From a bacterium (GTDB lineage Bacteria > Desulfobacterota > Desulfocorpusculales > Desulfocorpusculum): DNA of 64,000 nucleotides. Every line of letters begins with the position of its first letter. The first letter of the stretch is position 1. The stretch covers positions 62,001 through 126,000 of the forward strand of contig JBBFLE010000009.1 in the NCBI GenBank assembly GCA_037481695.1, read 5' to 3'. This document shows positions 1-64,000 of the stretch, one piece after another. The position numbers and the translations under genes are program-made. The notes beneath the pieces were generated by a model that did no database searches, had not been told where the DNA came from, and was given only the letters and a program-made list of their open reading frames with translations.

Positions 1-198
1 CCAAAGCCCCAGGACCAGAAAGGATCCAGTGACCGCCCCACATATTCCCCCAAACCCCATTCCAGCCGAAAGCCCGCGGCTGAGTCTGAAGGCCGTCTGC
101 TGATCCAGTCCCAAGTTCCGGCCGAAACTGGCCAGAATCGACTGTGTTCAGGCATATCCCTTCCCAAAAAGATCCAAAGCCTCTTGCCTAGCATTCAT
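1..198 (-). CDS. C_GCAxxG_C_C family redox protein, probable selenoprotein (partial, runs off left edge)
   Basis: The ATG at 198 has an AAGGAG ribosome site about nine bases upstream. The first 16 codons (starting MNARQEALDLFGKGYA) are followed by an in-frame TGA at 150-148, and the same frame stays open for 49 more codons to the window edge. The downstream peptide contains TQSILASF, GLDQQTAF and FGGICGAVTGSF, including the CGAxxG motif of the C_GCAxxG_C_C redox family. In that family the TGA position is normally the first conserved Cys (GYxCxQS). Just after the TGA the mRNA can fold an 8-bp stem (143-136 with 129-122) around the loop AGUUUC, 18 nt from the TGA with a G in the first two loop bases, as in bacterial SECIS elements. 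Selenocysteine is therefore the preferred reading. A broken gene or a sequencing error cannot be excluded. Any remaining conserved Cys would lie off the window. Confidence 0.72.
120..150 (-). promoter_or_regulatory. Candidate bacterial SECIS hairpin downstream of in-frame TGA
   Basis: On the minus strand, UUCUGGCC (143-136) pairs with GGCCGGAA (129-122) with one G-U pair and no bulge, leaving the loop AGUUUC. The loop begins 18 nt after the UGA at 150-148. Bacterial SECIS elements sit immediately downstream of the UGA and carry a G at the start of the apical loop. Both conditions are met. Confidence 0.6.
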
Positions 199-254
199 GG
201 AACCTTTCTCCTTTTTCTCAAAAGACCACCAAATCCCTTGAACCCCGGCCTTTT

Positions 255-1037
255 CTAACCAAGCCTGTACCCCTTGGGTATCGGAATGCCATCATAATGA
301 AACAGCCCGTCTTCATCCACGGCGAACCTTCCCAAAGCCAAGTCTTCCAGGGTCTTGGGAAAAACCACCCAGTCCCCTTTCTCCTTAAGCCTTTGCTGAT
401 TGAAACTCTCTGCCATTTCGAGATCTTCTTTCCGACTCAGATCCCATTTCTCCTCCAGCACCACCTCCAATGGCTCGGATATCATAAGAATCCTGCCTCC
501 ATCCACCACCGGCTCCACCAGGTGAGTGGAAGAGCGGATCCACTTCTCTCCAGCCAGGAGGGCTTCCCTGACTGCATGTTCTCCTGTAAAACGGCGCTGG
601 CCTGTGGAGTTCTCTATGGAGAGGTCCGCAGGATGCACATTGACCCCCAGGAAAGCCTGTATGAGGGGCCTGGTGGCTATACTCATGTAACCGGCAAAAG
701 CCGCTACATGTGCCCCAAAAGGAGACAGTGCCCGCACGGTCTCAGCGTCGAACTCCTCCCTGGCCTTCAGGTCTTTTCGGGACACACCCCTTTTGGCACA
801 GAAACCTTCAAGATCCCTCGTGATCACAGGAAGGTCATGTTCCTTGCCTATTCGAACCGCCTGGCTTGTGGCCCTGTCGCTGAAGAGGGCCACCACCATG
901 AAGGGGCTTCGGCCCAGCTCTGACTCCAGCCGAAGCTGGTGTTCTATTATCTTTCTGATGTTGGAGCCCGAGCCTGAAAGGAGCCCTACCACCCGCATGG
1001 GACCCTGGTTGGGATCAAAGAGAGGTTTTAAAGCCAT
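255..1037 (-). CDS. PurN-like formyltransferase family protein
   Basis: A 260-residue protein with a Rossmann-type start (RVVGLLSGSGSNIRK, residues 15-29) like that of phosphoribosylglycinamide formyltransferase. The PurN catalytic triad is recognisable: Asn133 and His135 in NVHPAD, and Asp179 in VVDGG. It is longer than typical PurN (about 200-215 residues), and the regions around the active site diverge (NVHPADL instead of NIHPSLL). The formyl acceptor is therefore uncertain: it may not be GAR, or this may not be the main PurN of the cell. The ATG follows GGAGGAG. The gene lies 56 bp upstream of the candidate selenoprotein and downstream of two zinc-ribbon genes in the same direction, so co-transcription is likely. 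Confidence 0.75.
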   Translation of the reverse strand: MALKPLFDPNQGPMRVVGLLSGSGSNIRKIIEHQLRLESELGRSPFMVVALFSDRATSQAVRIGKEHDLPVITRDLEGFCAKRGVSRKDLKAREEFDAETVRALSPFGAHVAAFAGYMSIATRPLIQAFLGVNVHPADLSIENSTGQRRFTGEHAVREALLAGEKWIRSSTHLVEPVVDGGRILMISEPLEVVLEEKWDLSRKEDLEMAESFNQQRLKEKGDWVVFPKTLEDLALGRFAVDEDGLFHYDGIPIPKGYRLG

Positions 1038-1136
1038 GAGGTTCTCCTCCAGCCCGCCCCCTCATTCTTTGTCAATCCATGATTGGGGTCTAGCCCTGAT
1101 CATCTTCCAACACGCCTCACATGGGGGGCTTGGAAT

Positions 1137-1355
1137 TCACTGATTTCCGAAAGGCCTTTGCCTTCCACAATCAGGGCAGGTCCAGATTACCTGGTTGCAG
1201 GTCATGCCCCAAAGATTCTCCTCCATGCAGGAGCTGCATATCCTGAACCCGCAGGGACATCTCCAGCAAAAGGCACTCTTTTGCCCGCAGTAAGGACAGA
1301 TACAGCCCCTTGGGTTGCTGTGCTTTGTGCCTCTGGCATCCCCATGGCTTTTCAC
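1137..1355 (-). CDS. Small zinc-ribbon protein (72 aa)
   Basis: The GTG at 1355-1353 shares one base with the stop of the upstream gene (TAGTG) and has AAGAGGAG upstream, so this start is preferred over longer readings that run into the neighbour. The protein has repeated cysteine pairs: CICPYC, CWRCPC, CSSC and CPDC, enough for two zinc sites. I do not recognise a named family. The tight overlap with the preceding zinc-ribbon gene suggests the two work together. Function unknown. Confidence 0.72.
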   Translation of the reverse strand: MKSHGDARGTKHSNPRGCICPYCGQKSAFCWRCPCGFRICSSCMEENLWGMTCNQVIWTCPDCGRQRPFGNQ

Positions 1356-1765
1356 TAAGCGGACTCCTCTTTGTATATCAGAGTCTCTCCGTCGCAATAT
1401 CCGCCTTCTTTCCACTTGAGACCGCATATACGGCAATATCCCTTTTCATCCACTGTCCCTACGCAGGATTCATCAGAACAACACACCCGTTCTCCTTCTT
1501 CCAAGTCCTCATCCTCTTGGGGTTCGGGCATGGGAAGTTGTTGCTCTTGTTGTTGGGCCGAATCCGAAAGACTGACCACTGGGACCTTTGCTGAACTGGC
1601 CCCGCAAAGCCTGCAAAAGCCGTCCTCCCCAAGGGTCCCCACACAGGATTCATCGGGACATGGAATCCTCTCCGCCGGCTCTGCAGCCTCTGAGTTCTCC
1701 GCCGTCTCCAAGAGCCTTAGTTCCTCCTTTATGGAGGCCCATGGATCACGCTGCTTTTTGGCCAT
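1355..1765 (-). CDS. Tandem zinc-ribbon protein (136 aa)
   Basis: The protein holds two copies of one cysteine module, CPDESCVGTLGEDGFCRLCG near residues 37-56 and a close copy, CSDESCVGTVDEKGYCRICG, near 95-114. A Pro/Glu/Gln-rich acidic linker joins them. Each module has four Cys with zinc-ribbon spacing. The start is ATG at 1765 (TTG at 1768 is an alternative). It follows gltX by 21 bp and overlaps the next zinc-ribbon gene by one base. I know of no named family with this DESCVGT signature. A zinc-binding adaptor or protein-interaction role is only a guess. Confidence 0.72.
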   Translation of the reverse strand: MAKKQRDPWASIKEELRLLETAENSEAAEPAERIPCPDESCVGTLGEDGFCRLCGASSAKVPVVSLSDSAQQQEQQLPMPEPQEDEDLEEGERVCCSDESCVGTVDEKGYCRICGLKWKEGGYCDGETLIYKEESA

Positions 1766-1786
1766 CAAGAGATCTCTACCCCCTTT

Positions 1787-3274
1787 CTACTCCTCCCCTC
1801 TTAGTTCGGCCGCCACCTTCCTCAGGCGAGCCACGACTCTAGGTTGACCTATGCTCACCAGCACATCGAAGAGACCTGGGCCCACTGTCTGCCCTGTAAC
1901 TGCTGCCCTGACAGCGTTGATTATGAGACCTGGTTTCACAAACCACTCCTCGGCCGCCTCTCGCAGTAACAGCTCGGTGTTCTCTGTGGTGAAAGAGCTC
2001 AAAGACTCCAATCGTGATGCCAGATCCTCCAGCCAGCCTGCAATTCTAGGATCAGACTTGAGGTTACGTTCCCAGGCCCTTTGGTCCATGGGGTAATCTT
2101 CTGAGAAATAAGCCCTTCCCTGTGTTGAGAAATCCTCCAGGGTAAAGTACCTGGCCCTTATTAGCTCTACGGTGTTCTTGAACCAATCCCTGCGCTCCTT
2201 CAAATAGGAGGGATCCCAAAGGCCTTTTAGCTTGAGCTCTTCCTCCACGTAGGGGAGCAGCTCCTCCAGTGGCATGTTTCTGATGTAATGGGCGTTTATG
2301 TTTAGCGCCTTGGGATCGGCTATGAGTTTAGGGTCATCGGGATCATAGTTGAAAACCGAGTTAGACCGGGAAAGCCTCTCCAGGGAAAAGGCCTCCAGGA
2401 GCTCCTCACGGGATAGTATCTCTCTGTCGTCTCCTGGGGACCAACCCAGAAGGGCTATGAAATTGCAGAAGGCCCAGGGAAGAAAACCCTTCTCCCTGTA
2501 ATACCTGACTGTCACAACCTCTCCATGCACACGCTTGGAGATCTTCCTGCGCTTGGGGTCCAGAGTCAGCGATATGTGGGCAAAAAGGGGCACTTCCCAT
2601 CCCAGAGCCTGGTAAAGCATTACCTGCTTAGGGGTGTTGGCCCTGTGGTCCTGACCCCTTATCACATGGGTTATGTTATCTCTGTGATCGTCCACCATGT
2701 TGGAGAGCAGATAGATGGGAGTACCGTTGGAGCGCAGGATCACGAAGTCCTCTATGTCTTTAAACGCCTTCTCTTCGACACCGAAGACCGCATCCTGCCA
2801 CACCACGCTTCCCTGCTCCCTGGGCACCCTGAATCTCACCACAAAGGGCTCGCCCCTGGATTCCCTTTTCTGTGCTTCCTCCGGGGGAATGTTCCTGCAG
2901 GTGCCGTCGTATTGGTAAGAGAGGTGAAGACGCATGGCTTCAAGCCTTTTTGCCTCAAGTGTCTCCTTTGTACAGAAGCATCTGTAGGCCAGGCCAGACT
3001 CCAGCAATTTTCTGGCCACCTCCCTGTGCTCTTGAACATATTGAGTCTGGAAATAGGGGCCCTCATCCCAGTCCAGGCCCATCCATCTGAGCCCATCCAA
3101 GATCTCCTGCACCGCCTCAGGGCTGGAGCGCTCAACATCTGTATCCTCTATGCGAAGCACCAGAACCCCACCGTGCTTCCTCGCAAAAAGCCAGTTAAAA
3201 AGAGCTGTTCTGGCCCCCCCGATGTGGAGGTAGCCCGTGGGAGAAGGTGGAAAACGAACCCTTACCTCCTGCAT
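1787..3274 (-). CDS. gltX: Glutamate-tRNA ligase
   Basis: Cytoplasmic class I aminoacyl-tRNA synthetase that charges tRNA(Glu) with glutamate and ATP. The 495-residue length is normal for bacterial GltX. The HIGH motif is HIGG at residues 17-20 after RFPPSPTGYL. The KMSKS equivalent is KISKR near residue 245, in RRKISKRVHGE. The C-terminal helical anticodon-binding region is present. The ATG at 3274 follows AGGGGG. It leads a minus-strand run (zinc ribbons, formyltransferase, selenoprotein candidate) and has a recognisable sigma70 promoter at 3340-3368. Whether the enzyme also charges tRNA(Gln) cannot be told from the sequence. Confidence 0.96.
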   Translation of the reverse strand: MQEVRVRFPPSPTGYLHIGGARTALFNWLFARKHGGVLVLRIEDTDVERSSPEAVQEILDGLRWMGLDWDEGPYFQTQYVQEHREVARKLLESGLAYRCFCTKETLEAKRLEAMRLHLSYQYDGTCRNIPPEEAQKRESRGEPFVVRFRVPREQGSVVWQDAVFGVEEKAFKDIEDFVILRSNGTPIYLLSNMVDDHRDNITHVIRGQDHRANTPKQVMLYQALGWEVPLFAHISLTLDPKRRKISKRVHGEVVTVRYYREKGFLPWAFCNFIALLGWSPGDDREILSREELLEAFSLERLSRSNSVFNYDPDDPKLIADPKALNINAHYIRNMPLEELLPYVEEELKLKGLWDPSYLKERRDWFKNTVELIRARYFTLEDFSTQGRAYFSEDYPMDQRAWERNLKSDPRIAGWLEDLASRLESLSSFTTENTELLLREAAEEWFVKPGLIINAVRAAVTGQTVGPGLFDVLVSIGQPRVVARLRKVAAELRGEE

Positions 3275-3339
3275 GAAAATGCCCCCTGTCTTGCTTGGTG
3301 CCAGAGCTGTAGCTCCTACCCAGAGCCACCGAAGGATTC

Positions 3340-3368
3340 ATTGTAATGCGCTGTACCAGGGAACTCAA
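3340..3368 (-). promoter_or_regulatory. Sigma70-type promoter of gltX
   Basis: On the minus strand, TTGAGT (3368-3363), 17 bp, then TACAAT (3345-3340), which matches the -35 and -10 consensus at 4/6 and 5/6. It lies about 66 bp upstream of the gltX start, with a small GAGCT/AGCTC hairpin in the leader. Confidence 0.5.
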
Positions 3369-3665
3369 CAACCAACAGCGGATAATGCTTCTGAACGCTT
3401 CCCGAAAAAATGCAGTTGTAGGAACTAAGGTGAACCTCTAAGCGCACCTAGGAGCATCTCCCCCCCCCCTTGCCAAGACCGCCATCGGTTTTGGGTATTC
3501 AAGATATCCATCAAGAGGGGTTTGGATTGCCCAAGAGTGGGAAACCATGCCCCACTTCATGGGCCCGGAGAACTTGCTTTGGCAAGATGGCACAGCCTGA
3601 GGTATTCTTTAGTGCATCTGCCAGGATGATTTTCCAACAGCAGAGAATTTTTTTCAGGAGGCTTC
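3369..3665. other. Divergent intergenic region with C10 tract
   Basis: Non-coding space between the gltX promoter and the Nudix gene. It holds a run of ten C residues at about 3460-3469 and a CTTGC-TTTG-GCAAG hairpin near 3573-3586. No tRNA fold or convincing small gene was seen. Confidence 0.4.
3579..3608 (+). promoter_or_regulatory. Possible sigma70 promoter of the Nudix gene
   Basis: TTGGCA (3579-3584), 18 bp, then TATTCT (3603-3608), a moderate match to sigma70 boxes about 58 bp upstream of the start codon. Confidence 0.35.
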
Positions 3666-4211
3666 ATGAACAAAGCCAAAGTTCACAAGATACGCCAGAT
3701 ACACACTGGAAAGGTATTTAGACTCGTGCAGGAAGAGCTGACTCTTCCCAATGGCTTCACCACCTGCCTGGAGCTGATCCGCCATCCTGGAGCAGCGGCC
3801 CTTGTCCCCTTGCTGGATGATCACAGGGTGCTCCTCATAAGGCAGTACAGGCATGCGGTGGGCCAGTTCATCTGGGAGATTCCTGCTGGGACCCGCTCTG
3901 CAGGGGAAGACCCGCTTGAGTGTGCCAAGAGGGAACTAATTGAAGAGACGGGCTATGAGGCCTCGGAGCTGATCCTCCTTGGGGAAATGGTGCCAGTGCC
4001 TGGTTACTCGGACGAGCGCATCCACATATACCTGGCCAGGGGGCTAAGCCCGGTGCCCCAGAGGCTGGAGCAGGACGAGGTGCTGGAGGTTCATCCATTA
4101 CAAATGCACAAGGCCTTCCATATGGTGAAAAAAGGTCAGATCCAAGACGCCAAGACCATAGTGGGACTTACCCTGGCGCTTTCCCATTTGGGGACCGGAG
4201 TTGTCGGCTGA
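3666..4211 (+). CDS. Nudix hydrolase, ADP-ribose pyrophosphatase type
   Basis: 181 residues. The Nudix box G-x5-E-x7-REUxEExGU is complete at residues 75-97, with RELIEETGY at its core, so the metal-binding and catalytic glutamates are present. The overall shape (N-terminal strand domain, VLLIRQYRHAVG, EIPAG before the box, then VPVPGYSDE) is that of the NudF/ADP-ribose pyrophosphatase group, which hydrolyses nucleotide sugars such as ADP-ribose. The ATG follows AGGAGG by five bases. Its stop lies 9 bp from that of the convergent aminotransferase gene. The exact substrate is inferred from family shape only. Confidence 0.88.
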   Translation: MNKAKVHKIRQIHTGKVFRLVQEELTLPNGFTTCLELIRHPGAAALVPLLDDHRVLLIRQYRHAVGQFIWEIPAGTRSAGEDPLECAKRELIEETGYEASELILLGEMVPVPGYSDERIHIYLARGLSPVPQRLEQDEVLEVHPLQMHKAFHMVKKGQIQDAKTIVGLTLALSHLGTGVVG

Positions 4212-4220
4212 AGGAACCGA

Positions 4221-5408
4221 TCAGGCCGGCCTCAGCCCAAACTCTTTGGCCAAGGCCTCCCAGGCTGGCACGGATCGCTCTATCATCTCCATGGGAACGC
4301 TGTAAGCAATTCTGAAATGCCCCGGCCAACCAAATCCAGTGCCGGGTGCCACCAGGATACACCTCCTTTGGGCTTCCTGGACAAAGCTGACATCATTGGC
4401 TATGGGGGAGCGGGGAAAAAGATAAAAAGCTCCCTGGGGCTTCACGGTCTCGAAGCCCAGATCTGTGAGCAACCCGTACAGCCTGTCTCTTCTTCTTTGA
4501 TAAGATGCTACATCTATGCTCACATTCTGAAGAGAGGCCACTGCCAATTGCATCAAGGCAGGGGCATTGACAAATCCCAGGGTTCTGTTGGCAAAAACCA
4601 TGGCAGCCATCAGCCTGTCCAGGTCAGCACAGCGTGGACTTGCCACCAAATATCCTATGCGCTCCCCTGCCAGGGCCAGATCCTTGGAATGGGAAGTGGC
4701 TATTACTGCATTGTCCACATACTTGAAGACATGGGGAAAGGCCACTCCGTCGTAAAGAAGCCTCCTATAGGGTTCATCCGAAAGAAGATATATGTCCCTT
4801 CCCAGATCCTTTCCTTTTTCCCTCAAAAGCTCTCCAAGCGCCTTTATTTGTTGCTCTGAATAGACCACCCCTGTGGGATTATTGGGTGAGTTGAGAACAA
4901 GAGCCTTGGTGCGAGGGTTGATGGCCCTTTCTATGGCTTCAAGATCCAAGGAGAAGTCCTTGGAGCTATTTACCACCACGCTGCTCCCACCATGATTGTC
5001 TACATAGAATCGATATTCCACAAAGAAGGGGGCCACTATGATGACCTCTTCCCCTGGATCCAAGAGGGCCTTGAGGGCAACATTGAGAGCCCCTCCTGCG
5101 CCCACGGTCATGACCACCTGCTCGGCCTTTACGGGCAACCCCGATTCCGCAGCCACGGTCTTGGCCACAGCCTCCCTGACCTCTTGGAAACCGGCATTGG
5201 GCATGTATCGATGAATTCCCGGCCTCTCCAGGAGGGACCTGACACACTCCACGAATTCCTTCGGAGGCTCCTCTGGGGGGTTCCCCAAAGAGAAATCGTA
5301 CACGTTCTGCTCTCCCAATTTTGCCTTCAGCCTAGCGCCTTCCTCGAACATCTTCCTGATCCAGGAACCTTTCTCAAGATAAGAGGCCACTTTTTCAGAA
5401 ATTCCCAC
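4221..5408 (-). CDS. Pyridoxal-phosphate aminotransferase, class I/II
   Basis: 395-residue fold-type I aminotransferase. The PLP lysine is in SHSKDLALAGERIGY near residue 240. The conserved NSPNNPTG and SDEPYRRL motifs are present, with the final substrate-arginine motif near FRIAYS. The enzyme should transfer amino groups between an amino acid and 2-oxoglutarate, resembling AspC/alanine-type enzymes. Substrate not determinable. The GTG start at 5408 follows GGGGAGG. It appears to be transcribed alone, tail-to-tail with the Nudix gene. Confidence 0.88.
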   Translation of the reverse strand: MGISEKVASYLEKGSWIRKMFEEGARLKAKLGEQNVYDFSLGNPPEEPPKEFVECVRSLLERPGIHRYMPNAGFQEVREAVAKTVAAESGLPVKAEQVVMTVGAGGALNVALKALLDPGEEVIIVAPFFVEYRFYVDNHGGSSVVVNSSKDFSLDLEAIERAINPRTKALVLNSPNNPTGVVYSEQQIKALGELLREKGKDLGRDIYLLSDEPYRRLLYDGVAFPHVFKYVDNAVIATSHSKDLALAGERIGYLVASPRCADLDRLMAAMVFANRTLGFVNAPALMQLAVASLQNVSIDVASYQRRRDRLYGLLTDLGFETVKPQGAFYLFPRSPIANDVSFVQEAQRRCILVAPGTGFGWPGHFRIAYSVPMEMIERSVPAWEALAKEFGLRPA

Positions 5409-5579
5409 CTCAATTACCTCCCCTCTCCAATACCAGTGGCCATAAAGGCCCGTTTGTACTTACCTCCCAGCAGCCTCACCCGGACTCGGGAAGCAGCACC
5501 GGATAAGAAGCCCCTGGGTTTTGCCCATCTCCGGCCTCTTGGCAAACCAGCCGTTAAGATCAAACTTCTTTCTCTCTCC

Positions 5580-5768
5580 TCACCTCCGTGCATTCAGCCT
5601 GGACCAAACAGGTCCCCTTATCTTGACCGAATCAGGAGCCGACCAGGTAAGCCTCCATTCGGTACCACAGTGGGGGCAGGCCATAACCTCCATGCCTTGA
5701 GCCGGAGCAAACCTCTGGAAACAGTTGAGGCATCGCACCTGTCTCTTGCGTTCTTCTTTACCAGCCAT
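5580..5768 (-). CDS. Small zinc-ribbon protein of the AOR cluster
   Basis: 62 residues with CLNC near residue 18 and CPHC near residue 36, a simple two-knuckle zinc ribbon followed by a basic tail. The ATG has a near-perfect ribosome site, AGGAGGTGA, six bases upstream. It is the last gene in the same direction as the AOR operon, 171 bp after the FAD-subunit gene. No named function. It may be an electron-carrier or assembly accessory, but only position suggests this. Confidence 0.65.
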   Translation of the reverse strand: MAGKEERKRQVRCLNCFQRFAPAQGMEVMACPHCGTEWRLTWSAPDSVKIRGPVWSRLNARR

Positions 5769-5939
5769 GAATCACCTCCTGAATCGTGCACGCCCCTGGA
5801 AAAGCTCCGGCTTGAGCCAAAAGCCAGGCCAAGCTCACAAGCGCCCAAGCTAACCCCAAAGGCCCCAAGATGTCAACAATTACATGGGCGCCCCCAGAGG
5901 CCCCAACTCCATTTCAAAAGCCACCTAAAGGCTCCTTGA

Positions 5940-7223
5940 TCACGGTAAAGTGCCCAGTCCAAGGCTCTTCAATTCCCCTTCCAGGCCTCTCAGCGGCCAC
6001 AAAATGCTGCTCTCAGGCCCCAGCCTTCTGGCCTCTGCCGCCCTCATATGATGACTGAGGCTGCCCCCTTGCAGCAAGATGCGCAAAATCCCTCCGATCC
6101 TCTCCACAGGTCCCAGGATCTGTGCACCTTTTAGCTTCCCATCTGCGATCAAGATCCCCATGGCATTGCCCCAGACATCCTTTTTGAAAAGAAGCCTCTC
6201 CCCTTGGGACTGTAGCTCAGCTGCTGCCATACCCACTGAGGCCACGGCCTTGTCCCCTATGCGCACAGTGGTCACATTGAGGGACCCAAGGAACCTCCTG
6301 CAGCCTCCGGCTGCATTGGCCCCAGCCACCCTACCCTGAAGCACTGCATTCCCCCACAGCATGTGAAGCCCTGTTCGGCCGTTTATCAGGTCCAAGGACT
6401 CTACGCAGTCCCCGCAGGCCCAAACCTGCTCTGCTTGGGTGGCCATCAAGGAGTCCACCGCGAGCCCTCCCGAGGCCCCAAGCCCCAAGGAGGCCTGGGA
6501 GGCAAGCTTCACCTCAGGCCTCATGCCCAGAACCAAAATGACTGCATCAGCCTCCAGGAAACCCGAAGAAGTCCTTACAGCCTCTACCTTTTGATTTCCC
6601 TGTACCTCCATCACCTTTTGACCTGTAAGCACATGGATTCCCTTCTGTTCCAGCAGAGCCTTCACCATCTCGGCCAAAGGTTCATCCAAGAGACGCGGAA
6701 GCACCCTGGGCAAGAGCTCTACCAGGTGTACTTTGCAGCCCCTGGCTGCCAGAGCCAGAGCACATTCCAGCCCCACTGGCCCTGCCCCCACCACCACTGC
6801 CCTTCTGGGCAAAGCCATGGCCAGTTGATCGGCATCTGCCAGAGTCTTGAGCGTGTGAACTCCCCTTAGGCCTACCCCCTCAATGGTAGGCACTACAGGC
6901 CTGCTACCAGTGGCCAGCACAAGGGAATCATAGCGCACCTCCTGGCCTTCTAGTACCAGAAGCCTTTTGGAAACATCCAAAGCAATGGCCGCGCTTCGGG
7001 CATAGAACTCTATGCCTGCTCTGTGATATTCTTGCGGATCTAACAAGAAGACCTTCTCCCTAGGAAGCTCTCCTGATACGTAATCTGCAAGAATGCATGC
7101 GCTGTAAAGAGGGTGCGCTTCCTCATGAAAAAGCAGAACCCTGCAATCAGGATCCTGCCTTTTTGCAGCCCAGGCTGCTTCATGACCTGCTATTCCTCCA
7201 CCCACAATTGCTATGGTACGCAT
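5940..7223 (-). CDS. aorC: FAD/NAD-dependent oxidoreductase, AorC-like subunit of aldehyde oxidoreductase
   Basis: 427-residue pyridine nucleotide-disulfide oxidoreductase. It has an N-terminal FAD-binding GGGIAGHEAA (residues 8-17), a second Rossmann motif AVVVGAGPVGLE for NAD(H) near residue 145, and a C-terminal FAD segment (VWACGDCVE). It lacks a CxxxxC redox disulfide, so it is of the NADH-oxidase/ferredoxin-reductase sort. It follows the MoaD-like gene by 2 bp in a cluster with the tungsten enzyme and a polyferredoxin, matching the three-subunit AOR of Aromatoleum (AorABC). There the FAD subunit passes electrons to NAD+. The symbol is by analogy with that complex. Confidence 0.82.
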   Translation of the reverse strand: MRTIAIVGGGIAGHEAAWAAKRQDPDCRVLLFHEEAHPLYSACILADYVSGELPREKVFLLDPQEYHRAGIEFYARSAAIALDVSKRLLVLEGQEVRYDSLVLATGSRPVVPTIEGVGLRGVHTLKTLADADQLAMALPRRAVVVGAGPVGLECALALAARGCKVHLVELLPRVLPRLLDEPLAEMVKALLEQKGIHVLTGQKVMEVQGNQKVEAVRTSSGFLEADAVILVLGMRPEVKLASQASLGLGASGGLAVDSLMATQAEQVWACGDCVESLDLINGRTGLHMLWGNAVLQGRVAGANAAGGCRRFLGSLNVTTVRIGDKAVASVGMAAAELQSQGERLLFKKDVWGNAMGILIADGKLKGAQILGPVERIGGILRILLQGGSLSHHMRAAEARRLGPESSILWPLRGLEGELKSLGLGTLP

Positions 7224-7225
7224 CT

Positions 7226-7516
7226 TTAGCCCCCGGCCACCATGAGCATGAAGGTGATCTTGTCACCGTTTTTCAAAGGGGTTTCCAAGTCCTCTCTGGA
7301 GAGCCATTCATGCTCGTTTTTGAGGATCTGTATGCTTTGGTCAACTTGTCCCCCCTGCGGGGCCAGAAGGCTTTTCTTAGCAACAAATCCGTAGCGGTGC
7401 TGGAGTTCCTCCAGGAGTGTTCCCAAAGTGGCCTCTTGCAGCTCCAGGCATATCTGCCTTGAGCCCGCCTGCTTTCTCAGCTCTGGCAGGCCCACGAACT
7501 CAACCCTTACTAACAT
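7226..7516 (-). CDS. MoaD/ThiS-like sulfur-carrier protein
   Basis: 96-residue beta-grasp protein ending in Ala-Gly-Gly, the C-terminal diglycine that is thiocarboxylated in MoaD/ThiS. The ATG at 7516 is chosen because longer readings overlap the ferredoxin gene. It lies just after that gene's stop (7521) with GGGAG upstream. Its place between the ferredoxin and FAD-subunit genes suggests a role in making or delivering the tungsten/molybdenum pterin cofactor of the adjacent AOR. MoaD-like genes are common in AOR operons. Confidence 0.82.
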   Translation of the reverse strand: MLVRVEFVGLPELRKQAGSRQICLELQEATLGTLLEELQHRYGFVAKKSLLAPQGGQVDQSIQILKNEHEWLSREDLETPLKNGDKITFMLMVAGG

Positions 7517-7520
7517 TTGC

Positions 7521-8009
7521 TCATGCTCCCTTTCCCAAGCTGAGCAGCGCCTTGTGAAGCCTTTCTGCAGCCGCCCTTTTTCTGAGCATGGCTGCCTTGT
7601 CAGCATCCACAAATTGTAATGCCTTGGTCTCACAATATTTGACACAGGTAGGATCCCCGTGGCAAAGATCGCACCTGAGCACCTTCTTCTTTTTCTCGTC
7701 CCAACCAATGGCCCCAAAGGGACATGCTGAGATACAGGAGCGACAGCCCACGCAGCGCTCCTTGTCCACTCTTACCCTTCCCGCGCTTTCATCTCTTTGG
7801 ATGGCCCTCACGGGGCACACAGCAGCACAAAGGGGCTCTTCGCAATGCTGGCAAAACATTGGCACATAAAAACCTTCCATCTCCCATTTGATAATATGGG
7901 TACGCGCTTTAGACGGATCGCTAGCACCCTCCTTTTTCACTGAGCAGACCATCTCACAAAGGCGACAACCTGTGCACTTCTCATGATCCACCACCATGAT
8001 CTTACCCAT
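7521..8009 (-). CDS. aorA: Polyferredoxin, AorA-like electron-transfer subunit
   Basis: 162 residues with 16 cysteines in four groups: CTGCRLCEMVC, CQHCEEPLCAAVC, CVGCRSCISACP and CDLCHGDPTCVKYC. That is enough for four [4Fe-4S] clusters, as described for the AorA subunit of the Aromatoleum aldehyde oxidoreductase. It should carry electrons from the tungsten centre to the FAD subunit or to other acceptors. The ATG follows AGGAGG. It sits 127 bp downstream of the catalytic gene, with two hairpins in between. The symbol is by analogy. Confidence 0.88.
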   Translation of the reverse strand: MGKIMVVDHEKCTGCRLCEMVCSVKKEGASDPSKARTHIIKWEMEGFYVPMFCQHCEEPLCAAVCPVRAIQRDESAGRVRVDKERCVGCRSCISACPFGAIGWDEKKKKVLRCDLCHGDPTCVKYCETKALQFVDADKAAMLRKRAAAERLHKALLSLGKGA

Positions 8010-8034
8010 TTCTTTTCCTCCTGTTGACCAGGGC

Positions 8035-8053
8035 TTCCAACAAGCCCTAGGGT
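8035..8053 (-). other. Hairpin upstream of the ferredoxin gene
   Basis: GGGCTT and AAGCCC pair around a GTTGG loop in the leader between the AOR catalytic gene and the ferredoxin gene. Confidence 0.4.
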
Positions 8054-8108
8054 CGGCAAGTCTCTATTTGCTCCTTGGGGTGATGATTCGCCTGGGAGAG
8101 TTTTCTCA

Positions 8109-8139
8109 TGAAATCAAAACCACCCGAGTCTTGATTTCA
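8109..8139 (-). other. Hairpin overlapping the AOR stop codon
   Basis: A perfect 9-bp inverted repeat (TGAAATCAA and TTGATTTCA, 13-nt loop) whose first arm begins with the AOR stop codon TGA. There is no U-tract, so it is more likely a processing or stability element than a terminator. Confidence 0.45.
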
Positions 8140-10044
8140 CCATTTCTCCGGTTTCAAGAGCTGCGAAGGCTCCTTGTCCAAGCCAAGCCTGGAGAGGGTT
8201 TCCTTAAGAGGTCTTCCCTCTTGGTCCCAACCATGAAGCTCATAGTACTCATCCAGCATATGCTCGAACTTGGAGCGGTCTATGACCCTTCCCCGGACCG
8301 CCTCCAGACCTTCAGGGGTGGGTTCCCGGAAATATCTTTCCGGCAGGTTGTCATCCTTTCGGCTTATGCCTTCCCTGACTAAAAACATCCTCTCCAGGTT
8401 GTAAACCCGCTCCCCGATCTCCATGAGCTGCTCTTCTGTAAAACTCAGGCCCACCACCTTTTCCAAGAGTCTGCTGTATTCAGCCCACTTGGGCATGTTA
8501 GGAGACAAGAACACGGTCTGGAACTTGCAGATCCCTAGGGAGTCCACAAGGGCGTAAAGGCATTCCTGCCAGAATACCATCCAGGGTTTTCCGCCATACT
8601 CCCTGTAGTCGCTTGTCATGCCTTTCTTCCCGTAGATTTGCTCCAGCACTGCTTCGGGCAGGTGATAGAGATCCACAGCAGGTCGGCTCCTTAGATGATC
8701 GGCACCTCGGGTGGCGGTGGCTATGCCCAAGGCCAGAGCCGGTGTGGGTCTCTCATCAGAGTGCAGATTGCTCATGCCTTTGATCTGGATATTGTAATAG
8801 GCCGTCTCCTCCCCCAACCTGCTGATGGCGACTCTGGGTCCATCCGCCAAGATGTCCCCCAGGCCCCTTCTGTAGGCTATGTCCTCCACCAGGCGCAGGA
8901 CCTCGTCCATGCTCCCCCACTCCAGGTCCAGGTCTCCCAGGAGTTCCTTGGGCAGGAGCCCCTTTTCATTGAGCTCCATGGCCCAGGCTATCATGCTTCC
9001 GGTCTCCAGGGTGTCCAGGCCGTGTTTGTTCACTAGGTAGTTGCCCTCCAAGGCCTTGTGCAAACGGTTGCTTCCTACCTCGGTTCCGAAGGCCCCCAAA
9101 GTGGTGTATTCCGGCCCCTCACAATAGCTGCCTTTCCAGGGGCCTTCCCTGAGCAGGTACTTGTGCCTGCAATGCATGGTGCAGCCGAAGCAGGCCGTAA
9201 CACCCGTGGAATAGTGCTCAATGCCTTCACATTCCAGCTCCTCAGAGTTGGGCAATTGGTTGGACTGGAAATTACGGGTGCGAACAAGCCCGGTGGAGTT
9301 GGTAACGTCGTAGATGAACATGGTGCCCCATTTGCCCATGATCTCGGCGTACTTGGAGGATTGGATGAAATCTATCAGCTCCTTGTGATAGGCAAGGGCT
9401 CCCTCTGGATCCGAAATAGGTATGGGAAGGGTCCCTCGCACCGCAATGGCCTTCAAGTTCTTGGAACCCATGAGAGCTCCCATACCCGTCCTTCCGGCTG
9501 CGTTTTTGGGTCCTGTGCGCACATTGGCGAAACGCACCAGATTCTCCCCTGCAGCCCCTATGGTTAGAACCTTGATGTCGGGATCTCCCAGCTCCCGCCT
9601 CAGAAGCTCCTGGGCCTCCAAGGAATCCGTGCCCCAGATCTGGCCTGCATCCCGAATCTGGATCTCCCCGTTGTGAACCCAAAGATAAGATGGCCTTGGG
9701 GCCTTGCCCCTGATTATGAGGTGATCGAAGCCTGCAAACCTGAGTTCCGGACCAAAAAAACCTCCTATATTGGAGCTGCCCACAAGCCCTGTCAGGGGTG
9801 ATTTGCCTCCCACATGAGTCCTGGCAGCCGCAGGAGCGGGAGTGCCGGTGAGCAACCCGGCGCTGACTAGAAGCACGTTTTCGGGCCCCATGGGATCAAC
9901 CCCTGGCCCCACCAGGTTGTAAAGAAGATACATGTCAATACCCCTGCCCCCGAGGAACCGTTGCCTAAGCTCCATGGGTATGGGCAGGACATCCACCCTC
10001 CCGGCCGAGAGATCCACAAAAGCCGCTTTTCGATCCCTTAGCAT
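8137..10044 (-). CDS. aorB: Aldehyde:ferredoxin oxidoreductase, tungsten catalytic subunit
   Basis: 635-residue AOR-family enzyme that oxidises aldehydes to carboxylates (or the reverse) at a tungsten bis-pyranopterin centre next to one [4Fe-4S] cluster. The N-terminal AOR domain (GGRGIDMYLLY, SPLTGLVGSSNIGG) is followed by GAAGENLVRFANV and GRTGMGALMGSKNLKAI pterin-binding motifs. A CxxCxxxC cluster ligand group (ACFGCTMHC) lies near residue 285. The ATG at 10044 is preceded by GGAGAAGG. Earlier in-frame starts would overlap the promoter and are rejected. It leads the operon with AorA-, MoaD- and AorC-like genes, so the complex probably uses NAD+ or ferredoxin. Substrate unknown. The divergent IclR gene probably regulates it. 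Confidence 0.92.
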   Translation of the reverse strand: MLRDRKAAFVDLSAGRVDVLPIPMELRQRFLGGRGIDMYLLYNLVGPGVDPMGPENVLLVSAGLLTGTPAPAAARTHVGGKSPLTGLVGSSNIGGFFGPELRFAGFDHLIIRGKAPRPSYLWVHNGEIQIRDAGQIWGTDSLEAQELLRRELGDPDIKVLTIGAAGENLVRFANVRTGPKNAAGRTGMGALMGSKNLKAIAVRGTLPIPISDPEGALAYHKELIDFIQSSKYAEIMGKWGTMFIYDVTNSTGLVRTRNFQSNQLPNSEELECEGIEHYSTGVTACFGCTMHCRHKYLLREGPWKGSYCEGPEYTTLGAFGTEVGSNRLHKALEGNYLVNKHGLDTLETGSMIAWAMELNEKGLLPKELLGDLDLEWGSMDEVLRLVEDIAYRRGLGDILADGPRVAISRLGEETAYYNIQIKGMSNLHSDERPTPALALGIATATRGADHLRSRPAVDLYHLPEAVLEQIYGKKGMTSDYREYGGKPWMVFWQECLYALVDSLGICKFQTVFLSPNMPKWAEYSRLLEKVVGLSFTEEQLMEIGERVYNLERMFLVREGISRKDDNLPERYFREPTPEGLEAVRGRVIDRSKFEHMLDEYYELHGWDQEGRPLKETLSRLGLDKEPSQLLKPEKW

Positions 10045-10068
10045 AGGCCTTCTCCTTTTTTTGTTGTT

Positions 10069-10078
10069 CAGTATACTG
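10069..10078. promoter_or_regulatory. Operator-like palindrome downstream of AOR promoter
   Basis: CAGTATACTG is a perfect 10-bp palindrome inside TTGTTCAGTATACTG. It shares the TTGTTCAG half with the repeat next to the IclR gene, and it lies between the AOR -10 box and the start codon. A candidate binding site for the adjacent IclR protein. Confidence 0.5.
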
Positions 10079-10090
10079 TAAGCTATCTTC

Positions 10091-10119
10091 AGACTAGCAA
10101 TCTCTTTTTTCCTTGTCAA
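10091..10119 (-). promoter_or_regulatory. Sigma70-type promoter of AOR operon
   Basis: On the minus strand, TTGACA (10119-10114), 17 bp, then TAGTCT (10096-10091). A consensus -35 with a weak -10, 47 bp upstream of the AOR start and facing away from the IclR promoter. Confidence 0.5.
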
Positions 10120-10130
10120 CAAAAAACAGA

Positions 10131-10159
10131 TTGACATGGGTAACAAATCTCTTTAAACT
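10131..10159 (+). promoter_or_regulatory. Sigma70-type promoter of the IclR gene
   Basis: TTGACA (10131-10136), 17 bp, then TAAACT (10154-10159). A consensus -35 and a fair -10. The operator-like repeat starts 6 bp downstream, which would suit autorepression. Confidence 0.5.
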
Positions 10160-10164
10160 GCTAT

Positions 10165-10183
10165 TGTTCAGAATAATGAACAT
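10165..10183. promoter_or_regulatory. Operator-like inverted repeat before the IclR gene
   Basis: TGTTCA and TGAACA flank a 6-bp centre (GAATAA). It shares TTGTTCAG with the palindrome at 10069-10078. The repeat straddles the proposed IclR start codon, between the promoter and the coding region. Confidence 0.5.
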
Positions 10184-10955
10184 GACACGCCATTATATAC
10201 CACAACCCATCCTGAGAGCGGCTAGGGTTCTGGAACTCTTGGCATCTCAAAAGGCGCCCATGCGCCTTTCCCAGATATCCAGGGCGCTGGGAATCAGCAA
10301 GAGCTCGTTGTTGGGGGTGCTCTCGGCTCTGGAGGATCTAGGATGGTTGCAAAGAGAATCTGCCAGCGGATCTTACAGAATTGGAGTAGGGCTCCTGGAG
10401 CTCTCCAGGAAAGCCTTCGGCGAGTGGGACTTGCCCATTGTGGCCAAGCCGCTCATGGAGCAACTGGCTGAAAGCCTGGGCGAGAGCATCTTTCTGGGAG
10501 TCGTGAAGGAAGAGCACATGGTGATCCTGGCATGTGTGGAGGGAAGAGGTCAGATGAGTGTGACTTCTTCCCCAGGCACCAGGCTGCCACTTCTTGCTGC
10601 AGCCACGGGAAAGATTCTCCTGGCAGGGATGAGCCATGAGCAGGCCAGGCAGCTTCTGGAAACCCATACCCTTCCCAAGTTTACAGAGCGCTCCATCTGC
10701 GATCCCACCCGATTCATGGAAGAAGTCCAGAGGGCCCGAAGCCTCGGATATGCCACCGACGATGAAGAGTACCTAAGGGGCATAAGGGCTGTGGCGGCCC
10801 CCTTGCTACGTGGAAGCCTCACCATAGGTGCCTTGTGGTTAGTGGGTTTTTCATCCAGACTGTCCCTCTCCAGCTTGCACCAGGCTGGAAAGGAGCTGGT
10901 ACGAACCTCAGGGATCATATCCAGGATGATCTCCTCCCAGACCCAAGCCCGATGA
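10176..10955 (+). CDS. IclR-family transcriptional regulator
   Basis: 259 residues with an N-terminal winged helix-turn-helix (RAARVLELLASQKAPMRLSQ and ALGISKSSLLGVLSALE) followed by the IclR effector-binding domain (GTRLPLLAAATGKILLA, GYATDDEEYLRGIRAVAAP). Members are usually local repressors or activators that sense small metabolites. The start is taken as ATG at 10176; upstream in-frame codons fall inside the promoter. The gene is divergent from the AOR operon and the shared region carries two related inverted repeats, so it probably controls AOR expression and its own. The ligand may be an aldehyde or carboxylate related to the AOR reaction, which is inference. Confidence 0.9.
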   Translation: MNMTRHYIPQPILRAARVLELLASQKAPMRLSQISRALGISKSSLLGVLSALEDLGWLQRESASGSYRIGVGLLELSRKAFGEWDLPIVAKPLMEQLAESLGESIFLGVVKEEHMVILACVEGRGQMSVTSSPGTRLPLLAAATGKILLAGMSHEQARQLLETHTLPKFTERSICDPTRFMEEVQRARSLGYATDDEEYLRGIRAVAAPLLRGSLTIGALWLVGFSSRLSLSSLHQAGKELVRTSGIISRMISSQTQAR

Positions 10956-10970
10956 TCCTCCTGATCGGGC
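10947..10970 (+). terminator. Hairpin at end of IclR gene
   Basis: GCCCGAT and ATCGGGC form a 7-bp stem that overlaps the stop codon and is followed by a pyrimidine-rich TTCTCTTCTT stretch. A possible weak intrinsic terminator before the chemotaxis promoter. Confidence 0.4.
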
Positions 10971-10992
10971 AGGGGCTTCTCTTCTTGTGGGC

Positions 10993-11019
10993 TAAAGTTT
11001 AATTCTCCAGGGCCGATAA
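10993..11019 (+). promoter_or_regulatory. Sigma28 (FliA) promoter of chemotaxis operon
   Basis: TAAAGTTT (10993-11000), 11 bp, then GCCGATAA (11012-11019). This is an exact match to the classical flagellar sigma28 consensus, so the cheR-to-HDOD operon should be a late flagellar gene set. Confidence 0.9.
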
Positions 11020-11074
11020 GTTCATCTGAGAGGTCTTGACCTCTGGATCAACAGCAAGAGCTTGCGAGGGGGAA

Positions 11075-11944
11075 ATGGGCCGACCTGCGGCTATGGAACA
11101 AAAGGGTGTGTTACCCACTCTCCAAGGGCTGGATCTTTCTGAAAAGGACTTTCAGCGCTTCAGCCGTTTGGTTTACCAGCAGGCTGGGATAAACCTTCAC
11201 CAGGGGAAGAAGGAGCTTCTCAAGGCGAGGCTGGCCAAAAGGATCAGGGAGCTTGGCTTTGGGTCCTTCTCACAATACTACGAGCACCTTGTACGCGATG
11301 AGACAGGCGATGAGCTTGTACATATGCTGGATTGCATTGCCACCAACCTGACTCGATTTTTCAGGGAAGAAGCACACTTTCAGTTCTTAGCCCAGGTGGT
11401 TTACCCTGAGTTCAAGCAGGCCCTGAAAAACAGTGGCAACAAAATGCTTTTTAAGGTATGGAGTGCCGCCTGTTCCACGGGCGAGGAGCCTTATTCCATA
11501 GCCATTCATGCCAGCTGCCACCTGGATTGCGATTTCCACATCCTGGCCACAGACATCTCCACCAAGGCCCTGGACAGGGCCGAAAAGGCAATTTATCTCG
11601 AGAGCGATCTCTCCCAAGTTCCGGCCCATATGATCAGCAGATTCTTCCTCAAAGGCTTTGGTCCCAAGCAGGGATATGTGCGCTTAAAACCTGAGATACG
11701 TTCACGGGTCAGCTTCTTCAGGCACAACCTCATGGATCCTCCGCCCATGGAAAAGAAGATGGATGTGGTTTTCTGCAGAAACGTGCTCATATATTTTGAC
11801 CGCGAAACCCAAAAAAGAGTTGTTCAAAACATAGCCAGCGTCCTTAAGCCCGGAGGTTACCTTTTTGTGGGGCACGCCGAGAGCCTAAACGGGGCTGTGC
11901 CTCAATTACGTTATGTAAGACCGGCGGTATACAGGAAGCCATGA
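11075..11944 (+). CDS. cheR: Chemotaxis protein methyltransferase CheR
   Basis: Methylates glutamates on chemoreceptors using S-adenosylmethionine. The N-terminal CheR domain and the C-terminal methyltransferase domain are present, with the SAM motif VWSAACSTGEEPYSIAI near residue 125, FHILATDIS, and DVVFCRNVLIYFD late in the protein. ATG at 11075 is chosen with AGGGGG just upstream. TTG at 11036 and ATG at 11093 are alternatives. It is the first gene behind a consensus sigma28 promoter and is followed by cheD after 4 bp. No receptor genes are nearby, so the targets lie elsewhere. Confidence 0.93.
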   Translation: MGRPAAMEQKGVLPTLQGLDLSEKDFQRFSRLVYQQAGINLHQGKKELLKARLAKRIRELGFGSFSQYYEHLVRDETGDELVHMLDCIATNLTRFFREEAHFQFLAQVVYPEFKQALKNSGNKMLFKVWSAACSTGEEPYSIAIHASCHLDCDFHILATDISTKALDRAEKAIYLESDLSQVPAHMISRFFLKGFGPKQGYVRLKPEIRSRVSFFRHNLMDPPPMEKKMDVVFCRNVLIYFDRETQKRVVQNIASVLKPGGYLFVGHAESLNGAVPQLRYVRPAVYRKP

Positions 11945-11948
11945 TCCA

Positions 11949-12431
11949 ATGAAACAAAGAATAGTAGGAATCGCTGACATGCAGGTAAGCTCCCAAGACT
12001 CTGAGGTCCTGGTCACCTATTCCCTGGGCAGTTGCATTGGCGTGGCCATTTACGACCCCCAGGCCAGGGTGGCTGGCCTCTTGCATTACATGCTTCCGGA
12101 CTCATCCCTGGACCCTTCCAAGGCCCAACAAAAGCCTGCCATGTTCGCTGACACGGGCATACCCCTTCTTTTCAAGACTGCATACACCATGGGCCTACAA
12201 AAGCAAAGGGCCAGGGTGATAGTGGCAGGTGGGGCCCAGATTCTGGATGATTCGGGGTATTTCAATATCGGCAAGCGCAATTACGCCATGCTTCGCAAGA
12301 TCTTCTGGCGTAACAACGTGCTCATAGATGCCGAAGATGTTGGAGGCAACTTGAACAGGACCCTTTACTTGGAGGTTGCCACAGGCCGTGCCTGGGTCAA
12401 GACCCCGGGGCAGGAGATGCGAGAATTATGA
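11949..12431 (+). CDS. cheD: Chemoreceptor glutamine deamidase CheD
   Basis: 160 residues. It deamidates specific glutamines on chemoreceptors and in many bacteria also stimulates CheC. The catalytic residues of the family are in place: Thr23 and Cys29 in VTYSLGSCIG and His46 in LLHYMLP, offset by two from Thermotoga CheD. The stop overlaps the start of the next gene by four bases. Its position in a cheR-cheD-cheX-cheB operon supports a full receptor-adaptation module. Confidence 0.94.
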   Translation: MKQRIVGIADMQVSSQDSEVLVTYSLGSCIGVAIYDPQARVAGLLHYMLPDSSLDPSKAQQKPAMFADTGIPLLFKTAYTMGLQKQRARVIVAGGAQILDDSGYFNIGKRNYAMLRKIFWRNNVLIDAEDVGGNLNRTLYLEVATGRAWVKTPGQEMREL

Positions 12432-13291
12432 GCCCGGCAGAGCCAATATTGGAAGCAATGGACAGGGTGAAACCATTTCCCCAGGTGGTTCTCAAGGCCC
12501 TGAGTCTTCTACAGGATCCGGATGTGCCCGCATCAAAGCTGCTAGAGGTCATTCAGTACGACCCGGTCATAACCCTAAGGCTTCTTCAGGTATGCAACTC
12601 AGCTCTTTTCGGTTTCAGGCGCAGGGTTGAATCCCTTCAACAGGCCTTGGTGCTCCTGGGCAACCAGGGGATGGTCCGGCTCCTGGTCACCTTTGGAGCC
12701 CTGGATCTGCTTCGAGACCCCCTTCCAGGTTACGGCCTGGAGAGAGAGGAGCTGTGGCACCACTCGGTGGCTTGCGCCACTCTCACCCAGAGCTTTCTTA
12801 AACAGTTCAACCGTCCCCAAGACGCCATGGTGTTCACAGGAGCCTTGCTCCATGACGTGGGCAAGATCCTGCTCAACGAGTACGCAGGCAGGAAGTATTC
12901 GGAACTAGACAGGGTGATGGCGCAAAAAAACCTCTCAGCCTTGGAGGCGGAAAAAGAGGTATTGGGAATAGACCATGCAGAGCTAGGAGGTTTGCTGGGG
13001 GAGAGATGGAACCTGCCTTCTAACATAGTCAACATGATAGCCAGGCATCATGAGCCCGTACACCCGGGAAAGGACTCCCTGGCCACATGCCTGGTGCATC
13101 TTGCCAATGTCATGTGTGTGCAGATGGGCATCGGTGCGGGGGATCGGGGCCTGGCCAGCCGGCCGGCTCCGGATCTGTTGCTGGCCTTGGGCTGGTCCGG
13201 TCGCACCCTGGAGGTCTGTGTGTCCGATTGCTGGTGCGAGCTGGAAAGAATAAGAGCCCTCATAGGGATCTCTCAGAATGGGAGGGCATGA
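12428..13291 (+). CDS. HDOD domain signalling protein
   Basis: 287 residues, nearly all one HDOD domain (a non-phosphohydrolase relative of HD domains): PFPQVVLKALSLLQDPDVPA at the start, LLHDVGKILLNEY and MIARHHEP further on. HDOD proteins are signalling scaffolds, often joined to receiver or GGDEF partners. The start overlaps the cheD stop, and the next gene is a single-domain receiver. This one may couple the receiver output to other partners, but the molecular role is unknown. Confidence 0.85.
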   Translation: MSPAEPILEAMDRVKPFPQVVLKALSLLQDPDVPASKLLEVIQYDPVITLRLLQVCNSALFGFRRRVESLQQALVLLGNQGMVRLLVTFGALDLLRDPLPGYGLEREELWHHSVACATLTQSFLKQFNRPQDAMVFTGALLHDVGKILLNEYAGRKYSELDRVMAQKNLSALEAEKEVLGIDHAELGGLLGERWNLPSNIVNMIARHHEPVHPGKDSLATCLVHLANVMCVQMGIGAGDRGLASRPAPDLLLALGWSGRTLEVCVSDCWCELERIRALIGISQNGRA

Positions 13292-13293
13292 CC

Positions 13294-13716
13294 ATGGGAC
13301 TCCATGCCTTGATAGTTGACGATTCCTCAGCCATGAGAGCCGTATTGAAAAAGGTAATAGCTCTCTCAGGCGCCGATGTTTCCGCATGTCTGGAGGCAGC
13401 CAACGGCAAGGAAGCCCTGGAGATGCTCGCCAAAGAATGGGTGGATGTGATATTGACCGACATTCACATGCCTGTCATGGATGGGATGGAATTCCTGGAG
13501 AATCTGCGCTCCGATGAGTTGTTGAGCCGGGTGCCGGTGGTTCTGGTTACCACGGAAGCCCGCAGGGAGCTCATAGACAGGGCTGCGGCCTTAGGGGCCA
13601 GAGCCCATGTGAGAAAACCTTTCCAACCCGAGACCATCAAGAAGGTCTTGGAGGCCATCTTAGGAGAGGAGTTTGCCCGTGGAACCGATGAAAGCATTGA
13701 GGGATGCGATTTCTGA
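13294..13716 (+). CDS. CheY-like response regulator
   Basis: 140-residue single receiver domain. The acidic pocket is IVDDSS at residues 7-12, the phosphorylated Asp is Asp56 in LTDIHMPVMDG, the conserved Thr is in VLVTTEA and the Lys in VRKPF. The ATG at 13294 has GGAGGG seven bases upstream; an ATG at 13288 overlapping the HDOD stop is the alternative. The protein ends with a short acidic tail. It overlaps the CheX-like gene, which could encode its phosphatase. Confidence 0.9.
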   Translation: MGLHALIVDDSSAMRAVLKKVIALSGADVSACLEAANGKEALEMLAKEWVDVILTDIHMPVMDGMEFLENLRSDELLSRVPVVLVTTEARRELIDRAAALGARAHVRKPFQPETIKKVLEAILGEEFARGTDESIEGCDF

Positions 13717-14128
13717 GGTCCTTGAGACCATGTGCTTCATGTGCCCTGTACCTGTCAAGGAACCTCCCAAGAACCCCGATCCCTCAGAGCACTGGACTGG
13801 GGTGGAGATAGGTTTTGGAGGTCGAGGCGAGGGCTGCCTAAGAATCTATTTCCCTTGGGCAGTGGCAGTGGAGATGGCAAATGGGCTCAAGGGGGAGACA
13901 GATCTTATTCCAGAGGCTGAGGAGACCCATGATGTATTAAAGGAAGTGACCAACATGGTGGGTGGAAGTGTCCTCCAGAAGCTGGATCCCCAGGCAAAGT
14001 TTTCTTTAGAGCTACCCCGGGTTCTGGGGGAACTCAAGGACTGGGACCCCAAAGGAGCCTTGGCCGTGGAGCTCGACGGCCACCTCATACTTGCCAGACT
14101 GATCTGGAATGAGGAGCAAGGCCCATGA
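13679..14128 (+). CDS. CheX/CheC-family phosphatase-like protein
   Basis: 149 residues from GTG 13679 (GAGAGGAG upstream; TTG 13673 and ATG 13688 are alternatives). The signature ExxN of CheC/CheX/FliY phosphatases is present in LKEVTNMVGG near residue 89. These proteins remove phosphate from CheY-type receivers. It overlaps the preceding receiver gene by 38 bp, which suggests it acts on that receiver. It diverges strongly from the second CheX in this operon, so the two probably serve different receivers. Confidence 0.75.
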   Translation: MEPMKALRDAISEVLETMCFMCPVPVKEPPKNPDPSEHWTGVEIGFGGRGEGCLRIYFPWAVAVEMANGLKGETDLIPEAEETHDVLKEVTNMVGGSVLQKLDPQAKFSLELPRVLGELKDWDPKGALAVELDGHLILARLIWNEEQGP

Positions 14129-15271
<1,143 letters not shown>

Positions 15272-15296
15272 AAACCATTGAAATCAGGAGGTGCCA

Positions 15297-15767
15297 ATGA
15301 ATGTGGAGTTCATCAATCCTTTCATCAATGCCACCATAAACGTGCTAAGTACCATGGGGGGCATAAGTCCAAGGCCTCAGAAGCCCCACCTGAAAAACGG
15401 AAGCCGCTCCTATGGAGAGGTGACAGGCATAATAGGCCTGGCTGGCAAAGAGGCCAAGGGATCATTTTCCGTGAGTTTTTCCAAGAGCTGCATAATAAAG
15501 GTGGTCTCCAACATGCTGGGCGAGGAGGTGCAGGATTTGGAAGGAGACATCATGGACGCGGTTGGGGAAATAACCAACATGATCTCAGGGGGGGCCAGGG
15601 CGGAACTGGAGAACAAGGGTTATTCCTTTGAGATGGCCATTCCCTCCATCATCTCAGGGAAGGATCACAAGATAGTGCACATTACAGATTTTCCCATAAT
15701 CGTGGTCCCGTTTGATACAGATCATGGACCCTTTTTTGTGGAGGCGTGTCTGAAGACAGGAAAATGA
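15297..15767 (+). CDS. cheX: Chemotaxis protein CheX
   Basis: 156 residues. CheX dephosphorylates CheY-P. The ExxN catalytic signature is in VGEITNMISGGA near residue 93, and the N-terminal FINPFINATINVLSTM matches CheX. ATG at 15297 is preferred because AGGAGG is correctly spaced; the GTG at 15291 abuts it. It is followed after 133 bp by a CheY gene, its natural partner. That gap has a GGCCA/TGGCC hairpin at about 15819-15835. Confidence 0.9.
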   Translation: MNVEFINPFINATINVLSTMGGISPRPQKPHLKNGSRSYGEVTGIIGLAGKEAKGSFSVSFSKSCIIKVVSNMLGEEVQDLEGDIMDAVGEITNMISGGARAELENKGYSFEMAIPSIISGKDHKIVHITDFPIIVVPFDTDHGPFFVEACLKTGK

Positions 15768-15900
15768 GAATTACTTGGACGGTATTGGATAGTTCTTTTA
15801 GAGGAATGCCTTTTACGGCCAGGGGGTTTGGCCTAATTGGCAAAGCAGCTTGATTCATAAGAAGGGCAAGAACCCATCAAATGCAATGGAGGTTGGCATC

Positions 15901-16290
15901 ATGCCGGATTTGAATGCAAGGATCTTGGTGGTGGACGATTTTTCTACCATGAGGAGAATAGTCAAGGGGATCCTCAAGAGGTTGGGTTACAGGGAAATCG
16001 ACGAGGCGGAAGATGGCCAGATGGCCCTAAAGAGGCTAAAGGAGGCTCGCTATCAGCTCATCATCTGCGACTGGAACATGCCTGTTATGACCGGGCTGGA
16101 TCTTTTAAAGGCGGTGCGATCCGACGAAGAGCTCAAGAGTATTCCTTTTCTTATGGTTACCGCCGAGGCCAAGAAAGAAAATATCCTGGAAGCCATCCAG
16201 GCAGGAGTCAGCAATTACATAGTAAAGCCCTTTACCGAGGAAGTCTTGTCCAAGAAACTGGAGGACATTTTCAAGAGTCGTGCTGCCTGA
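15901..16290 (+). CDS. cheY: Chemotaxis response regulator CheY
   Basis: 129 residues, one receiver domain with CheY-like numbering: acidic pocket VVDDFST, phospho-acceptor Asp57 in IICDWNMPVM, switch Thr in FLMVTAEAKKENI, Lys in NYIVKPF. Phosphorylated CheY binds FliM (and FliN) at the motor switch to alter rotation. The ATG at 15901 has GGAGG eight bases upstream. CheA, its kinase, is not in the window. Confidence 0.95.
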   Translation: MPDLNARILVVDDFSTMRRIVKGILKRLGYREIDEAEDGQMALKRLKEARYQLIICDWNMPVMTGLDLLKAVRSDEELKSIPFLMVTAEAKKENILEAIQAGVSNYIVKPFTEEVLSKKLEDIFKSRAA

Positions 16291-16308
16291 GGGCGCGGAG
16301 CAGACAGA

Positions 16309-18027
16309 ATGGGAAAACCCACAGTTGTGGTGATAACAGAAAGGGAGTCTCTCAGAGGGCTGCTTAGGGCTGCGGCCGGGGCACGCGCATCCAGCCTGGG
16401 CTTTGCCACGAGCCGCTCGGATCTGATGATCCTCCTGGGTCGTGGTGATGTAAGGGCCGTGGCTGCCGATGCCTTGGGCCGCGGTCCTGCTGTCTGCACC
16501 CAGCTGGCCTGGGTCAAGGAAAAACAACCCTGGGTAAGGCTCTTTCTCATGGCCAAGGAGGATCCCTGGGATCTTCCAGAGGCACGCCAGCTCAAGGATT
16601 TTGTAACGTTCCTTAAGGTTCCCTCAGGACTTTCCGAGGCCAGAGAGCTTCTCAAGACTCTCTTCAATGAGCAAGCACAAGAGATCGTTCCCAGCGAGAC
16701 CCCATCCCAGGGGCTGCAGTACGAAAGTGAAGATGCGGATCAAGAAATCATCTTGAGCGTCACCGAACTCATAGATCAGTTGCCTGCCCTGCCCCTTGTG
16801 GTTCAAAGAATCCTGAATCTTCTGGGAAGAGAGGACAGCTCCTCGCGCCAGATAGCAGATGCCATTTCCCTGGACCCAGCCTTGGCAGCCAAGGTGTTGA
16901 GGCTTGTGAACTCTGCCCTCTTTGCCCTGGCTGATCCTGTAACCACTGTCCAACATGCAGTGAGACTCCTGGGTTTTGCCGAAATCCGCAACCTCACCCT
17001 GGGCCTAAAGATCATGGAGACCTCCTTCGGCCAGGCCGAGGGCATACTGGATCGTTCCAAATTCTGGGAGCACAGCCTGGCCTGCGGAATATGCGCCAAG
17101 CACCTGGCCATTGGCTTCCAGGAAATAGACCCTGAAGAGGCATTCCTGGGAGGCCTCTTGCATGACATTGGCAAGTTGGTCTTGGACAGCTACTTCCAGG
17201 AAGCCTGGGCAGAAGCCATGGACAGATGCATGGGCTCCCAGAGCCTTCCCTTGGACATGGAAAGAAAGGTCGTGGGCTTGCCACACACCACCATAGGCAG
17301 GATGCTGGCCAGGCACTGGAAGATCCCTGAATTGCACCAGGCGGCCATAGAGCATCACCACCGGATCCCTCAGGCAAGCCAGCGCTCCCAGGCAGAGTAC
17401 CTGCTGTGCGCGGTGGTCATGACAGCCAATCTCTTGGTGCGCTGGCTAGATTTGGGCACAAGCGGCCCCAGTGTCTTGTTGCCCATTCCCCAGGAGTTCA
17501 GAAACCTACTGCGTCTGGAGGACAAGAGACTCAAGCGTGTCATGGCTGACACCCTCAAGGAGGTTGGGGAATGGAAAGCCACGCTGGGGCTTGAGAGGCA
17601 CGCCCCTTCTGATACTGCTTCCATTAACCCTCCGCAAGAAAAAGAACCATGCCGCCTTTGGATTGTCTCCCCTGTTGCCGAGAGAATGCCTTCCCTATCC
17701 CAGATCCTTGAGGTCTCTGGCTGCATGGTGGATCGCTCCCATTGGGGGGAGAAGCTCCTGGAAAAGGCCCAGGAAGTAAAGTGCACTGCAATCATAATGG
17801 ATCTGAGATCCCTCAAAGCAGAGCCCGAGAAGTTGAAGGTCTTTCTTCAGGCCCTAAGAAAAAGAATTCAGGCGCCAATTCTTTTGGTGGCTCGAAACGG
17901 CAACGAATTGCCGCTCCAGGAAATGCCCGAGGATGTTCATCTCTTGAAGGGACTTCCCCATCGTGGCACCTTGTGCAACTGGCTGGAAAGGTTCACCATG
18001 TTGCCCGCTGATTCCCAGCCTTGCTGA
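16309..18027 (+). CDS. HDOD protein flanked by receiver-like domains
   Basis: 572 residues in three parts. Residues 1 to about 115 are receiver-like (TVVVITERESLRGLL, AADALGRG, FLKVPSG). An HDOD domain follows at about 145-350, with LPALPLVVQRILNLLGRED, FLGGLLHDIGKLVLDSY and AIEHHHRI. A second receiver-like domain closes the protein (PCRLWIVSPVAERMP, AIIMDLRSLKAE). Both receiver-like parts lack the usual DD pocket, so they are probably degenerate. It is the last gene of the sigma28 chemotaxis operon. The double receiver-HDOD layout is unusual. Likely a signalling scaffold. Confidence 0.8.
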   Translation: MGKPTVVVITERESLRGLLRAAAGARASSLGFATSRSDLMILLGRGDVRAVAADALGRGPAVCTQLAWVKEKQPWVRLFLMAKEDPWDLPEARQLKDFVTFLKVPSGLSEARELLKTLFNEQAQEIVPSETPSQGLQYESEDADQEIILSVTELIDQLPALPLVVQRILNLLGREDSSSRQIADAISLDPALAAKVLRLVNSALFALADPVTTVQHAVRLLGFAEIRNLTLGLKIMETSFGQAEGILDRSKFWEHSLACGICAKHLAIGFQEIDPEEAFLGGLLHDIGKLVLDSYFQEAWAEAMDRCMGSQSLPLDMERKVVGLPHTTIGRMLARHWKIPELHQAAIEHHHRIPQASQRSQAEYLLCAVVMTANLLVRWLDLGTSGPSVLLPIPQEFRNLLRLEDKRLKRVMADTLKEVGEWKATLGLERHAPSDTASINPPQEKEPCRLWIVSPVAERMPSLSQILEVSGCMVDRSHWGEKLLEKAQEVKCTAIIMDLRSLKAEPEKLKVFLQALRKRIQAPILLVARNGNELPLQEMPEDVHLLKGLPHRGTLCNWLERFTMLPADSQPC

Positions 18028-18225
18028 GCACCGCTGCCTAGAAAGACCCAAAAATTGTGGAAGATTGCTAAAACATGCACCCTGAACCAAAGGTTCTCAG
18101 TGATAAACCCAATTGTGCTTTGATAAAGGCCGATTTCCCTTGTCTGCTGGGACTAAATAAGGTCTGGAAGCATTCTTGGGCTGGCCGCCTGGACTTCACG
18201 GGTGCTGGGAAATGATCCGGCAGGG
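18028..18225. other. Convergent intergenic region
   Basis: Non-coding space between the HDOD and PilZ stops. It contains a small GAACC-AAA-GGTTC hairpin near 18084-18096 without a clear T-run. No other feature seen. Confidence 0.35.
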
Positions 18226-18828
18226 TCAGTCCCTTTTTCTGGCCTGACTGATGAAGTCATACTGCCTTTGGAGACTGTATCTTATGATCTGGTCCCTGTC
18301 AGAATCGCTCAAGGAAACAAAACGCACGGCTGTCTGGTAGGAGCAGGGATCCTGAGCTCCATCTCCTGTCTCCAAGACATGAACCACTTCACCCACCAGT
18401 CGGATGATATGGTTGGGAGTCATGGGGAATTCCAGGGAAAGCTCTACCTGGTCCCCCACCTGGAAGCGCTCCCTGGTGGGAAATCTCATGCCGCAGCCGC
18501 TTATATTCACAAAGCAGGGTCTCAGGTTGACCTCAGGGCCAGGGAGCTTTCGACTCAATATCTCCTGCATCCAATTGAGCCTGGCTTCCAGGCTGGCCAT
18601 CTTGCTCAAGAGTTCCAGGAGGATTTCCTTTTCTGAAAGCTCCTCATGGGAAAAGGAGTCCCTTGGGCATTCCGAGGCATCTTGCTGCTGGGTCTCTTGC
18701 CCAGCAGAGGAGCCCTCCAAGGTGGCTGGGCCCTGGCCCATATCTTCCACTTTCCTGTAGTGAAGCCTGACTAGGCCCTCCACCCTGAAGTATTCCCTTC
18801 TTTCACCCTGGACAGCATCTCTCCACAT
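18226..18828 (-). CDS. PilZ domain protein
   Basis: 200 residues. The c-di-GMP-binding signature is present: an Arg-rich start (ERREYFRVEG) and NISGCGMRF near residue 109, which match the RxxxR and [D/N]xSxxG motifs of PilZ. A glutamine/serine-rich, probably coiled linker lies between them. Such proteins respond to c-di-GMP, often by braking flagella or changing surface behaviour. It is the last gene in the operon after an HD-GYP protein that should degrade c-di-GMP, so the two make a local circuit. Confidence 0.87.
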   Translation of the reverse strand: MWRDAVQGERREYFRVEGLVRLHYRKVEDMGQGPATLEGSSAGQETQQQDASECPRDSFSHEELSEKEILLELLSKMASLEARLNWMQEILSRKLPGPEVNLRPCFVNISGCGMRFPTRERFQVGDQVELSLEFPMTPNHIIRLVGEVVHVLETGDGAQDPCSYQTAVRFVSLSDSDRDQIIRYSLQRQYDFISQARKRD

Positions 18829-18912
18829 GAGACCAGACCTCTTGAAAAATGAAGGCCTACTGAAGCCTCCCGTTCAAAAAAGGCTCCAGGCCCCATGAAT
18901 CCCTGGCATCCC

Positions 18913-20511
18913 CTATTTCTCCATGGCTTGTTCTATGGCTCTCCGGCCTGCCATGGAGCCATTGTCTCGGTTTACGACCTTCTGGGCGCACTGCTCCAGC
19001 ACCTCCAGAAAAGCATTTACAACAGCCGGATCGAATTGGGTCCCACAGCAGGCCTTTATCTCAGCGGCTCCCTTCTCCACACTCATGGCCGGTCTGTAAG
19101 GCCGGTCCGAGGTCAAGGCATCAAATACATCGGCCACGGCCAGGATCCTGGCCAAAAGGGGTATCTTTTCCTCCCTGAGCCCGTCAGGATAGCCCCTGCC
19201 GTCCCACCTTTCATGGTGGTGTCTCACCAGAGCCCTTTCCTCGGGCAGGAAACCTATGGGGGCCAGGATCTCTTCTCCAATGACAGGATGTGCTTTTATT
19301 TGATCGAACTCCTCGGGTGTAAGAGGCCCTGGCTTCAAGAGCACCGAGTCCTTGATCCCCAGCTTCCCAAGATCATGCAGATAACCAGCCACCCGCAGGG
19401 TGTCTATTTGCTCAGGAGTGCAACCCATGTGCTGTGCTATTATCACAGCTATATCGGTCACCCTCTGGGAATGCTGTTTTGTGTATAGATCCCTTGCTTC
19501 CACAGTGGAGACCAAGGAACGAAGGGTAGACATGAGCACATCGAACAGGCTCTCGTAGAGATACTTGTTCTCCAGGCCCAAGGCAGCCCGCTTGGCCAGC
19601 TCTGAGACCAGCAACAGGTCGTGGCGGTCGAACTCCATGCTTTCCAGTTTCCCTGCTGCATGGACCACCCCTATGACTTCGCCCTTTATCACCAAGGGGA
19701 CCAGCATCTGGGAAAAATTCTGGCCAGAGGCCTTCCCTGCTGCAGAAGGATCACTGGGCAAGAACAACCTGGGGCCCAGGATGGGGGTTCTCAGTCGAAG
19801 GGCTCTTTCCAAAAGACCCCTGGGCACCTCGGGCGCAGGGGGCAGATCAGTGCCTTCAGGCTGGTCAGGACTCCTGGCAAGGGTGATGACCCCACCCTCG
19901 TGTGGTGCCAAGAACTGGACCCACATGGCCTGCACTGCGGAGCGTGTTTCATGCACCAAAGATTTCAGGATGGCATCCCTGTTCAATGGAAAGGCTGCGA
20001 TGGTCTGGCCCAGGGAGCAAAGGGCGGACATTTCCCTGACTTTTCTGTTGAGCTCTTCATTGAGCCTTTCCAGGGTTTTTTTGTGCTGAACCTGCTGCCT
20101 GAGGCCTTCGTTGTCCTCCAGAAGTTTCTTTTCCCTGAGAGCCTTCTCCAGGATCACCTGTAGCTGATCCAATCTAAAAGGCTTGGTTATGAAATCAGAG
20201 GCACCTTCTTTCATGCCCTGAATGGCCACATCCAGGGATGGGTATCCGGTGATGAGTATGACAGGCACATTGGGACGCTCCTCTTTCATGGCTCTCAGCA
20301 AGGAGATCCCATCCATGCCAGGCATCCTTATGTCCGACAAGACCACATCAGGACTTGCCTCACGGAAAAGAACCAGGGCTTCCTGCCCGTTGGAGGCTTC
20401 CCAGGTCTCGGCTCCCAGAACCCTACGGGCCATCTCCCTGAGAACCTTACGGATATTGGCCTCGTCGTCCACGATGAGGACTTTGGGCATTGCCTGGGCT
20501 TGCTGATTCAT
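18913..20511 (-). CDS. Response regulator with HD-GYP phosphodiesterase output
   Basis: 532 residues: receiver (Asp60 in VVLSDIRMPGMDG), a coiled coil at about 125-160, a GAF-like domain at about 165-320, then HD-GYP. The catalytic motifs are intact: HDLGK near residue 379, and HHERWDGRGYPDGL further on. HD-GYP proteins hydrolyse c-di-GMP to GMP. It belongs to an operon with a FlgM-like protein, a receiver-SHOCT protein and a PilZ protein behind a sigma28 promoter, so c-di-GMP removal would rise as flagella are completed. Confidence 0.93.
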   Translation of the reverse strand: MNQQAQAMPKVLIVDDEANIRKVLREMARRVLGAETWEASNGQEALVLFREASPDVVLSDIRMPGMDGISLLRAMKEERPNVPVILITGYPSLDVAIQGMKEGASDFITKPFRLDQLQVILEKALREKKLLEDNEGLRQQVQHKKTLERLNEELNRKVREMSALCSLGQTIAAFPLNRDAILKSLVHETRSAVQAMWVQFLAPHEGGVITLARSPDQPEGTDLPPAPEVPRGLLERALRLRTPILGPRLFLPSDPSAAGKASGQNFSQMLVPLVIKGEVIGVVHAAGKLESMEFDRHDLLLVSELAKRAALGLENKYLYESLFDVLMSTLRSLVSTVEARDLYTKQHSQRVTDIAVIIAQHMGCTPEQIDTLRVAGYLHDLGKLGIKDSVLLKPGPLTPEEFDQIKAHPVIGEEILAPIGFLPEERALVRHHHERWDGRGYPDGLREEKIPLLARILAVADVFDALTSDRPYRPAMSVEKGAAEIKACCGTQFDPAVVNAFLEVLEQCAQKVVNRDNGSMAGRRAIEQAMEK

Positions 20512-20565
20512 GGAGTTCCTGTTCCCCAGAAAGACTCAATCCACCCGCCCAACCGCCTCAGCACC

Positions 20566-21249
20566 TCAACCAGATGCGGTTCCGATCTTGTGTTGAAGCT
20601 TCATCCATTGCTCTTGCGTCAAGAGGCCTTGTTCCATGAGTCTCTTGAGTAGTTCCAGTTCCTCTTGCATGGAGTTCTCTGGTTGCCATTTCCTGTACCA
20701 GGAGAAGGCGGCCTGCGCACTGGGAGCCTGTTCCAGCACATCAGGCAGAGGGGCTCTTGGGGCAGGGGAACTGATCTTTATCTTTTCTTGACTCATCATG
20801 CTGCGAAGCTCATGCAATTCCTTCAGCAGGGAATCCCTTTCCAGGATCAGCTCATCTCTTTCTCTCAAGAGCCTCAAGTGCTCCTCGGCCCTGGCCACGG
20901 CAAGCCCCATCTCTTCCAAGAGAAAAGGCTTGGCCTTGTAGTCAAAGGCTCCCTGACTCATGGCCCGCACCGCCGTCTCTATGGATCCATAGCCGGTCAT
21001 AAGAATTACCAGGGTCCGGGGGGAGCACTCCCTTGCCTTCTGAAGAACCCCCAGGCCGTCTACCCTTGGCATCACCAGATCCGTGACCACAACGTCCACC
21101 TTGCAGGATTCAAGAACCGTTATGGCCTCGGCTCCGTTTCTGGCCGTGAGTATTTCCCTCCAACTCTTACTGAGATAAGTGGCCAGAGCCTTGAGAAACC
21201 CGGCTTCATCATCCGCTATGAGGATGCGGATGGGATTCTGGGGGCTCAT
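20566..21249 (-). CDS. Response regulator with C-terminal SHOCT-like motif
   Basis: 227 residues. A receiver domain (ADDE at 12-15, Asp57 in VVVTDLVMPRVDG, Lys in DYKAKPF) is followed by a coiled coil (HLRLLRERDELILERDSLLK) and a short C-terminal helix pair, LELLKRLMEQGLLTQEQW, that looks like a SHOCT motif. There is no DNA-binding or enzymatic output. ATG at 21249 overlaps the stop of the FlgM-like gene (ATGA), so it is preferred over the TTG at 21258. Probably a phospho-relay or protein-binding regulator for the HD-GYP protein downstream. Confidence 0.85.
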   Translation of the reverse strand: MSPQNPIRILIADDEAGFLKALATYLSKSWREILTARNGAEAITVLESCKVDVVVTDLVMPRVDGLGVLQKARECSPRTLVILMTGYGSIETAVRAMSQGAFDYKAKPFLLEEMGLAVARAEEHLRLLRERDELILERDSLLKELHELRSMMSQEKIKISSPAPRAPLPDVLEQAPSAQAAFSWYRKWQPENSMQEELELLKRLMEQGLLTQEQWMKLQHKIGTASG

Positions 21250-21500
21250 TCTTCGCAAGCTCCGGACTCAGATTCAGAATCCGGCTGGGGGAATGAGTCC
21301 TGCCTGAGCCTTCGAAGCACTTCCTCGGCGGTTTTCTGATAGATCTCCAACCTCTTGGCCTCGGCAGATATTACCACCCGGTCCCCTTCCTTCTCGGCAG
21401 AACCCCCTTGACGTCCCCTTGCCTCGGCCAGCTTGGATTGAACCTGCTGCCGATGATAGGTGCTGAGAAGACTCTGGATTTGATCTATGGTGATACCCAT
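21246..21500 (-). CDS. FlgM-like small protein
   Basis: 84 residues starting MGITIDQIQSLLSTYHRQQ, with a C-terminal half (DRVVISAEAKRLEIYQKTAEEVLRRL) resembling the VEIS-x-EA-x-E segment of FlgM anti-sigma factors. A second, better FlgM is encoded at 40141. ATG at 21500 has AGAGGTGAG upstream and a consensus sigma28 promoter about 140 bp away. It may modulate FliA or be a relative with another partner. The FlgM assignment is tentative. Confidence 0.55.
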   Translation of the reverse strand: MGITIDQIQSLLSTYHRQQVQSKLAEARGRQGGSAEKEGDRVVISAEAKRLEIYQKTAEEVLRRLRQDSFPQPDSESESGACEE

Positions 21501-21637
21501 GGAGTTTCTCACCTCTTTGGGCTGGATGGGCCTGCCCTTTTTCAAATCCTCGTTCGCTCCCCGGTTGATTCACCGGGATCAAAAGATCTCCTGTTTCTTG
21601 CTTAATGCTCTTTTCTCACAAGAACGTCTCATTTTCT

Positions 21638-21664
21638 TTATCGGCAAAGGGAGCCAAAACTTTA
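21638..21664 (-). promoter_or_regulatory. Sigma28 (FliA) promoter of FlgM-like/HD-GYP operon
   Basis: On the minus strand, TAAAGTTT (21664-21657), 11 bp, GCCGATAA (21645-21638). An exact consensus match. The leader of about 130 nt before the first gene carries a CCCGGT/ACCGGG hairpin at 21560-21577. Confidence 0.9.
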
Positions 21665-21741
21665 GGCTTCAACCTCATCCTGTCTGGAGAAGCTTTTGCG
21701 TTCTGGGGAGGGAAGGCTTTTTTTGCCTTTTCAAAGACAGA

Positions 21742-21762
21742 GGCCCTGGCCATTCCAGGGCC
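21742..21762 (-). terminator. Hairpin after the fliT-like gene
   Basis: GGCCCTGG and CCAGGGCC form a perfect 8-bp stem with a 5-nt loop about 55 bp beyond the fliT-like stop, followed by TCTGTCTTTG. A weak intrinsic terminator candidate. A second A/T-loop hairpin (AAGGC/GCCTT) lies at about 21712-21728. Confidence 0.45.
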
Positions 21763-21815
21763 CAACATCACGGGCCTAGATTCCCATGGGCGGGTCAATG
21801 ATTCTGTTCAGAGCT

Positions 21816-22169
21816 CTAGCCCTTGAGATCCGCCAGCCTGGCTTCAAGGGTCTCGTCGGCAAGACGGGATGAACGGGCCCAATGGGCCATGCGCTCCACA
21901 TCCCGGAGCCGGCCCGAGATCCTGGATCTTGCATCCAGGAGGCCGGCCCGGGAGTGGGTGTCGCTTCTTATTATATCTTCCAGCTTTGCGATGATGTAGG
22001 AGGAGGAACCGGATTTGCTGAAGGCCTTGCCCAGCTCTGGAAGAAGTCTTTCCCTTCTCTCCAGGGCTGCAAGGGCGGTGGGCCAGTCCTCCGAAGCAAC
22101 GGCTTCGGCCAGATCCCTTGTGGCCAGAGCATATTCTTCCAGGAGATGGGAGCCTGGGAATTCGTTCAT
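21816..22169 (-). CDS. FliT-like flagellar chaperone
   Basis: 117-residue, mostly helical small protein with no recognisable catalytic motif. Its start (ATG 22169, AGGAGG upstream) overlaps the fliS stop (ATGA). Small helical proteins in this position after fliD-fliS are usually FliT, the chaperone of the filament cap FliD. Sequence similarity alone is too weak to be certain, so the call rests on size, helicity and position. Confidence 0.6.
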   Translation of the reverse strand: MNEFPGSHLLEEYALATRDLAEAVASEDWPTALAALERRERLLPELGKAFSKSGSSSYIIAKLEDIIRSDTHSRAGLLDARSRISGRLRDVERMAHWARSSRLADETLEARLADLKG

Positions 22170-22600
22170 GGCCTTGCCTCCTGCATGTGGACCTTGGACT
22201 TTTGCTCCAGCTTGGATGGCATCCGAGCTTTCTCCCCCGACAATTCCTCCCATGCCTCCAGAAGCTGAGCTAGGTGGGATCTGACCTCTTGAATGGCCTT
22301 CATGTCCTTGCGTATATCGGCCTCCAGCAACCTCTTCAGGAAGTAGGCATAAAGGGAAGAAAAGGCTCGGGCTATCTGACCGCCTTTTTCCATGTCAAGA
22401 GCAGCCAAGAGTTCTGAGACCAGACCCACTGCTTTCTGGATCTCCTGCGACTTGCCCCTGTAGTCCTTCTGCTCCAGGGCAGTGGCGGCCCTGTCCAGGG
22501 CTGCCACTGCCCCTTGGTAAGCCATTACCACCAGTTTCAAAGGATGAGCGGTTTCCACTGCAACATTGCGATAGATTTCCACGGCCTGCTGAGATATCAT
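22166..22600 (-). CDS. fliS: Flagellar export chaperone FliS
   Basis: 144 residues. Chaperone that binds the C-terminus of unexported flagellin in the cytoplasm. Family features: AVEIYRNVAVETAHPLKLVVMAYQGAVAALDRA at the start and an all-helical body (GGQIARAFSSLYAYFLKRLLEADI). ATG at 22600 is chosen with GGAGGGGG upstream; the GTG at 22618 overlaps the fliD stop. It follows fliD and precedes a fliT-like gene. Confidence 0.93.
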   Translation of the reverse strand: MISQQAVEIYRNVAVETAHPLKLVVMAYQGAVAALDRAATALEQKDYRGKSQEIQKAVGLVSELLAALDMEKGGQIARAFSSLYAYFLKRLLEADIRKDMKAIQEVRSHLAQLLEAWEELSGEKARMPSKLEQKSKVHMQEARP

Positions 22601-22614
22601 CCTAGGCCCCCTCC

Positions 22615-25600
22615 TCACTTGTTCAAAGCGGTTATCTGCTGGCTGATCCAGCTCATCTGGCTTTGAAGCTTGCTTATAACGCTCTCCATCTGTATGAACT
22701 GATTGGTCATGGTGACCCTTCTTCTTTCAAGCTGGGCCTCCATGCTCTGAATCTGATCTTCCAGGCGCTCTATGTAGGCCTTTAGGGAGTCCTGTTTGTT
22801 GGTGATGTATCCCTCGAAGGCATCCACCATTCTGAAGAGGCTTCTGTAAAACCCCTCGGCCACCCCCAGGGTGAGGGTCACGCTGCCCACCTGGCCTGTC
22901 TCGGTGCCAGTATATGTCAGGGTAAGCCCGTCCACGTTGCTCTGGCCTGCATTGCCCCGGAGAGTCGTGCCGCTTCCTGTGGCTTCTTCTCCATTGATGG
23001 TGCCGGCCACATCCAGCCCCGCATAATCCCCGTCCAGTCCGACCCCCAAGATCAGCCCGTTTTCCTGTGCCACAGAAAAGGACTTGGAGCTTCCGTAATC
23101 CTTGTGGGTCAGGACCAGGTTCTTGCCATCAGAGGAGGTGGAGGCCTCCACAGGCATGGCATATCTGCCTTGAGTGCTTCCATCTGCTCCCGTGGGGTCC
23201 ACGTCTATGGATCCAAAACTCAAGTTGCGTTCGGTTGGACCCACTATGGCAAGGGAAAGACTGCTGGTGCCCACGGTCTTGTCCGTAATGGTGATGCGAC
23301 CTGAAGAATCCAGGGCAGCCACCACCTGGTTTCCGAAGGCGTTTTCTATGGCCGAAAGAAGCCCCTTTATGGTATCTGTGTTGACATCACTTATGGTGTA
23401 AGAACCGTTTATGATCCTTCCCCTTCTGTCAGTGCCTGAAAAACTTATGATGTCCCCGTCCTGAAGCCCTGCGGATTGGCCCGAGGCATCATAAACATCG
23501 GCCCAGACCGTGGATTGCGTGACAGGACTGGAGGCTTCTGCATCGCTGTAAAGGGGAGCGGCTCCCACCAGCTTCTGAGCATAGACGGATTCCAGCTCTT
23601 GATTTATGGCAGCCACCACCTCCTCTAGGCTCATGCCCGAAGAAAGGCTGATCCTGGAGGTGGCGCCTCCAGAGGTGATGGTCAGCACATCGTCTCCTGA
23701 GAGGCCTGAACTCAGATCAGCCGTGCCTGTCACAGAAGCCCTGGTGGCAGCCTGGGTTATGTTGACTGTGTAGGTGCCCGGCTTGGTCTTGATGCCGTAG
23801 GATACATAGCTCAAAAGACCGGTGCTGGTGGTCCCCACCACACCAAAGAGGCTTTGCACGTCCTGGAAGTTGCTGGACAGATAGCCCCTCAGGGTCGCAT
23901 CTTCCACAGAGAGCTTGCCTTTGTTATCCAGCTTGATTCCCACCATGGCCGGAATGGAGAACTCTTCTGAGACACCCCAGACCCTGGAGACCAAATTGGC
24001 CATGAGCTCACTTTTGACAGAAGAGAGAGTGCCATCACCAAATAGCACGCCGCCTGTCTTCTTTTTTTCCTCGTCATACTTGCTCTGGGCTATGATGAAA
24101 TCCATGACTGCGTTGTATTTCTCGGTGAAGTCCTTGAGCTTGTTGACGATGGAGTCCAGGTCCCTGTCCACCCGCAGGGTTATGGTGGTGCCTTCCTCTG
24201 CCTTGAGGAGATCCAGGCTCACCCCTGGAATGACTCCTTCTACGGTGTTGGAACTGAGGCTCACGAATCCGCCGTCTATGCTCAGCAGGGCATCCCTTCC
24301 TGCCGAGACCTCCATCCTGTAGCCTTTTTGCACAGGCTCAAAGTCCCCCAGGTCCAGATCTCCGCCTCCCTCGTTGTTGGATATGAGTCTCAGGCTCAAG
24401 GCGCTGGCTCCAGAGACATTGTCTGTGACCTGAATCTTGCCTTCGGCAGTGATCACTGCAGTCACATCTCCAAAGGCCGCCTCTATGGCATCCAGAAGTC
24501 CATGGAGCGTGTCCGTGGCCTTGTCCTGGATGGTGTACGTGGCACTCACAGAGGTGCCATCATGCTTGGTGCCTGTTATGGTTATGGTGTCGCCATTGGT
24601 GATATTGTTGGAGCCTCCTGCTGTATCCAGCTGAGACCAGGTGGTGGATGAATCCGCCGGCCCTCCCCCGATCTTGGAAAGGGAAGAGTCGCTTCTTTGG
24701 ATCTCCTGGATGCTTCCCAAGGTATTGGAAAGAATGCCCAGAGTGTGGAGTATGTTGTTTTGATCCACAAAGGAGGTGGTCCCATTGATCTCCAGGGAAT
24801 AGGTGGTCAGGCCATTTTGGTCTGTGTCACTTATCAGCTGGGCGCTGACTCCGTCTAAGGCATCTATCTGGGAGGCTATCTGACTCAAACTCCAGGAGAG
24901 ATCTATTAGGATCTCCTGGCCTCCTATGCTCACGGTTCCCTGATGGGAGCCTGTAAGACCTAGTAGATCTGAGACAGAGCTTGTGGAACTGGAAAACACA
25001 GCAGACCTTGCGCCACTGCTGGTGGGGTTTCTTATCTGGGATGTGTTTGTGGTGAAACCCATGGCCACCAGGAGATCGTTTTCCCCGGCTGACCTCAGGT
25101 CCATGCCCTGGGAACCCTGGTTTTGGCTTGTGAGTATGAGCCTGTGATCCGTTGAGGAATACGAGACTATAGAGGCCCAGACTCCGCTTGCGTTGGAACC
25201 ACTGTTTAGGGAGTTGATCCGGTCTCTCAAGGTCTCCAGCGTGTCCTGGGCCTCTATGCTCAGGAGCCTGCCTCCTATGATGAGGCTTCCTGCATAGGTC
25301 TCCCCCAGGGCCTCCTTTCGGCTGATGAAGCTCTTGCTGGAGAGTTTCTGGGCCTGGGCGGTCTGAAACACCTGTATCTCGTAGGTGCCGGGCACCGCGT
25401 ATTGGCTTGGGGTTACAACCAGGATCTCCGAGGCACTGGTGGAAGAGGAGGAGCTAAGGGAGCTCTTGAATACATTCAGGGCCCTGGCCTTGGCGAGCTC
25501 CTCAGCAGCGGATTTCAGGGCCTGAAGCTTGCCTGTGAGCTCCTGCCAGGCCTTGAGCTTGTTTTCCTGCAATGTTTTTCTGCTGCTTACAAGATCCACC

Positions 25601-25692
25601 CTCTTGTGGTCCACCTTGATGAGCTGGTCTATCATGCTCCTCCAGTCCACCCCGGAGGAAAGCCCGCTGAAGGAAACCGAACCCAAAGCCAT
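22615..25692 (-). CDS. fliD: Flagellar hook-associated protein 2 (filament cap), enlarged
   Basis: 1025 residues, about twice the length of common FliD (450-700). FliD caps the filament and guides flagellin assembly. The N-terminus (FSGLSSGVDWRSMIDQLIKV) and the C-terminal coiled region ending VISKLQSQMSWISQQITALN are typical. Extra length in the variable middle includes two copies of one domain of about 90 residues, near 350-439 and 722-824. They share W, GDxIxxxG, a TDTxxGLLxAIExAFG segment and a VTD-like ending. Genes either side are fliS and flaG. Confidence 0.94.
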   Translation of the reverse strand: MALGSVSFSGLSSGVDWRSMIDQLIKVDHKRVDLVSSRKTLQENKLKAWQELTGKLQALKSAAEELAKARALNVFKSSLSSSSSTSASEILVVTPSQYAVPGTYEIQVFQTAQAQKLSSKSFISRKEALGETYAGSLIIGGRLLSIEAQDTLETLRDRINSLNSGSNASGVWASIVSYSSTDHRLILTSQNQGSQGMDLRSAGENDLLVAMGFTTNTSQIRNPTSSGARSAVFSSSTSSVSDLLGLTGSHQGTVSIGGQEILIDLSWSLSQIASQIDALDGVSAQLISDTDQNGLTTYSLEINGTTSFVDQNNILHTLGILSNTLGSIQEIQRSDSSLSKIGGGPADSSTTWSQLDTAGGSNNITNGDTITITGTKHDGTSVSATYTIQDKATDTLHGLLDAIEAAFGDVTAVITAEGKIQVTDNVSGASALSLRLISNNEGGGDLDLGDFEPVQKGYRMEVSAGRDALLSIDGGFVSLSSNTVEGVIPGVSLDLLKAEEGTTITLRVDRDLDSIVNKLKDFTEKYNAVMDFIIAQSKYDEEKKKTGGVLFGDGTLSSVKSELMANLVSRVWGVSEEFSIPAMVGIKLDNKGKLSVEDATLRGYLSSNFQDVQSLFGVVGTTSTGLLSYVSYGIKTKPGTYTVNITQAATRASVTGTADLSSGLSGDDVLTITSGGATSRISLSSGMSLEEVVAAINQELESVYAQKLVGAAPLYSDAEASSPVTQSTVWADVYDASGQSAGLQDGDIISFSGTDRRGRIINGSYTISDVNTDTIKGLLSAIENAFGNQVVAALDSSGRITITDKTVGTSSLSLAIVGPTERNLSFGSIDVDPTGADGSTQGRYAMPVEASTSSDGKNLVLTHKDYGSSKSFSVAQENGLILGVGLDGDYAGLDVAGTINGEEATGSGTTLRGNAGQSNVDGLTLTYTGTETGQVGSVTLTLGVAEGFYRSLFRMVDAFEGYITNKQDSLKAYIERLEDQIQSMEAQLERRRVTMTNQFIQMESVISKLQSQMSWISQQITALNK

Positions 25693-25699
25693 GATCTTC

Positions 25700-34935: not shown

Positions 34936-35741
34936 TTGTTGTCTCCCCATTTCCCCACGTACAGAGCCCTGAGCTTCAGTTCCTCTTCTGACATGCCCGG
35001 ATGAGCCTGTCCCTTCATTTGTTCCACCAAAGCTGCCCATGCCACCAACTGGGCGAATTCCTCTGGAGTGCCGGAAACAGCTTGATCCTTGCCCGGAAGC
35101 CTGCGGCTCAAGGTGAAGTGCTTTTCCACCATCTGGGCACCCATGCTTATGGCCAACATGGAAGCCTCCACTCCCAGGCTATGGTCAGAAAACCCCACCT
35201 CCACCCCAAAAGATCTAAGCCAATTCATACGCTCCAGGTTGACCTTGTCCAAGGGGGTGGGATAGAGGGAAACACAGTGGAGCACCGTTACCTTGTGTCC
35301 CCGGGTATGCCTTATCATCCTTTCCACCTCCTCATCTGTGGACATCCCGGTTGAGATGATAAGGTGCTCGAACTTCTCCATGAGTCGATTCAGAAGGCGA
35401 AAACTGGCACAGTCGGGGCTTGCCACCTTGATGGTCCTGAGGCCCAAATCCGCAAGAAACTCGACCCTATCCAGATCAAAGCAGGTTGTAAGAAACTCCA
35501 CTCCCTTTTGGCGACAGAAATTCACCAGGCGATAGTGGTCTTCGTCCGAAAGCTCTGTGGAGAGGTGCCTGGCAAAAGTTGCCTGGTAATCAGGAAAATC
35601 AGGCCTGAGCTTGCTGGCCTGCCAGGACTGAAATTTGACCATGTCCACACCCACCTCGGCGGCTGCAGACACCATGGCTTCAGCTATGGCCATGTTTCCC
35701 AGGTGATTCGAACCTATGTCGGCAACAATGCGGGTCTTCAA
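34932..35741 (-). CDS. neuB: N-acetylneuraminate synthase family protein (catalytic barrel only)
   Basis: 269 residues from a TTG start (35741, GAGGGG upstream). NeuB condenses phosphoenolpyruvate with an N-acylated hexosamine to give a nonulosonic acid. The TIM-barrel motifs are present: RIVADIGSNHLGN, VDMVKFQSW, TIKVASPDCASF, ISTGMSTDEEV and VGFSDHSLG. The C-terminal SAF (antifreeze-like) domain of standard NeuB (about 340 residues) is missing. A longer reading from ATG 35813 is less likely because a sigma54 promoter occupies 35798-35812. First gene of the nonulosonate/glycosyltransferase operon. Confidence 0.85.
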   Translation of the reverse strand: MKTRIVADIGSNHLGNMAIAEAMVSAAAEVGVDMVKFQSWQASKLRPDFPDYQATFARHLSTELSDEDHYRLVNFCRQKGVEFLTTCFDLDRVEFLADLGLRTIKVASPDCASFRLLNRLMEKFEHLIISTGMSTDEEVERMIRHTRGHKVTVLHCVSLYPTPLDKVNLERMNWLRSFGVEVGFSDHSLGVEASMLAISMGAQMVEKHFTLSRRLPGKDQAVSGTPEEFAQLVAWAALVEQMKGQAHPGMSEEELKLRALYVGKWGDNK

Positions 35742-35797
35742 CTGCCCCTCGGCTAACAGGTTTCTTTGCGCTCCCAGAATCTGTGCTCTGTGAGAAA

Positions 35798-35812
35798 GCG
35801 AGAAATGTGCCA
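35798..35812 (-). promoter_or_regulatory. Sigma54 promoter of nonulosonate operon
   Basis: On the minus strand, TGGCAC, 5 bp, TCGC, with GG and GC exactly 10 bp apart. It matches the -24/-12 consensus except one base in the -12 TTGC. The expected start site is near 35787. Confidence 0.75.
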
Positions 35813-35947
35813 AACCCTGATTCTTCTTTAAAGGAAAAGTTCAGGAAGGCCCATATCCAAAGACTCTGCAACGTCTGGAGCTGCATTGCCTGAGCCGGCT
35901 TGAGCCCAAGGGCAAAAGCTGCCTTACCTGCCAAGAAACCAGGTGCG

Positions 35948-35977
35948 GTGACACCAAAGAGTCACAAGAGTGACACC
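35948..35977. promoter_or_regulatory. FleQ-box-like palindrome and direct repeats upstream of neuB promoter
   Basis: GTCAC-AAGA-GTGAC (35961-35974) reads as GTCA-N6-TGAC, the symmetry of the Pseudomonas FleQ box. GTGACACC occurs twice, at 35948 and 35970, 22 bp (two helical turns) apart. Centred about 180 bp upstream of the predicted sigma54 start site, a usual activator position. Confidence 0.5.
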
Positions 35978-36165
35978 TGGACCCAAGGCTCTTGACAGCC
36001 AAGAGCATGGTTCTACCAGATCCTCTCTCACTCACAATCTCTCTGGCTCTTCTGAAAATCTTTCTTGTCTTAAGACCGCCTGCCCTCAGGCCCAGGCCAC
36101 GGCTGGTATCGGGGGAAGGTATGTTCCCAGAAGGTGATGTACACAAGGAGACATGCAAGCAGGCC
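35978..36165. other. Intergenic region with a hairpin
   Basis: Between the FleQ-like site and the fliW stop I see a 7-bp hairpin, GCTCTTG/CAAGAGC, at 35988-36006 without a T-run. No gene is supported. Confidence 0.35.
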
Positions 36166-36624
36166 TTAGCTGTTAGTGCGGCATTGTTTTTGAGCTTGAG
36201 GCTCTGGCATGATGGTGTGCCTTATTTCATAACCCGAGCCCAGGAGAATGACCTGCTTTCCCATTCTGTTTTCGGGGTTAATGACAAGGGGGGCCATGAG
36301 ATTGGCTGTTATGGATTGATTTGCTCTTTGAATGTTGACTATGACCAGGACTGCAGCCCCCTGGGCTTCTTCCAGATTGAGTTCTGCCAGGCTTTCCTTT
36401 GGTATGGCGTTGAGATAGTTCTCATCCAGGAGCAATGGGTCCATGACCACGAAAGCCAGGGCTGGATCATCCATGCTCTGCAGCCAGTGAAATGGGCTTT
36501 CCGGGGAGTGCTGCAAGAGCACAAACCTCCTGGCCTCAGGAAACCCGGGAAGGCCTTCTTGGAAGCAGACGGCCTTGGCCTCATCCACCTCTATGGTACC
36601 GAATCTGGTTGTCTCAAAGATCAT
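36166..36624 (-). CDS. fliW: Flagellar assembly factor FliW
   Basis: 152 residues. FliW binds free flagellin and, when flagellin is low, sequesters CsrA so that flagellin mRNA is translated. Family motifs include [38 protein letters not shown] and [23 protein letters not shown] at 36624 (MIFETTRFG) overlaps the csrA end by 11 bp. The fliW-csrA pairing is the usual one and fits the GGA-rich flagellin leader in this window. Confidence 0.95.
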
Positions 36625-36874
36625 CCCGGGTCGCCTTCCCTTTCCTGTCAAGCTTTAGCATGGTTGCAGCCATACTCAGATCCGCCGGTACGGCCTGGGC
36701 AGCCTCCTTGTTTTCTTTCTGGATTCGCTCGTAGATCTCCTTTCTGTGCACAGAGGTATAAGCCGGGGCCTGGACACCCAGCCTCACCTGCTTACCGCGA
36801 ACATCCAGGATCTTTATGACCACCTCATCGCCTATGGCGATGCTCTCTCCAACTTTCCTGGTCAGAATCAACAT
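36614..36874 (-). CDS. csrA: Carbon storage regulator, translational repressor CsrA
   Basis: 86-residue RNA-binding protein of the CsrA/RsmA family: [20 protein letters not shown] start, [22 protein letters not shown] core. The C-terminal extension after about residue 60 is longer than in enteric CsrA and typical of CsrA that partners FliW. It binds GGA motifs in mRNA leaders. Its own leader has a duplicated GGGAGG element, one copy covering the ribosome site, which points to autoregulation. Confidence 0.97.
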
Positions 36875-36881
36875 GCAGCAC

Positions 36882-36929
36882 CCTCCCTGGCGCTCAACCC
36901 AAGGCCTCCTGCCTCCCTGGGGTCAACCC
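36882..36929 (-). repeat. Duplicated GGGAGG element in csrA leader
   Basis: Two near-identical 18-19 bp direct repeats, GGGTTGA..CCAGGGAGG on the coding strand, at 36929-36912 and 36900-36882. The second covers the csrA ribosome site. Both contain GGA motifs, so they may be paired CsrA-binding sites. Confidence 0.6.
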
Positions 36930-36975
36930 ATTTTTGTTTCCACCCTCCTCAGCCGGTGGCCTCCTAGCATGAGGC

Positions 36976-37860
36976 TCAGCTCAGAAACTCTATCAAACTC
37001 AACCTGGTTATCATAGCCGTAGTCCTGAGAGCTGCCTCGTAAGCTGTCTGCTGGTTGGCCAGGTCTGTGAGAAGCTTGGCCATATCAGCATCCTGGTAAT
37101 CCGAGAGGGTTCCCTGCAGGTTCAACTCCAGGTCTGAAAGATTCTCGGCATTGGACTCTATGGACCTGATCCTGGAGCCCACCTCTCCACGGAGAGCCAA
37201 GAGCGCATCATGGCCTTGCTCCAGGCCGTCCAAGCTTTGAGTCACGGCCTGGGCATCGTTGCTCTCCAGGGCTGTGATAAGCCCCCGCAGCGTTTCCAGA
37301 ACCTGGTTGTCCCTCAGGACCCCAGTTATTTCCACGTTCATGGCCACTGTCCTGCCCAGGCCCACATCCACCTGGATGGACTCCTGGTTCCCGTTGAAGG
37401 AAGCCTGATAATCATCGTCCCTCTCAACAGGCACCACAAGGGTCTGTGTACCTCCGAAAATGTACCTGTCTCCCAGCCTGGTATTGGCCAGGGCCAATAT
37501 ATGGTCATAGAGTTGTCTGACCTCCACCGCTGCGCTGGCCCGGGTTTGACTGTTGGCCGTGGCACTGCCTTGGGAAAGGGCTATCTCCTTGGCCCTCACA
37601 AGGACTTCCTCCATGTTCTGCAGGGCGGACTCGCTCAAGGAGAGCCAGGATTTCACGTATTCGATCTTTCGCTTGGCAGGATCTATTCTGGAAAGTTCGT
37701 TTTTCATTTCCATGATGCGCAAGGCCGAAATGGGATCGTCCGAGGCATTCAAGACCCTCTTTCCCGTGGAGGCCTGCTGGAGCAGTTTGAGAAGCCCCTC
37801 TCCTGCCCGATTAAGCTGGCTGTAAGTGGACTCCATCAGAAGCTTTTGGCTTACCCGCAC
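36976..37860 (-). CDS. flgL: Flagellar hook-associated protein 3
   Basis: 294 residues. Hook-filament junction protein, flagellin-like at both ends: MRVSQKLLMESTYSQLNRA, STGKRVLNASDDPISALRIM, ending AYEAALRTTAMITRLSLIEFL. GTG at 37860 gives the usual FlgL start, with GAGGGG upstream, 11 bp after flgK. The longer reading overlaps flgK and is rejected. Confidence 0.94.
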   Translation of the reverse strand: MRVSQKLLMESTYSQLNRAGEGLLKLLQQASTGKRVLNASDDPISALRIMEMKNELSRIDPAKRKIEYVKSWLSLSESALQNMEEVLVRAKEIALSQGSATANSQTRASAAVEVRQLYDHILALANTRLGDRYIFGGTQTLVVPVERDDDYQASFNGNQESIQVDVGLGRTVAMNVEITGVLRDNQVLETLRGLITALESNDAQAVTQSLDGLEQGHDALLALRGEVGSRIRSIESNAENLSDLELNLQGTLSDYQDADMAKLLTDLANQQTAYEAALRTTAMITRLSLIEFLS

Positions 37861-37871
37861 GGCCTTACCCC

Positions 37872-39593
37872 TCAGCGCATCATCTCGATGAGACTCTGCA
37901 TCATGTCCCTTCCAGTTTGTATGAGGCGGGCGGCTGCCTGATATGCCCACTGGTATTCCAGAAGCATTATCATTTCCTCATCCAGGTTCACTCCCGATGT
38001 GGAGGAGCGTTGTTGCTCTAGCTGCTCCACCACCTGATCCTGGTAATCTGCCACCCTGTAAGCTCCAGAAGCCTCCACACCCAGCCCGGAGACGGCAGTG
38101 GCCCAGGCCCGCTCCAGGCTCTCGCCGTCCAGAAGCGGAGCGTCCCTGAGAGCCAGCACATCCAGGGCGGCCTTGTTGTCTCCTGGTGTAAATGTGCCGT
38201 CCGCATCCTGCACCCGGCCAGCCCCTATGAGTCTGGCATCTTGCATCACAGCCTCTGAGACCCTGATGTCTTGACTGCCCGATCCAGTAAAGAGGGTGTT
38301 GAGCTCCAGGGCAGCCAGGGCATTTGAGGTGTCCTGGGAAATGGCAAAGCCAAAGCCTTCCGAGGCATCCAGAATCAATTTTCCCTCGGCCGAAACAGAA
38401 GCCTGAAGCCTCCCTCCGTTGGAAGGGTGACTTTGAATCTGATCCACCAGGTCCTGAAGGGTCGTGGAGCCAGCCACCACGCTGACCTGGATCACACCCA
38501 AGGCAGTGGGAGGATTTCCCTCGTCATATAACCAGATGTGGATTTCACCATCTTCTATCCTGTCCCCAAATCTGAGGCCTGAGTCCGAAAGGGGCCTTGA
38601 AGGATCGCTCGCTGCCTGACCCCACAAGGAGCTAAAAGGGCTCTTGCCAGAGGAGGTGGCCAGTTGCCTGTTAACGCTCCAGATGAGTTCCTGGGAAAGG
38701 TTTTGCAATCTATCCATTTCCCTGGAGACCACCTCCTGCCCCAGCCTAAGCATGCCGCCTATGGAGCCGGCCCTAATCTTGTCGGTCATGGGCACCAGCA
38801 CGCCTGAGGAGCTTTGCCAGAAAACCTGCTCCAGGCCTGTGTCCGCTGTCTGGGTGGTGAGGCTCCAGTGATTGGGGCCTTCCACCAAGGCCACCCCACC
38901 TGGCCCTACAACGGAAAAACCATCCTCTGTTTCCCAGTATTGTACCTCCATCAAACCGGCCAGCTCATCCAAGGCCTTATCGCGCATATCTCTGAGATCA
39001 TTGGCGTTTTGACCCGAGCCCTCGCTTCTTTTGATCTGAAGGTTCAGCTGTGAGATTTGTGAGGCCAGCTCATTTACTCTGTCCACCGAGAGCCTGACAG
39101 AGCGATTCAATTGCTCCTGCAACCCCACCAGTTTATCCCTGAGGCCTCTTATTCTGGATGACACCTGCACAGCGGCCTCCCTGACAGCCACCCTCTCGGT
39201 GGTGCCTTCTGGGTGGACGGACAGCTCCTCCCATGCCGACCAGAAGGCCCTGAGCTCGGATCCCAGGTCTGTGTCTGAAAGCCCAGAGAAAATGGATTCC
39301 AATTGCTTGTAATAACAAGACTGCGCCTGCAGGCTCCCCTTGGCGCTGAGCTCGCTTCTGAGCTGAATGCCCAGGAACCTATCGTAAACCCTCTCTATGC
39401 TGGCAGCCCTGACCCCTCTTCCTATCTGACCGGGTTGATAGTTCTCGGGGGTGGCAGGCTCCAGTATGAGCCTCTGGCGGCTGTAGCCTTGGGTGTTGAC
39501 ATTGGCCACATTGTGAGCTGTCACGGCCATGCCCAGTTGTTGAGCATGAAGGGCCCACTGTCCTATGTCCAATACCGATTGGATGCCAGCCAT
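37872..39593 (-). CDS. flgK: Flagellar hook-associated protein 1
   Basis: 573 residues. First hook-filament junction protein. The N-terminus (QWALHAQQLGMAVTAHNVAN, NTQGYSRQRLILEPA) and C-terminus (EEMIMLLEYQWAYQAAARLI) are the conserved rod/hook heptad regions. A central variable domain follows residue 180. It lies between flgN and flgL, as usual. Confidence 0.96.
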   Translation of the reverse strand: MAGIQSVLDIGQWALHAQQLGMAVTAHNVANVNTQGYSRQRLILEPATPENYQPGQIGRGVRAASIERVYDRFLGIQLRSELSAKGSLQAQSCYYKQLESIFSGLSDTDLGSELRAFWSAWEELSVHPEGTTERVAVREAAVQVSSRIRGLRDKLVGLQEQLNRSVRLSVDRVNELASQISQLNLQIKRSEGSGQNANDLRDMRDKALDELAGLMEVQYWETEDGFSVVGPGGVALVEGPNHWSLTTQTADTGLEQVFWQSSSGVLVPMTDKIRAGSIGGMLRLGQEVVSREMDRLQNLSQELIWSVNRQLATSSGKSPFSSLWGQAASDPSRPLSDSGLRFGDRIEDGEIHIWLYDEGNPPTALGVIQVSVVAGSTTLQDLVDQIQSHPSNGGRLQASVSAEGKLILDASEGFGFAISQDTSNALAALELNTLFTGSGSQDIRVSEAVMQDARLIGAGRVQDADGTFTPGDNKAALDVLALRDAPLLDGESLERAWATAVSGLGVEASGAYRVADYQDQVVEQLEQQRSSTSGVNLDEEMIMLLEYQWAYQAAARLIQTGRDMMQSLIEMMR

Positions 39594-39616
39594 GGATTAA
39601 CCCTTTGGCTCCGTGC

Positions 39617-40126
39617 TCAAGCCTCTTGAAGCAATGTACTCTTGGAGAGGCCTGAGGCCTCAAGCCTCCCCTCCATGGTGTAGTGACTAAAGCCCCTGCT
39701 CTCCCAGCCTGTGAGAAGCTCTATGGCTCCCTCTATGCGCCCGAGGGTGGAGCGGATGAGATATTGGTTGCCTGCGCTCAAATACTCCACCTCTCCCACA
39801 AGCTTCTCCAACTCCTCTCTGGAATCCACCAACTGCTCCCTGTAGGAACTCTCCATCACATCCAGGAGCTTTTGAAAAAGGCTTTCACCCTCTGTGGCCT
39901 GCACCACCCCCTTTATGCGCTCCCTCATGGCAACCCTGGATTCCTCCAGGATCCTGCCCTTGAGCTGAAGGGTCTCCTTTTCCTTCAGGATTTCCAGGAT
40001 CCCGTCCAGGTCTTGCCGTATGAGACAGTCTCGCTCCTTGAGAAGCAGCTCGCGCTCTTCTCTGAGGTGGTTACTTTCAAGCCTCAGTTGACCCAAGAGA
40101 TCTCTTCCGATCTCCACCCCGCTCAT
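39617..40126 (-). CDS. flgN: FlgN family flagellar export chaperone
   Basis: 169 residues, strongly helical (LGQLRLESNHLREERELLLKE, LFQKLLDVMESSYREQ). FlgN chaperones FlgK and FlgL in the cytoplasm before export. The overall pattern, length and the flgM-flgN-flgK-flgL order support the call, although FlgN is poorly conserved. Confidence 0.85.
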   Translation of the reverse strand: MSGVEIGRDLLGQLRLESNHLREERELLLKERDCLIRQDLDGILEILKEKETLQLKGRILEESRVAMRERIKGVVQATEGESLFQKLLDVMESSYREQLVDSREELEKLVGEVEYLSAGNQYLIRSTLGRIEGAIELLTGWESRGFSHYTMEGRLEASGLSKSTLLQEA

Positions 40127-40140
40127 GACTCCGTCTCCGA

Positions 40141-40443
40141 TCAGATCTCCCCCAAGAGGAGTGCTTCCAGGATCCGGTCGGACAGCTTCTCCAGATCCAC
40201 TTTATACTTTCCCTCCTGAATCATGCTCTTGAGCTCCTCCACCCTCTCAAGCCTTACCTCGGGCATCTGCTCCAGGATCTCTTTGAGCTTCTGGATCTCC
40301 CTGGCCTGGGGGGATATCTCCACCTTTTCCCCTACGGTCTGGCCCTGCGCCTGGGGCTGGGAGCCCTTGATATCCTGCTGTGATTTGACCCGTTGGATAA
40401 GGTTTTGTATGGGCGTGTACCCGTCACTTCCGTTTATTTTCAT
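40141..40443 (-). CDS. flgM: Anti-sigma28 factor FlgM
   Basis: 100 residues. FlgM binds and inhibits FliA until exported through the finished hook. The C-terminal sigma-binding half is clear: EKVEISPQAREIQKLKEILEQ, then VRLERVEELKSMIQEGKYKVD and LSDRILEALL. A disordered N-terminus precedes it. 15 bp upstream of flgN. Confidence 0.94.
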   Translation of the reverse strand: MKINGSDGYTPIQNLIQRVKSQQDIKGSQPQAQGQTVGEKVEISPQAREIQKLKEILEQMPEVRLERVEELKSMIQEGKYKVDLEKLSDRILEALLLGEI

Positions 40444-40483
40444 GGGCCTACTCCTGGTTCCTGGATATTCTCAGGTTCTAAGG

Positions 40484-40876
40484 TCACTTTTCTTCTCCTG
40501 AGTCTATATCGGCAGGAACCGGAGAAACTTGAGTTTCTATGTGTTTTTGCCTCGCAAGAGCCTGCTCTTCTAGATGTCCCAGAAGCAGTTCCTTGAGGCC
40601 CAGGCCCCTTCTTGCCAGGACCCTGGAGACCTCCTCGTCGAAAAGACTTCTGTAAATCTCTTCTTGTCGGCTCTCAGAGCAAAGCGCAGTGCGCCTCATG
40701 GCCTTGAGCATCTGTTGGATGAAGATGGCTTCAAACTCCTCGCAGGCCCTGGTCAGTTTTTCCCTTCCCCCCTGTTCGCCTGAGGCTCTGCCACTTGCTG
40801 CCCTCAGAACCCCTTCCCAACCCGGCCCGCTGGAAATGCTTGTCCCAGGATGCAGGGACTCCATCCAACTGCCCAT
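40484..40876 (-). CDS. flgJ: Flagellar rod-binding protein FlgJ (N-terminal domain only)
   Basis: 130 residues with the rod-scaffold domain (LTRACEEFEAIFIQQMLKAM, then IYRSLFDEEVSRVLARRGLGL). The peptidoglycan hydrolase domain of enteric FlgJ is absent, as in many non-enteric bacteria, so a separate enzyme must open the wall. ATG at 40876 with GGAGG is chosen; the flgI stop overlaps it. Confidence 0.88.
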   Translation of the reverse strand: MGSWMESLHPGTSISSGPGWEGVLRAASGRASGEQGGREKLTRACEEFEAIFIQQMLKAMRRTALCSESRQEEIYRSLFDEEVSRVLARRGLGLKELLLGHLEEQALARQKHIETQVSPVPADIDSGEEK

Positions 40877-42051
40877 CACATTACCTCCAGGTTGGCATGC
40901 AAGGCCCCTGCCTTGTGAATGGCCTGCAGGATGGTGATCAATTGCCTTGGATTGGCCCCTATGGCGTTTAAGGCACGCACCAGCTCTGCGATGGTCACCC
41001 CGCCCTGAAGTAAGGTAATACCTTGCCCTTTTTCTTCCACCTTCACATCGCTTCTGGGCGCCACCACGGTCTGGCCTCCTGGAGCCATGTCCGCCCCTGT
41101 GGTGGCCCCGCTGGAAGGCTGGGCCCCTTGGGGAGGCCTGGGTGAAAAGGGGGCTGCTGGAACCACCTCCGGAGTCTCTTTGATGATGACCGTTAGACCT
41201 CCCTGAGCTATGGCAACGGGATCTATCCGAACCCTTTCACCCATGATGACTGTTCCGGTCCTTTCATCCAGGATGACCTTTCCTGAGGCATCTGGCTGGA
41301 TCTCAACCGCTTCGGCCGCTGCCAGAAACTCAGCCTGTCTTCCTTCAAATCCACTGGGCACCACTAGTTCCAGAGTGCGGCCGTCTATGCTCCTGGCCAC
41401 CCCTGGCCCCAATCTGCTGTTGAGGGCTTTGACGGCCCTTTGGGCAGTGGTGAAATCCTCCTGGTGAAGAACGAGTCTGAAGATGTCTTTTTGGCCGAAG
41501 GAACTCCTCACCTCCCTCTCCACCGTACCTCCGTTGGGAACCATGCCAACCGTGGGATGGTTCTGCTGCACTCTGCCGCCTGAGGCTCCTCCAAAACTGA
41601 AGCCTCCCACGGAAACCGCCCCCTGGGCCAGCACATAGACCTGCCCGTCAGGACCATGCAGTGGGGTCAACAAGAGGGTCCCCCCCTGAAGGCTCTTGGC
41701 ATCTCCGATGGAGGCCACCTGCACATCCAGGTTTTGACCTTGCCTTGCAAAGGCCGGAAGCTGGGCCGTGACCATCACGGCCGCCACATTTTTCACCTTC
41801 ACCGCCTCGGGTGGGACCCTGATTCCCATTCTCTGAAGCATGTTGGCCAGTGAGTGGACCGTAAACTGGGTATTGTTCTGATCACCCGTGCCCTGAAGTC
41901 CTATCACAAGACCGTAGCCCACCAGAGGGTTGGATCTGACCCCCTCTATGGAGGAGATCTCCTTGAGCCTTACAGCCATGGCCGTGTTACATAAACAGGA
42001 GCCCAAGAAGAGAAAACAGAAGAAAAACCAGACACATGTTTTGGCCTTCAT
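40876..42051 (-). CDS. flgI: Flagellar P-ring protein FlgI
   Basis: 391 residues, periplasmic. A cleavable signal peptide (hydrophobic WFFFCFLFLGSC) is followed by RLKEISSIEGVRSNPLVGYG and VGLQGTGDQN-like P-ring motifs. It builds the bushing around the rod in the peptidoglycan layer, so the cell has a Gram-negative envelope. The middle carries a Pro/Gly/Ala-rich insertion near residue 310. Confidence 0.96.
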   Translation of the reverse strand: MKAKTCVWFFFCFLFLGSCLCNTAMAVRLKEISSIEGVRSNPLVGYGLVIGLQGTGDQNNTQFTVHSLANMLQRMGIRVPPEAVKVKNVAAVMVTAQLPAFARQGQNLDVQVASIGDAKSLQGGTLLLTPLHGPDGQVYVLAQGAVSVGGFSFGGASGGRVQQNHPTVGMVPNGGTVEREVRSSFGQKDIFRLVLHQEDFTTAQRAVKALNSRLGPGVARSIDGRTLELVVPSGFEGRQAEFLAAAEAVEIQPDASGKVILDERTGTVIMGERVRIDPVAIAQGGLTVIIKETPEVVPAAPFSPRPPQGAQPSSGATTGADMAPGGQTVVAPRSDVKVEEKGQGITLLQGGVTIAELVRALNAIGANPRQLITILQAIHKAGALHANLEVM

Positions 42052-42061
42052 GCTTTCCTCC

Positions 42062-42742
42062 TCAGAAAGGCCATATGTGATCCAAGAGCCGGCCTACCCA
42101 GCCTGGCTTTTGCTTGTCGCTGACCACCCCTTGGCCTGCATAGGCTATCTGGGCGTCGGCAATGGAGCTTGACAGCACAGTATTGTCCGAGGAGATGTCC
42201 TCAGGTCTTATGACACCCCTGAGTATTATGTACTGCCTCTCGTTGTTTATTATGACTTCCCTGTATCCCTCCACCCTCAGCAGGCCGTGGGGCAGCACAT
42301 CCACCACTTTGGCGGTCATGGTGGCCACCAAGGTGTCCTTTCTCTGAGTTGTACCGGAGCCTTCAAAGTCGTTTTTCAATGAGCCAGAAGCCTCAGGCTT
42401 GAATCCCCCAATGTTCAGGGGAGCACCGAAGAAGCTGCTCATGGAGGCGGAAAGGGAACTATCCCTGGAAGTCTTGGTGCTGGCGCTCTTGAGGGCCTCT
42501 GCGTTCTCCACTATGCGAATGGTCACCACATCCCCCACATGCCTGGCTCTTAGATCCGAGTAGAGGTCTCCGAGTCTGCTCCCCGGCCTCCAGAGGCTTC
42601 CCTCTGCAGCAGGCTGTTCAGGAATCCTGCTGGAGGGTGGAAATGCGTTCCAGGCAGGAGGCGGAGGCAAGCTAGGGCTGCAGCCCCACCCCAGGCACGC
42701 AACACACAAGAAGCAGGCACAAGCAAACCGCTTTTCCCACAT
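42062..42742 (-). CDS. flgH: Flagellar L-ring lipoprotein FlgH
   Basis: 226 residues. A lipoprotein-type signal (FLCVACLGWGC, likely lipidated Cys near residue 21) is followed by SLWRPGSRLGDLYSDLRARHVGDVVTIRIVE and the conserved C-terminal region (VEGYREVIINNERQYIILRG). It forms the outer-membrane ring of the basal body. Adjacent to flgI. Confidence 0.95.
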   Translation of the reverse strand: MWEKRFACACFLCVACLGWGCSPSLPPPPAWNAFPPSSRIPEQPAAEGSLWRPGSRLGDLYSDLRARHVGDVVTIRIVENAEALKSASTKTSRDSSLSASMSSFFGAPLNIGGFKPEASGSLKNDFEGSGTTQRKDTLVATMTAKVVDVLPHGLLRVEGYREVIINNERQYIILRGVIRPEDISSDNTVLSSSIADAQIAYAGQGVVSDKQKPGWVGRLLDHIWPF

Positions 42743-42761
42743 TCCCCATGCTCCCTTGACT

Positions 42762-43259
42762 CTAAAATTGGACTCTCACGCCCCCCGGATGCTCAACAGA
42801 GGCCAAGACCACCTGTCTGGAAGAGGTATTCAGAACCCTAATCTTTTGGCCTGATCCCCCCTCCTCCAGAGCCTCTCCAGGAGCCACTATCTTGAGACCG
42901 CCCTTTTCCAGCAAGATCTCCACCTTCTGACCCTTGCGCACAATGGGCTCGGGCTTGAACTGGTCCAAGCGAAGCACGCTGCCCGCCTGAAGACTCCTTA
43001 CAGCCCTCATGCCCATCAACACAGAGGGGTCTTCCACCGCTCCTGCTGGTTGCACTCCAGCGCCCAGGGGTTTCTTGACAACATCTCCAGGCCCCAGCAC
43101 TCCACCCTTGGGAATGGAACGGGAAAGAACCCATACCCCGTGGGATTGCCCTTCATTGCTCCTTTGGGCTCCTGTCCAGGCCATGGAGGGCCACAATAGG
43201 CAAAAGACCATTAATGTCAACGCTAAGCTACAGGCAGTTTCCTTAAAGGCTTTAGCCAT
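42762..43259 (-). CDS. flgA: P-ring assembly chaperone FlgA
   Basis: 165 residues with a signal peptide (LALTLMVFCLLWPSMAWTGA) and an SAF-type domain (SRSIPKGGVLGPGDVV, LRLDQFKPEPIVRKGQKVEI). FlgA helps FlgI assemble in the periplasm. It is shorter than enteric FlgA (about 220 residues), mainly because the region before the SAF domain is reduced. Confidence 0.88.
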   Translation of the reverse strand: MAKAFKETACSLALTLMVFCLLWPSMAWTGAQRSNEGQSHGVWVLSRSIPKGGVLGPGDVVKKPLGAGVQPAGAVEDPSVLMGMRAVRSLQAGSVLRLDQFKPEPIVRKGQKVEILLEKGGLKIVAPGEALEEGGSGQKIRVLNTSSRQVVLASVEHPGGVRVQF

Positions 43260-43281
43260 GATCCCCTCCCCGGGTCCTTCT

Positions 43282-44070
43282 CTACCTCTTTAGGTTGTTG
43301 ACCATCTGAAGCATGTCATCTGAGGTTTGAATGGCCTTGGAGTTTATCTCATAGGCCCTTTGGGCCACGATCATGGCCACCATCTCCTCCACGATGTTCA
43401 CGTTGGACATCTCGAGAAAACCCTGTGCCAGCGTTCCTAGACCCTGGTCTCCTGGAGTCCCCTCCACAGGATCTCCGGAAGAATCTGTGGGCATGAAGGC
43501 ATTGCGGCCCACCGCGAACAGGCCAGGGGGATTGGGGAAACGTGTGAGGGTTATGCGGCCTACCTCGGAGAAACCGTTTTGACCTGGCCGCATGACAGAA
43601 ACTGTCCCGTCGGCCCCCACGGAAATGGCCGTGGCATCTTGGGGAATGGTTATACCAGGCTCCAGCCTGTAACCTTCAGAGGTGACCACCTCTCCCTGGG
43701 CATTCAGTTTGAAGGCTCCATCTCGGGTATAGGCAGTTTCCCCTGAGGGCAGAACTATCTTGAAAAAACCCTGGCCTTCGATGGCCATGTCCAATTCATT
43801 TCTGGTGAGCTGAAAATCACCCTGGCCAAAAAGCTTGTGCACGGCAACAGGCCTGGTTCCAAGTCCCACCTGAAAGCCTGTGGGAAGCTGGCTTTGAGCA
43901 GAGGAGGCGGCCCCAGGATAGCTCAGGGACTGGTAAAGCAAGTCCTGAAAATTCACCTTGCTCTTCTTGAAGCCTGTAGTGTTGGCATTGGCCAGGTTAT
44001 TGGATATGACATCTATCTGAAGCTGCTGGGCTTCCATACCCGAAGCCGCTGTCCAAAGAGATCTAAGCAT
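43282..44070 (-). CDS. flgG: Flagellar distal rod protein FlgG
   Basis: 262 residues, the standard length. N-terminal [32 protein letters not shown] and C-terminal [22 protein letters not shown] heptad regions are the rod/hook hallmarks, and [20 protein letters not shown] is in the body. It forms the distal rod. Confidence 0.96.
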
Positions 44071-44205
44071 TGGAACCTCCTTCTCGATCCAGTCGGTGAC
44101 TCATCAACAAGAGATGATCACGGCTCAACTGATGAACTCCTTAAAAATGGCTTGCTCTTCTTTCTCCTTTTGAGTGCTCCAGGCAGCCTGGGGCCTTCAT
44201 CCGGG

Positions 44206-44925
44206 CTAGGCGGTTCTGCTCAGTTCCTGCACTGCCTTCTCTCCCAGCCTGTCTAAGGTCTGGACCATTCTCTGATTCATCTCAAAGGCACGAATGGCCT
44301 CTATCATCTGCACCATGCACTTGATGGAATTCACGTTGGACATCTCCAGGTGGGCCGGTAAGACCTCCACCTTGGCCATCTCCTCCATTGAAACCCCCTC
44401 GGGGACCCCATAGAGCCCATCTCCCAAAGGGGTTAGCTTTTGTGGCTCTGTAACTCTCACCACCTTGAGCTTGCCCAGGACCGAATTTCCTGATGACACA
44501 TTTCCTTCCTGGTTGATGCTCAGGCTGCCCCCGGCCGATACGATCTGGCCGTTTTGACCCAGCACTGCCATGCCCCTTAGCACCAGCTTGCCTTCCCCAT
44601 TCATTGAAAAACGCCCGTCACGAGTCAACCTGATGCCATCAGGTGCCTCCACCACAAAGAAACCTTCCTGTGCCAGCGCCACATCCAGAGGTTCTCCTGT
44701 GTAGTGGATCTCACCTGGTGAAAAATCAGTGCGCCTCTCCACCAGTCTCACGTGGCTGGGGGCATCCGGGCCCAGCCCTGGAATTTCCAGGGGGCGCTCC
44801 TCCAAGACCACCTCCCCCATCTTGAAGCCTACGGTGTTGGCATTGGCCAGATTGTGGGCCAGCACATCCATCCTTTCCTGCCTGACCGCCATGCCTGAGG
44901 CCGCAACATAAAGTTCTGCAAACAT
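44206..44925 (-). CDS. flgF: Flagellar proximal rod protein FlgF
   Basis: 239 residues. ELYVAASGMAVRQERMDVLA and NLANANTVGFK at the start and MIEAIRAFEMNQRMVQTLD near the end identify a rod protein. Length and the place before flgG indicate FlgF. ATG at 44925 has AGGAG six bases upstream; TTG 44931 is an alternative. It is first behind a sigma54 promoter, leading the flgF-G-A-H-I-J run. Confidence 0.93.
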   Translation of the reverse strand: MFAELYVAASGMAVRQERMDVLAHNLANANTVGFKMGEVVLEERPLEIPGLGPDAPSHVRLVERRTDFSPGEIHYTGEPLDVALAQEGFFVVEAPDGIRLTRDGRFSMNGEGKLVLRGMAVLGQNGQIVSAGGSLSINQEGNVSSGNSVLGKLKVVRVTEPQKLTPLGDGLYGVPEGVSMEEMAKVEVLPAHLEMSNVNSIKCMVQMIEAIRAFEMNQRMVQTLDRLGEKAVQELSRTA

Positions 44926-44952
44926 CCTCAACTCCTTTGGGAACCAGCCTGG

Positions 44953-44965
44953 GTCAGAACATGAC
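44953..44965. promoter_or_regulatory. Imperfect FleQ-like half-palindrome near flgF promoter
   Basis: GTCA and TGAC separated by 5 bp (GAACA), one short of the GTCA-N6-TGAC seen upstream of two other sigma54 promoters. It lies between the predicted start site and the flgF start codon. Weak. Confidence 0.25.
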
Positions 44966-44995
44966 TTCTAACCCATTGGGTCGAACTCTCTTTTT

Positions 44996-45010
44996 GCAAC
45001 TCCCATACCA
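44996..45010 (-). promoter_or_regulatory. Sigma54 promoter of flgF operon
   Basis: On the minus strand, TGGTAT, 5 bp, TTGCA: GG and GC separated by exactly 10 bp, with a good -12 and a one-base variant -24 element. About 70 bp upstream of flgF. Confidence 0.72.
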
Positions 45011-45078
45011 ATCCCATCCCTGGGCCCAGGCCCTTTGTGCCTTGCATCACGCACAACCTGGCTGAAGGCCCTGAATGT

Positions 45079-45402
45079 TCAACCGGCATTTCCTTCCCCA
45101 GGGTAGGCATTTTTCTCCCTCACCCTGTACACAAAGGCCAAAACCTCTGCCACGGCCCTGTAAAGCACCGGAGGTATCTCCTGATTCAGATCCAGCTCTG
45201 CCAGAAGCCCCACCAGGCAAGGATCTTCCTGGATGGGGATATTGTTGGCCCTGGCTATCTGGATTATCTTCTTTGCTATTTCCCCCCTGCCCTTAGCCAA
45301 AACCCTCGGAGCGGGATCCACTCCCCTGCGATAGCCCAAGGCCACGGCTTTGAGAAGTCTTTCCCCCAGGGAGGATTGCAAAGGCTGATCCTGATGGCTC
45401 AT
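45079..45402 (-). CDS. FlhB C-terminal domain-like protein (FlhB2/YlqH type)
   Basis: 107 residues aligning with the cytoplasmic FlhB domain after the autocleavage site: KAVALGYRRGVDPAPRVLAKG, then IPIQEDPCLVGLLAELDLNQ and IPPVLYRAVAEVLAFVYRVR. There are no membrane segments and no N-P-x-H motif. Such small proteins occur with a FliK-like gene in other flagellar loci, and they may substitute for or modulate FlhB in export switching. ATG at 45402 overlaps the preceding stop (ATGA). Confidence 0.85.
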   Translation of the reverse strand: MSHQDQPLQSSLGERLLKAVALGYRRGVDPAPRVLAKGRGEIAKKIIQIARANNIPIQEDPCLVGLLAELDLNQEIPPVLYRAVAEVLAFVYRVREKNAYPGEGNAG

Positions 45403-46457
45403 GCCACAACACCCAAGAGCTGCTCTGGTAGCTCCAGCTCCTGCTCGCACCACTCCCTGCTGTCCTCCAGAGTTTCCAGGGTGCATTCCACTGCAGAGGG
45501 CCAAATCCCCCTTAGCCCTTCCACCAAGGAGTCCATCTGAGTCTGGAGTCTCACGCGCAGATCCTCTCTGGAGACCTTGAGCTGGCAGCCCAGAAGGCTT
45601 CCCAAAAGGTAGATCCTGGCCAGAATCCTACCCATGTCCTCCATTTCCAAGCGCAAGGTGATGGACCATCCCCTCTTCATAAGGCCGTCTTTGTCGCGCA
45701 CCCATCTGCCTATTCTCATGTCCCCCCAGCTCTTGGGAGGCATCCACCAGGGGGGAAGACTAAGAACCATCTGAGGACTCTCGTGCTCCTGACCCAAAAG
45801 GCACAAGCACTGTGCTGCCTGCAGCAGATCCAGCATGCGACCTAGGCCTCCCTGCCTGAGGCCAGAATCTTTCAAAGAATCCATGGCCTTCAACACATCA
45901 GCTTTCAAATCCGGGAGGATGGAACCTTTCTCAGCCTTTCCCAAGACCAGGTCTCTAAGCTTGGCCTCCAGGAATATACCGCTGGCCCGTATGAGCCTGC
46001 CTAGGTCCCAGTGTCTGCTTTCCCAGGGAGGCAGATCTCCCAAAACAGCTCTTGCGAATCCAGCCTTCATTCCAGAGCCGGCATTTTCCATTTCCTCCTG
46101 AGTCTCCATCAGGGTATAGGCAAGCAGTTCCCAGCTCATGAATGACAGGCCCTTTTTCAGGCATGCAGCCCACAAGCTCTGGTAATCCGTTTGAGATGCT
46201 CCCACACAGCGAAGCACAAGCTCGGGTCTTAGAGTCTGCACCTGCAGGCTCAGAATCTGGCCAGGCTGCACCTGCACGGAGGACTTGGCCCAAAGCTCCT
46301 GCCCCTCTATCTCCACAAGAAATCTGCCATCAGAGCCTTGTGCCAAGACAATTGCCTGCACCATGCGTCCCACCCAAAGCTGCAGCCCCTGTGTTCTGCC
46401 ACCCGTTGCCGAAGCAGCAAGCACAAGACCTGGAGCCTGAGTGCTTTCCACCCTCAT
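45399..46457 (-). CDS. FliK-like flagellar protein (YlqG type), unassigned
   Basis: 352 residues. The sequence is poorly conserved; its C-terminal third has alternating strands and helices (WSITLRLEMEDMGRILARIY) reminiscent of FliK hook-length proteins. A FliK-like gene directly before a small FlhB-domain gene is a known pairing (YlqG-YlqH in Bacillus). The function is probably linked to export or length control, but true FliK here is encoded at 60770. Tentative. Confidence 0.5.
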   Translation of the reverse strand: MRVESTQAPGLVLAASATGGRTQGLQLWVGRMVQAIVLAQGSDGRFLVEIEGQELWAKSSVQVQPGQILSLQVQTLRPELVLRCVGASQTDYQSLWAACLKKGLSFMSWELLAYTLMETQEEMENAGSGMKAGFARAVLGDLPPWESRHWDLGRLIRASGIFLEAKLRDLVLGKAEKGSILPDLKADVLKAMDSLKDSGLRQGGLGRMLDLLQAAQCLCLLGQEHESPQMVLSLPPWWMPPKSWGDMRIGRWVRDKDGLMKRGWSITLRLEMEDMGRILARIYLLGSLLGCQLKVSREDLRVRLQTQMDSLVEGLRGIWPSAVECTLETLEDSREWCEQELELPEQLLGVVA

Positions 46458-46924
46458 GCCTGAGCCCTACCCTTGGAGCCCAGATGTTGCATGAGTTGAA
46501 GCTCCCCAAGGCCCAAACCACTCTTACGGGCCACTTCCTCCACCGACAATCCCTGGCGGAGCCACCTGAGGGCAACCTCGTACGAAGATTCGGGGATGGG
46601 ATTTTCCTCTTGGGCCTTGTGAAGCTTCTCCAGGGTCTCGCAGGCCCTGATCTCGGCCCTGTCAAGCTCTTCTGCGGCCTCTTTGAGTCTCTGGATCCGG
46701 GAGTCCATTCCTTCCATGAGCCCCTTGGCAATGTCCTGGAACTCCGCGGTACGGGAGTCTATCTCCTTTAGGAGATCCTCATGCATCCTGGAGAAGTTCC
46801 TGGAGGAATTACTTGCTTTAAACACGCACAAAAGGATCAAACCCCCTGCAACCAGGTCAAAGGCCAACTGCAAAATTGTGATGAGCTTGAGATCCACCCT
46901 TTCCCCCTTCCTTTGCTGAGCCAT
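46454..46924 (-). CDS. DUF2802-type membrane-anchored protein
   Basis: 156 residues. An N-terminal membrane segment (LAFDLVAGGLILLCVF), a long coiled coil, and a C-terminal helix-turn-helix-like end (LRQGLSVEEVARKSGLGLGELQL) match the DUF2802 proteins found in flagellar operons of proteobacteria. Role unknown. The ATG overlaps the preceding stop by one base (TAATG). Confidence 0.75.
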   Translation of the reverse strand: MAQQRKGERVDLKLITILQLAFDLVAGGLILLCVFKASNSSRNFSRMHEDLLKEIDSRTAEFQDIAKGLMEGMDSRIQRLKEAAEELDRAEIRACETLEKLHKAQEENPIPESSYEVALRWLRQGLSVEEVARKSGLGLGELQLMQHLGSKGRAQA

Positions 46925-47121
46925 TAGACCCTGATGTCTATGTTCTTTTGGGAAGCCTCTTCTTCTTCAGAAAGCTCCTGTTCCATCTCCTCGGGAATCT
47001 GGGACTCGCCATGGCCTTGGGGTCTGTGTGCTTTTGCTGCACGAGCCCTGCTGTTTCCTGTTCTGCCTTGTCCAAGCCTCTCCAGAGGCCCCAGGATGGC
47101 AGAAGGTCCGCCGTTTTCCAT
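46924..47121 (-). CDS. Small acidic-tailed protein, unknown
   Basis: 65 residues from ATG 47121, preceded by GGAGGTGATC, an essentially perfect ribosome site. An Arg/Gly-rich start gives way to an acidic C-terminus (PEEMEQELSEEEEASQ). I recognise no family. It overlaps the DUF2802 gene and lies 87 bp from the FliL-like gene, so it is part of the flagellar operon. Confidence 0.6.
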   Translation of the reverse strand: MENGGPSAILGPLERLGQGRTGNSRARAAKAHRPQGHGESQIPEEMEQELSEEEEASQKNIDIRV

Positions 47122-47208
47122 GATCACCTCCCCCCGGCCCCCTCCCAGCTGGTTGCGGCCTTGGAAGCATCTCTGAATTGATGGCAAACTGCTTTTCCCC
47201 CTGTTGGC

Positions 47209-47934
47209 TCAAAGTATCAAGTATTGAAGAAACCTGATGCCTTCTTTCTTGACCCAGGGCCATCTCAAACTAAGTCTCTGTGCCATGGAAGCCCGAAGCC
47301 TGCTTATACCCTGATCTCCCAGGAGCTCCCCTGGATCCATTTCCCTTATGAGTTCCAAGAGTTCCCTTCTCACTTCCCAGCTCTGCAAGCCAGTTTCCTC
47401 CAGCTCCAAAGACAAGGACACCCAAAGACCCGCCCTGCCCTCCTTGAGAGGCACCACCAAGTCCAAGACCATTTCTTGGGGCCCTTGCTCTGGGGTAGGT
47501 ACCTCTGGTTGAGGCTTGGATATGGTCCAAAGGAAAGAAACAAAGGCCAGGCATATCACCACACAAGCCGAAGCTGCCATGAAAAGGGATTTTTCCACAG
47601 GGCTCTTCTCTTCCAGGTACAGGCGCACCCCCGCCAAGCCAAGCCACCTCAGTTTGCCTGACTGGCGCCAGGAAGCCTCGCCTTTGGGAGAGGCCTCTGT
47701 TGGGGGCTCATGTGTCTGTTGCTGCTGGGACAAATTCTCCCCCGAAGGCTCGGAGCTCTCTGGAATCTCCTCCAGAACAGGGGTCTCGGAGTCTTCCTCC
47801 TCATGAAGCCCCATCTTGCGCTCCCACTCTTCCAGAGCCGCCTCATCCATCTGGTCTTCAAAAAGAAGGGCCTCCTCCACTTCCCTGCCCTTTCTCTTCA
47901 AGACCTTGGGTTTTTTGGGACTCTCTGCTGACAA
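47209..47934 (-). CDS. Membrane protein with FliL-like C-terminus
   Basis: 241 residues. A long acidic, Gln-rich cytoplasmic N-terminus is followed by one membrane span (ASACVVICLAFVSFLW near residue 120), then a periplasmic part. That part has VVPLKEGRAGLWVSLSLELEE and an ending GIRFLQYLIL, recalling the V-x-FxEFIIQ end of FliL. A classical FliL is at 57790. TTG start at 47934 with AAGGAGG upstream. FliL relation is tentative. Confidence 0.55.
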   Translation of the reverse strand: MSAESPKKPKVLKRKGREVEEALLFEDQMDEAALEEWERKMGLHEEEDSETPVLEEIPESSEPSGENLSQQQQTHEPPTEASPKGEASWRQSGKLRWLGLAGVRLYLEEKSPVEKSLFMAASACVVICLAFVSFLWTISKPQPEVPTPEQGPQEMVLDLVVPLKEGRAGLWVSLSLELEETGLQSWEVRRELLELIREMDPGELLGDQGISRLRASMAQRLSLRWPWVKKEGIRFLQYLIL

Positions 47935-47950
47935 GCCCCTGGCCTCCTTT

Positions 47951-48706
47951 TCAGATCTTCTTCTCCAGGCAAGCCCTAAGTTTCTTAAGGGCCGCAGAGT
48001 GGATCTGGCACACCCTGGACTCCGTCACATCCAGGATCATTCCGATTTCCTTCATGGTAAGCTCTTCATAGTAGTAAAGCTGGAGCACCAGCTGCTCTTT
48101 TTCATTGAGGTGTTTTAGACCATCCAGCACCTTGGATCTCAGCTGGCGGTTGCTCAATGACTCGTAAGGATCCGCTTCAGATGTAAGATTGAGTTTTTGC
48201 TCCCCGGGCTCCCCTTCCAAGAGATCCTCTATGGACATGAAGCCCGATCCCTTTGTCTCCATGAGCATTTGGTGATAGGCTCCCATCTCCAGGCCCAGGA
48301 AATCGGCCAGTTCCTCCTCGGTGGGAGAACGCTTGAGTTTTCCCTCCAGTTTGAATTGAGCTTCTTCGAGCCTCTTGATCTTCTCTCGGGTGGTCCTGGT
48401 GGCCCAATCCATGGAACGCAGCTCGTCCAAGATGGCTCCTCTGATGCGGAACTCCGCATAGGTCTTAAGCTGAGTGCCACGGCTCTCATCGAACTTCTCG
48501 AGGGCGTCCAGAAGTCCCAAGATGCCTGCGTGGGTCAGGTCCTGCACATCCACATAGTGGGGTATTCTTCCCACCAACCTGAGCACCTGATACTTGATGA
48601 AGGGAAGAAAGGCCTGGATCTGCTTTTCTCGCTCCGAGGGCTCTGCCCCGCTATTGGGCTGAGCAGTGGCCTCAGCACTTTCCTTTAAGAGGATCTGTCC
48701 TCTCAT
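47951..48706 (-). CDS. fliA: Flagellar sigma factor FliA (sigma28)
   Basis: 251 residues of the FliA/WhiG group: region 2 (VDVQDLTHAGILGLLDALEKFD, TYAEFRIRGAILDELRSMDW), region 3, and region 4 (LTMKEIGMILDVTESRVCQIHSAAL). It directs RNA polymerase to late flagellar promoters; three matching promoters are present in this window. Held by FlgM until hook completion. Adjacent to flhG and flhF. Confidence 0.97.
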   Translation of the reverse strand: MRGQILLKESAEATAQPNSGAEPSEREKQIQAFLPFIKYQVLRLVGRIPHYVDVQDLTHAGILGLLDALEKFDESRGTQLKTYAEFRIRGAILDELRSMDWATRTTREKIKRLEEAQFKLEGKLKRSPTEEELADFLGLEMGAYHQMLMETKGSGFMSIEDLLEGEPGEQKLNLTSEADPYESLSNRQLRSKVLDGLKHLNEKEQLVLQLYYYEELTMKEIGMILDVTESRVCQIHSAALKKLRACLEKKI

Positions 48707-48713
48707 GGCTACC

Positions 48714-49583
48714 TCACGAATAGGGTCCGAACAGTACCATTTCCGAACATGAACTCTCCCGTCCCGCTATCTCTCTTAGCCTTGTGCCCACCTGGACAAG
48801 ATTCATGGAGGCCCGGGCCTCGGGATACAGGTGCACAAAGGGCTTCTGGCTCCGCACAGATGAGGCCACTGCCGAATCCCAAGGGATCCACCCCAGATCT
48901 GTCAGGGAGAACCTGAGGAACCTCTCCACCACCCTGTTCAGCCCGCAGAAGGTCTCTTGAGCCTCGGCCTCGCTTCGGGCTGTGTTCACCAGGATCCAGA
49001 AGTCCCTTCTTCGATAGTGCATGAACATGAGTTTGATCATGGCATAGGCATCGGTTATGCTCGTGGGCTCCGGGGTAACAACCACCATGATTCTCTCTGC
49101 CATGGCATTGAAATGAAGTACATTGGGAGAAACCCCGGCTGCGGTATCTATGAGCACCAGGTCATGCTCGTAACGCAGATCGTTTATGCCAGAGTAAAGA
49201 CTCAGCCTCTGCTCCCTGCTCAGGTGGGTAAGATCCAGCTGCCCCGAGCCTCCTGGCAATATGCCGATGCCCGAAGGACCCTTGAGAAGCACCTTGTCCA
49301 GGCTGCAACGCCCTGCCAGGAAATCCCTTATGGTCCTCTCGGGTGAAAGCCCAAAGAGCACATCCACATTGGCCAATCCCATGTCCCCGTCCAGAAGCAG
49401 CACCCTTGTGCCCATGTCGGAGAGGATACAAGCAAGGTTTGCCGCCAGGCTTGTCTTTCCGACTCCTCCTTTGCCGCTGGTGACGGCCAGGCTCCTCAAA
49501 GGGGAGTTCTTGAGGCCCTCTTGCATGCTGCTGCGAAAGCGCATCTGTCGAAGTGTGGTACCTTGGTCCCTAACCAAGATCAT
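48714..49583 (-). CDS. flhG: Flagellar number regulator FlhG (MinD-like ATPase)
   Basis: 289 residues. P-loop SGKGGVGKTSLAANLA at about 36-51, switch motifs LLDGDMGLANVDVLFG and VLIDTAAGVSPN. FlhG (FleN, YlxH) pairs with FlhF to set flagellar number and place, and in many bacteria antagonises the FleQ-type activator. Located between flhF and fliA. Confidence 0.95.
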   Translation of the reverse strand: MILVRDQGTTLRQMRFRSSMQEGLKNSPLRSLAVTSGKGGVGKTSLAANLACILSDMGTRVLLLDGDMGLANVDVLFGLSPERTIRDFLAGRCSLDKVLLKGPSGIGILPGGSGQLDLTHLSREQRLSLYSGINDLRYEHDLVLIDTAAGVSPNVLHFNAMAERIMVVVTPEPTSITDAYAMIKLMFMHYRRRDFWILVNTARSEAEAQETFCGLNRVVERFLRFSLTDLGWIPWDSAVASSVRSQKPFVHLYPEARASMNLVQVGTRLREIAGRESSCSEMVLFGPYS

Positions 49584-49609
49584 TTCCCATGGCCTCCATC
49601 AGATGAGAT

Positions 49610-50854
49610 TCACCCTGCGGCCTGCAATGTCTCGGCCTCAGGGTAGAACAAAGGCAATCCCCAGAGGGTCCAGCTGGCCATGTCCTGCTTGGTGGCACTT
49701 CTGATGTCTTCTGGAACCCTCTGCCCCGTGGTGAAAAAGGCAAAAGGCAGCCTCATTTGAAGCGATACACTAAAGAGAGCCCCAAAATGGGGGGCCTCGT
49801 CCAGCTTGGTGCCTATCAGGCCCACTGGTCTCAAGGAGATGAACCTCCTCACCGCTCGTTCCAGGGCCGAGGACTCTGTGGTGGCACTCACCAGCAAGAG
49901 AGTCTTTACTCTGGTATCCGAACAGAGTATGTCCCTGAGCTCTCCCATATGAGACCCGTCCATGGGGCTTCTGCCCGCTGTGTCTATCAAGATGATGTCC
50001 TTGTCCGAATGGGAATCCAGAACCCTGGGGAGCTCACCGGGCTCGAGCACCACTTCCAATGGCACTCCCATTATCCTGGCATAGGTCCTGAGTTGCTCCA
50101 CGGCCGCTATTCTGTAGGTATCGTTGGTGACCAGGGCCACCTTTTTGCCTCCATCCAAGGCGCAGCGGGCAGCGATCTTTGCCACGGTGGTGGTCTTTCC
50201 TACTCCTGTGGGGCCTATGAGAGCCAGCACAGCAGGGCCCTTGGAGGGGTCCCTGATGAGGGGATCCTGGGTCTTGGCCAGTCTGCTCAAGAGGCTCTCC
50301 ACCGTGGGAGAGAAGTTCTCTTCCTCGAGGATTCTTTGGCCCAGTTCCTGTTCCACCCTCAGGACTATTTGAAGAGCATGGGATTCGCGCATGCCGTTTC
50401 GAACCAATTTTAGGAGCATGGCATTGCCCGGAGCAGTGGACACCTGTGAGTCTCTGATCCTGACATGTTGAACCATCTTGCTGGTCCACCACCTCAGCTC
50501 TTCCAGCTCAGATTCCAGCCTGGAGCTCAGCTCCAGGGCAGGTTGTCTGGCTGCCTCGAACACCTGCGCCATCTCCCTCTTGAGTTCCCCCAGTTCCTCT
50601 TTGAGAGACTCCAGAGCCTTGAGCCCAGCCTCCTGCCCCTTCACCCCTTCAGGGAGAGGCTCTCCACTGCCTGGGCTACCGGGCCCGTCCAAGGCGGCTG
50701 TGACCTCTACCATGGGCCTGCCCAGAAGCCCGAAGGCTCTTTTTCCGTCCACCACCTTTCTGGTGGAGAGGATGACCGCTTGGGGGCCCAGGTCCCTCTT
50801 GATGAGGCGAAGGGCTTCCTGCATGTCTATGGCCTTGTAGGTCTTAACTTTCAT
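49610..50854 (-). CDS. flhF: Flagellar biosynthesis GTPase FlhF
   Basis: 414 residues of the SRP-GTPase family. N-terminal MKVKTYKAIDMQEALRLIKR and linker precede the NG domain: GPTGVGKTTTVAKIA near residue 212, LIDTAGRSPMDG, GTKLDEAPHFG. FlhF marks the site of flagellar assembly, often at a pole. Overlaps flhA by 11 bp. Confidence 0.96.
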   Translation of the reverse strand: MKVKTYKAIDMQEALRLIKRDLGPQAVILSTRKVVDGKRAFGLLGRPMVEVTAALDGPGSPGSGEPLPEGVKGQEAGLKALESLKEELGELKREMAQVFEAARQPALELSSRLESELEELRWWTSKMVQHVRIRDSQVSTAPGNAMLLKLVRNGMRESHALQIVLRVEQELGQRILEEENFSPTVESLLSRLAKTQDPLIRDPSKGPAVLALIGPTGVGKTTTVAKIAARCALDGGKKVALVTNDTYRIAAVEQLRTYARIMGVPLEVVLEPGELPRVLDSHSDKDIILIDTAGRSPMDGSHMGELRDILCSDTRVKTLLLVSATTESSALERAVRRFISLRPVGLIGTKLDEAPHFGALFSVSLQMRLPFAFFTTGQRVPEDIRSATKQDMASWTLWGLPLFYPEAETLQAAG

Positions 50855-52946
50855 GGCTCAACCTCACGCTGTCCAATGCCTTGATGGCCACATCTGGATC
50901 CACCTCTTGATGGGACATTACCGTCAGGGTGGGAATGTAACGCTCAGTGAGCTGCTTGAGATGAGGCCTCAAGGCAGCGTCGCAGAGCAATACGGGTGGA
51001 TGGGGACTGTGCAGGTGAGGCTCCAGGGCCCTTTGTATGGAAAGTATGACTCGTCGGGCTGTTTCAGGATCCAGGGCCAGGAAGGATTCCAGCTCGTTCC
51101 TCCTGATGGAGCTCAACAGCATCTCCTCCAGGGCCGGATCCAACAACAAGGCAGGAAGCCTCTGCTCTTCATCCAGATGTTTCCTGGTTATGGCCCTGCC
51201 CAGGGAGCAGCGCACGTGTTCTGCCAGGATTCTAGGATTGCGGGTATGAGGAGCCCAGTCTCCCAGGCTCTCCAGAATCTGCACCAGGTTCCTGATGGAT
51301 ATCCGCTCCCTCAGTAGATACTGGAGCACCCTGTGCACTTCTCCTATGCTGAGCAACTTGGGCACCAGCTCCTCCACCACCTTGGGATGCTCCTTGGCCA
51401 CGTTGTCCAGGAGTCTCTGGACATCTTGACGGCTCAGGAGTTCGTGCAGATGTGAACGAACCACTTCTGATAGGTGGGTTACAAGCACGGTATCCGGGTC
51501 CACCACCGTATAGCCCAGGGCCTGGGCCCTGTCTCTCTCGCTTTGGGGGATCCAGAGGGCCGGAAGCCCGAATGTTGGCTCCTGGGTGGGAATGCCCTTG
51601 ATGGGGGTCTTGACTGAGCCCGCGTCAAGGGCCAGACAGTGGCCCATCATCAGCTCGCCTGAGGCTACCTGGACCCCGTTGAGCTTTATGCTGTATTGAT
51701 TGGGCTTCAGGTGAAGATTGTCCCTGATATGCATCAGAGGAATCACCACTCCCATGTCCAGGGCCACCTGCCGCCGGATCATCCTGATGCGCTCAAGCAC
51801 AGTGCCTTTCTGTTCCGAGTCCACCAAAGGAATGAGTGCATAGCCTATCTCCAGCTCTAGGGGATCCATGGGAAGCAAAGCTTCCACCTCTTCTCTGGAG
51901 CTTACTCCCGGCTTTGCAGCAGCAGAGGCCTGGGCCTTTTGCTCTTGCTGTTTTTTCTTTTCTGTGCCGTGAATCTTCCAGGCCACCACTGCTGCCCCCA
52001 AGGCCAGGCCCATGAAAGGAAGAGCCGGAAGCCCTGGCAAGAGGCCCAGAATCAAGATGATGGCAGATGCCATGGCCACTGCCCTGAAGTTATGGATCAC
52101 CTGTTTCAACAGGTCTGTACCCAGAAAAGAGTCTGAGGCTGCCCTGGTGACCACCAGGCCCGCTGATGTGGAGACCACCAGAGCTGGAATCTGGGAGACC
52201 AACCCGTCACCGATGGTGAGGATCGTGTATGTTCGAAGGCCTTCCAGAATGGGCATTCCCTTCTGCCCTACCCCGATTAGAAGGCCTCCCACAATATTTA
52301 TGAACACTATGACTATGCCGGCTATGGCGTCTCCCCTGACGAATTTGCTGGCACCATCCATGGCCCCGTAGAAATCCGCTTCTCTTTCTATGAGCTTGCG
52401 GCGTTGTCTGGCGGTGCTGTCATCTATGAGCCCAGCGTTCAAATCTGCATCTATGCTCATCTGTTTGCCGGGCATGGCATCCAGGGTGAAGCGGGCAGCC
52501 ACCTCTGCGATCCTACCCGAACCCTTTGTGATCACTATGAAGTTGATGACCACCAGTATCAGGAACACCACCATGCCCACCACGTAGTTGCCACCCACCA
52601 CAAAGCTGCCAAAGGCCTTGATCACATGCCCGGCTGCATCCGGACCCTCATTGCCATGGAGCAATATCAACCTTGTGGAGGCCACGTTCAAAGAAAGCCT
52701 AAAGAGGGTGGCCACCAGCAACATGGTGGGAAAAACAGAGAACTCCAGGGGTTGCACTATGTAAAGGGCCACCATCATGATCAAGACCGACATGGTTATG
52801 TTGAAAGCCAGAAGAAGGTCCAGGAGGGGTTTGGGAAGAGGGAAAACCATCACCAGCAAGATTCCCATTACCCCTGCGGCCAAGAGCACCTCGCCGCTTT
52901 TGAGAAGACCTCCTGTGGAGGGAATTGCTAGTCTTTGAGTGCTCAC
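50844..52946 (-). CDS. flhA: Flagellar export gate protein FlhA
   Basis: 700 residues with eight predicted membrane segments in the first half (LLAAGVMGILLVMVFPLPK, then LLDLLLAFNITMSVLIMMVA), the FHIPEP-type loop (RFTLDAMPGKQMSIDADLNAG) and a large cytoplasmic domain binding chaperone-cargo. GTG start. About 69 bp separates it from flhB, with an AAGGCTCAGCCTT palindrome near 52993-53005. Confidence 0.97.
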   Translation of the reverse strand: MSTQRLAIPSTGGLLKSGEVLLAAGVMGILLVMVFPLPKPLLDLLLAFNITMSVLIMMVALYIVQPLEFSVFPTMLLVATLFRLSLNVASTRLILLHGNEGPDAAGHVIKAFGSFVVGGNYVVGMVVFLILVVINFIVITKGSGRIAEVAARFTLDAMPGKQMSIDADLNAGLIDDSTARQRRKLIEREADFYGAMDGASKFVRGDAIAGIVIVFINIVGGLLIGVGQKGMPILEGLRTYTILTIGDGLVSQIPALVVSTSAGLVVTRAASDSFLGTDLLKQVIHNFRAVAMASAIILILGLLPGLPALPFMGLALGAAVVAWKIHGTEKKKQQEQKAQASAAAKPGVSSREEVEALLPMDPLELEIGYALIPLVDSEQKGTVLERIRMIRRQVALDMGVVIPLMHIRDNLHLKPNQYSIKLNGVQVASGELMMGHCLALDAGSVKTPIKGIPTQEPTFGLPALWIPQSERDRAQALGYTVVDPDTVLVTHLSEVVRSHLHELLSRQDVQRLLDNVAKEHPKVVEELVPKLLSIGEVHRVLQYLLRERISIRNLVQILESLGDWAPHTRNPRILAEHVRCSLGRAITRKHLDEEQRLPALLLDPALEEMLLSSIRRNELESFLALDPETARRVILSIQRALEPHLHSPHPPVLLCDAALRPHLKQLTERYIPTLTVMSHQEVDPDVAIKALDSVRLSHES

Positions 52947-53015
52947 CTGTTCTCTGCCCCTTTTATTTTTTTATTCGGCTGCAGCATCCAAGGCTCAGCC
53001 TTCAAACGCCTTTGA

Positions 53016-54119
53016 CTAGAGCTGAGCAGATCTTTGTGGCTCTGCCATCCCCTGGCTTCTGGGGTTTCTTTTGCTGTATACGTGAGCCAACACCTCGGCC
53101 ACGGCCCTGTATAGCTCGGCTGGAATCTGCGAGCCCACATCCACCATCTTGTACAGGGCTTGGGCCAGAGGCTTGTTTTCCACTATCTCCACACCATGCT
53201 CTCTTGCCATCTCCCTTATTTTGGTAGCCAGGTATCCTGCGCCCTTGGCCACAACCGTGGGAGCAGACATGGTGTTTTTCTGGTATTGAAGGGCCACTGC
53301 CAGGTGCTCGGGGTTGGTTATTACAACATCGGCTTTGGGGACAGCGGCCATCATCCTTCGCCTGGCCATCTCCCTCTGCCTCTGGCGTATCCTGGCCCTC
53401 ACCTTGGGATCTCCCTCCCTCTGGCGGTATTCTTCCTTTACCTCATCCTTGGTCATGCGGAGACTCCGTTCGTGTTCCCATCTCTGATAGAGGAAATCCA
53501 GGATGGCCAGCCCGGCCAGGACCATCCCTGCTCTGAGACCTATGTTCAGGATCCCTTTGGCCAACTCTGATCCCATATCCCAGGCTGACACGCTCCCCAT
53601 GGAGGCCAGGGTCTCCCATTCGGACATGACCGTCCGCCATATGACCCAGGCCACGATCCCCATCTTGAGAAGCCCCTTGATGAGTTCAGCCACTGACTGG
53701 AGGGAAAAGACCCTCTTGAATCCCTCCACAGGGTTTATCCTGGACCACTTGGGCGAGAGGGCTTCGGTGGCATTGAGAAAGCCAAACTGAGCCACATGGC
53801 TGGCAATCACAATGAGTACCAGCAGTCCCAATACTGGCCCTGCCAAAAGAGCCGTACTTGCCAGAAGATCCATGAAGATCTGATGAGTTGTCTGGGCAGT
53901 GATCTGAATCTCCCAGCTTCTGGAGATGAGCCCACCCAGTGTGTTCATGGCAAGACCGCTTAGAGCGCCACCCGCCAAGATCAGGAAGCCAGAGGCTGCC
54001 AGCAGTACTGCTGCGGAAGACACCTCCCTGCTCTTGGCCACCTGACCCCGTTTTCTGGCCTCCTCCCTGCGTCTTGGGGTCGGGGCTTCTGTTCTTTCCT
54101 GATCGCTTCTGGGGGGCAT
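53016..54119 (-). CDS. flhB: Flagellar export switch protein FlhB
   Basis: 367 residues: basic N-terminus (EAPTPRRREEARKRGQVAKS), four membrane segments, and a cytoplasmic domain (AVALQYQKNTMSAPTVVAKG). The autocleavage motif, normally NPTH, reads NPEH here (VVITNPEHLAVALQY, near residue 267). The N-P pair and His are kept. Cleavage changes substrate specificity from rod/hook to filament proteins. Adjacent to fliR. Confidence 0.96.
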   Translation of the reverse strand: MPPRSDQERTEAPTPRRREEARKRGQVAKSREVSSAAVLLAASGFLILAGGALSGLAMNTLGGLISRSWEIQITAQTTHQIFMDLLASTALLAGPVLGLLVLIVIASHVAQFGFLNATEALSPKWSRINPVEGFKRVFSLQSVAELIKGLLKMGIVAWVIWRTVMSEWETLASMGSVSAWDMGSELAKGILNIGLRAGMVLAGLAILDFLYQRWEHERSLRMTKDEVKEEYRQREGDPKVRARIRQRQREMARRRMMAAVPKADVVITNPEHLAVALQYQKNTMSAPTVVAKGAGYLATKIREMAREHGVEIVENKPLAQALYKMVDVGSQIPAELYRAVAEVLAHVYSKRNPRSQGMAEPQRSAQL

Positions 54120-54208
54120 ATCAGCTGCCTTTCAGCTCCAGAGTCTCTTGCCCAAAGGCCTCGTCACAATACCAGGACCCGGTATTCCCTTGCGGGTCTT
54201 CACACCCC

Positions 54209-54955
54209 TCAATGCCAAAACAGACTCCTGTATGCTCCTGCAAGCCAGTTCAAGCCCTTTTCGGACCAGGACCCCATGATGCCGAGACCCAGGCCCATAC
54301 AGGCCAAACCCACTCCAATCTGAAAGGGTGCGGCCACGATGAAGATATTCATCTGGGGCATCATCCTGGCCAAAACACCAAGTCCTACCTGAACAAACAG
54401 CAGTAAGAGAAGTGCCGGCGCAGCCAGGGAAAGAGCCGAGCCAAAAAGGGCCCTTCCCAATTCCGTGACTGTCTCTGCCAACCCAAGGCTGCCTGTCAAA
54501 GGACTCTGCCCAGGGTTTTGAAAGAGCACCCATATGGCAAGATGATGTCCGTCCAAAGCCAGGAATAACCAAATGGCCAGCAACTGCATGAACTGGGCCA
54601 CCACCGACATGTGTTGGTTTTCCACTGGATCCATGACATTGGCAATTCCAAGACCCATCTGGAATCCCACTATCTGGGCAGCAAGGGGTGCTGCAGACAG
54701 AACCAGTTGCGACAGCCAACCCACACAAAGCCCGAAGAGGGCCTCACGAATCACCACGGCCGCCCAGGAAGCCAGATCCCAAGGAACCTCCTTGAAAGGA
54801 ACAGGTACTATGGGAAGCAGGGCCCAGGAAAGAGCCAGCACCAGCATTATCTTCACATGTGTGGGAACCGCCCTGGCCCCAAGCAGAGGAAAGCTGATGC
54901 TCAACCCGGCCATTCTGGCCAGGATGGGCCCCAACATGGGGATCCTCTCCCACAT
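54209..54955 (-). CDS. fliR: Flagellar export protein FliR
   Basis: 248 residues, six-span membrane protein (LGPILARMAGLSISFPLLG, QIVGFQMGLGIANVMDP, LAAPALLLLLFVQVGLGVL). It is part of the FliP-FliQ-FliR export gate. ATG at 54955 is chosen, 5 bp after the fliQ stop; the extended reading runs through fliQ. GTG 54973 is an alternative. Confidence 0.93.
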   Translation of the reverse strand: MWERIPMLGPILARMAGLSISFPLLGARAVPTHVKIMLVLALSWALLPIVPVPFKEVPWDLASWAAVVIREALFGLCVGWLSQLVLSAAPLAAQIVGFQMGLGIANVMDPVENQHMSVVAQFMQLLAIWLFLALDGHHLAIWVLFQNPGQSPLTGSLGLAETVTELGRALFGSALSLAAPALLLLLFVQVGLGVLARMMPQMNIFIVAAPFQIGVGLACMGLGLGIMGSWSEKGLNWLAGAYRSLFWH

Positions 54956-54960
54956 GAGAT

Positions 54961-55230
54961 CTAGCGCATCCACAGCTCCACGTCCCCCATTACCCTGGTG
55001 GTGAATTCCATGAGCAGATTCAGCATCCAAGGCAAAAACAAAGCCAGGGCCGCCACGACTGCCAGGAGCTTGGGCACAAAGGTGAGGGTCATGTCCTGGA
55101 TCTGGGTGACAGCCTGGATCAGGCTTACAGCCAAACCAGCCAGAAGGCCCAGCCCCAGCATGGGACCGCAAAGCAGCATGGTGATTTGCAATGCCTCTCT
55201 ACCCAAGGCTATGACAGTAGATTGATCCAA
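54961..55230 (-). CDS. fliQ: Flagellar export protein FliQ
   Basis: 89 residues, two membrane segments (LQITMLLCGPMLGLGLLAGL, VPKLLAVVAALALFLPWML) around the conserved QAVTQIQDMTLTF motif. Component of the export gate, between fliP and fliR. Confidence 0.95.
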   Translation of the reverse strand: MDQSTVIALGREALQITMLLCGPMLGLGLLAGLAVSLIQAVTQIQDMTLTFVPKLLAVVAALALFLPWMLNLLMEFTTRVMGDVELWMR

Positions 55231-55251
55231 GAGATCACCTCACCTTCTTGT

Positions 55252-55986
55252 TCACATGAAGCTCCTAACAAGGGAGCCCACAAGCAGGTTCCATCCATCC
55301 ACCAACACAAAAAGCATCAGCTTCAGAGGAAGCGAGATCATCACCGGAGGCAGCATCAACATGCCCATGGAAAGTAGAAGGCTGGACACCACCAGATCCA
55401 GGATCAGAAAAGGCACATGCAACACAAAACCTATCTGAAAGGCTGTCTTGAGCTCGCTGATCATGAAGGCCGGGATGAGTGCCCTCATGGGAACCTCGGA
55501 GGGTTCTCGAGGCACCTCCATCTTACCCAGGTCCAGAAAAAGAAGGATGTCCTTTTGCCGCGTCTGTTTGAGCATGAACTCCCTTACAGGCACAATGGCC
55601 CGCTCTAGAGCCTCTTTCTGGGAGATCTGATTCTGTAGGTAAGGCTCCAGGGCTTCCTGGTGCACCCGGCTCCACACCGGGGTCATTACAAAGACAGTAA
55701 GGAACAGGGCCAGACCTATCAGGATCTGGCCAGGAGGAAGCTGTTGAGTGCCTATGGCCTGTCTTACCAAGGAAAGCACTACCACGATCCTGGTAAAGGA
55801 CGTGAGCATCAAGACCAAGGCAGGGGCCAAAGACAGGACCGTAAGCAGCAAAAGGATCTGTAGAGCTGGAGCCACTTGGGCTCCTTCTCCCAGTTTTATG
55901 CTCAGTTCAGGCCCAGCCCAGGCCTCTGCTCCCATCACCAAGCCTGCTCCCAAAAGCTGAACCAGGCACAAAAGAGCTCTACTCAA
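55252..55986 (-). CDS. fliP: Flagellar export protein FliP
   Basis: 244 residues with signal peptide and four membrane segments. Conserved motifs: [39 protein letters not shown], and [20 protein letters not shown] with the final LLVDGWNLL-type end. Core of the export gate. Confidence 0.96.
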
Positions 55987-56384
55987 GGCCGCTCCTCCTG
56001 CCCTTGACTGGAGAAGTTGTCTTGTTTACCGGGGAGTCTGGCCAGCATCTCCAGGCCATCTCTTCCAGAACAAAGAAGAAACTTCTCACCCTCTACCTCC
56101 ACCACCAAAAGGGTCCGACCCTGACCCACTGGCTTGGCCCCTTTGATCTCAATGATGGAACCTTGCAGGCCAGTGCCTTGCGGCAGGCGATTCCCTATGC
56201 CCTTCAAGGCCCACGGCACAAGGAACGCCAGCCCTGTCACAAACAAGATGCCCCCCAGAGGTTCCAATGCTCTGGGGACCTCTTTGGGAAAGCCCAAGCC
56301 CATTGCCCACAACAGAGCTCCGATTAGAGCCACCAGAAGAATCCAGGTAAGGGGGCGTCTTTTCAGATACAGGCTTTGGTTCAT
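55983..56384 (-). CDS. fliO: Flagellar protein FliO
   Basis: 133 residues. One or two membrane segments ([36 protein letters not shown]) and a soluble end ([17 protein letters not shown]). FliO helps FliP assemble. Overlaps fliP and fliN by four bases each, a compact operon. Poorly conserved family, placed by topology and context. Confidence 0.85.
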
Positions 56385-56713
56385 GCCATTCTTTCCACCC
56401 TTTCCTGGGGGCTCAGGATTTCTGATATGCGTATACCAAACTTCTCGTTGACCACCACCACCTCGCCCCTGGCTATGAGTTTCTGATTCACGAATATTTC
56501 CAGATGCTCCCCCACCATTTTGGAGAGCTCTATCACAGAACCCTGGCTCAACTGGATGACATCCTTCACGGGCATTCTGGTTCGACCCAGCTCCACGCTC
56601 ACCTGCATGGGGATGTCCAGGATCCTGTCCAGGGAACGAATCTTTTCCTCCAGGTTTTCTGCGCTCTCACCTGGAGCCTGCTGCACGCTGTTGACCTGAG
56701 ATTGCTCTGACAT
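56381..56713 (-). CDS. fliN: Flagellar motor switch protein FliN
   Basis: 110 residues. The SpoA/FliN domain is clear: DIPMQVSVELGRTRMPVKDV, LSQGSVIELSKMVGEHLEIF, VNEKFGIRISEI. It forms the C-ring base and binds CheY-P in some species. ATG at 56713 is chosen with GGAGGG upstream; a TTG at 56743 is an alternative. Confidence 0.95.
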   Translation of the reverse strand: MSEQSQVNSVQQAPGESAENLEEKIRSLDRILDIPMQVSVELGRTRMPVKDVIQLSQGSVIELSKMVGEHLEIFVNQKLIARGEVVVVNEKFGIRISEILSPQERVERMA

Positions 56714-56804
56714 TGGGAGAATCCCTCCGAACCTAGAGTTCAACGGCCTTCTGTTTACTCAGAGCCAGTCTCTGAGGATCTTTCCTGAGAGCAAATGAGC
56801 CTGC

Positions 56805-57773
56805 TTATCCCAGCCTGGCTGCTATCTTGACAGCCCTCTTTCCATTGGATTCCCCAGGCTGGGCCAGGAACTTGGGGACTCCTTCCACTCTCACAGGCAG
56901 AAGACCCCCTCGGCCTCCTTCCAGCCACAGTGTGTCTCCCTCTCGAAGCTCCAGGATCCTCCCCACAGTTGTCCAGGAGGTGCCCAGCTCCACGGAAAGT
57001 TCCACCATGGTCTCCTGGAGATGCGCCAGGATGGAGGCTGTGTGGCTTCGCTCCTTGCGCTGCCTGTCAGAGCCCCAACCGGGGAGCCTGTCCCTGTACG
57101 GTTCCACCATGGCCAGGGGAAGGCACAGCACCAGAAACCCCCTGGCCATCTCCATCTCCATTTCCAGGTGAATGCAAAGCACCTGGTCTGAGGGAAGAAG
57201 TACGGCTGCAAACTGAGGATTCATTTCAGATCTTTCGTATTCCACCTTCACAGCCTGCAGGGAGTTCCAGGCCTTGTTCAAATCCCCCAGGGCCTCCCTC
57301 ACAAGCCTTTGAATCAGACGCATCTCAATGTTTGTGAAATCCCGCCCTTCTATCTTGAGGCGCCCCTCCAGGGTGCCACCCATGATGAACTCGATGAGCA
57401 GGTACACCAGATTGGGCTCCAGCACCAGCATTCCAACCCCTGGCAAGGGCTCCACACGGAACAGATGAATGCTGGTGGGCATCACAAGCCCTTTGAGGAA
57501 GTCCCTGAATTTCTTGACCTCTGAAGAAACAGGCGTCACTTCCACCATCCTGCGCAGGGCCGATGTGAAGGTGCCCATGAGATGGTGGGCAAAGCGGTGT
57601 GTCATCACGTCCACAGCTGGTATTCTGCCCTGGACAATGCGGTCCTGATGGGACAGATCATAGGGCTTGACTGCCTTGGACTCCTCTGGGGTCTCCTTGG
57701 AGGTAGACACTTGCCCAGAGGAAATGCCTTGGAGCAGCGCATCTATCTCCTGCTGGCTGAGGATGTTCTCCAC
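56805..57773 (-). CDS. fliM: Flagellar motor switch protein FliM
   Basis: 322 residues. N-terminal LSQQEIDALLQGISSG is the CheY-binding segment, followed by YDLSHQDRIVQGRIPAVDV, a CheC-like middle domain (LVYLLIEFIMGG), and a SpoA-like C-terminal domain (VELSVELGTSWTTVGRILEL). It is the C-ring switch component. Confidence 0.96.
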   Translation of the reverse strand: MENILSQQEIDALLQGISSGQVSTSKETPEESKAVKPYDLSHQDRIVQGRIPAVDVMTHRFAHHLMGTFTSALRRMVEVTPVSSEVKKFRDFLKGLVMPTSIHLFRVEPLPGVGMLVLEPNLVYLLIEFIMGGTLEGRLKIEGRDFTNIEMRLIQRLVREALGDLNKAWNSLQAVKVEYERSEMNPQFAAVLLPSDQVLCIHLEMEMEMARGFLVLCLPLAMVEPYRDRLPGWGSDRQRKERSHTASILAHLQETMVELSVELGTSWTTVGRILELREGDTLWLEGGRGGLLPVRVEGVPKFLAQPGESNGKRAVKIAARLG

Positions 57774-57789
57774 AGTTAGATTCTCCGCC

Positions 57790-58281
57790 TCACTGTATGA
57801 TGAATTCCTTGAAAAAGACCCTGCTTGCTGTGGCGCTTTGCAATCTGCTATTTACCCTTGAAATGATCTCCTCTTTGAGCCGGTCCTTGCCCTCGATGCT
57901 GGCCAGATCCTCGTAGCGCTTGCTGCCCAATAGCACGATGATGGCATCCCTGAGCTCTGACATGCGGGTTTCCAGCTCCTTTACCTGGCTGCCGGAGCGA
58001 AGCTCCAGATCAAACTCCAGCTTGAGGTAACGCGGCGCATCAGCAGTGCCCATGAGGTTGACCACAAAGGGCTTAACAGAAACAACTGCAGGAGGAGCAG
58101 GAGGAGGGGCCTTTTCTGCAGAAGAGGATCCACCCTTCAAATGGCTCCAGCCAAAGAACCCCCCGGCTCCAAGAAGCACAACCACTCCCAGGATGATAAA
58201 GATCATCTTGCTTCCACCCTTTTTCCCGGAACCAGCTTCTTTGGATTGCTGATCCGCCCCTGACTGCTCTTTCTCGGCCAT
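57790..58281 (-). CDS. fliL: Flagellar basal body protein FliL
   Basis: 163 residues. Single membrane span (MIFIILGVVVLLGAGGFFGW) and periplasmic FliL domain (KPFVVNLMGTADAPRYLKLEF, SELRDAIIVLLGSKRYEDL) ending ASRVFFKEFIIQ. It associates with stator and switch to increase torque. First gene behind a sigma54 promoter. Confidence 0.95.
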   Translation of the reverse strand: MAEKEQSGADQQSKEAGSGKKGGSKMIFIILGVVVLLGAGGFFGWSHLKGGSSSAEKAPPPAPPAVVSVKPFVVNLMGTADAPRYLKLEFDLELRSGSQVKELETRMSELRDAIIVLLGSKRYEDLASIEGKDRLKEEIISRVNSRLQSATASRVFFKEFIIQ

Positions 58282-58339
58282 GACACCTCCCCTGGCTCGG
58301 AAACATGAGCCTGAGTTCCAGGCTTCGGGCCTGGAAAAA

Positions 58340-58354
58340 GCAAGGGATGTGCCA
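58340..58354 (-). promoter_or_regulatory. Sigma54 promoter of fliL-fliM-fliN-fliO-fliP operon
   Basis: On the minus strand, TGGCAC, 5 bp, TTGC: full match to the -24/-12 consensus with 10 bp between GG and GC. The start site would be near 58328, about 47 bp before the fliL ATG. Confidence 0.85.
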
Positions 58355-58528
58355 ATAGGGCCAAGCTGCCTTGGTTGCTCTCTAACAAGGAAAACTCAGG
58401 CCTGGGTTTCTTTTGGACAAGCGGTGTTTGAGAGCATGGGGGCTTTCTTCCAGAAAATGGATGGAAGGCCTGGATGGTTTGGGAGGCCTTGTTTTGCACC
58501 AGATAATGTCACTAAGGCTAAACTGCTC

Positions 58529-58544
58529 TGTCACCGCTGTGACA
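58529..58544. promoter_or_regulatory. FleQ-box-like palindrome upstream of fliL promoter
   Basis: TGTCAC-CGCT-GTGACA, a perfect 6-bp inverted repeat that reads GTCA-N6-TGAC. It is centred about 210 bp upstream of the predicted sigma54 start and resembles the element before the neuB promoter. Confidence 0.5.
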
Positions 58545-58690
58545 TCACCAAGGAGACAGCCCACAGGGGCAGGCAGAAGCGTACCCCTCCCCCAAAGAGA
58601 TCAACTCCCAAGACCTGCTCTAGAGTGTTTTGGCAAGCGCCAGCGCGCGTTCAAAAGAGAGGGGCTGTTGGTAAGCTGGCTCAGAGTCTT

Positions 58691-58714
58691 ACGGGCACGC
58701 GCAAGCGTGCCCGT
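58691..58714 (-). terminator. Strong hairpin after flgE
   Basis: A perfect 10-bp stem (ACGGGCACGC/GCGTGCCCGT) with a 4-nt loop, starting about 22 bp past the flgE stop. No T-run follows, so it is a terminator or 3'-end protecting hairpin of uncertain type. On the plus strand the loop is GCAA. Confidence 0.5.
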
Positions 58715-58736
58715 GTCATGAAGTCCATCAGGAGAT

Positions 58737-60014
58737 CTACCTCTTTAGATTCACTATTTCCTGGAGCATCTGGTCTGTGGTGGTTATGACCCTCGAGTTG
58801 GCCTGGAAGGCCTGCTGTGTCTTTATCATCTCCACAAATTCCGTGGCCAGATCCACGTTGGAGAGCTCCAGAGAATTGGAGTTAATCTGTCCCAGGCCAG
58901 AAGAGCCGGCCTCTCCCACAATGGGAGGGCCTGAATGTGTTGTCTCTGCGAAAAGATTACCTCCTATACTTGTAAGCCCCCATGGACTGGTAAAACGCGC
59001 CAGGGCCACCTGATACACTCTGCGGGACTGGCCGTTGCTGAAAACCCCACTTACCACTCCCTCATTGTCTATCTGAATGGAGATCAGGTTACCCTGGGTA
59101 TAACCGTCCTGGCTCAGAAACTTGGTGGTAGAACCTCCGGCGAATTCCGTACTGCCGTCAAGGCCAGTGCCGCCCTCATCTATGCTGTTTCCAAAATCAA
59201 AATCAATGGACTGAGCACTGCTGGTCCCAAAGAACTGAACGCTGAAAGCCGTGCTCAAGGTCTCTGTCTGGAGCTTACCATCGGTAAAATCCAGAGTCCC
59301 TGCGGCCACCTCCTGGTTGCCCGGAGTTCCACCCTCCAGCTCTGCTCCATCCAGCAGAGCATGCCACTCCCAGGTGTCATTGTCCTGTTTTCTGAAGTAA
59401 ACGTTGACCAAGTGGCCGTTTCCTGTGGCATCATATACTGTTATGGGAGTCATGTAACTGGAGGTATTTACAGGATCAGTCACATCAAAGGGGTTGGCGA
59501 GAATGGCCTCATTGACATCCAGGTTCACGTTGATCACCACCCTGCTGGTGGCCCTGGGAGCCGAGGAGATGTTGGATAGGTTTATGTCCTGAAGGGTGCT
59601 TGTTATGGAGCCTTGGTCATCCAACATCCATCCCTGGAGGGAGTAACCCCTGTGGTTCACCAGTATACCCTGTTCATCCAGATAAAACTGCCCTGCTCTG
59701 GTGTAGAGGGTTGTGCCATCTCTGGAAACTATGAAGAAGCCATCCCCGTCTATGGCCAGATCAGTGGCTGAGCTGGTTGTCTGGAAGGTGGACTGGGAAA
59801 AGAGCCTCTGAACAGAGCCCACCTGCACGCCTCGGCCGATCTGGAACTGGCCCGTTGCACCCACCAGGCTCTGACTCAGAATATCCTCGAAGGAAATCCT
59901 GCTGGCTTTAAATCCCACGGTGTTCACGTTGGCTATGTTGTTACCTATGACGGACATGGCCTGGCTGTATGCATCCAAACCGCTTATGCCTGTGTAAAGA
60001 GAAGATAGGGACAT
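58737..60014 (-). CDS. flgE: Flagellar hook protein FlgE
   Basis: 425 residues. N-terminal SLYTGISGLDAYSQAMSVIG and NNIANVNTVGFKASRISFED, C-terminal SNVDLATEFVEMIKTQQAFQ and ANSRVITTTDQMLQEIV are the hook hallmarks. Central variable domain. Downstream of flgD, 78 bp. Confidence 0.96.
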   Translation of the reverse strand: MSLSSLYTGISGLDAYSQAMSVIGNNIANVNTVGFKASRISFEDILSQSLVGATGQFQIGRGVQVGSVQRLFSQSTFQTTSSATDLAIDGDGFFIVSRDGTTLYTRAGQFYLDEQGILVNHRGYSLQGWMLDDQGSITSTLQDINLSNISSAPRATSRVVINVNLDVNEAILANPFDVTDPVNTSSYMTPITVYDATGNGHLVNVYFRKQDNDTWEWHALLDGAELEGGTPGNQEVAAGTLDFTDGKLQTETLSTAFSVQFFGTSSAQSIDFDFGNSIDEGGTGLDGSTEFAGGSTTKFLSQDGYTQGNLISIQIDNEGVVSGVFSNGQSRRVYQVALARFTSPWGLTSIGGNLFAETTHSGPPIVGEAGSSGLGQINSNSLELSNVDLATEFVEMIKTQQAFQANSRVITTTDQMLQEIVNLKR

Positions 60015-60092
60015 GCTCTCACCTCCTCAAAGAGAAATAATCTCAGTCTTCAAAAAGCAGACTGTCAAAATCCAACCTCCCGGCCCCAAGAA

Positions 60093-60755
60093 CTATCCTC
60101 TTACCTCCAATATGCTCCCAAGGGGCACCACCACACCGTTGACCAGAAGGGAGGTTACCCCCTCTTTGAAGGTGGCCGCTTGTGCTCTTCCCCTGAGGTA
60201 TTGCTCCACTTCCACCATTTGGCCTTTCACATCCCTGGCCACCACCTGGAAACTGTAAGTGCCGTAGCCCAAGGCTTTGCCCTGTTGGTCCAGACCATCC
60301 CAGGAGATGGAATGTTCCCCTGCAGCCCTCTTGCCCAGATCCAGAGTCCTGACCAGCCTTCCGGTGGAGTCGTAAACATAGGCCTGAGTTTGAGCGCTTT
60401 CCCCCAGCAGTCTGAAACAGAGCTGTCCCACGCCTGAGTCGCCTATGTTCAGCTTGTCTCCCTGGGCCAGGATCTCCTTTCCTATGAGATTCACAGCCCT
60501 GGCGTTGTTGGCCGAGGCCTCATAAAGGTTCAGGGTCTTGAGCTGCTCATTGGTCTCCAGGGCCTGTTCCACGATGCTGAACTGAGCCAGTTGAGAAGTG
60601 AACTGCATGGCATCCATGGGGTTCAAGGGATCCTGATGTTGGAGCTGGGCTACGAGCAACCTAAGAAACTGCTCTTTGGTGGCATTGGCCTGGCTGCTAC
60701 TTGTGTTCCCCGAGGCCTTCTCAGGAGATTTGTTCAACGTGACACTGGTTATCAC
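60093..60755 (-). CDS. flgD: Flagellar hook assembly protein FlgD
   Basis: 220 residues. Typical FlgD segment FLRLLVAQLQHQDPLNPMD, then TSQLAQFSIVEQALETNEQL and the C-terminal FlgD-Ig/tudor part (GEHSISWDGLDQQGKALGYG). It caps the growing hook and is later lost. GTG at 60755 is preferred for its GGGAGG ribosome site; longer readings overlap fliK. Confidence 0.93.
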   Translation of the reverse strand: MITSVTLNKSPEKASGNTSSSQANATKEQFLRLLVAQLQHQDPLNPMDAMQFTSQLAQFSIVEQALETNEQLKTLNLYEASANNARAVNLIGKEILAQGDKLNIGDSGVGQLCFRLLGESAQTQAYVYDSTGRLVRTLDLGKRAAGEHSISWDGLDQQGKALGYGTYSFQVVARDVKGQMVEVEQYLRGRAQAATFKEGVTSLLVNGVVVPLGSILEVRG

Positions 60756-60769
60756 GACCCACCTCCCAG

Positions 60770-62524
60770 TCATACCCTTAGATGCAGGATTCCAGGTTCT
60801 TCTTGAGCAGGGGAAGAGCTTGTGTGCTCTTGCCTGGGCTCGGCCACAGGATCCGGATTTTGTCCCCAAAGTGGAGACCCCTGCATCCTGTTCTGGAAAG
60901 TCCAGTTTCCCCGCCCATCTCCCACATCTACGGCCAGATGCTGATTGATAAACCCCTGCTCTGCAAGGCTCTGTCTTAGCTGGGAAAGGCCCTGCTCCAA
61001 GGCAGCCTTCTGCTCTGGTCCCTGTGTAAGAAACAAAGCCTCCACACCATCTCTATGAACCTTGATGCGCACCCTCAAGAGCCCCAGCTCAGGCGGCTCC
61101 AGCTCCATGTGCACCACCTGCTGGTCACGGATATTGGCTTTATGGATCTGGGCCTCGATGGTATCTGATTGCCCCGCCCCCTGCACATTCTCCGAGAGCC
61201 TAGATCTGGAAGGCTCCATGAAACTCTCTTTAGCGCCCTCAGGGTATTGGGTTGAAGCTGAAGCCTGACCTAGGCTTGTTGCATCAAATGCTTTTACAGC
61301 CGAGGATTCTACCTTGGTTTGATGGAGAGGCTGGAAAGGTTCATTTCTTGACTCGGGCTGGCCACCCGAAAGAGCCTGTTCCAGCCCTTCCTGTGCCCTG
61401 TTGAAACCCGAGACCTTGCCATCCATGGCCTCCTCATGCTCGTAGGCAGTGCCAGCCATTTGCTCTTGAGTCTTGGGGCCGCCAGAGAGCAGCCAGGAGC
61501 CATGCTTGGTGTCTCCAAAGCTTTCTTTCCACCTCTGATCCTGTGCCTGGGTAAGCTCAGCAAGGCCTGCAAGCCCAGCTTTTTGGCCCTGGCTTGCACC
61601 CAAGCCCCTTGCCTGGGTCTCCAGAATCACCTTTTCCCCAGGTGCATCTGCCTCTTTTTCCCCTAGAGCCTCATGAATGGCCATGGAAACTTTTTGCCAT
61701 GTGTCTTTTAAGCCTTGAACAACAAGAGGTTGGGACATGGAAATGGGTTCTGAGGGCCCCGGGGAGAGAACCTCTCTAAACAAAGCGGGCTGGGCCTGTA
61801 CTGTGTCCCCTGCTGTCTTTGTTTTGACTTCCCCTTTGGAAAAAGAAGAGTTCAGCTGGGTCTCAAACCCTGCTTTGGGCTCAAACACGTCTGAGAAGTC
61901 ACATAGCTCAGCAAGATTTCCTGGAAAAGCTCGGGCCGCCTCTACCATGGACCCGGCAATTTCTTCTCCATTTGGGCCTTCTAAAGGACCAGCAAAGCCT
62001 TTCTCACCTCTTGCATCTGAAGCATGCACAAGAAGATCCTGGGAGAGCATCTGGCCCTGGCACAGATACACTGAGCCAAAAACTTCACAGCTCCCCAAAT
62101 CTCGAATCTCGCAGTCACTGACCCCTGGTTTTTCTGATTTGGCCCCCAAAAGAGAGGCCAAGGCAACAAAACATGGCTTCTCCTCTGAAGGCCGTGGATG
62201 CCCTTGCTCAGAAAGTCTATGGCATTGTTCCTTTGAAGAGGTATCAGCCAGAGGTCTTGTTTCCAGGCTGGAATCTAGAGCCTGCTCCTGAATCAGACCT
62301 TGGGAAACAGTAAGCTCACTGGGGGCCAAAGCACAGACCTGCTCTTCCCCGGAACCAATGGCTCCCCCAGGCCTTGATCCCGAAAGAGGGCTTTCCATGC
62401 TTTGCAAAAGCCCTTTTACCAGATCAGAAAAAAGCTCCAAGAAACTCCCCGATCCTTCTTGCTTGGAAGATATCAGCAAGCTGGATCCTTGAGCCTGAGT
62501 TGTCTCACAGAAAAGTATCTGCAT
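60770..62524 (-). CDS. fliK: Flagellar hook-length control protein FliK
   Basis: 584 residues. The C-terminal substrate-switch domain is visible (VHMELEPPELGLLRVRIKVH, then LRQSLAEQGFINQHLAVDV), which acts with FlhB to stop hook growth. The long N-terminal ruler region is Ser/Gln/Gly-rich and variable. ATG at 62524 with AGGAG is chosen, because the sigma54 promoter at 62555-62569 lies inside the longer reading that starts at 62758. Confidence 0.92.
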   Translation of the reverse strand: MQILFCETTQAQGSSLLISSKQEGSGSFLELFSDLVKGLLQSMESPLSGSRPGGAIGSGEEQVCALAPSELTVSQGLIQEQALDSSLETRPLADTSSKEQCHRLSEQGHPRPSEEKPCFVALASLLGAKSEKPGVSDCEIRDLGSCEVFGSVYLCQGQMLSQDLLVHASDARGEKGFAGPLEGPNGEEIAGSMVEAARAFPGNLAELCDFSDVFEPKAGFETQLNSSFSKGEVKTKTAGDTVQAQPALFREVLSPGPSEPISMSQPLVVQGLKDTWQKVSMAIHEALGEKEADAPGEKVILETQARGLGASQGQKAGLAGLAELTQAQDQRWKESFGDTKHGSWLLSGGPKTQEQMAGTAYEHEEAMDGKVSGFNRAQEGLEQALSGGQPESRNEPFQPLHQTKVESSAVKAFDATSLGQASASTQYPEGAKESFMEPSRSRLSENVQGAGQSDTIEAQIHKANIRDQQVVHMELEPPELGLLRVRIKVHRDGVEALFLTQGPEQKAALEQGLSQLRQSLAEQGFINQHLAVDVGDGRGNWTFQNRMQGSPLWGQNPDPVAEPRQEHTSSSPAQEEPGILHLRV

Positions 62525-62554
62525 ATCCCCGCTCCTGCTGGGATCAGATTGGAA

Positions 62555-62569
62555 GCAAGGCAAGTGCCA
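62555..62569 (-). promoter_or_regulatory. Sigma54 promoter of fliK-flgD-flgE
   Basis: On the minus strand, TGGCAC, 5 bp, TTGC, with 10 bp between GG and GC: full consensus. Start site expected near 62544, 20 bp before the fliK ATG. Confidence 0.85.
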
Positions 62570-62927
62570 AAGGCTTCTTTTCCAAAATAAGGCAATAACA
62601 TCAGTAAGTTGAATGGAGACCATGGAGAAAAGGAGCATTCCAGCGGGAAGTTTTTTCCTACGCTCTGGCTGCTTTTTCCCATCCGGGATGGGGAGCGAAA
62701 GATTCTGAGGTTCATAGGTAAGGCCTAGATTATTCCCCAGAGCAAGCCCCTTGGCCACCTAAAGCCCAAGAGCCCGGGAATTGGATGAGTTGATTTTGCA
62801 TATAATATGGATCCGCCAGTGTGGCTAAAGAGCCCAGTACCACTGCTCTTGGCGGATAACAGGGGCTGAAAAGAATCGGCGGGCAGTCAAGTGTAAAGCA
62901 GGAGCCTTTTTTCCCTTCAGCAGATCT
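62570..62927. other. Intergenic region between fliK promoter and MotE-like gene
   Basis: No gene is supported here. It holds the nested hairpin listed separately and an AT-rich patch (TATAAT at 62801-62806). Confidence 0.4.
62811..62857 (-). other. Nested inverted repeat after the MotE-like gene
   Basis: Outer arms ATCCGCCA/TGGCGGAT (62811-62818 with 62850-62857) enclose inner arms AAGAGC/GCTCTT (62828-62833 with 62845-62850), sharing one base. It lies about 70 bp beyond the MotE-like gene, so it could be a transcript end or a structured RNA. No T-run. Confidence 0.4.
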
Positions 62928-63461
62928 TCATGGCTTGGTTCTTATTAATGCTTGACTTACCAGGACTGCCTTTTCAGGATCCATGCTGGCCAGGAGCCGG
63001 CCTGCCTTCTTGGGATTCATGCACGCTATGACCTTGGCCGCTATGGTTGGATCCATGCCTGATAGAAGCCTGGCACCTTGCTCGGGGGCTGCTGCCTCAA
63101 CCAGCTTGGCCAGATGGTTTATCCCCTGCCCTGCCCCATCTTTGCCTTCTTGAGCCTTTTGCTGTGAGGCCTTGAGTTCCTTCTCTTTTCTCTCCACCTC
63201 CTTGGAGAGATTCTCCAGCTCCTGCCTCAGTGCACCCAGTCGCTCTTCCTTTGTTTTGAGCTCTTGCTCCCTCTGGAAGATCTCCTGCTCCTTCTTGCGG
63301 GCCTCATCCATCATGCGCACTGCCATGGAAGTTGGGCTTTCCTGGTATGAAACAGGCTTTGAGGGAGCAATGGAGGCATCTGCTCCCCAGGCCCCCTTCA
63401 AATCCACCCAAATCCACACCAAACAGGCAGCGGTTGCAAGGCAAAAAGCCTTCTTGAACAT
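62928..63461 (-). CDS. MotE-like flagellar protein with MgtE_N-type domain
   Basis: 177 residues. Signal/anchor segment (AFCLATAACLVWIWVDL), a long charged coiled coil (residues 50-105), and a C-terminal domain (LLSGMDPTIAAKVIACMNPK, then AGRLLASMDPEKA) of the MgtE intracellular N-domain type. This matches MotE/FlbB chaperones that help stator or flagellar assembly, usually next to fliJ. Symbol not assigned. Confidence 0.8.
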   Translation of the reverse strand: MFKKAFCLATAACLVWIWVDLKGAWGADASIAPSKPVSYQESPTSMAVRMMDEARKKEQEIFQREQELKTKEERLGALRQELENLSKEVERKEKELKASQQKAQEGKDGAGQGINHLAKLVEAAAPEQGARLLSGMDPTIAAKVIACMNPKKAGRLLASMDPEKAVLVSQALIRTKP

Positions 63462-63479
63462 CTTCTCTACCTCCTGAGC

Positions 63480-63950
63480 CTATGAAGCCTGTGTGGAACC
63501 CTCTTTTACCCCACCTTCCAGCCAAAAGATCCGAAGGCCCACCTCGTCCAGCTCTCGAGTCTCAGCCCTTTGCAGGTTCCCCAGGAACTCCCTGAAGGCC
63601 TTCTGCCTGAGCTTCATGAGAGCCTCCTTGGCAGCCCTCACCTCAAGCCAATGCTCTTGGGCTTTTTCCACCTTCTCATTCCATTGATCCAGAAGCCGGC
63701 TCTGTTTTTCCTTCTCCAGCCTTAGCCACCTCCAGCGCCTGCTCAACATGGAAAGTTGCTGTCCATCCACCTGAGAGCCTTTCATGTTGTTGAAAACCTC
63801 TCTTACCTCCTCAAGCTCCCTTTGAAGTACAAGAAGCCCTCTTTGAACCATCTCTCTTTGAAGCTGAGTCTTGGCAAGAAAAACCAGGGCCTGTCTCTCC
63901 TCTTCCTCCCTGTAACGAAGCACTCTCTCCAAGCGAAACTCAAAGACCAA
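63480..63950 (-). CDS. fliJ: Flagellar export protein FliJ
   Basis: 156 residues, an antiparallel coiled coil starting FEFRLERVLRYREEEERQAL, as FliJ does. It links the FliI ATPase ring to the export gate and escorts chaperones. TTG at 63950 follows AAAGGAG. fliI would be expected just off the right edge. Confidence 0.92.
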   Translation of the reverse strand: MVFEFRLERVLRYREEEERQALVFLAKTQLQREMVQRGLLVLQRELEEVREVFNNMKGSQVDGQQLSMLSRRWRWLRLEKEKQSRLLDQWNEKVEKAQEHWLEVRAAKEALMKLRQKAFREFLGNLQRAETRELDEVGLRIFWLEGGVKEGSTQAS

Positions 63951-64000
63951 CTCCTACTCCTTTCCCAAAAGCCGAAACTTTACCCAACCCCCCATCCCAG

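Follow-up and report, generated by a model that had tools for sequence, protein, structure and literature searches.

A predicted C_GCAxxG_C_C family selenoprotein and its relationship to the split-Soret cytochromes

The gene and its family

The window (the whole stretch of DNA analysed, 64,000 nucleotides; G000:C9:62001-126000) comes from a 4.1 Mb draft genome in 52 contigs, and at its left edge lies the start of a minus-strand gene of the C_GCAxxG_C_C family, which opens with an ATG at window positions 198-196, 9 nt downstream of a Shine-Dalgarno-like sequence (Table 1). The reverse complement of the part inside the window translates as MNARQEALDLFGKGYAUTQSILASFGRNLGLDQQTAFRLSRGLSAGMGFGGICGAVTGSFLVLGLW, in which U stands for TGA. 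The reading frame is unbroken to window base 1 and continues past the left edge to a TGA terminator ending at C9:61752 (L002:7752), giving 148 amino acids in all; the TGA at codon 17 is the one internal stop within the 148 codons and no frameshift was found. An earlier note on this DNA, made from the window alone, had claimed an in-frame TGA at codon 17 in a frame open to the edge, and had proposed extending the gene beyond it; the claim was borne out, and the extension gave a full-length PF09719 protein with no further internal stop. On the opposite strand past the left edge (L002:6224-7713) are found genes for an Fe/Mn superoxide dismutase whose leader is twin-arginine-like and for a metallo-beta-lactamase-fold protein.

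Table 1. Features of the predicted selenoprotein gene and their coordinates
Feature	Position	Strand	Basis
C_GCAxxG_C_C (PF09719) predicted selenoprotein gene, first 66 of 148 codons	window 1..198	minus	frame reading
Same gene, remainder left of the window	G000:C9:62000-61752	minus	frame reading
Internal UGA, codon 17, predicted to be read as Sec; first conserved Cys of the family	window 148..150	minus	
CGAVTG motif, residues 53-58, bearing the second conserved Cys	window 25..42	minus	
Shine-Dalgarno-like AAGGAG, 9 nt 5' of the ATG	window 208..213	minus	read directly
Bacterial SECIS-like element; inner 8-bp stem 116-137, apical loop AGUUUC 124-129, plus outer 5-bp stem	window 106..144	minus	

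When scored with Cys put at U17, the window protein reached 102.5 bits against PF09719 (cut-off 27), over its full length, and 73.8 bits against TIGR01909 (cut-off 47.4). Its four conserved Cys positions are U17, C53, C100 and C128, all of which are invariantly Cys (or U17) in alignments of the family, and C53 lies in the CGAVTG signature that the earlier note had correctly recognised downstream of the TGA. Neither a CxxCH motif nor an evident export signal is present in the protein, which is probably cytosolic. The same genome holds a second family member, with Cys at all four positions (L206:968-1408, minus strand; G000:C3:294813-295154), which is nearest to the DVU_1555 family (NF045669) but falls below its cut-off (85.4 versus 103 bits).

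Decoding of the internal UGA

The earlier note had proposed looking for selA, selB, selC and selD, and all are present in the genome: a tRNA-Sec with a UCA anticodon (74.6 bits to the tRNA-Sec model), selA (595 bits), a single full-length selB (370 bits) and selD (381 bits; G000:C3:67670-68590, L192). This selD has its own in-frame TGA near the start (AAGUASK), accompanied by a SECIS-like hairpin and falling where SelD proteins bear their active-site Sec or Cys; the SelD of this genome is thus predicted to be a selenoprotein itself. One of the nine FlpD (PF02662) matches in the genome also has an in-frame TGA (G000:C10:10576-10944, L201) and likely represents a further selenoprotein. Judged from its gene content, the organism possesses a Sec system and, besides the window gene, one or more further likely Sec genes.

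The TGA is followed by a hairpin whose inner 8-bp stem (UUCUGGCC/GGCCGGAA) closes a loop of 6 nt (AGUUUC) whose second base is G, and 18 nt separate the UGA from this loop; this agrees with the earlier note, where an 8-bp stem with an early loop G had been placed at SECIS spacing. The bacterial SECIS model comprises a loop of 3-9 nt, a stem of 4-16 bp, G in loop positions 1-2, a spacing of 16-37 nt and an MFE of no more than -7.5 kcal/mol (PMC13188914), and the hairpin of the window gene passes all four rules. The MFE of the 51-nt SECIS stretch is -21.2 kcal/mol (z -3.2 versus dinucleotide shuffles). A pass under these rules should by itself be considered weak evidence, as the family peptide favours such hairpins: the -7.5 cut-off is passed by 40% of synonymous recodings of the same peptide, whilst the energy of the actual hairpin (-18.6) is matched by only 4 of 2000. 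Across the homologues, the rule is passed by 43 of the 45 genes with TGA versus 55 of the 114 with Cys (p = 8e-8, a value which ignores the kinship of the genes).

The distribution of codons among relatives was assembled from a survey of the phylum (395 genomes, 195 of them with homologues, in which the loci were read for about 90 matches) and from 80 named loci from GTDB genomes. Of the 159 distinct homologous genes, 45 have TGA at codon 17 and 114 have TGC or TGT, with no other codon at this column, which agrees with the placement, in the earlier note, of the TGA at the first conserved Cys of relatives. The TGA genes are spread over many families and extend to the Chloroflexota (L138, L145 and L156). 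At least 12 changes between Sec and Cys were counted on a quick tree, and supported branches require 6 of these, although the count is approximate, the tree having few columns and many open forks. Exchange is seen even inside one genus, in which L026 has the Sec codon and both L025 and L027 have Cys. The sister of the window gene on this tree is a Sec gene from a Desulfomonilaceae genome (L113, support 85), and no close orthologue was found in the class-level survey of three genomes. The presence of selB does not separate genomes with Sec from those with Cys, being found in 68 of the 72 genomes in the set. TGAs at column 144 or later in the homologues are terminators, and two isolated in-frame ones, at column 34 of L060 and column 100 of L088, fall at non-Cys or frame-broken places and are probably errors or frameshifts.

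This pattern bears directly on whether the TGA is a sequencing error or the premature stop of a pseudogene. The assembly is a draft, and a single wrong base turns a Cys codon into TGA; however, a further 44 genes, from many families and from the Chloroflexota, have TGA at this column, SECIS-like hairpins are present, the frame is unshifted and the other family residues are intact, and we hold this explanation to be highly improbable.

A second alternative is that the UGA is decoded as Cys by a tRNA-Cys of the selC* type. A candidate is present in the genome: the tRNA at L005:1501-1593 on the minus strand (G000:C16:63349-63441) fits the tRNA-Sec model, yet ARAGORN calls it tRNA-Cys (GCA). A U follows its acceptor stem, and it is similar to the selC* tRNA-Cys described by Mukai et al. 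(see the review PMC7609411). Some Desulfobacterales have selC* with a UCA anticodon together with their own SelB*, and these may read UGA as Cys (PMC7609411). Here the anticodon is GCA, which reads UGC and UGU, and it is for this reason that the idea was rejected as scarcely credible; moreover, only one full-length selB is present and the match of the UCA tRNA to the tRNA-Sec model is good. The selC*-like tRNA gene immediately precedes a Sulf_transp (YeeE/YedE-like) gene and a TusA-like gene.

Taken together, the full frame, the sel genes, a column occupied solely by TGA, TGC or TGT and the SECIS-like hairpin strongly support the reading of the window gene as a selenoprotein gene in which UGA17 specifies Sec. 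The codon would be decoded by tRNA-Sec(UCA) with SelA, SelB and SelD, directed by the SECIS hairpin within the coding sequence. An annotation that ended at the UGA would miss or truncate the gene, and the repeated exchange of Sec and Cys at one position offers natural matched pairs in which the effect of selenium could be measured.

Split-Soret cytochromes and a possible iron centre

The four invariant positions of the family have counterparts in the split-Soret cytochromes and their relatives, which possess four conserved Cys besides their haem motifs. Profile-profile comparison (hhalign) of the family with these cytochromes gave a pairwise E of 1.6e-6 and 90% probability; the confident local match covers the first half only, through CGA, and with it the first two Cys, whilst a forced global alignment pairs all four (U17, C53, C100 and C128) with split-Soret Cys, the third and fourth being paired in the global alignment only. 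Independently, L228, a split-Soret-like cytochrome, scores 33.9 bits against PF09719, above the cut-off of 27. Comparison of the family profile with the split-Soret cytochrome c structure 1h21 gave an E of 0.05 only, and a search of the PDB by single sequence returned chance matches only. An AlphaFold2 model of the homologue L159 is all-helical and of very high confidence (pLDDT 95.9); a Foldseek search of the PDB with this model returned no structure at E <= 0.001, 1h21 being absent from the list, and so did not confirm the structural link.

The iron centre of split-Soret cytochrome is reportedly [2Fe-2S]-like and Cys-bound. That split-Soret cytochrome c holds a novel iron centre is reported by Abreu et al. 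(2003). Because of the pairing with split-Soret Cys, and because L228 passes PF09719, we favour reading the window selenoprotein as a free-standing domain that holds an iron centre and uses Sec as one ligand, which is the best explanation as a whole and in our judgement has somewhat better than even chances of being correct. We infer that the domain is small and all-helical; Sec17, Cys53, Cys100 and Cys128 would be the ligands of an iron centre, probably a [2Fe-2S]-type one, whose potential or reactivity would be tuned by Sec at the first ligand position. The tuned centre may then serve an anaerobe in electron transfer, in sensing or in protection. The alignments suggest, but do not prove, that position 17 helps to hold such a centre. 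Two published observations on other family members are only suggestive: in Bacteroides, a member listed alongside an Nramp metal transporter responds to the supply of iron (PMC10434189), and in Desulfococcus biacutus growth on acetone induces another (PMC4103992).

It could instead be that the protein is a selenoprotein without a metal centre, in which Sec17 acts as a thiol/selenol redox nucleophile by the Sec-Cys chemistry of thiol oxidoreductases. Pfam calls the family 'putative redox-active', Sec17 stands at the start of a helix (17-29 in the homologue model), where reactive selenols are often located, and known Sec proteins are mostly redox enzymes (PMC13188914). Against this, the family has four invariant Cys positions rather than two, and each is paired with a Cys of split-Soret cytochrome c, for which an iron centre has been reported. 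We regard this alternative as a real one, if rather less than evenly probable. The redox enzyme or carrier inferred in the earlier note is thus a putative function only, and the homology with split-Soret cytochromes points to an iron-centre domain.

Two split-Soret-like cytochromes c themselves have an in-frame TGA at the first conserved Cys of the domain: L224 (G131:C1:1809699-1810478; ENKGUGNGVW) and L228 (G144:C8:200026-200796; EKGGUGAGAW). Both have a SECIS-like hairpin after the TGA and selB in the genome, and from their sequences they are possibly a new selenoprotein group; the literature searched, which is a part of all literature, contained no mention of split-Soret cytochromes together with selenocysteine. 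The broader proposal, that C_GCAxxG_C_C proteins are stand-alone split-Soret iron-centre domains in which Sec replaces one of four Fe-S-type ligands, both here and in an uncatalogued Sec branch of split-Soret-like cytochromes (L224 and L228), is put forward tentatively, its chances falling a little short of even. The split-Soret link gives a testable cofactor hypothesis for a family of unknown function. A native Fe-S-type centre with selenium among its ligands would, if true, be unusual.

Comparison with known systems

With split-Soret cytochrome c (NF047622; PDB 1h21) the window protein shares a homologous domain, its four Cys being arranged in the same order, but it lacks the CxxCH haem motifs and any evident export signal, and it scores 11.8 bits against the NF047622 cut-off of 400. 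It has the same domain as the DVU_1555 family C-GCAxxG-C-C protein, although its score for that family (NF045669) is 56.7 bits versus a cut-off of 103. The N-terminal domain of the HUGP/GUXX-star fusion selenoprotein (NF045501) is also homologous to the window protein, and one such protein (L086/L205, E 1.3e-68 to NF045501) has Sec at the same column 17, within H-U-G-P. The window protein instead has A-U-T-Q and no C-terminal GUXX* part, and it matches only positions 9-148 of the 236 in that profile (44.6 bits, cut-off 325).

No difference was found between the window protein and the C-GCAxxG-C-C family proper (TIGR01909/PF09719), with which it agrees both in the cut-offs passed and in the four Cys positions. 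The earlier note had been uncertain whether Sec members of this family had already been described. They have: NCBIfam names TIGR01909 the 'C-GCAxxG-C-C family (seleno)protein', and such selenoproteins are already listed in the reviews PMC9312934 and PMC13188914 (forms 1 and 2). Given these sources, together with the HUGP/GUXX-star proteins that have Sec at the same column, the use of Sec in the family is already known, and the window gene is a further member of it and not a new kind.
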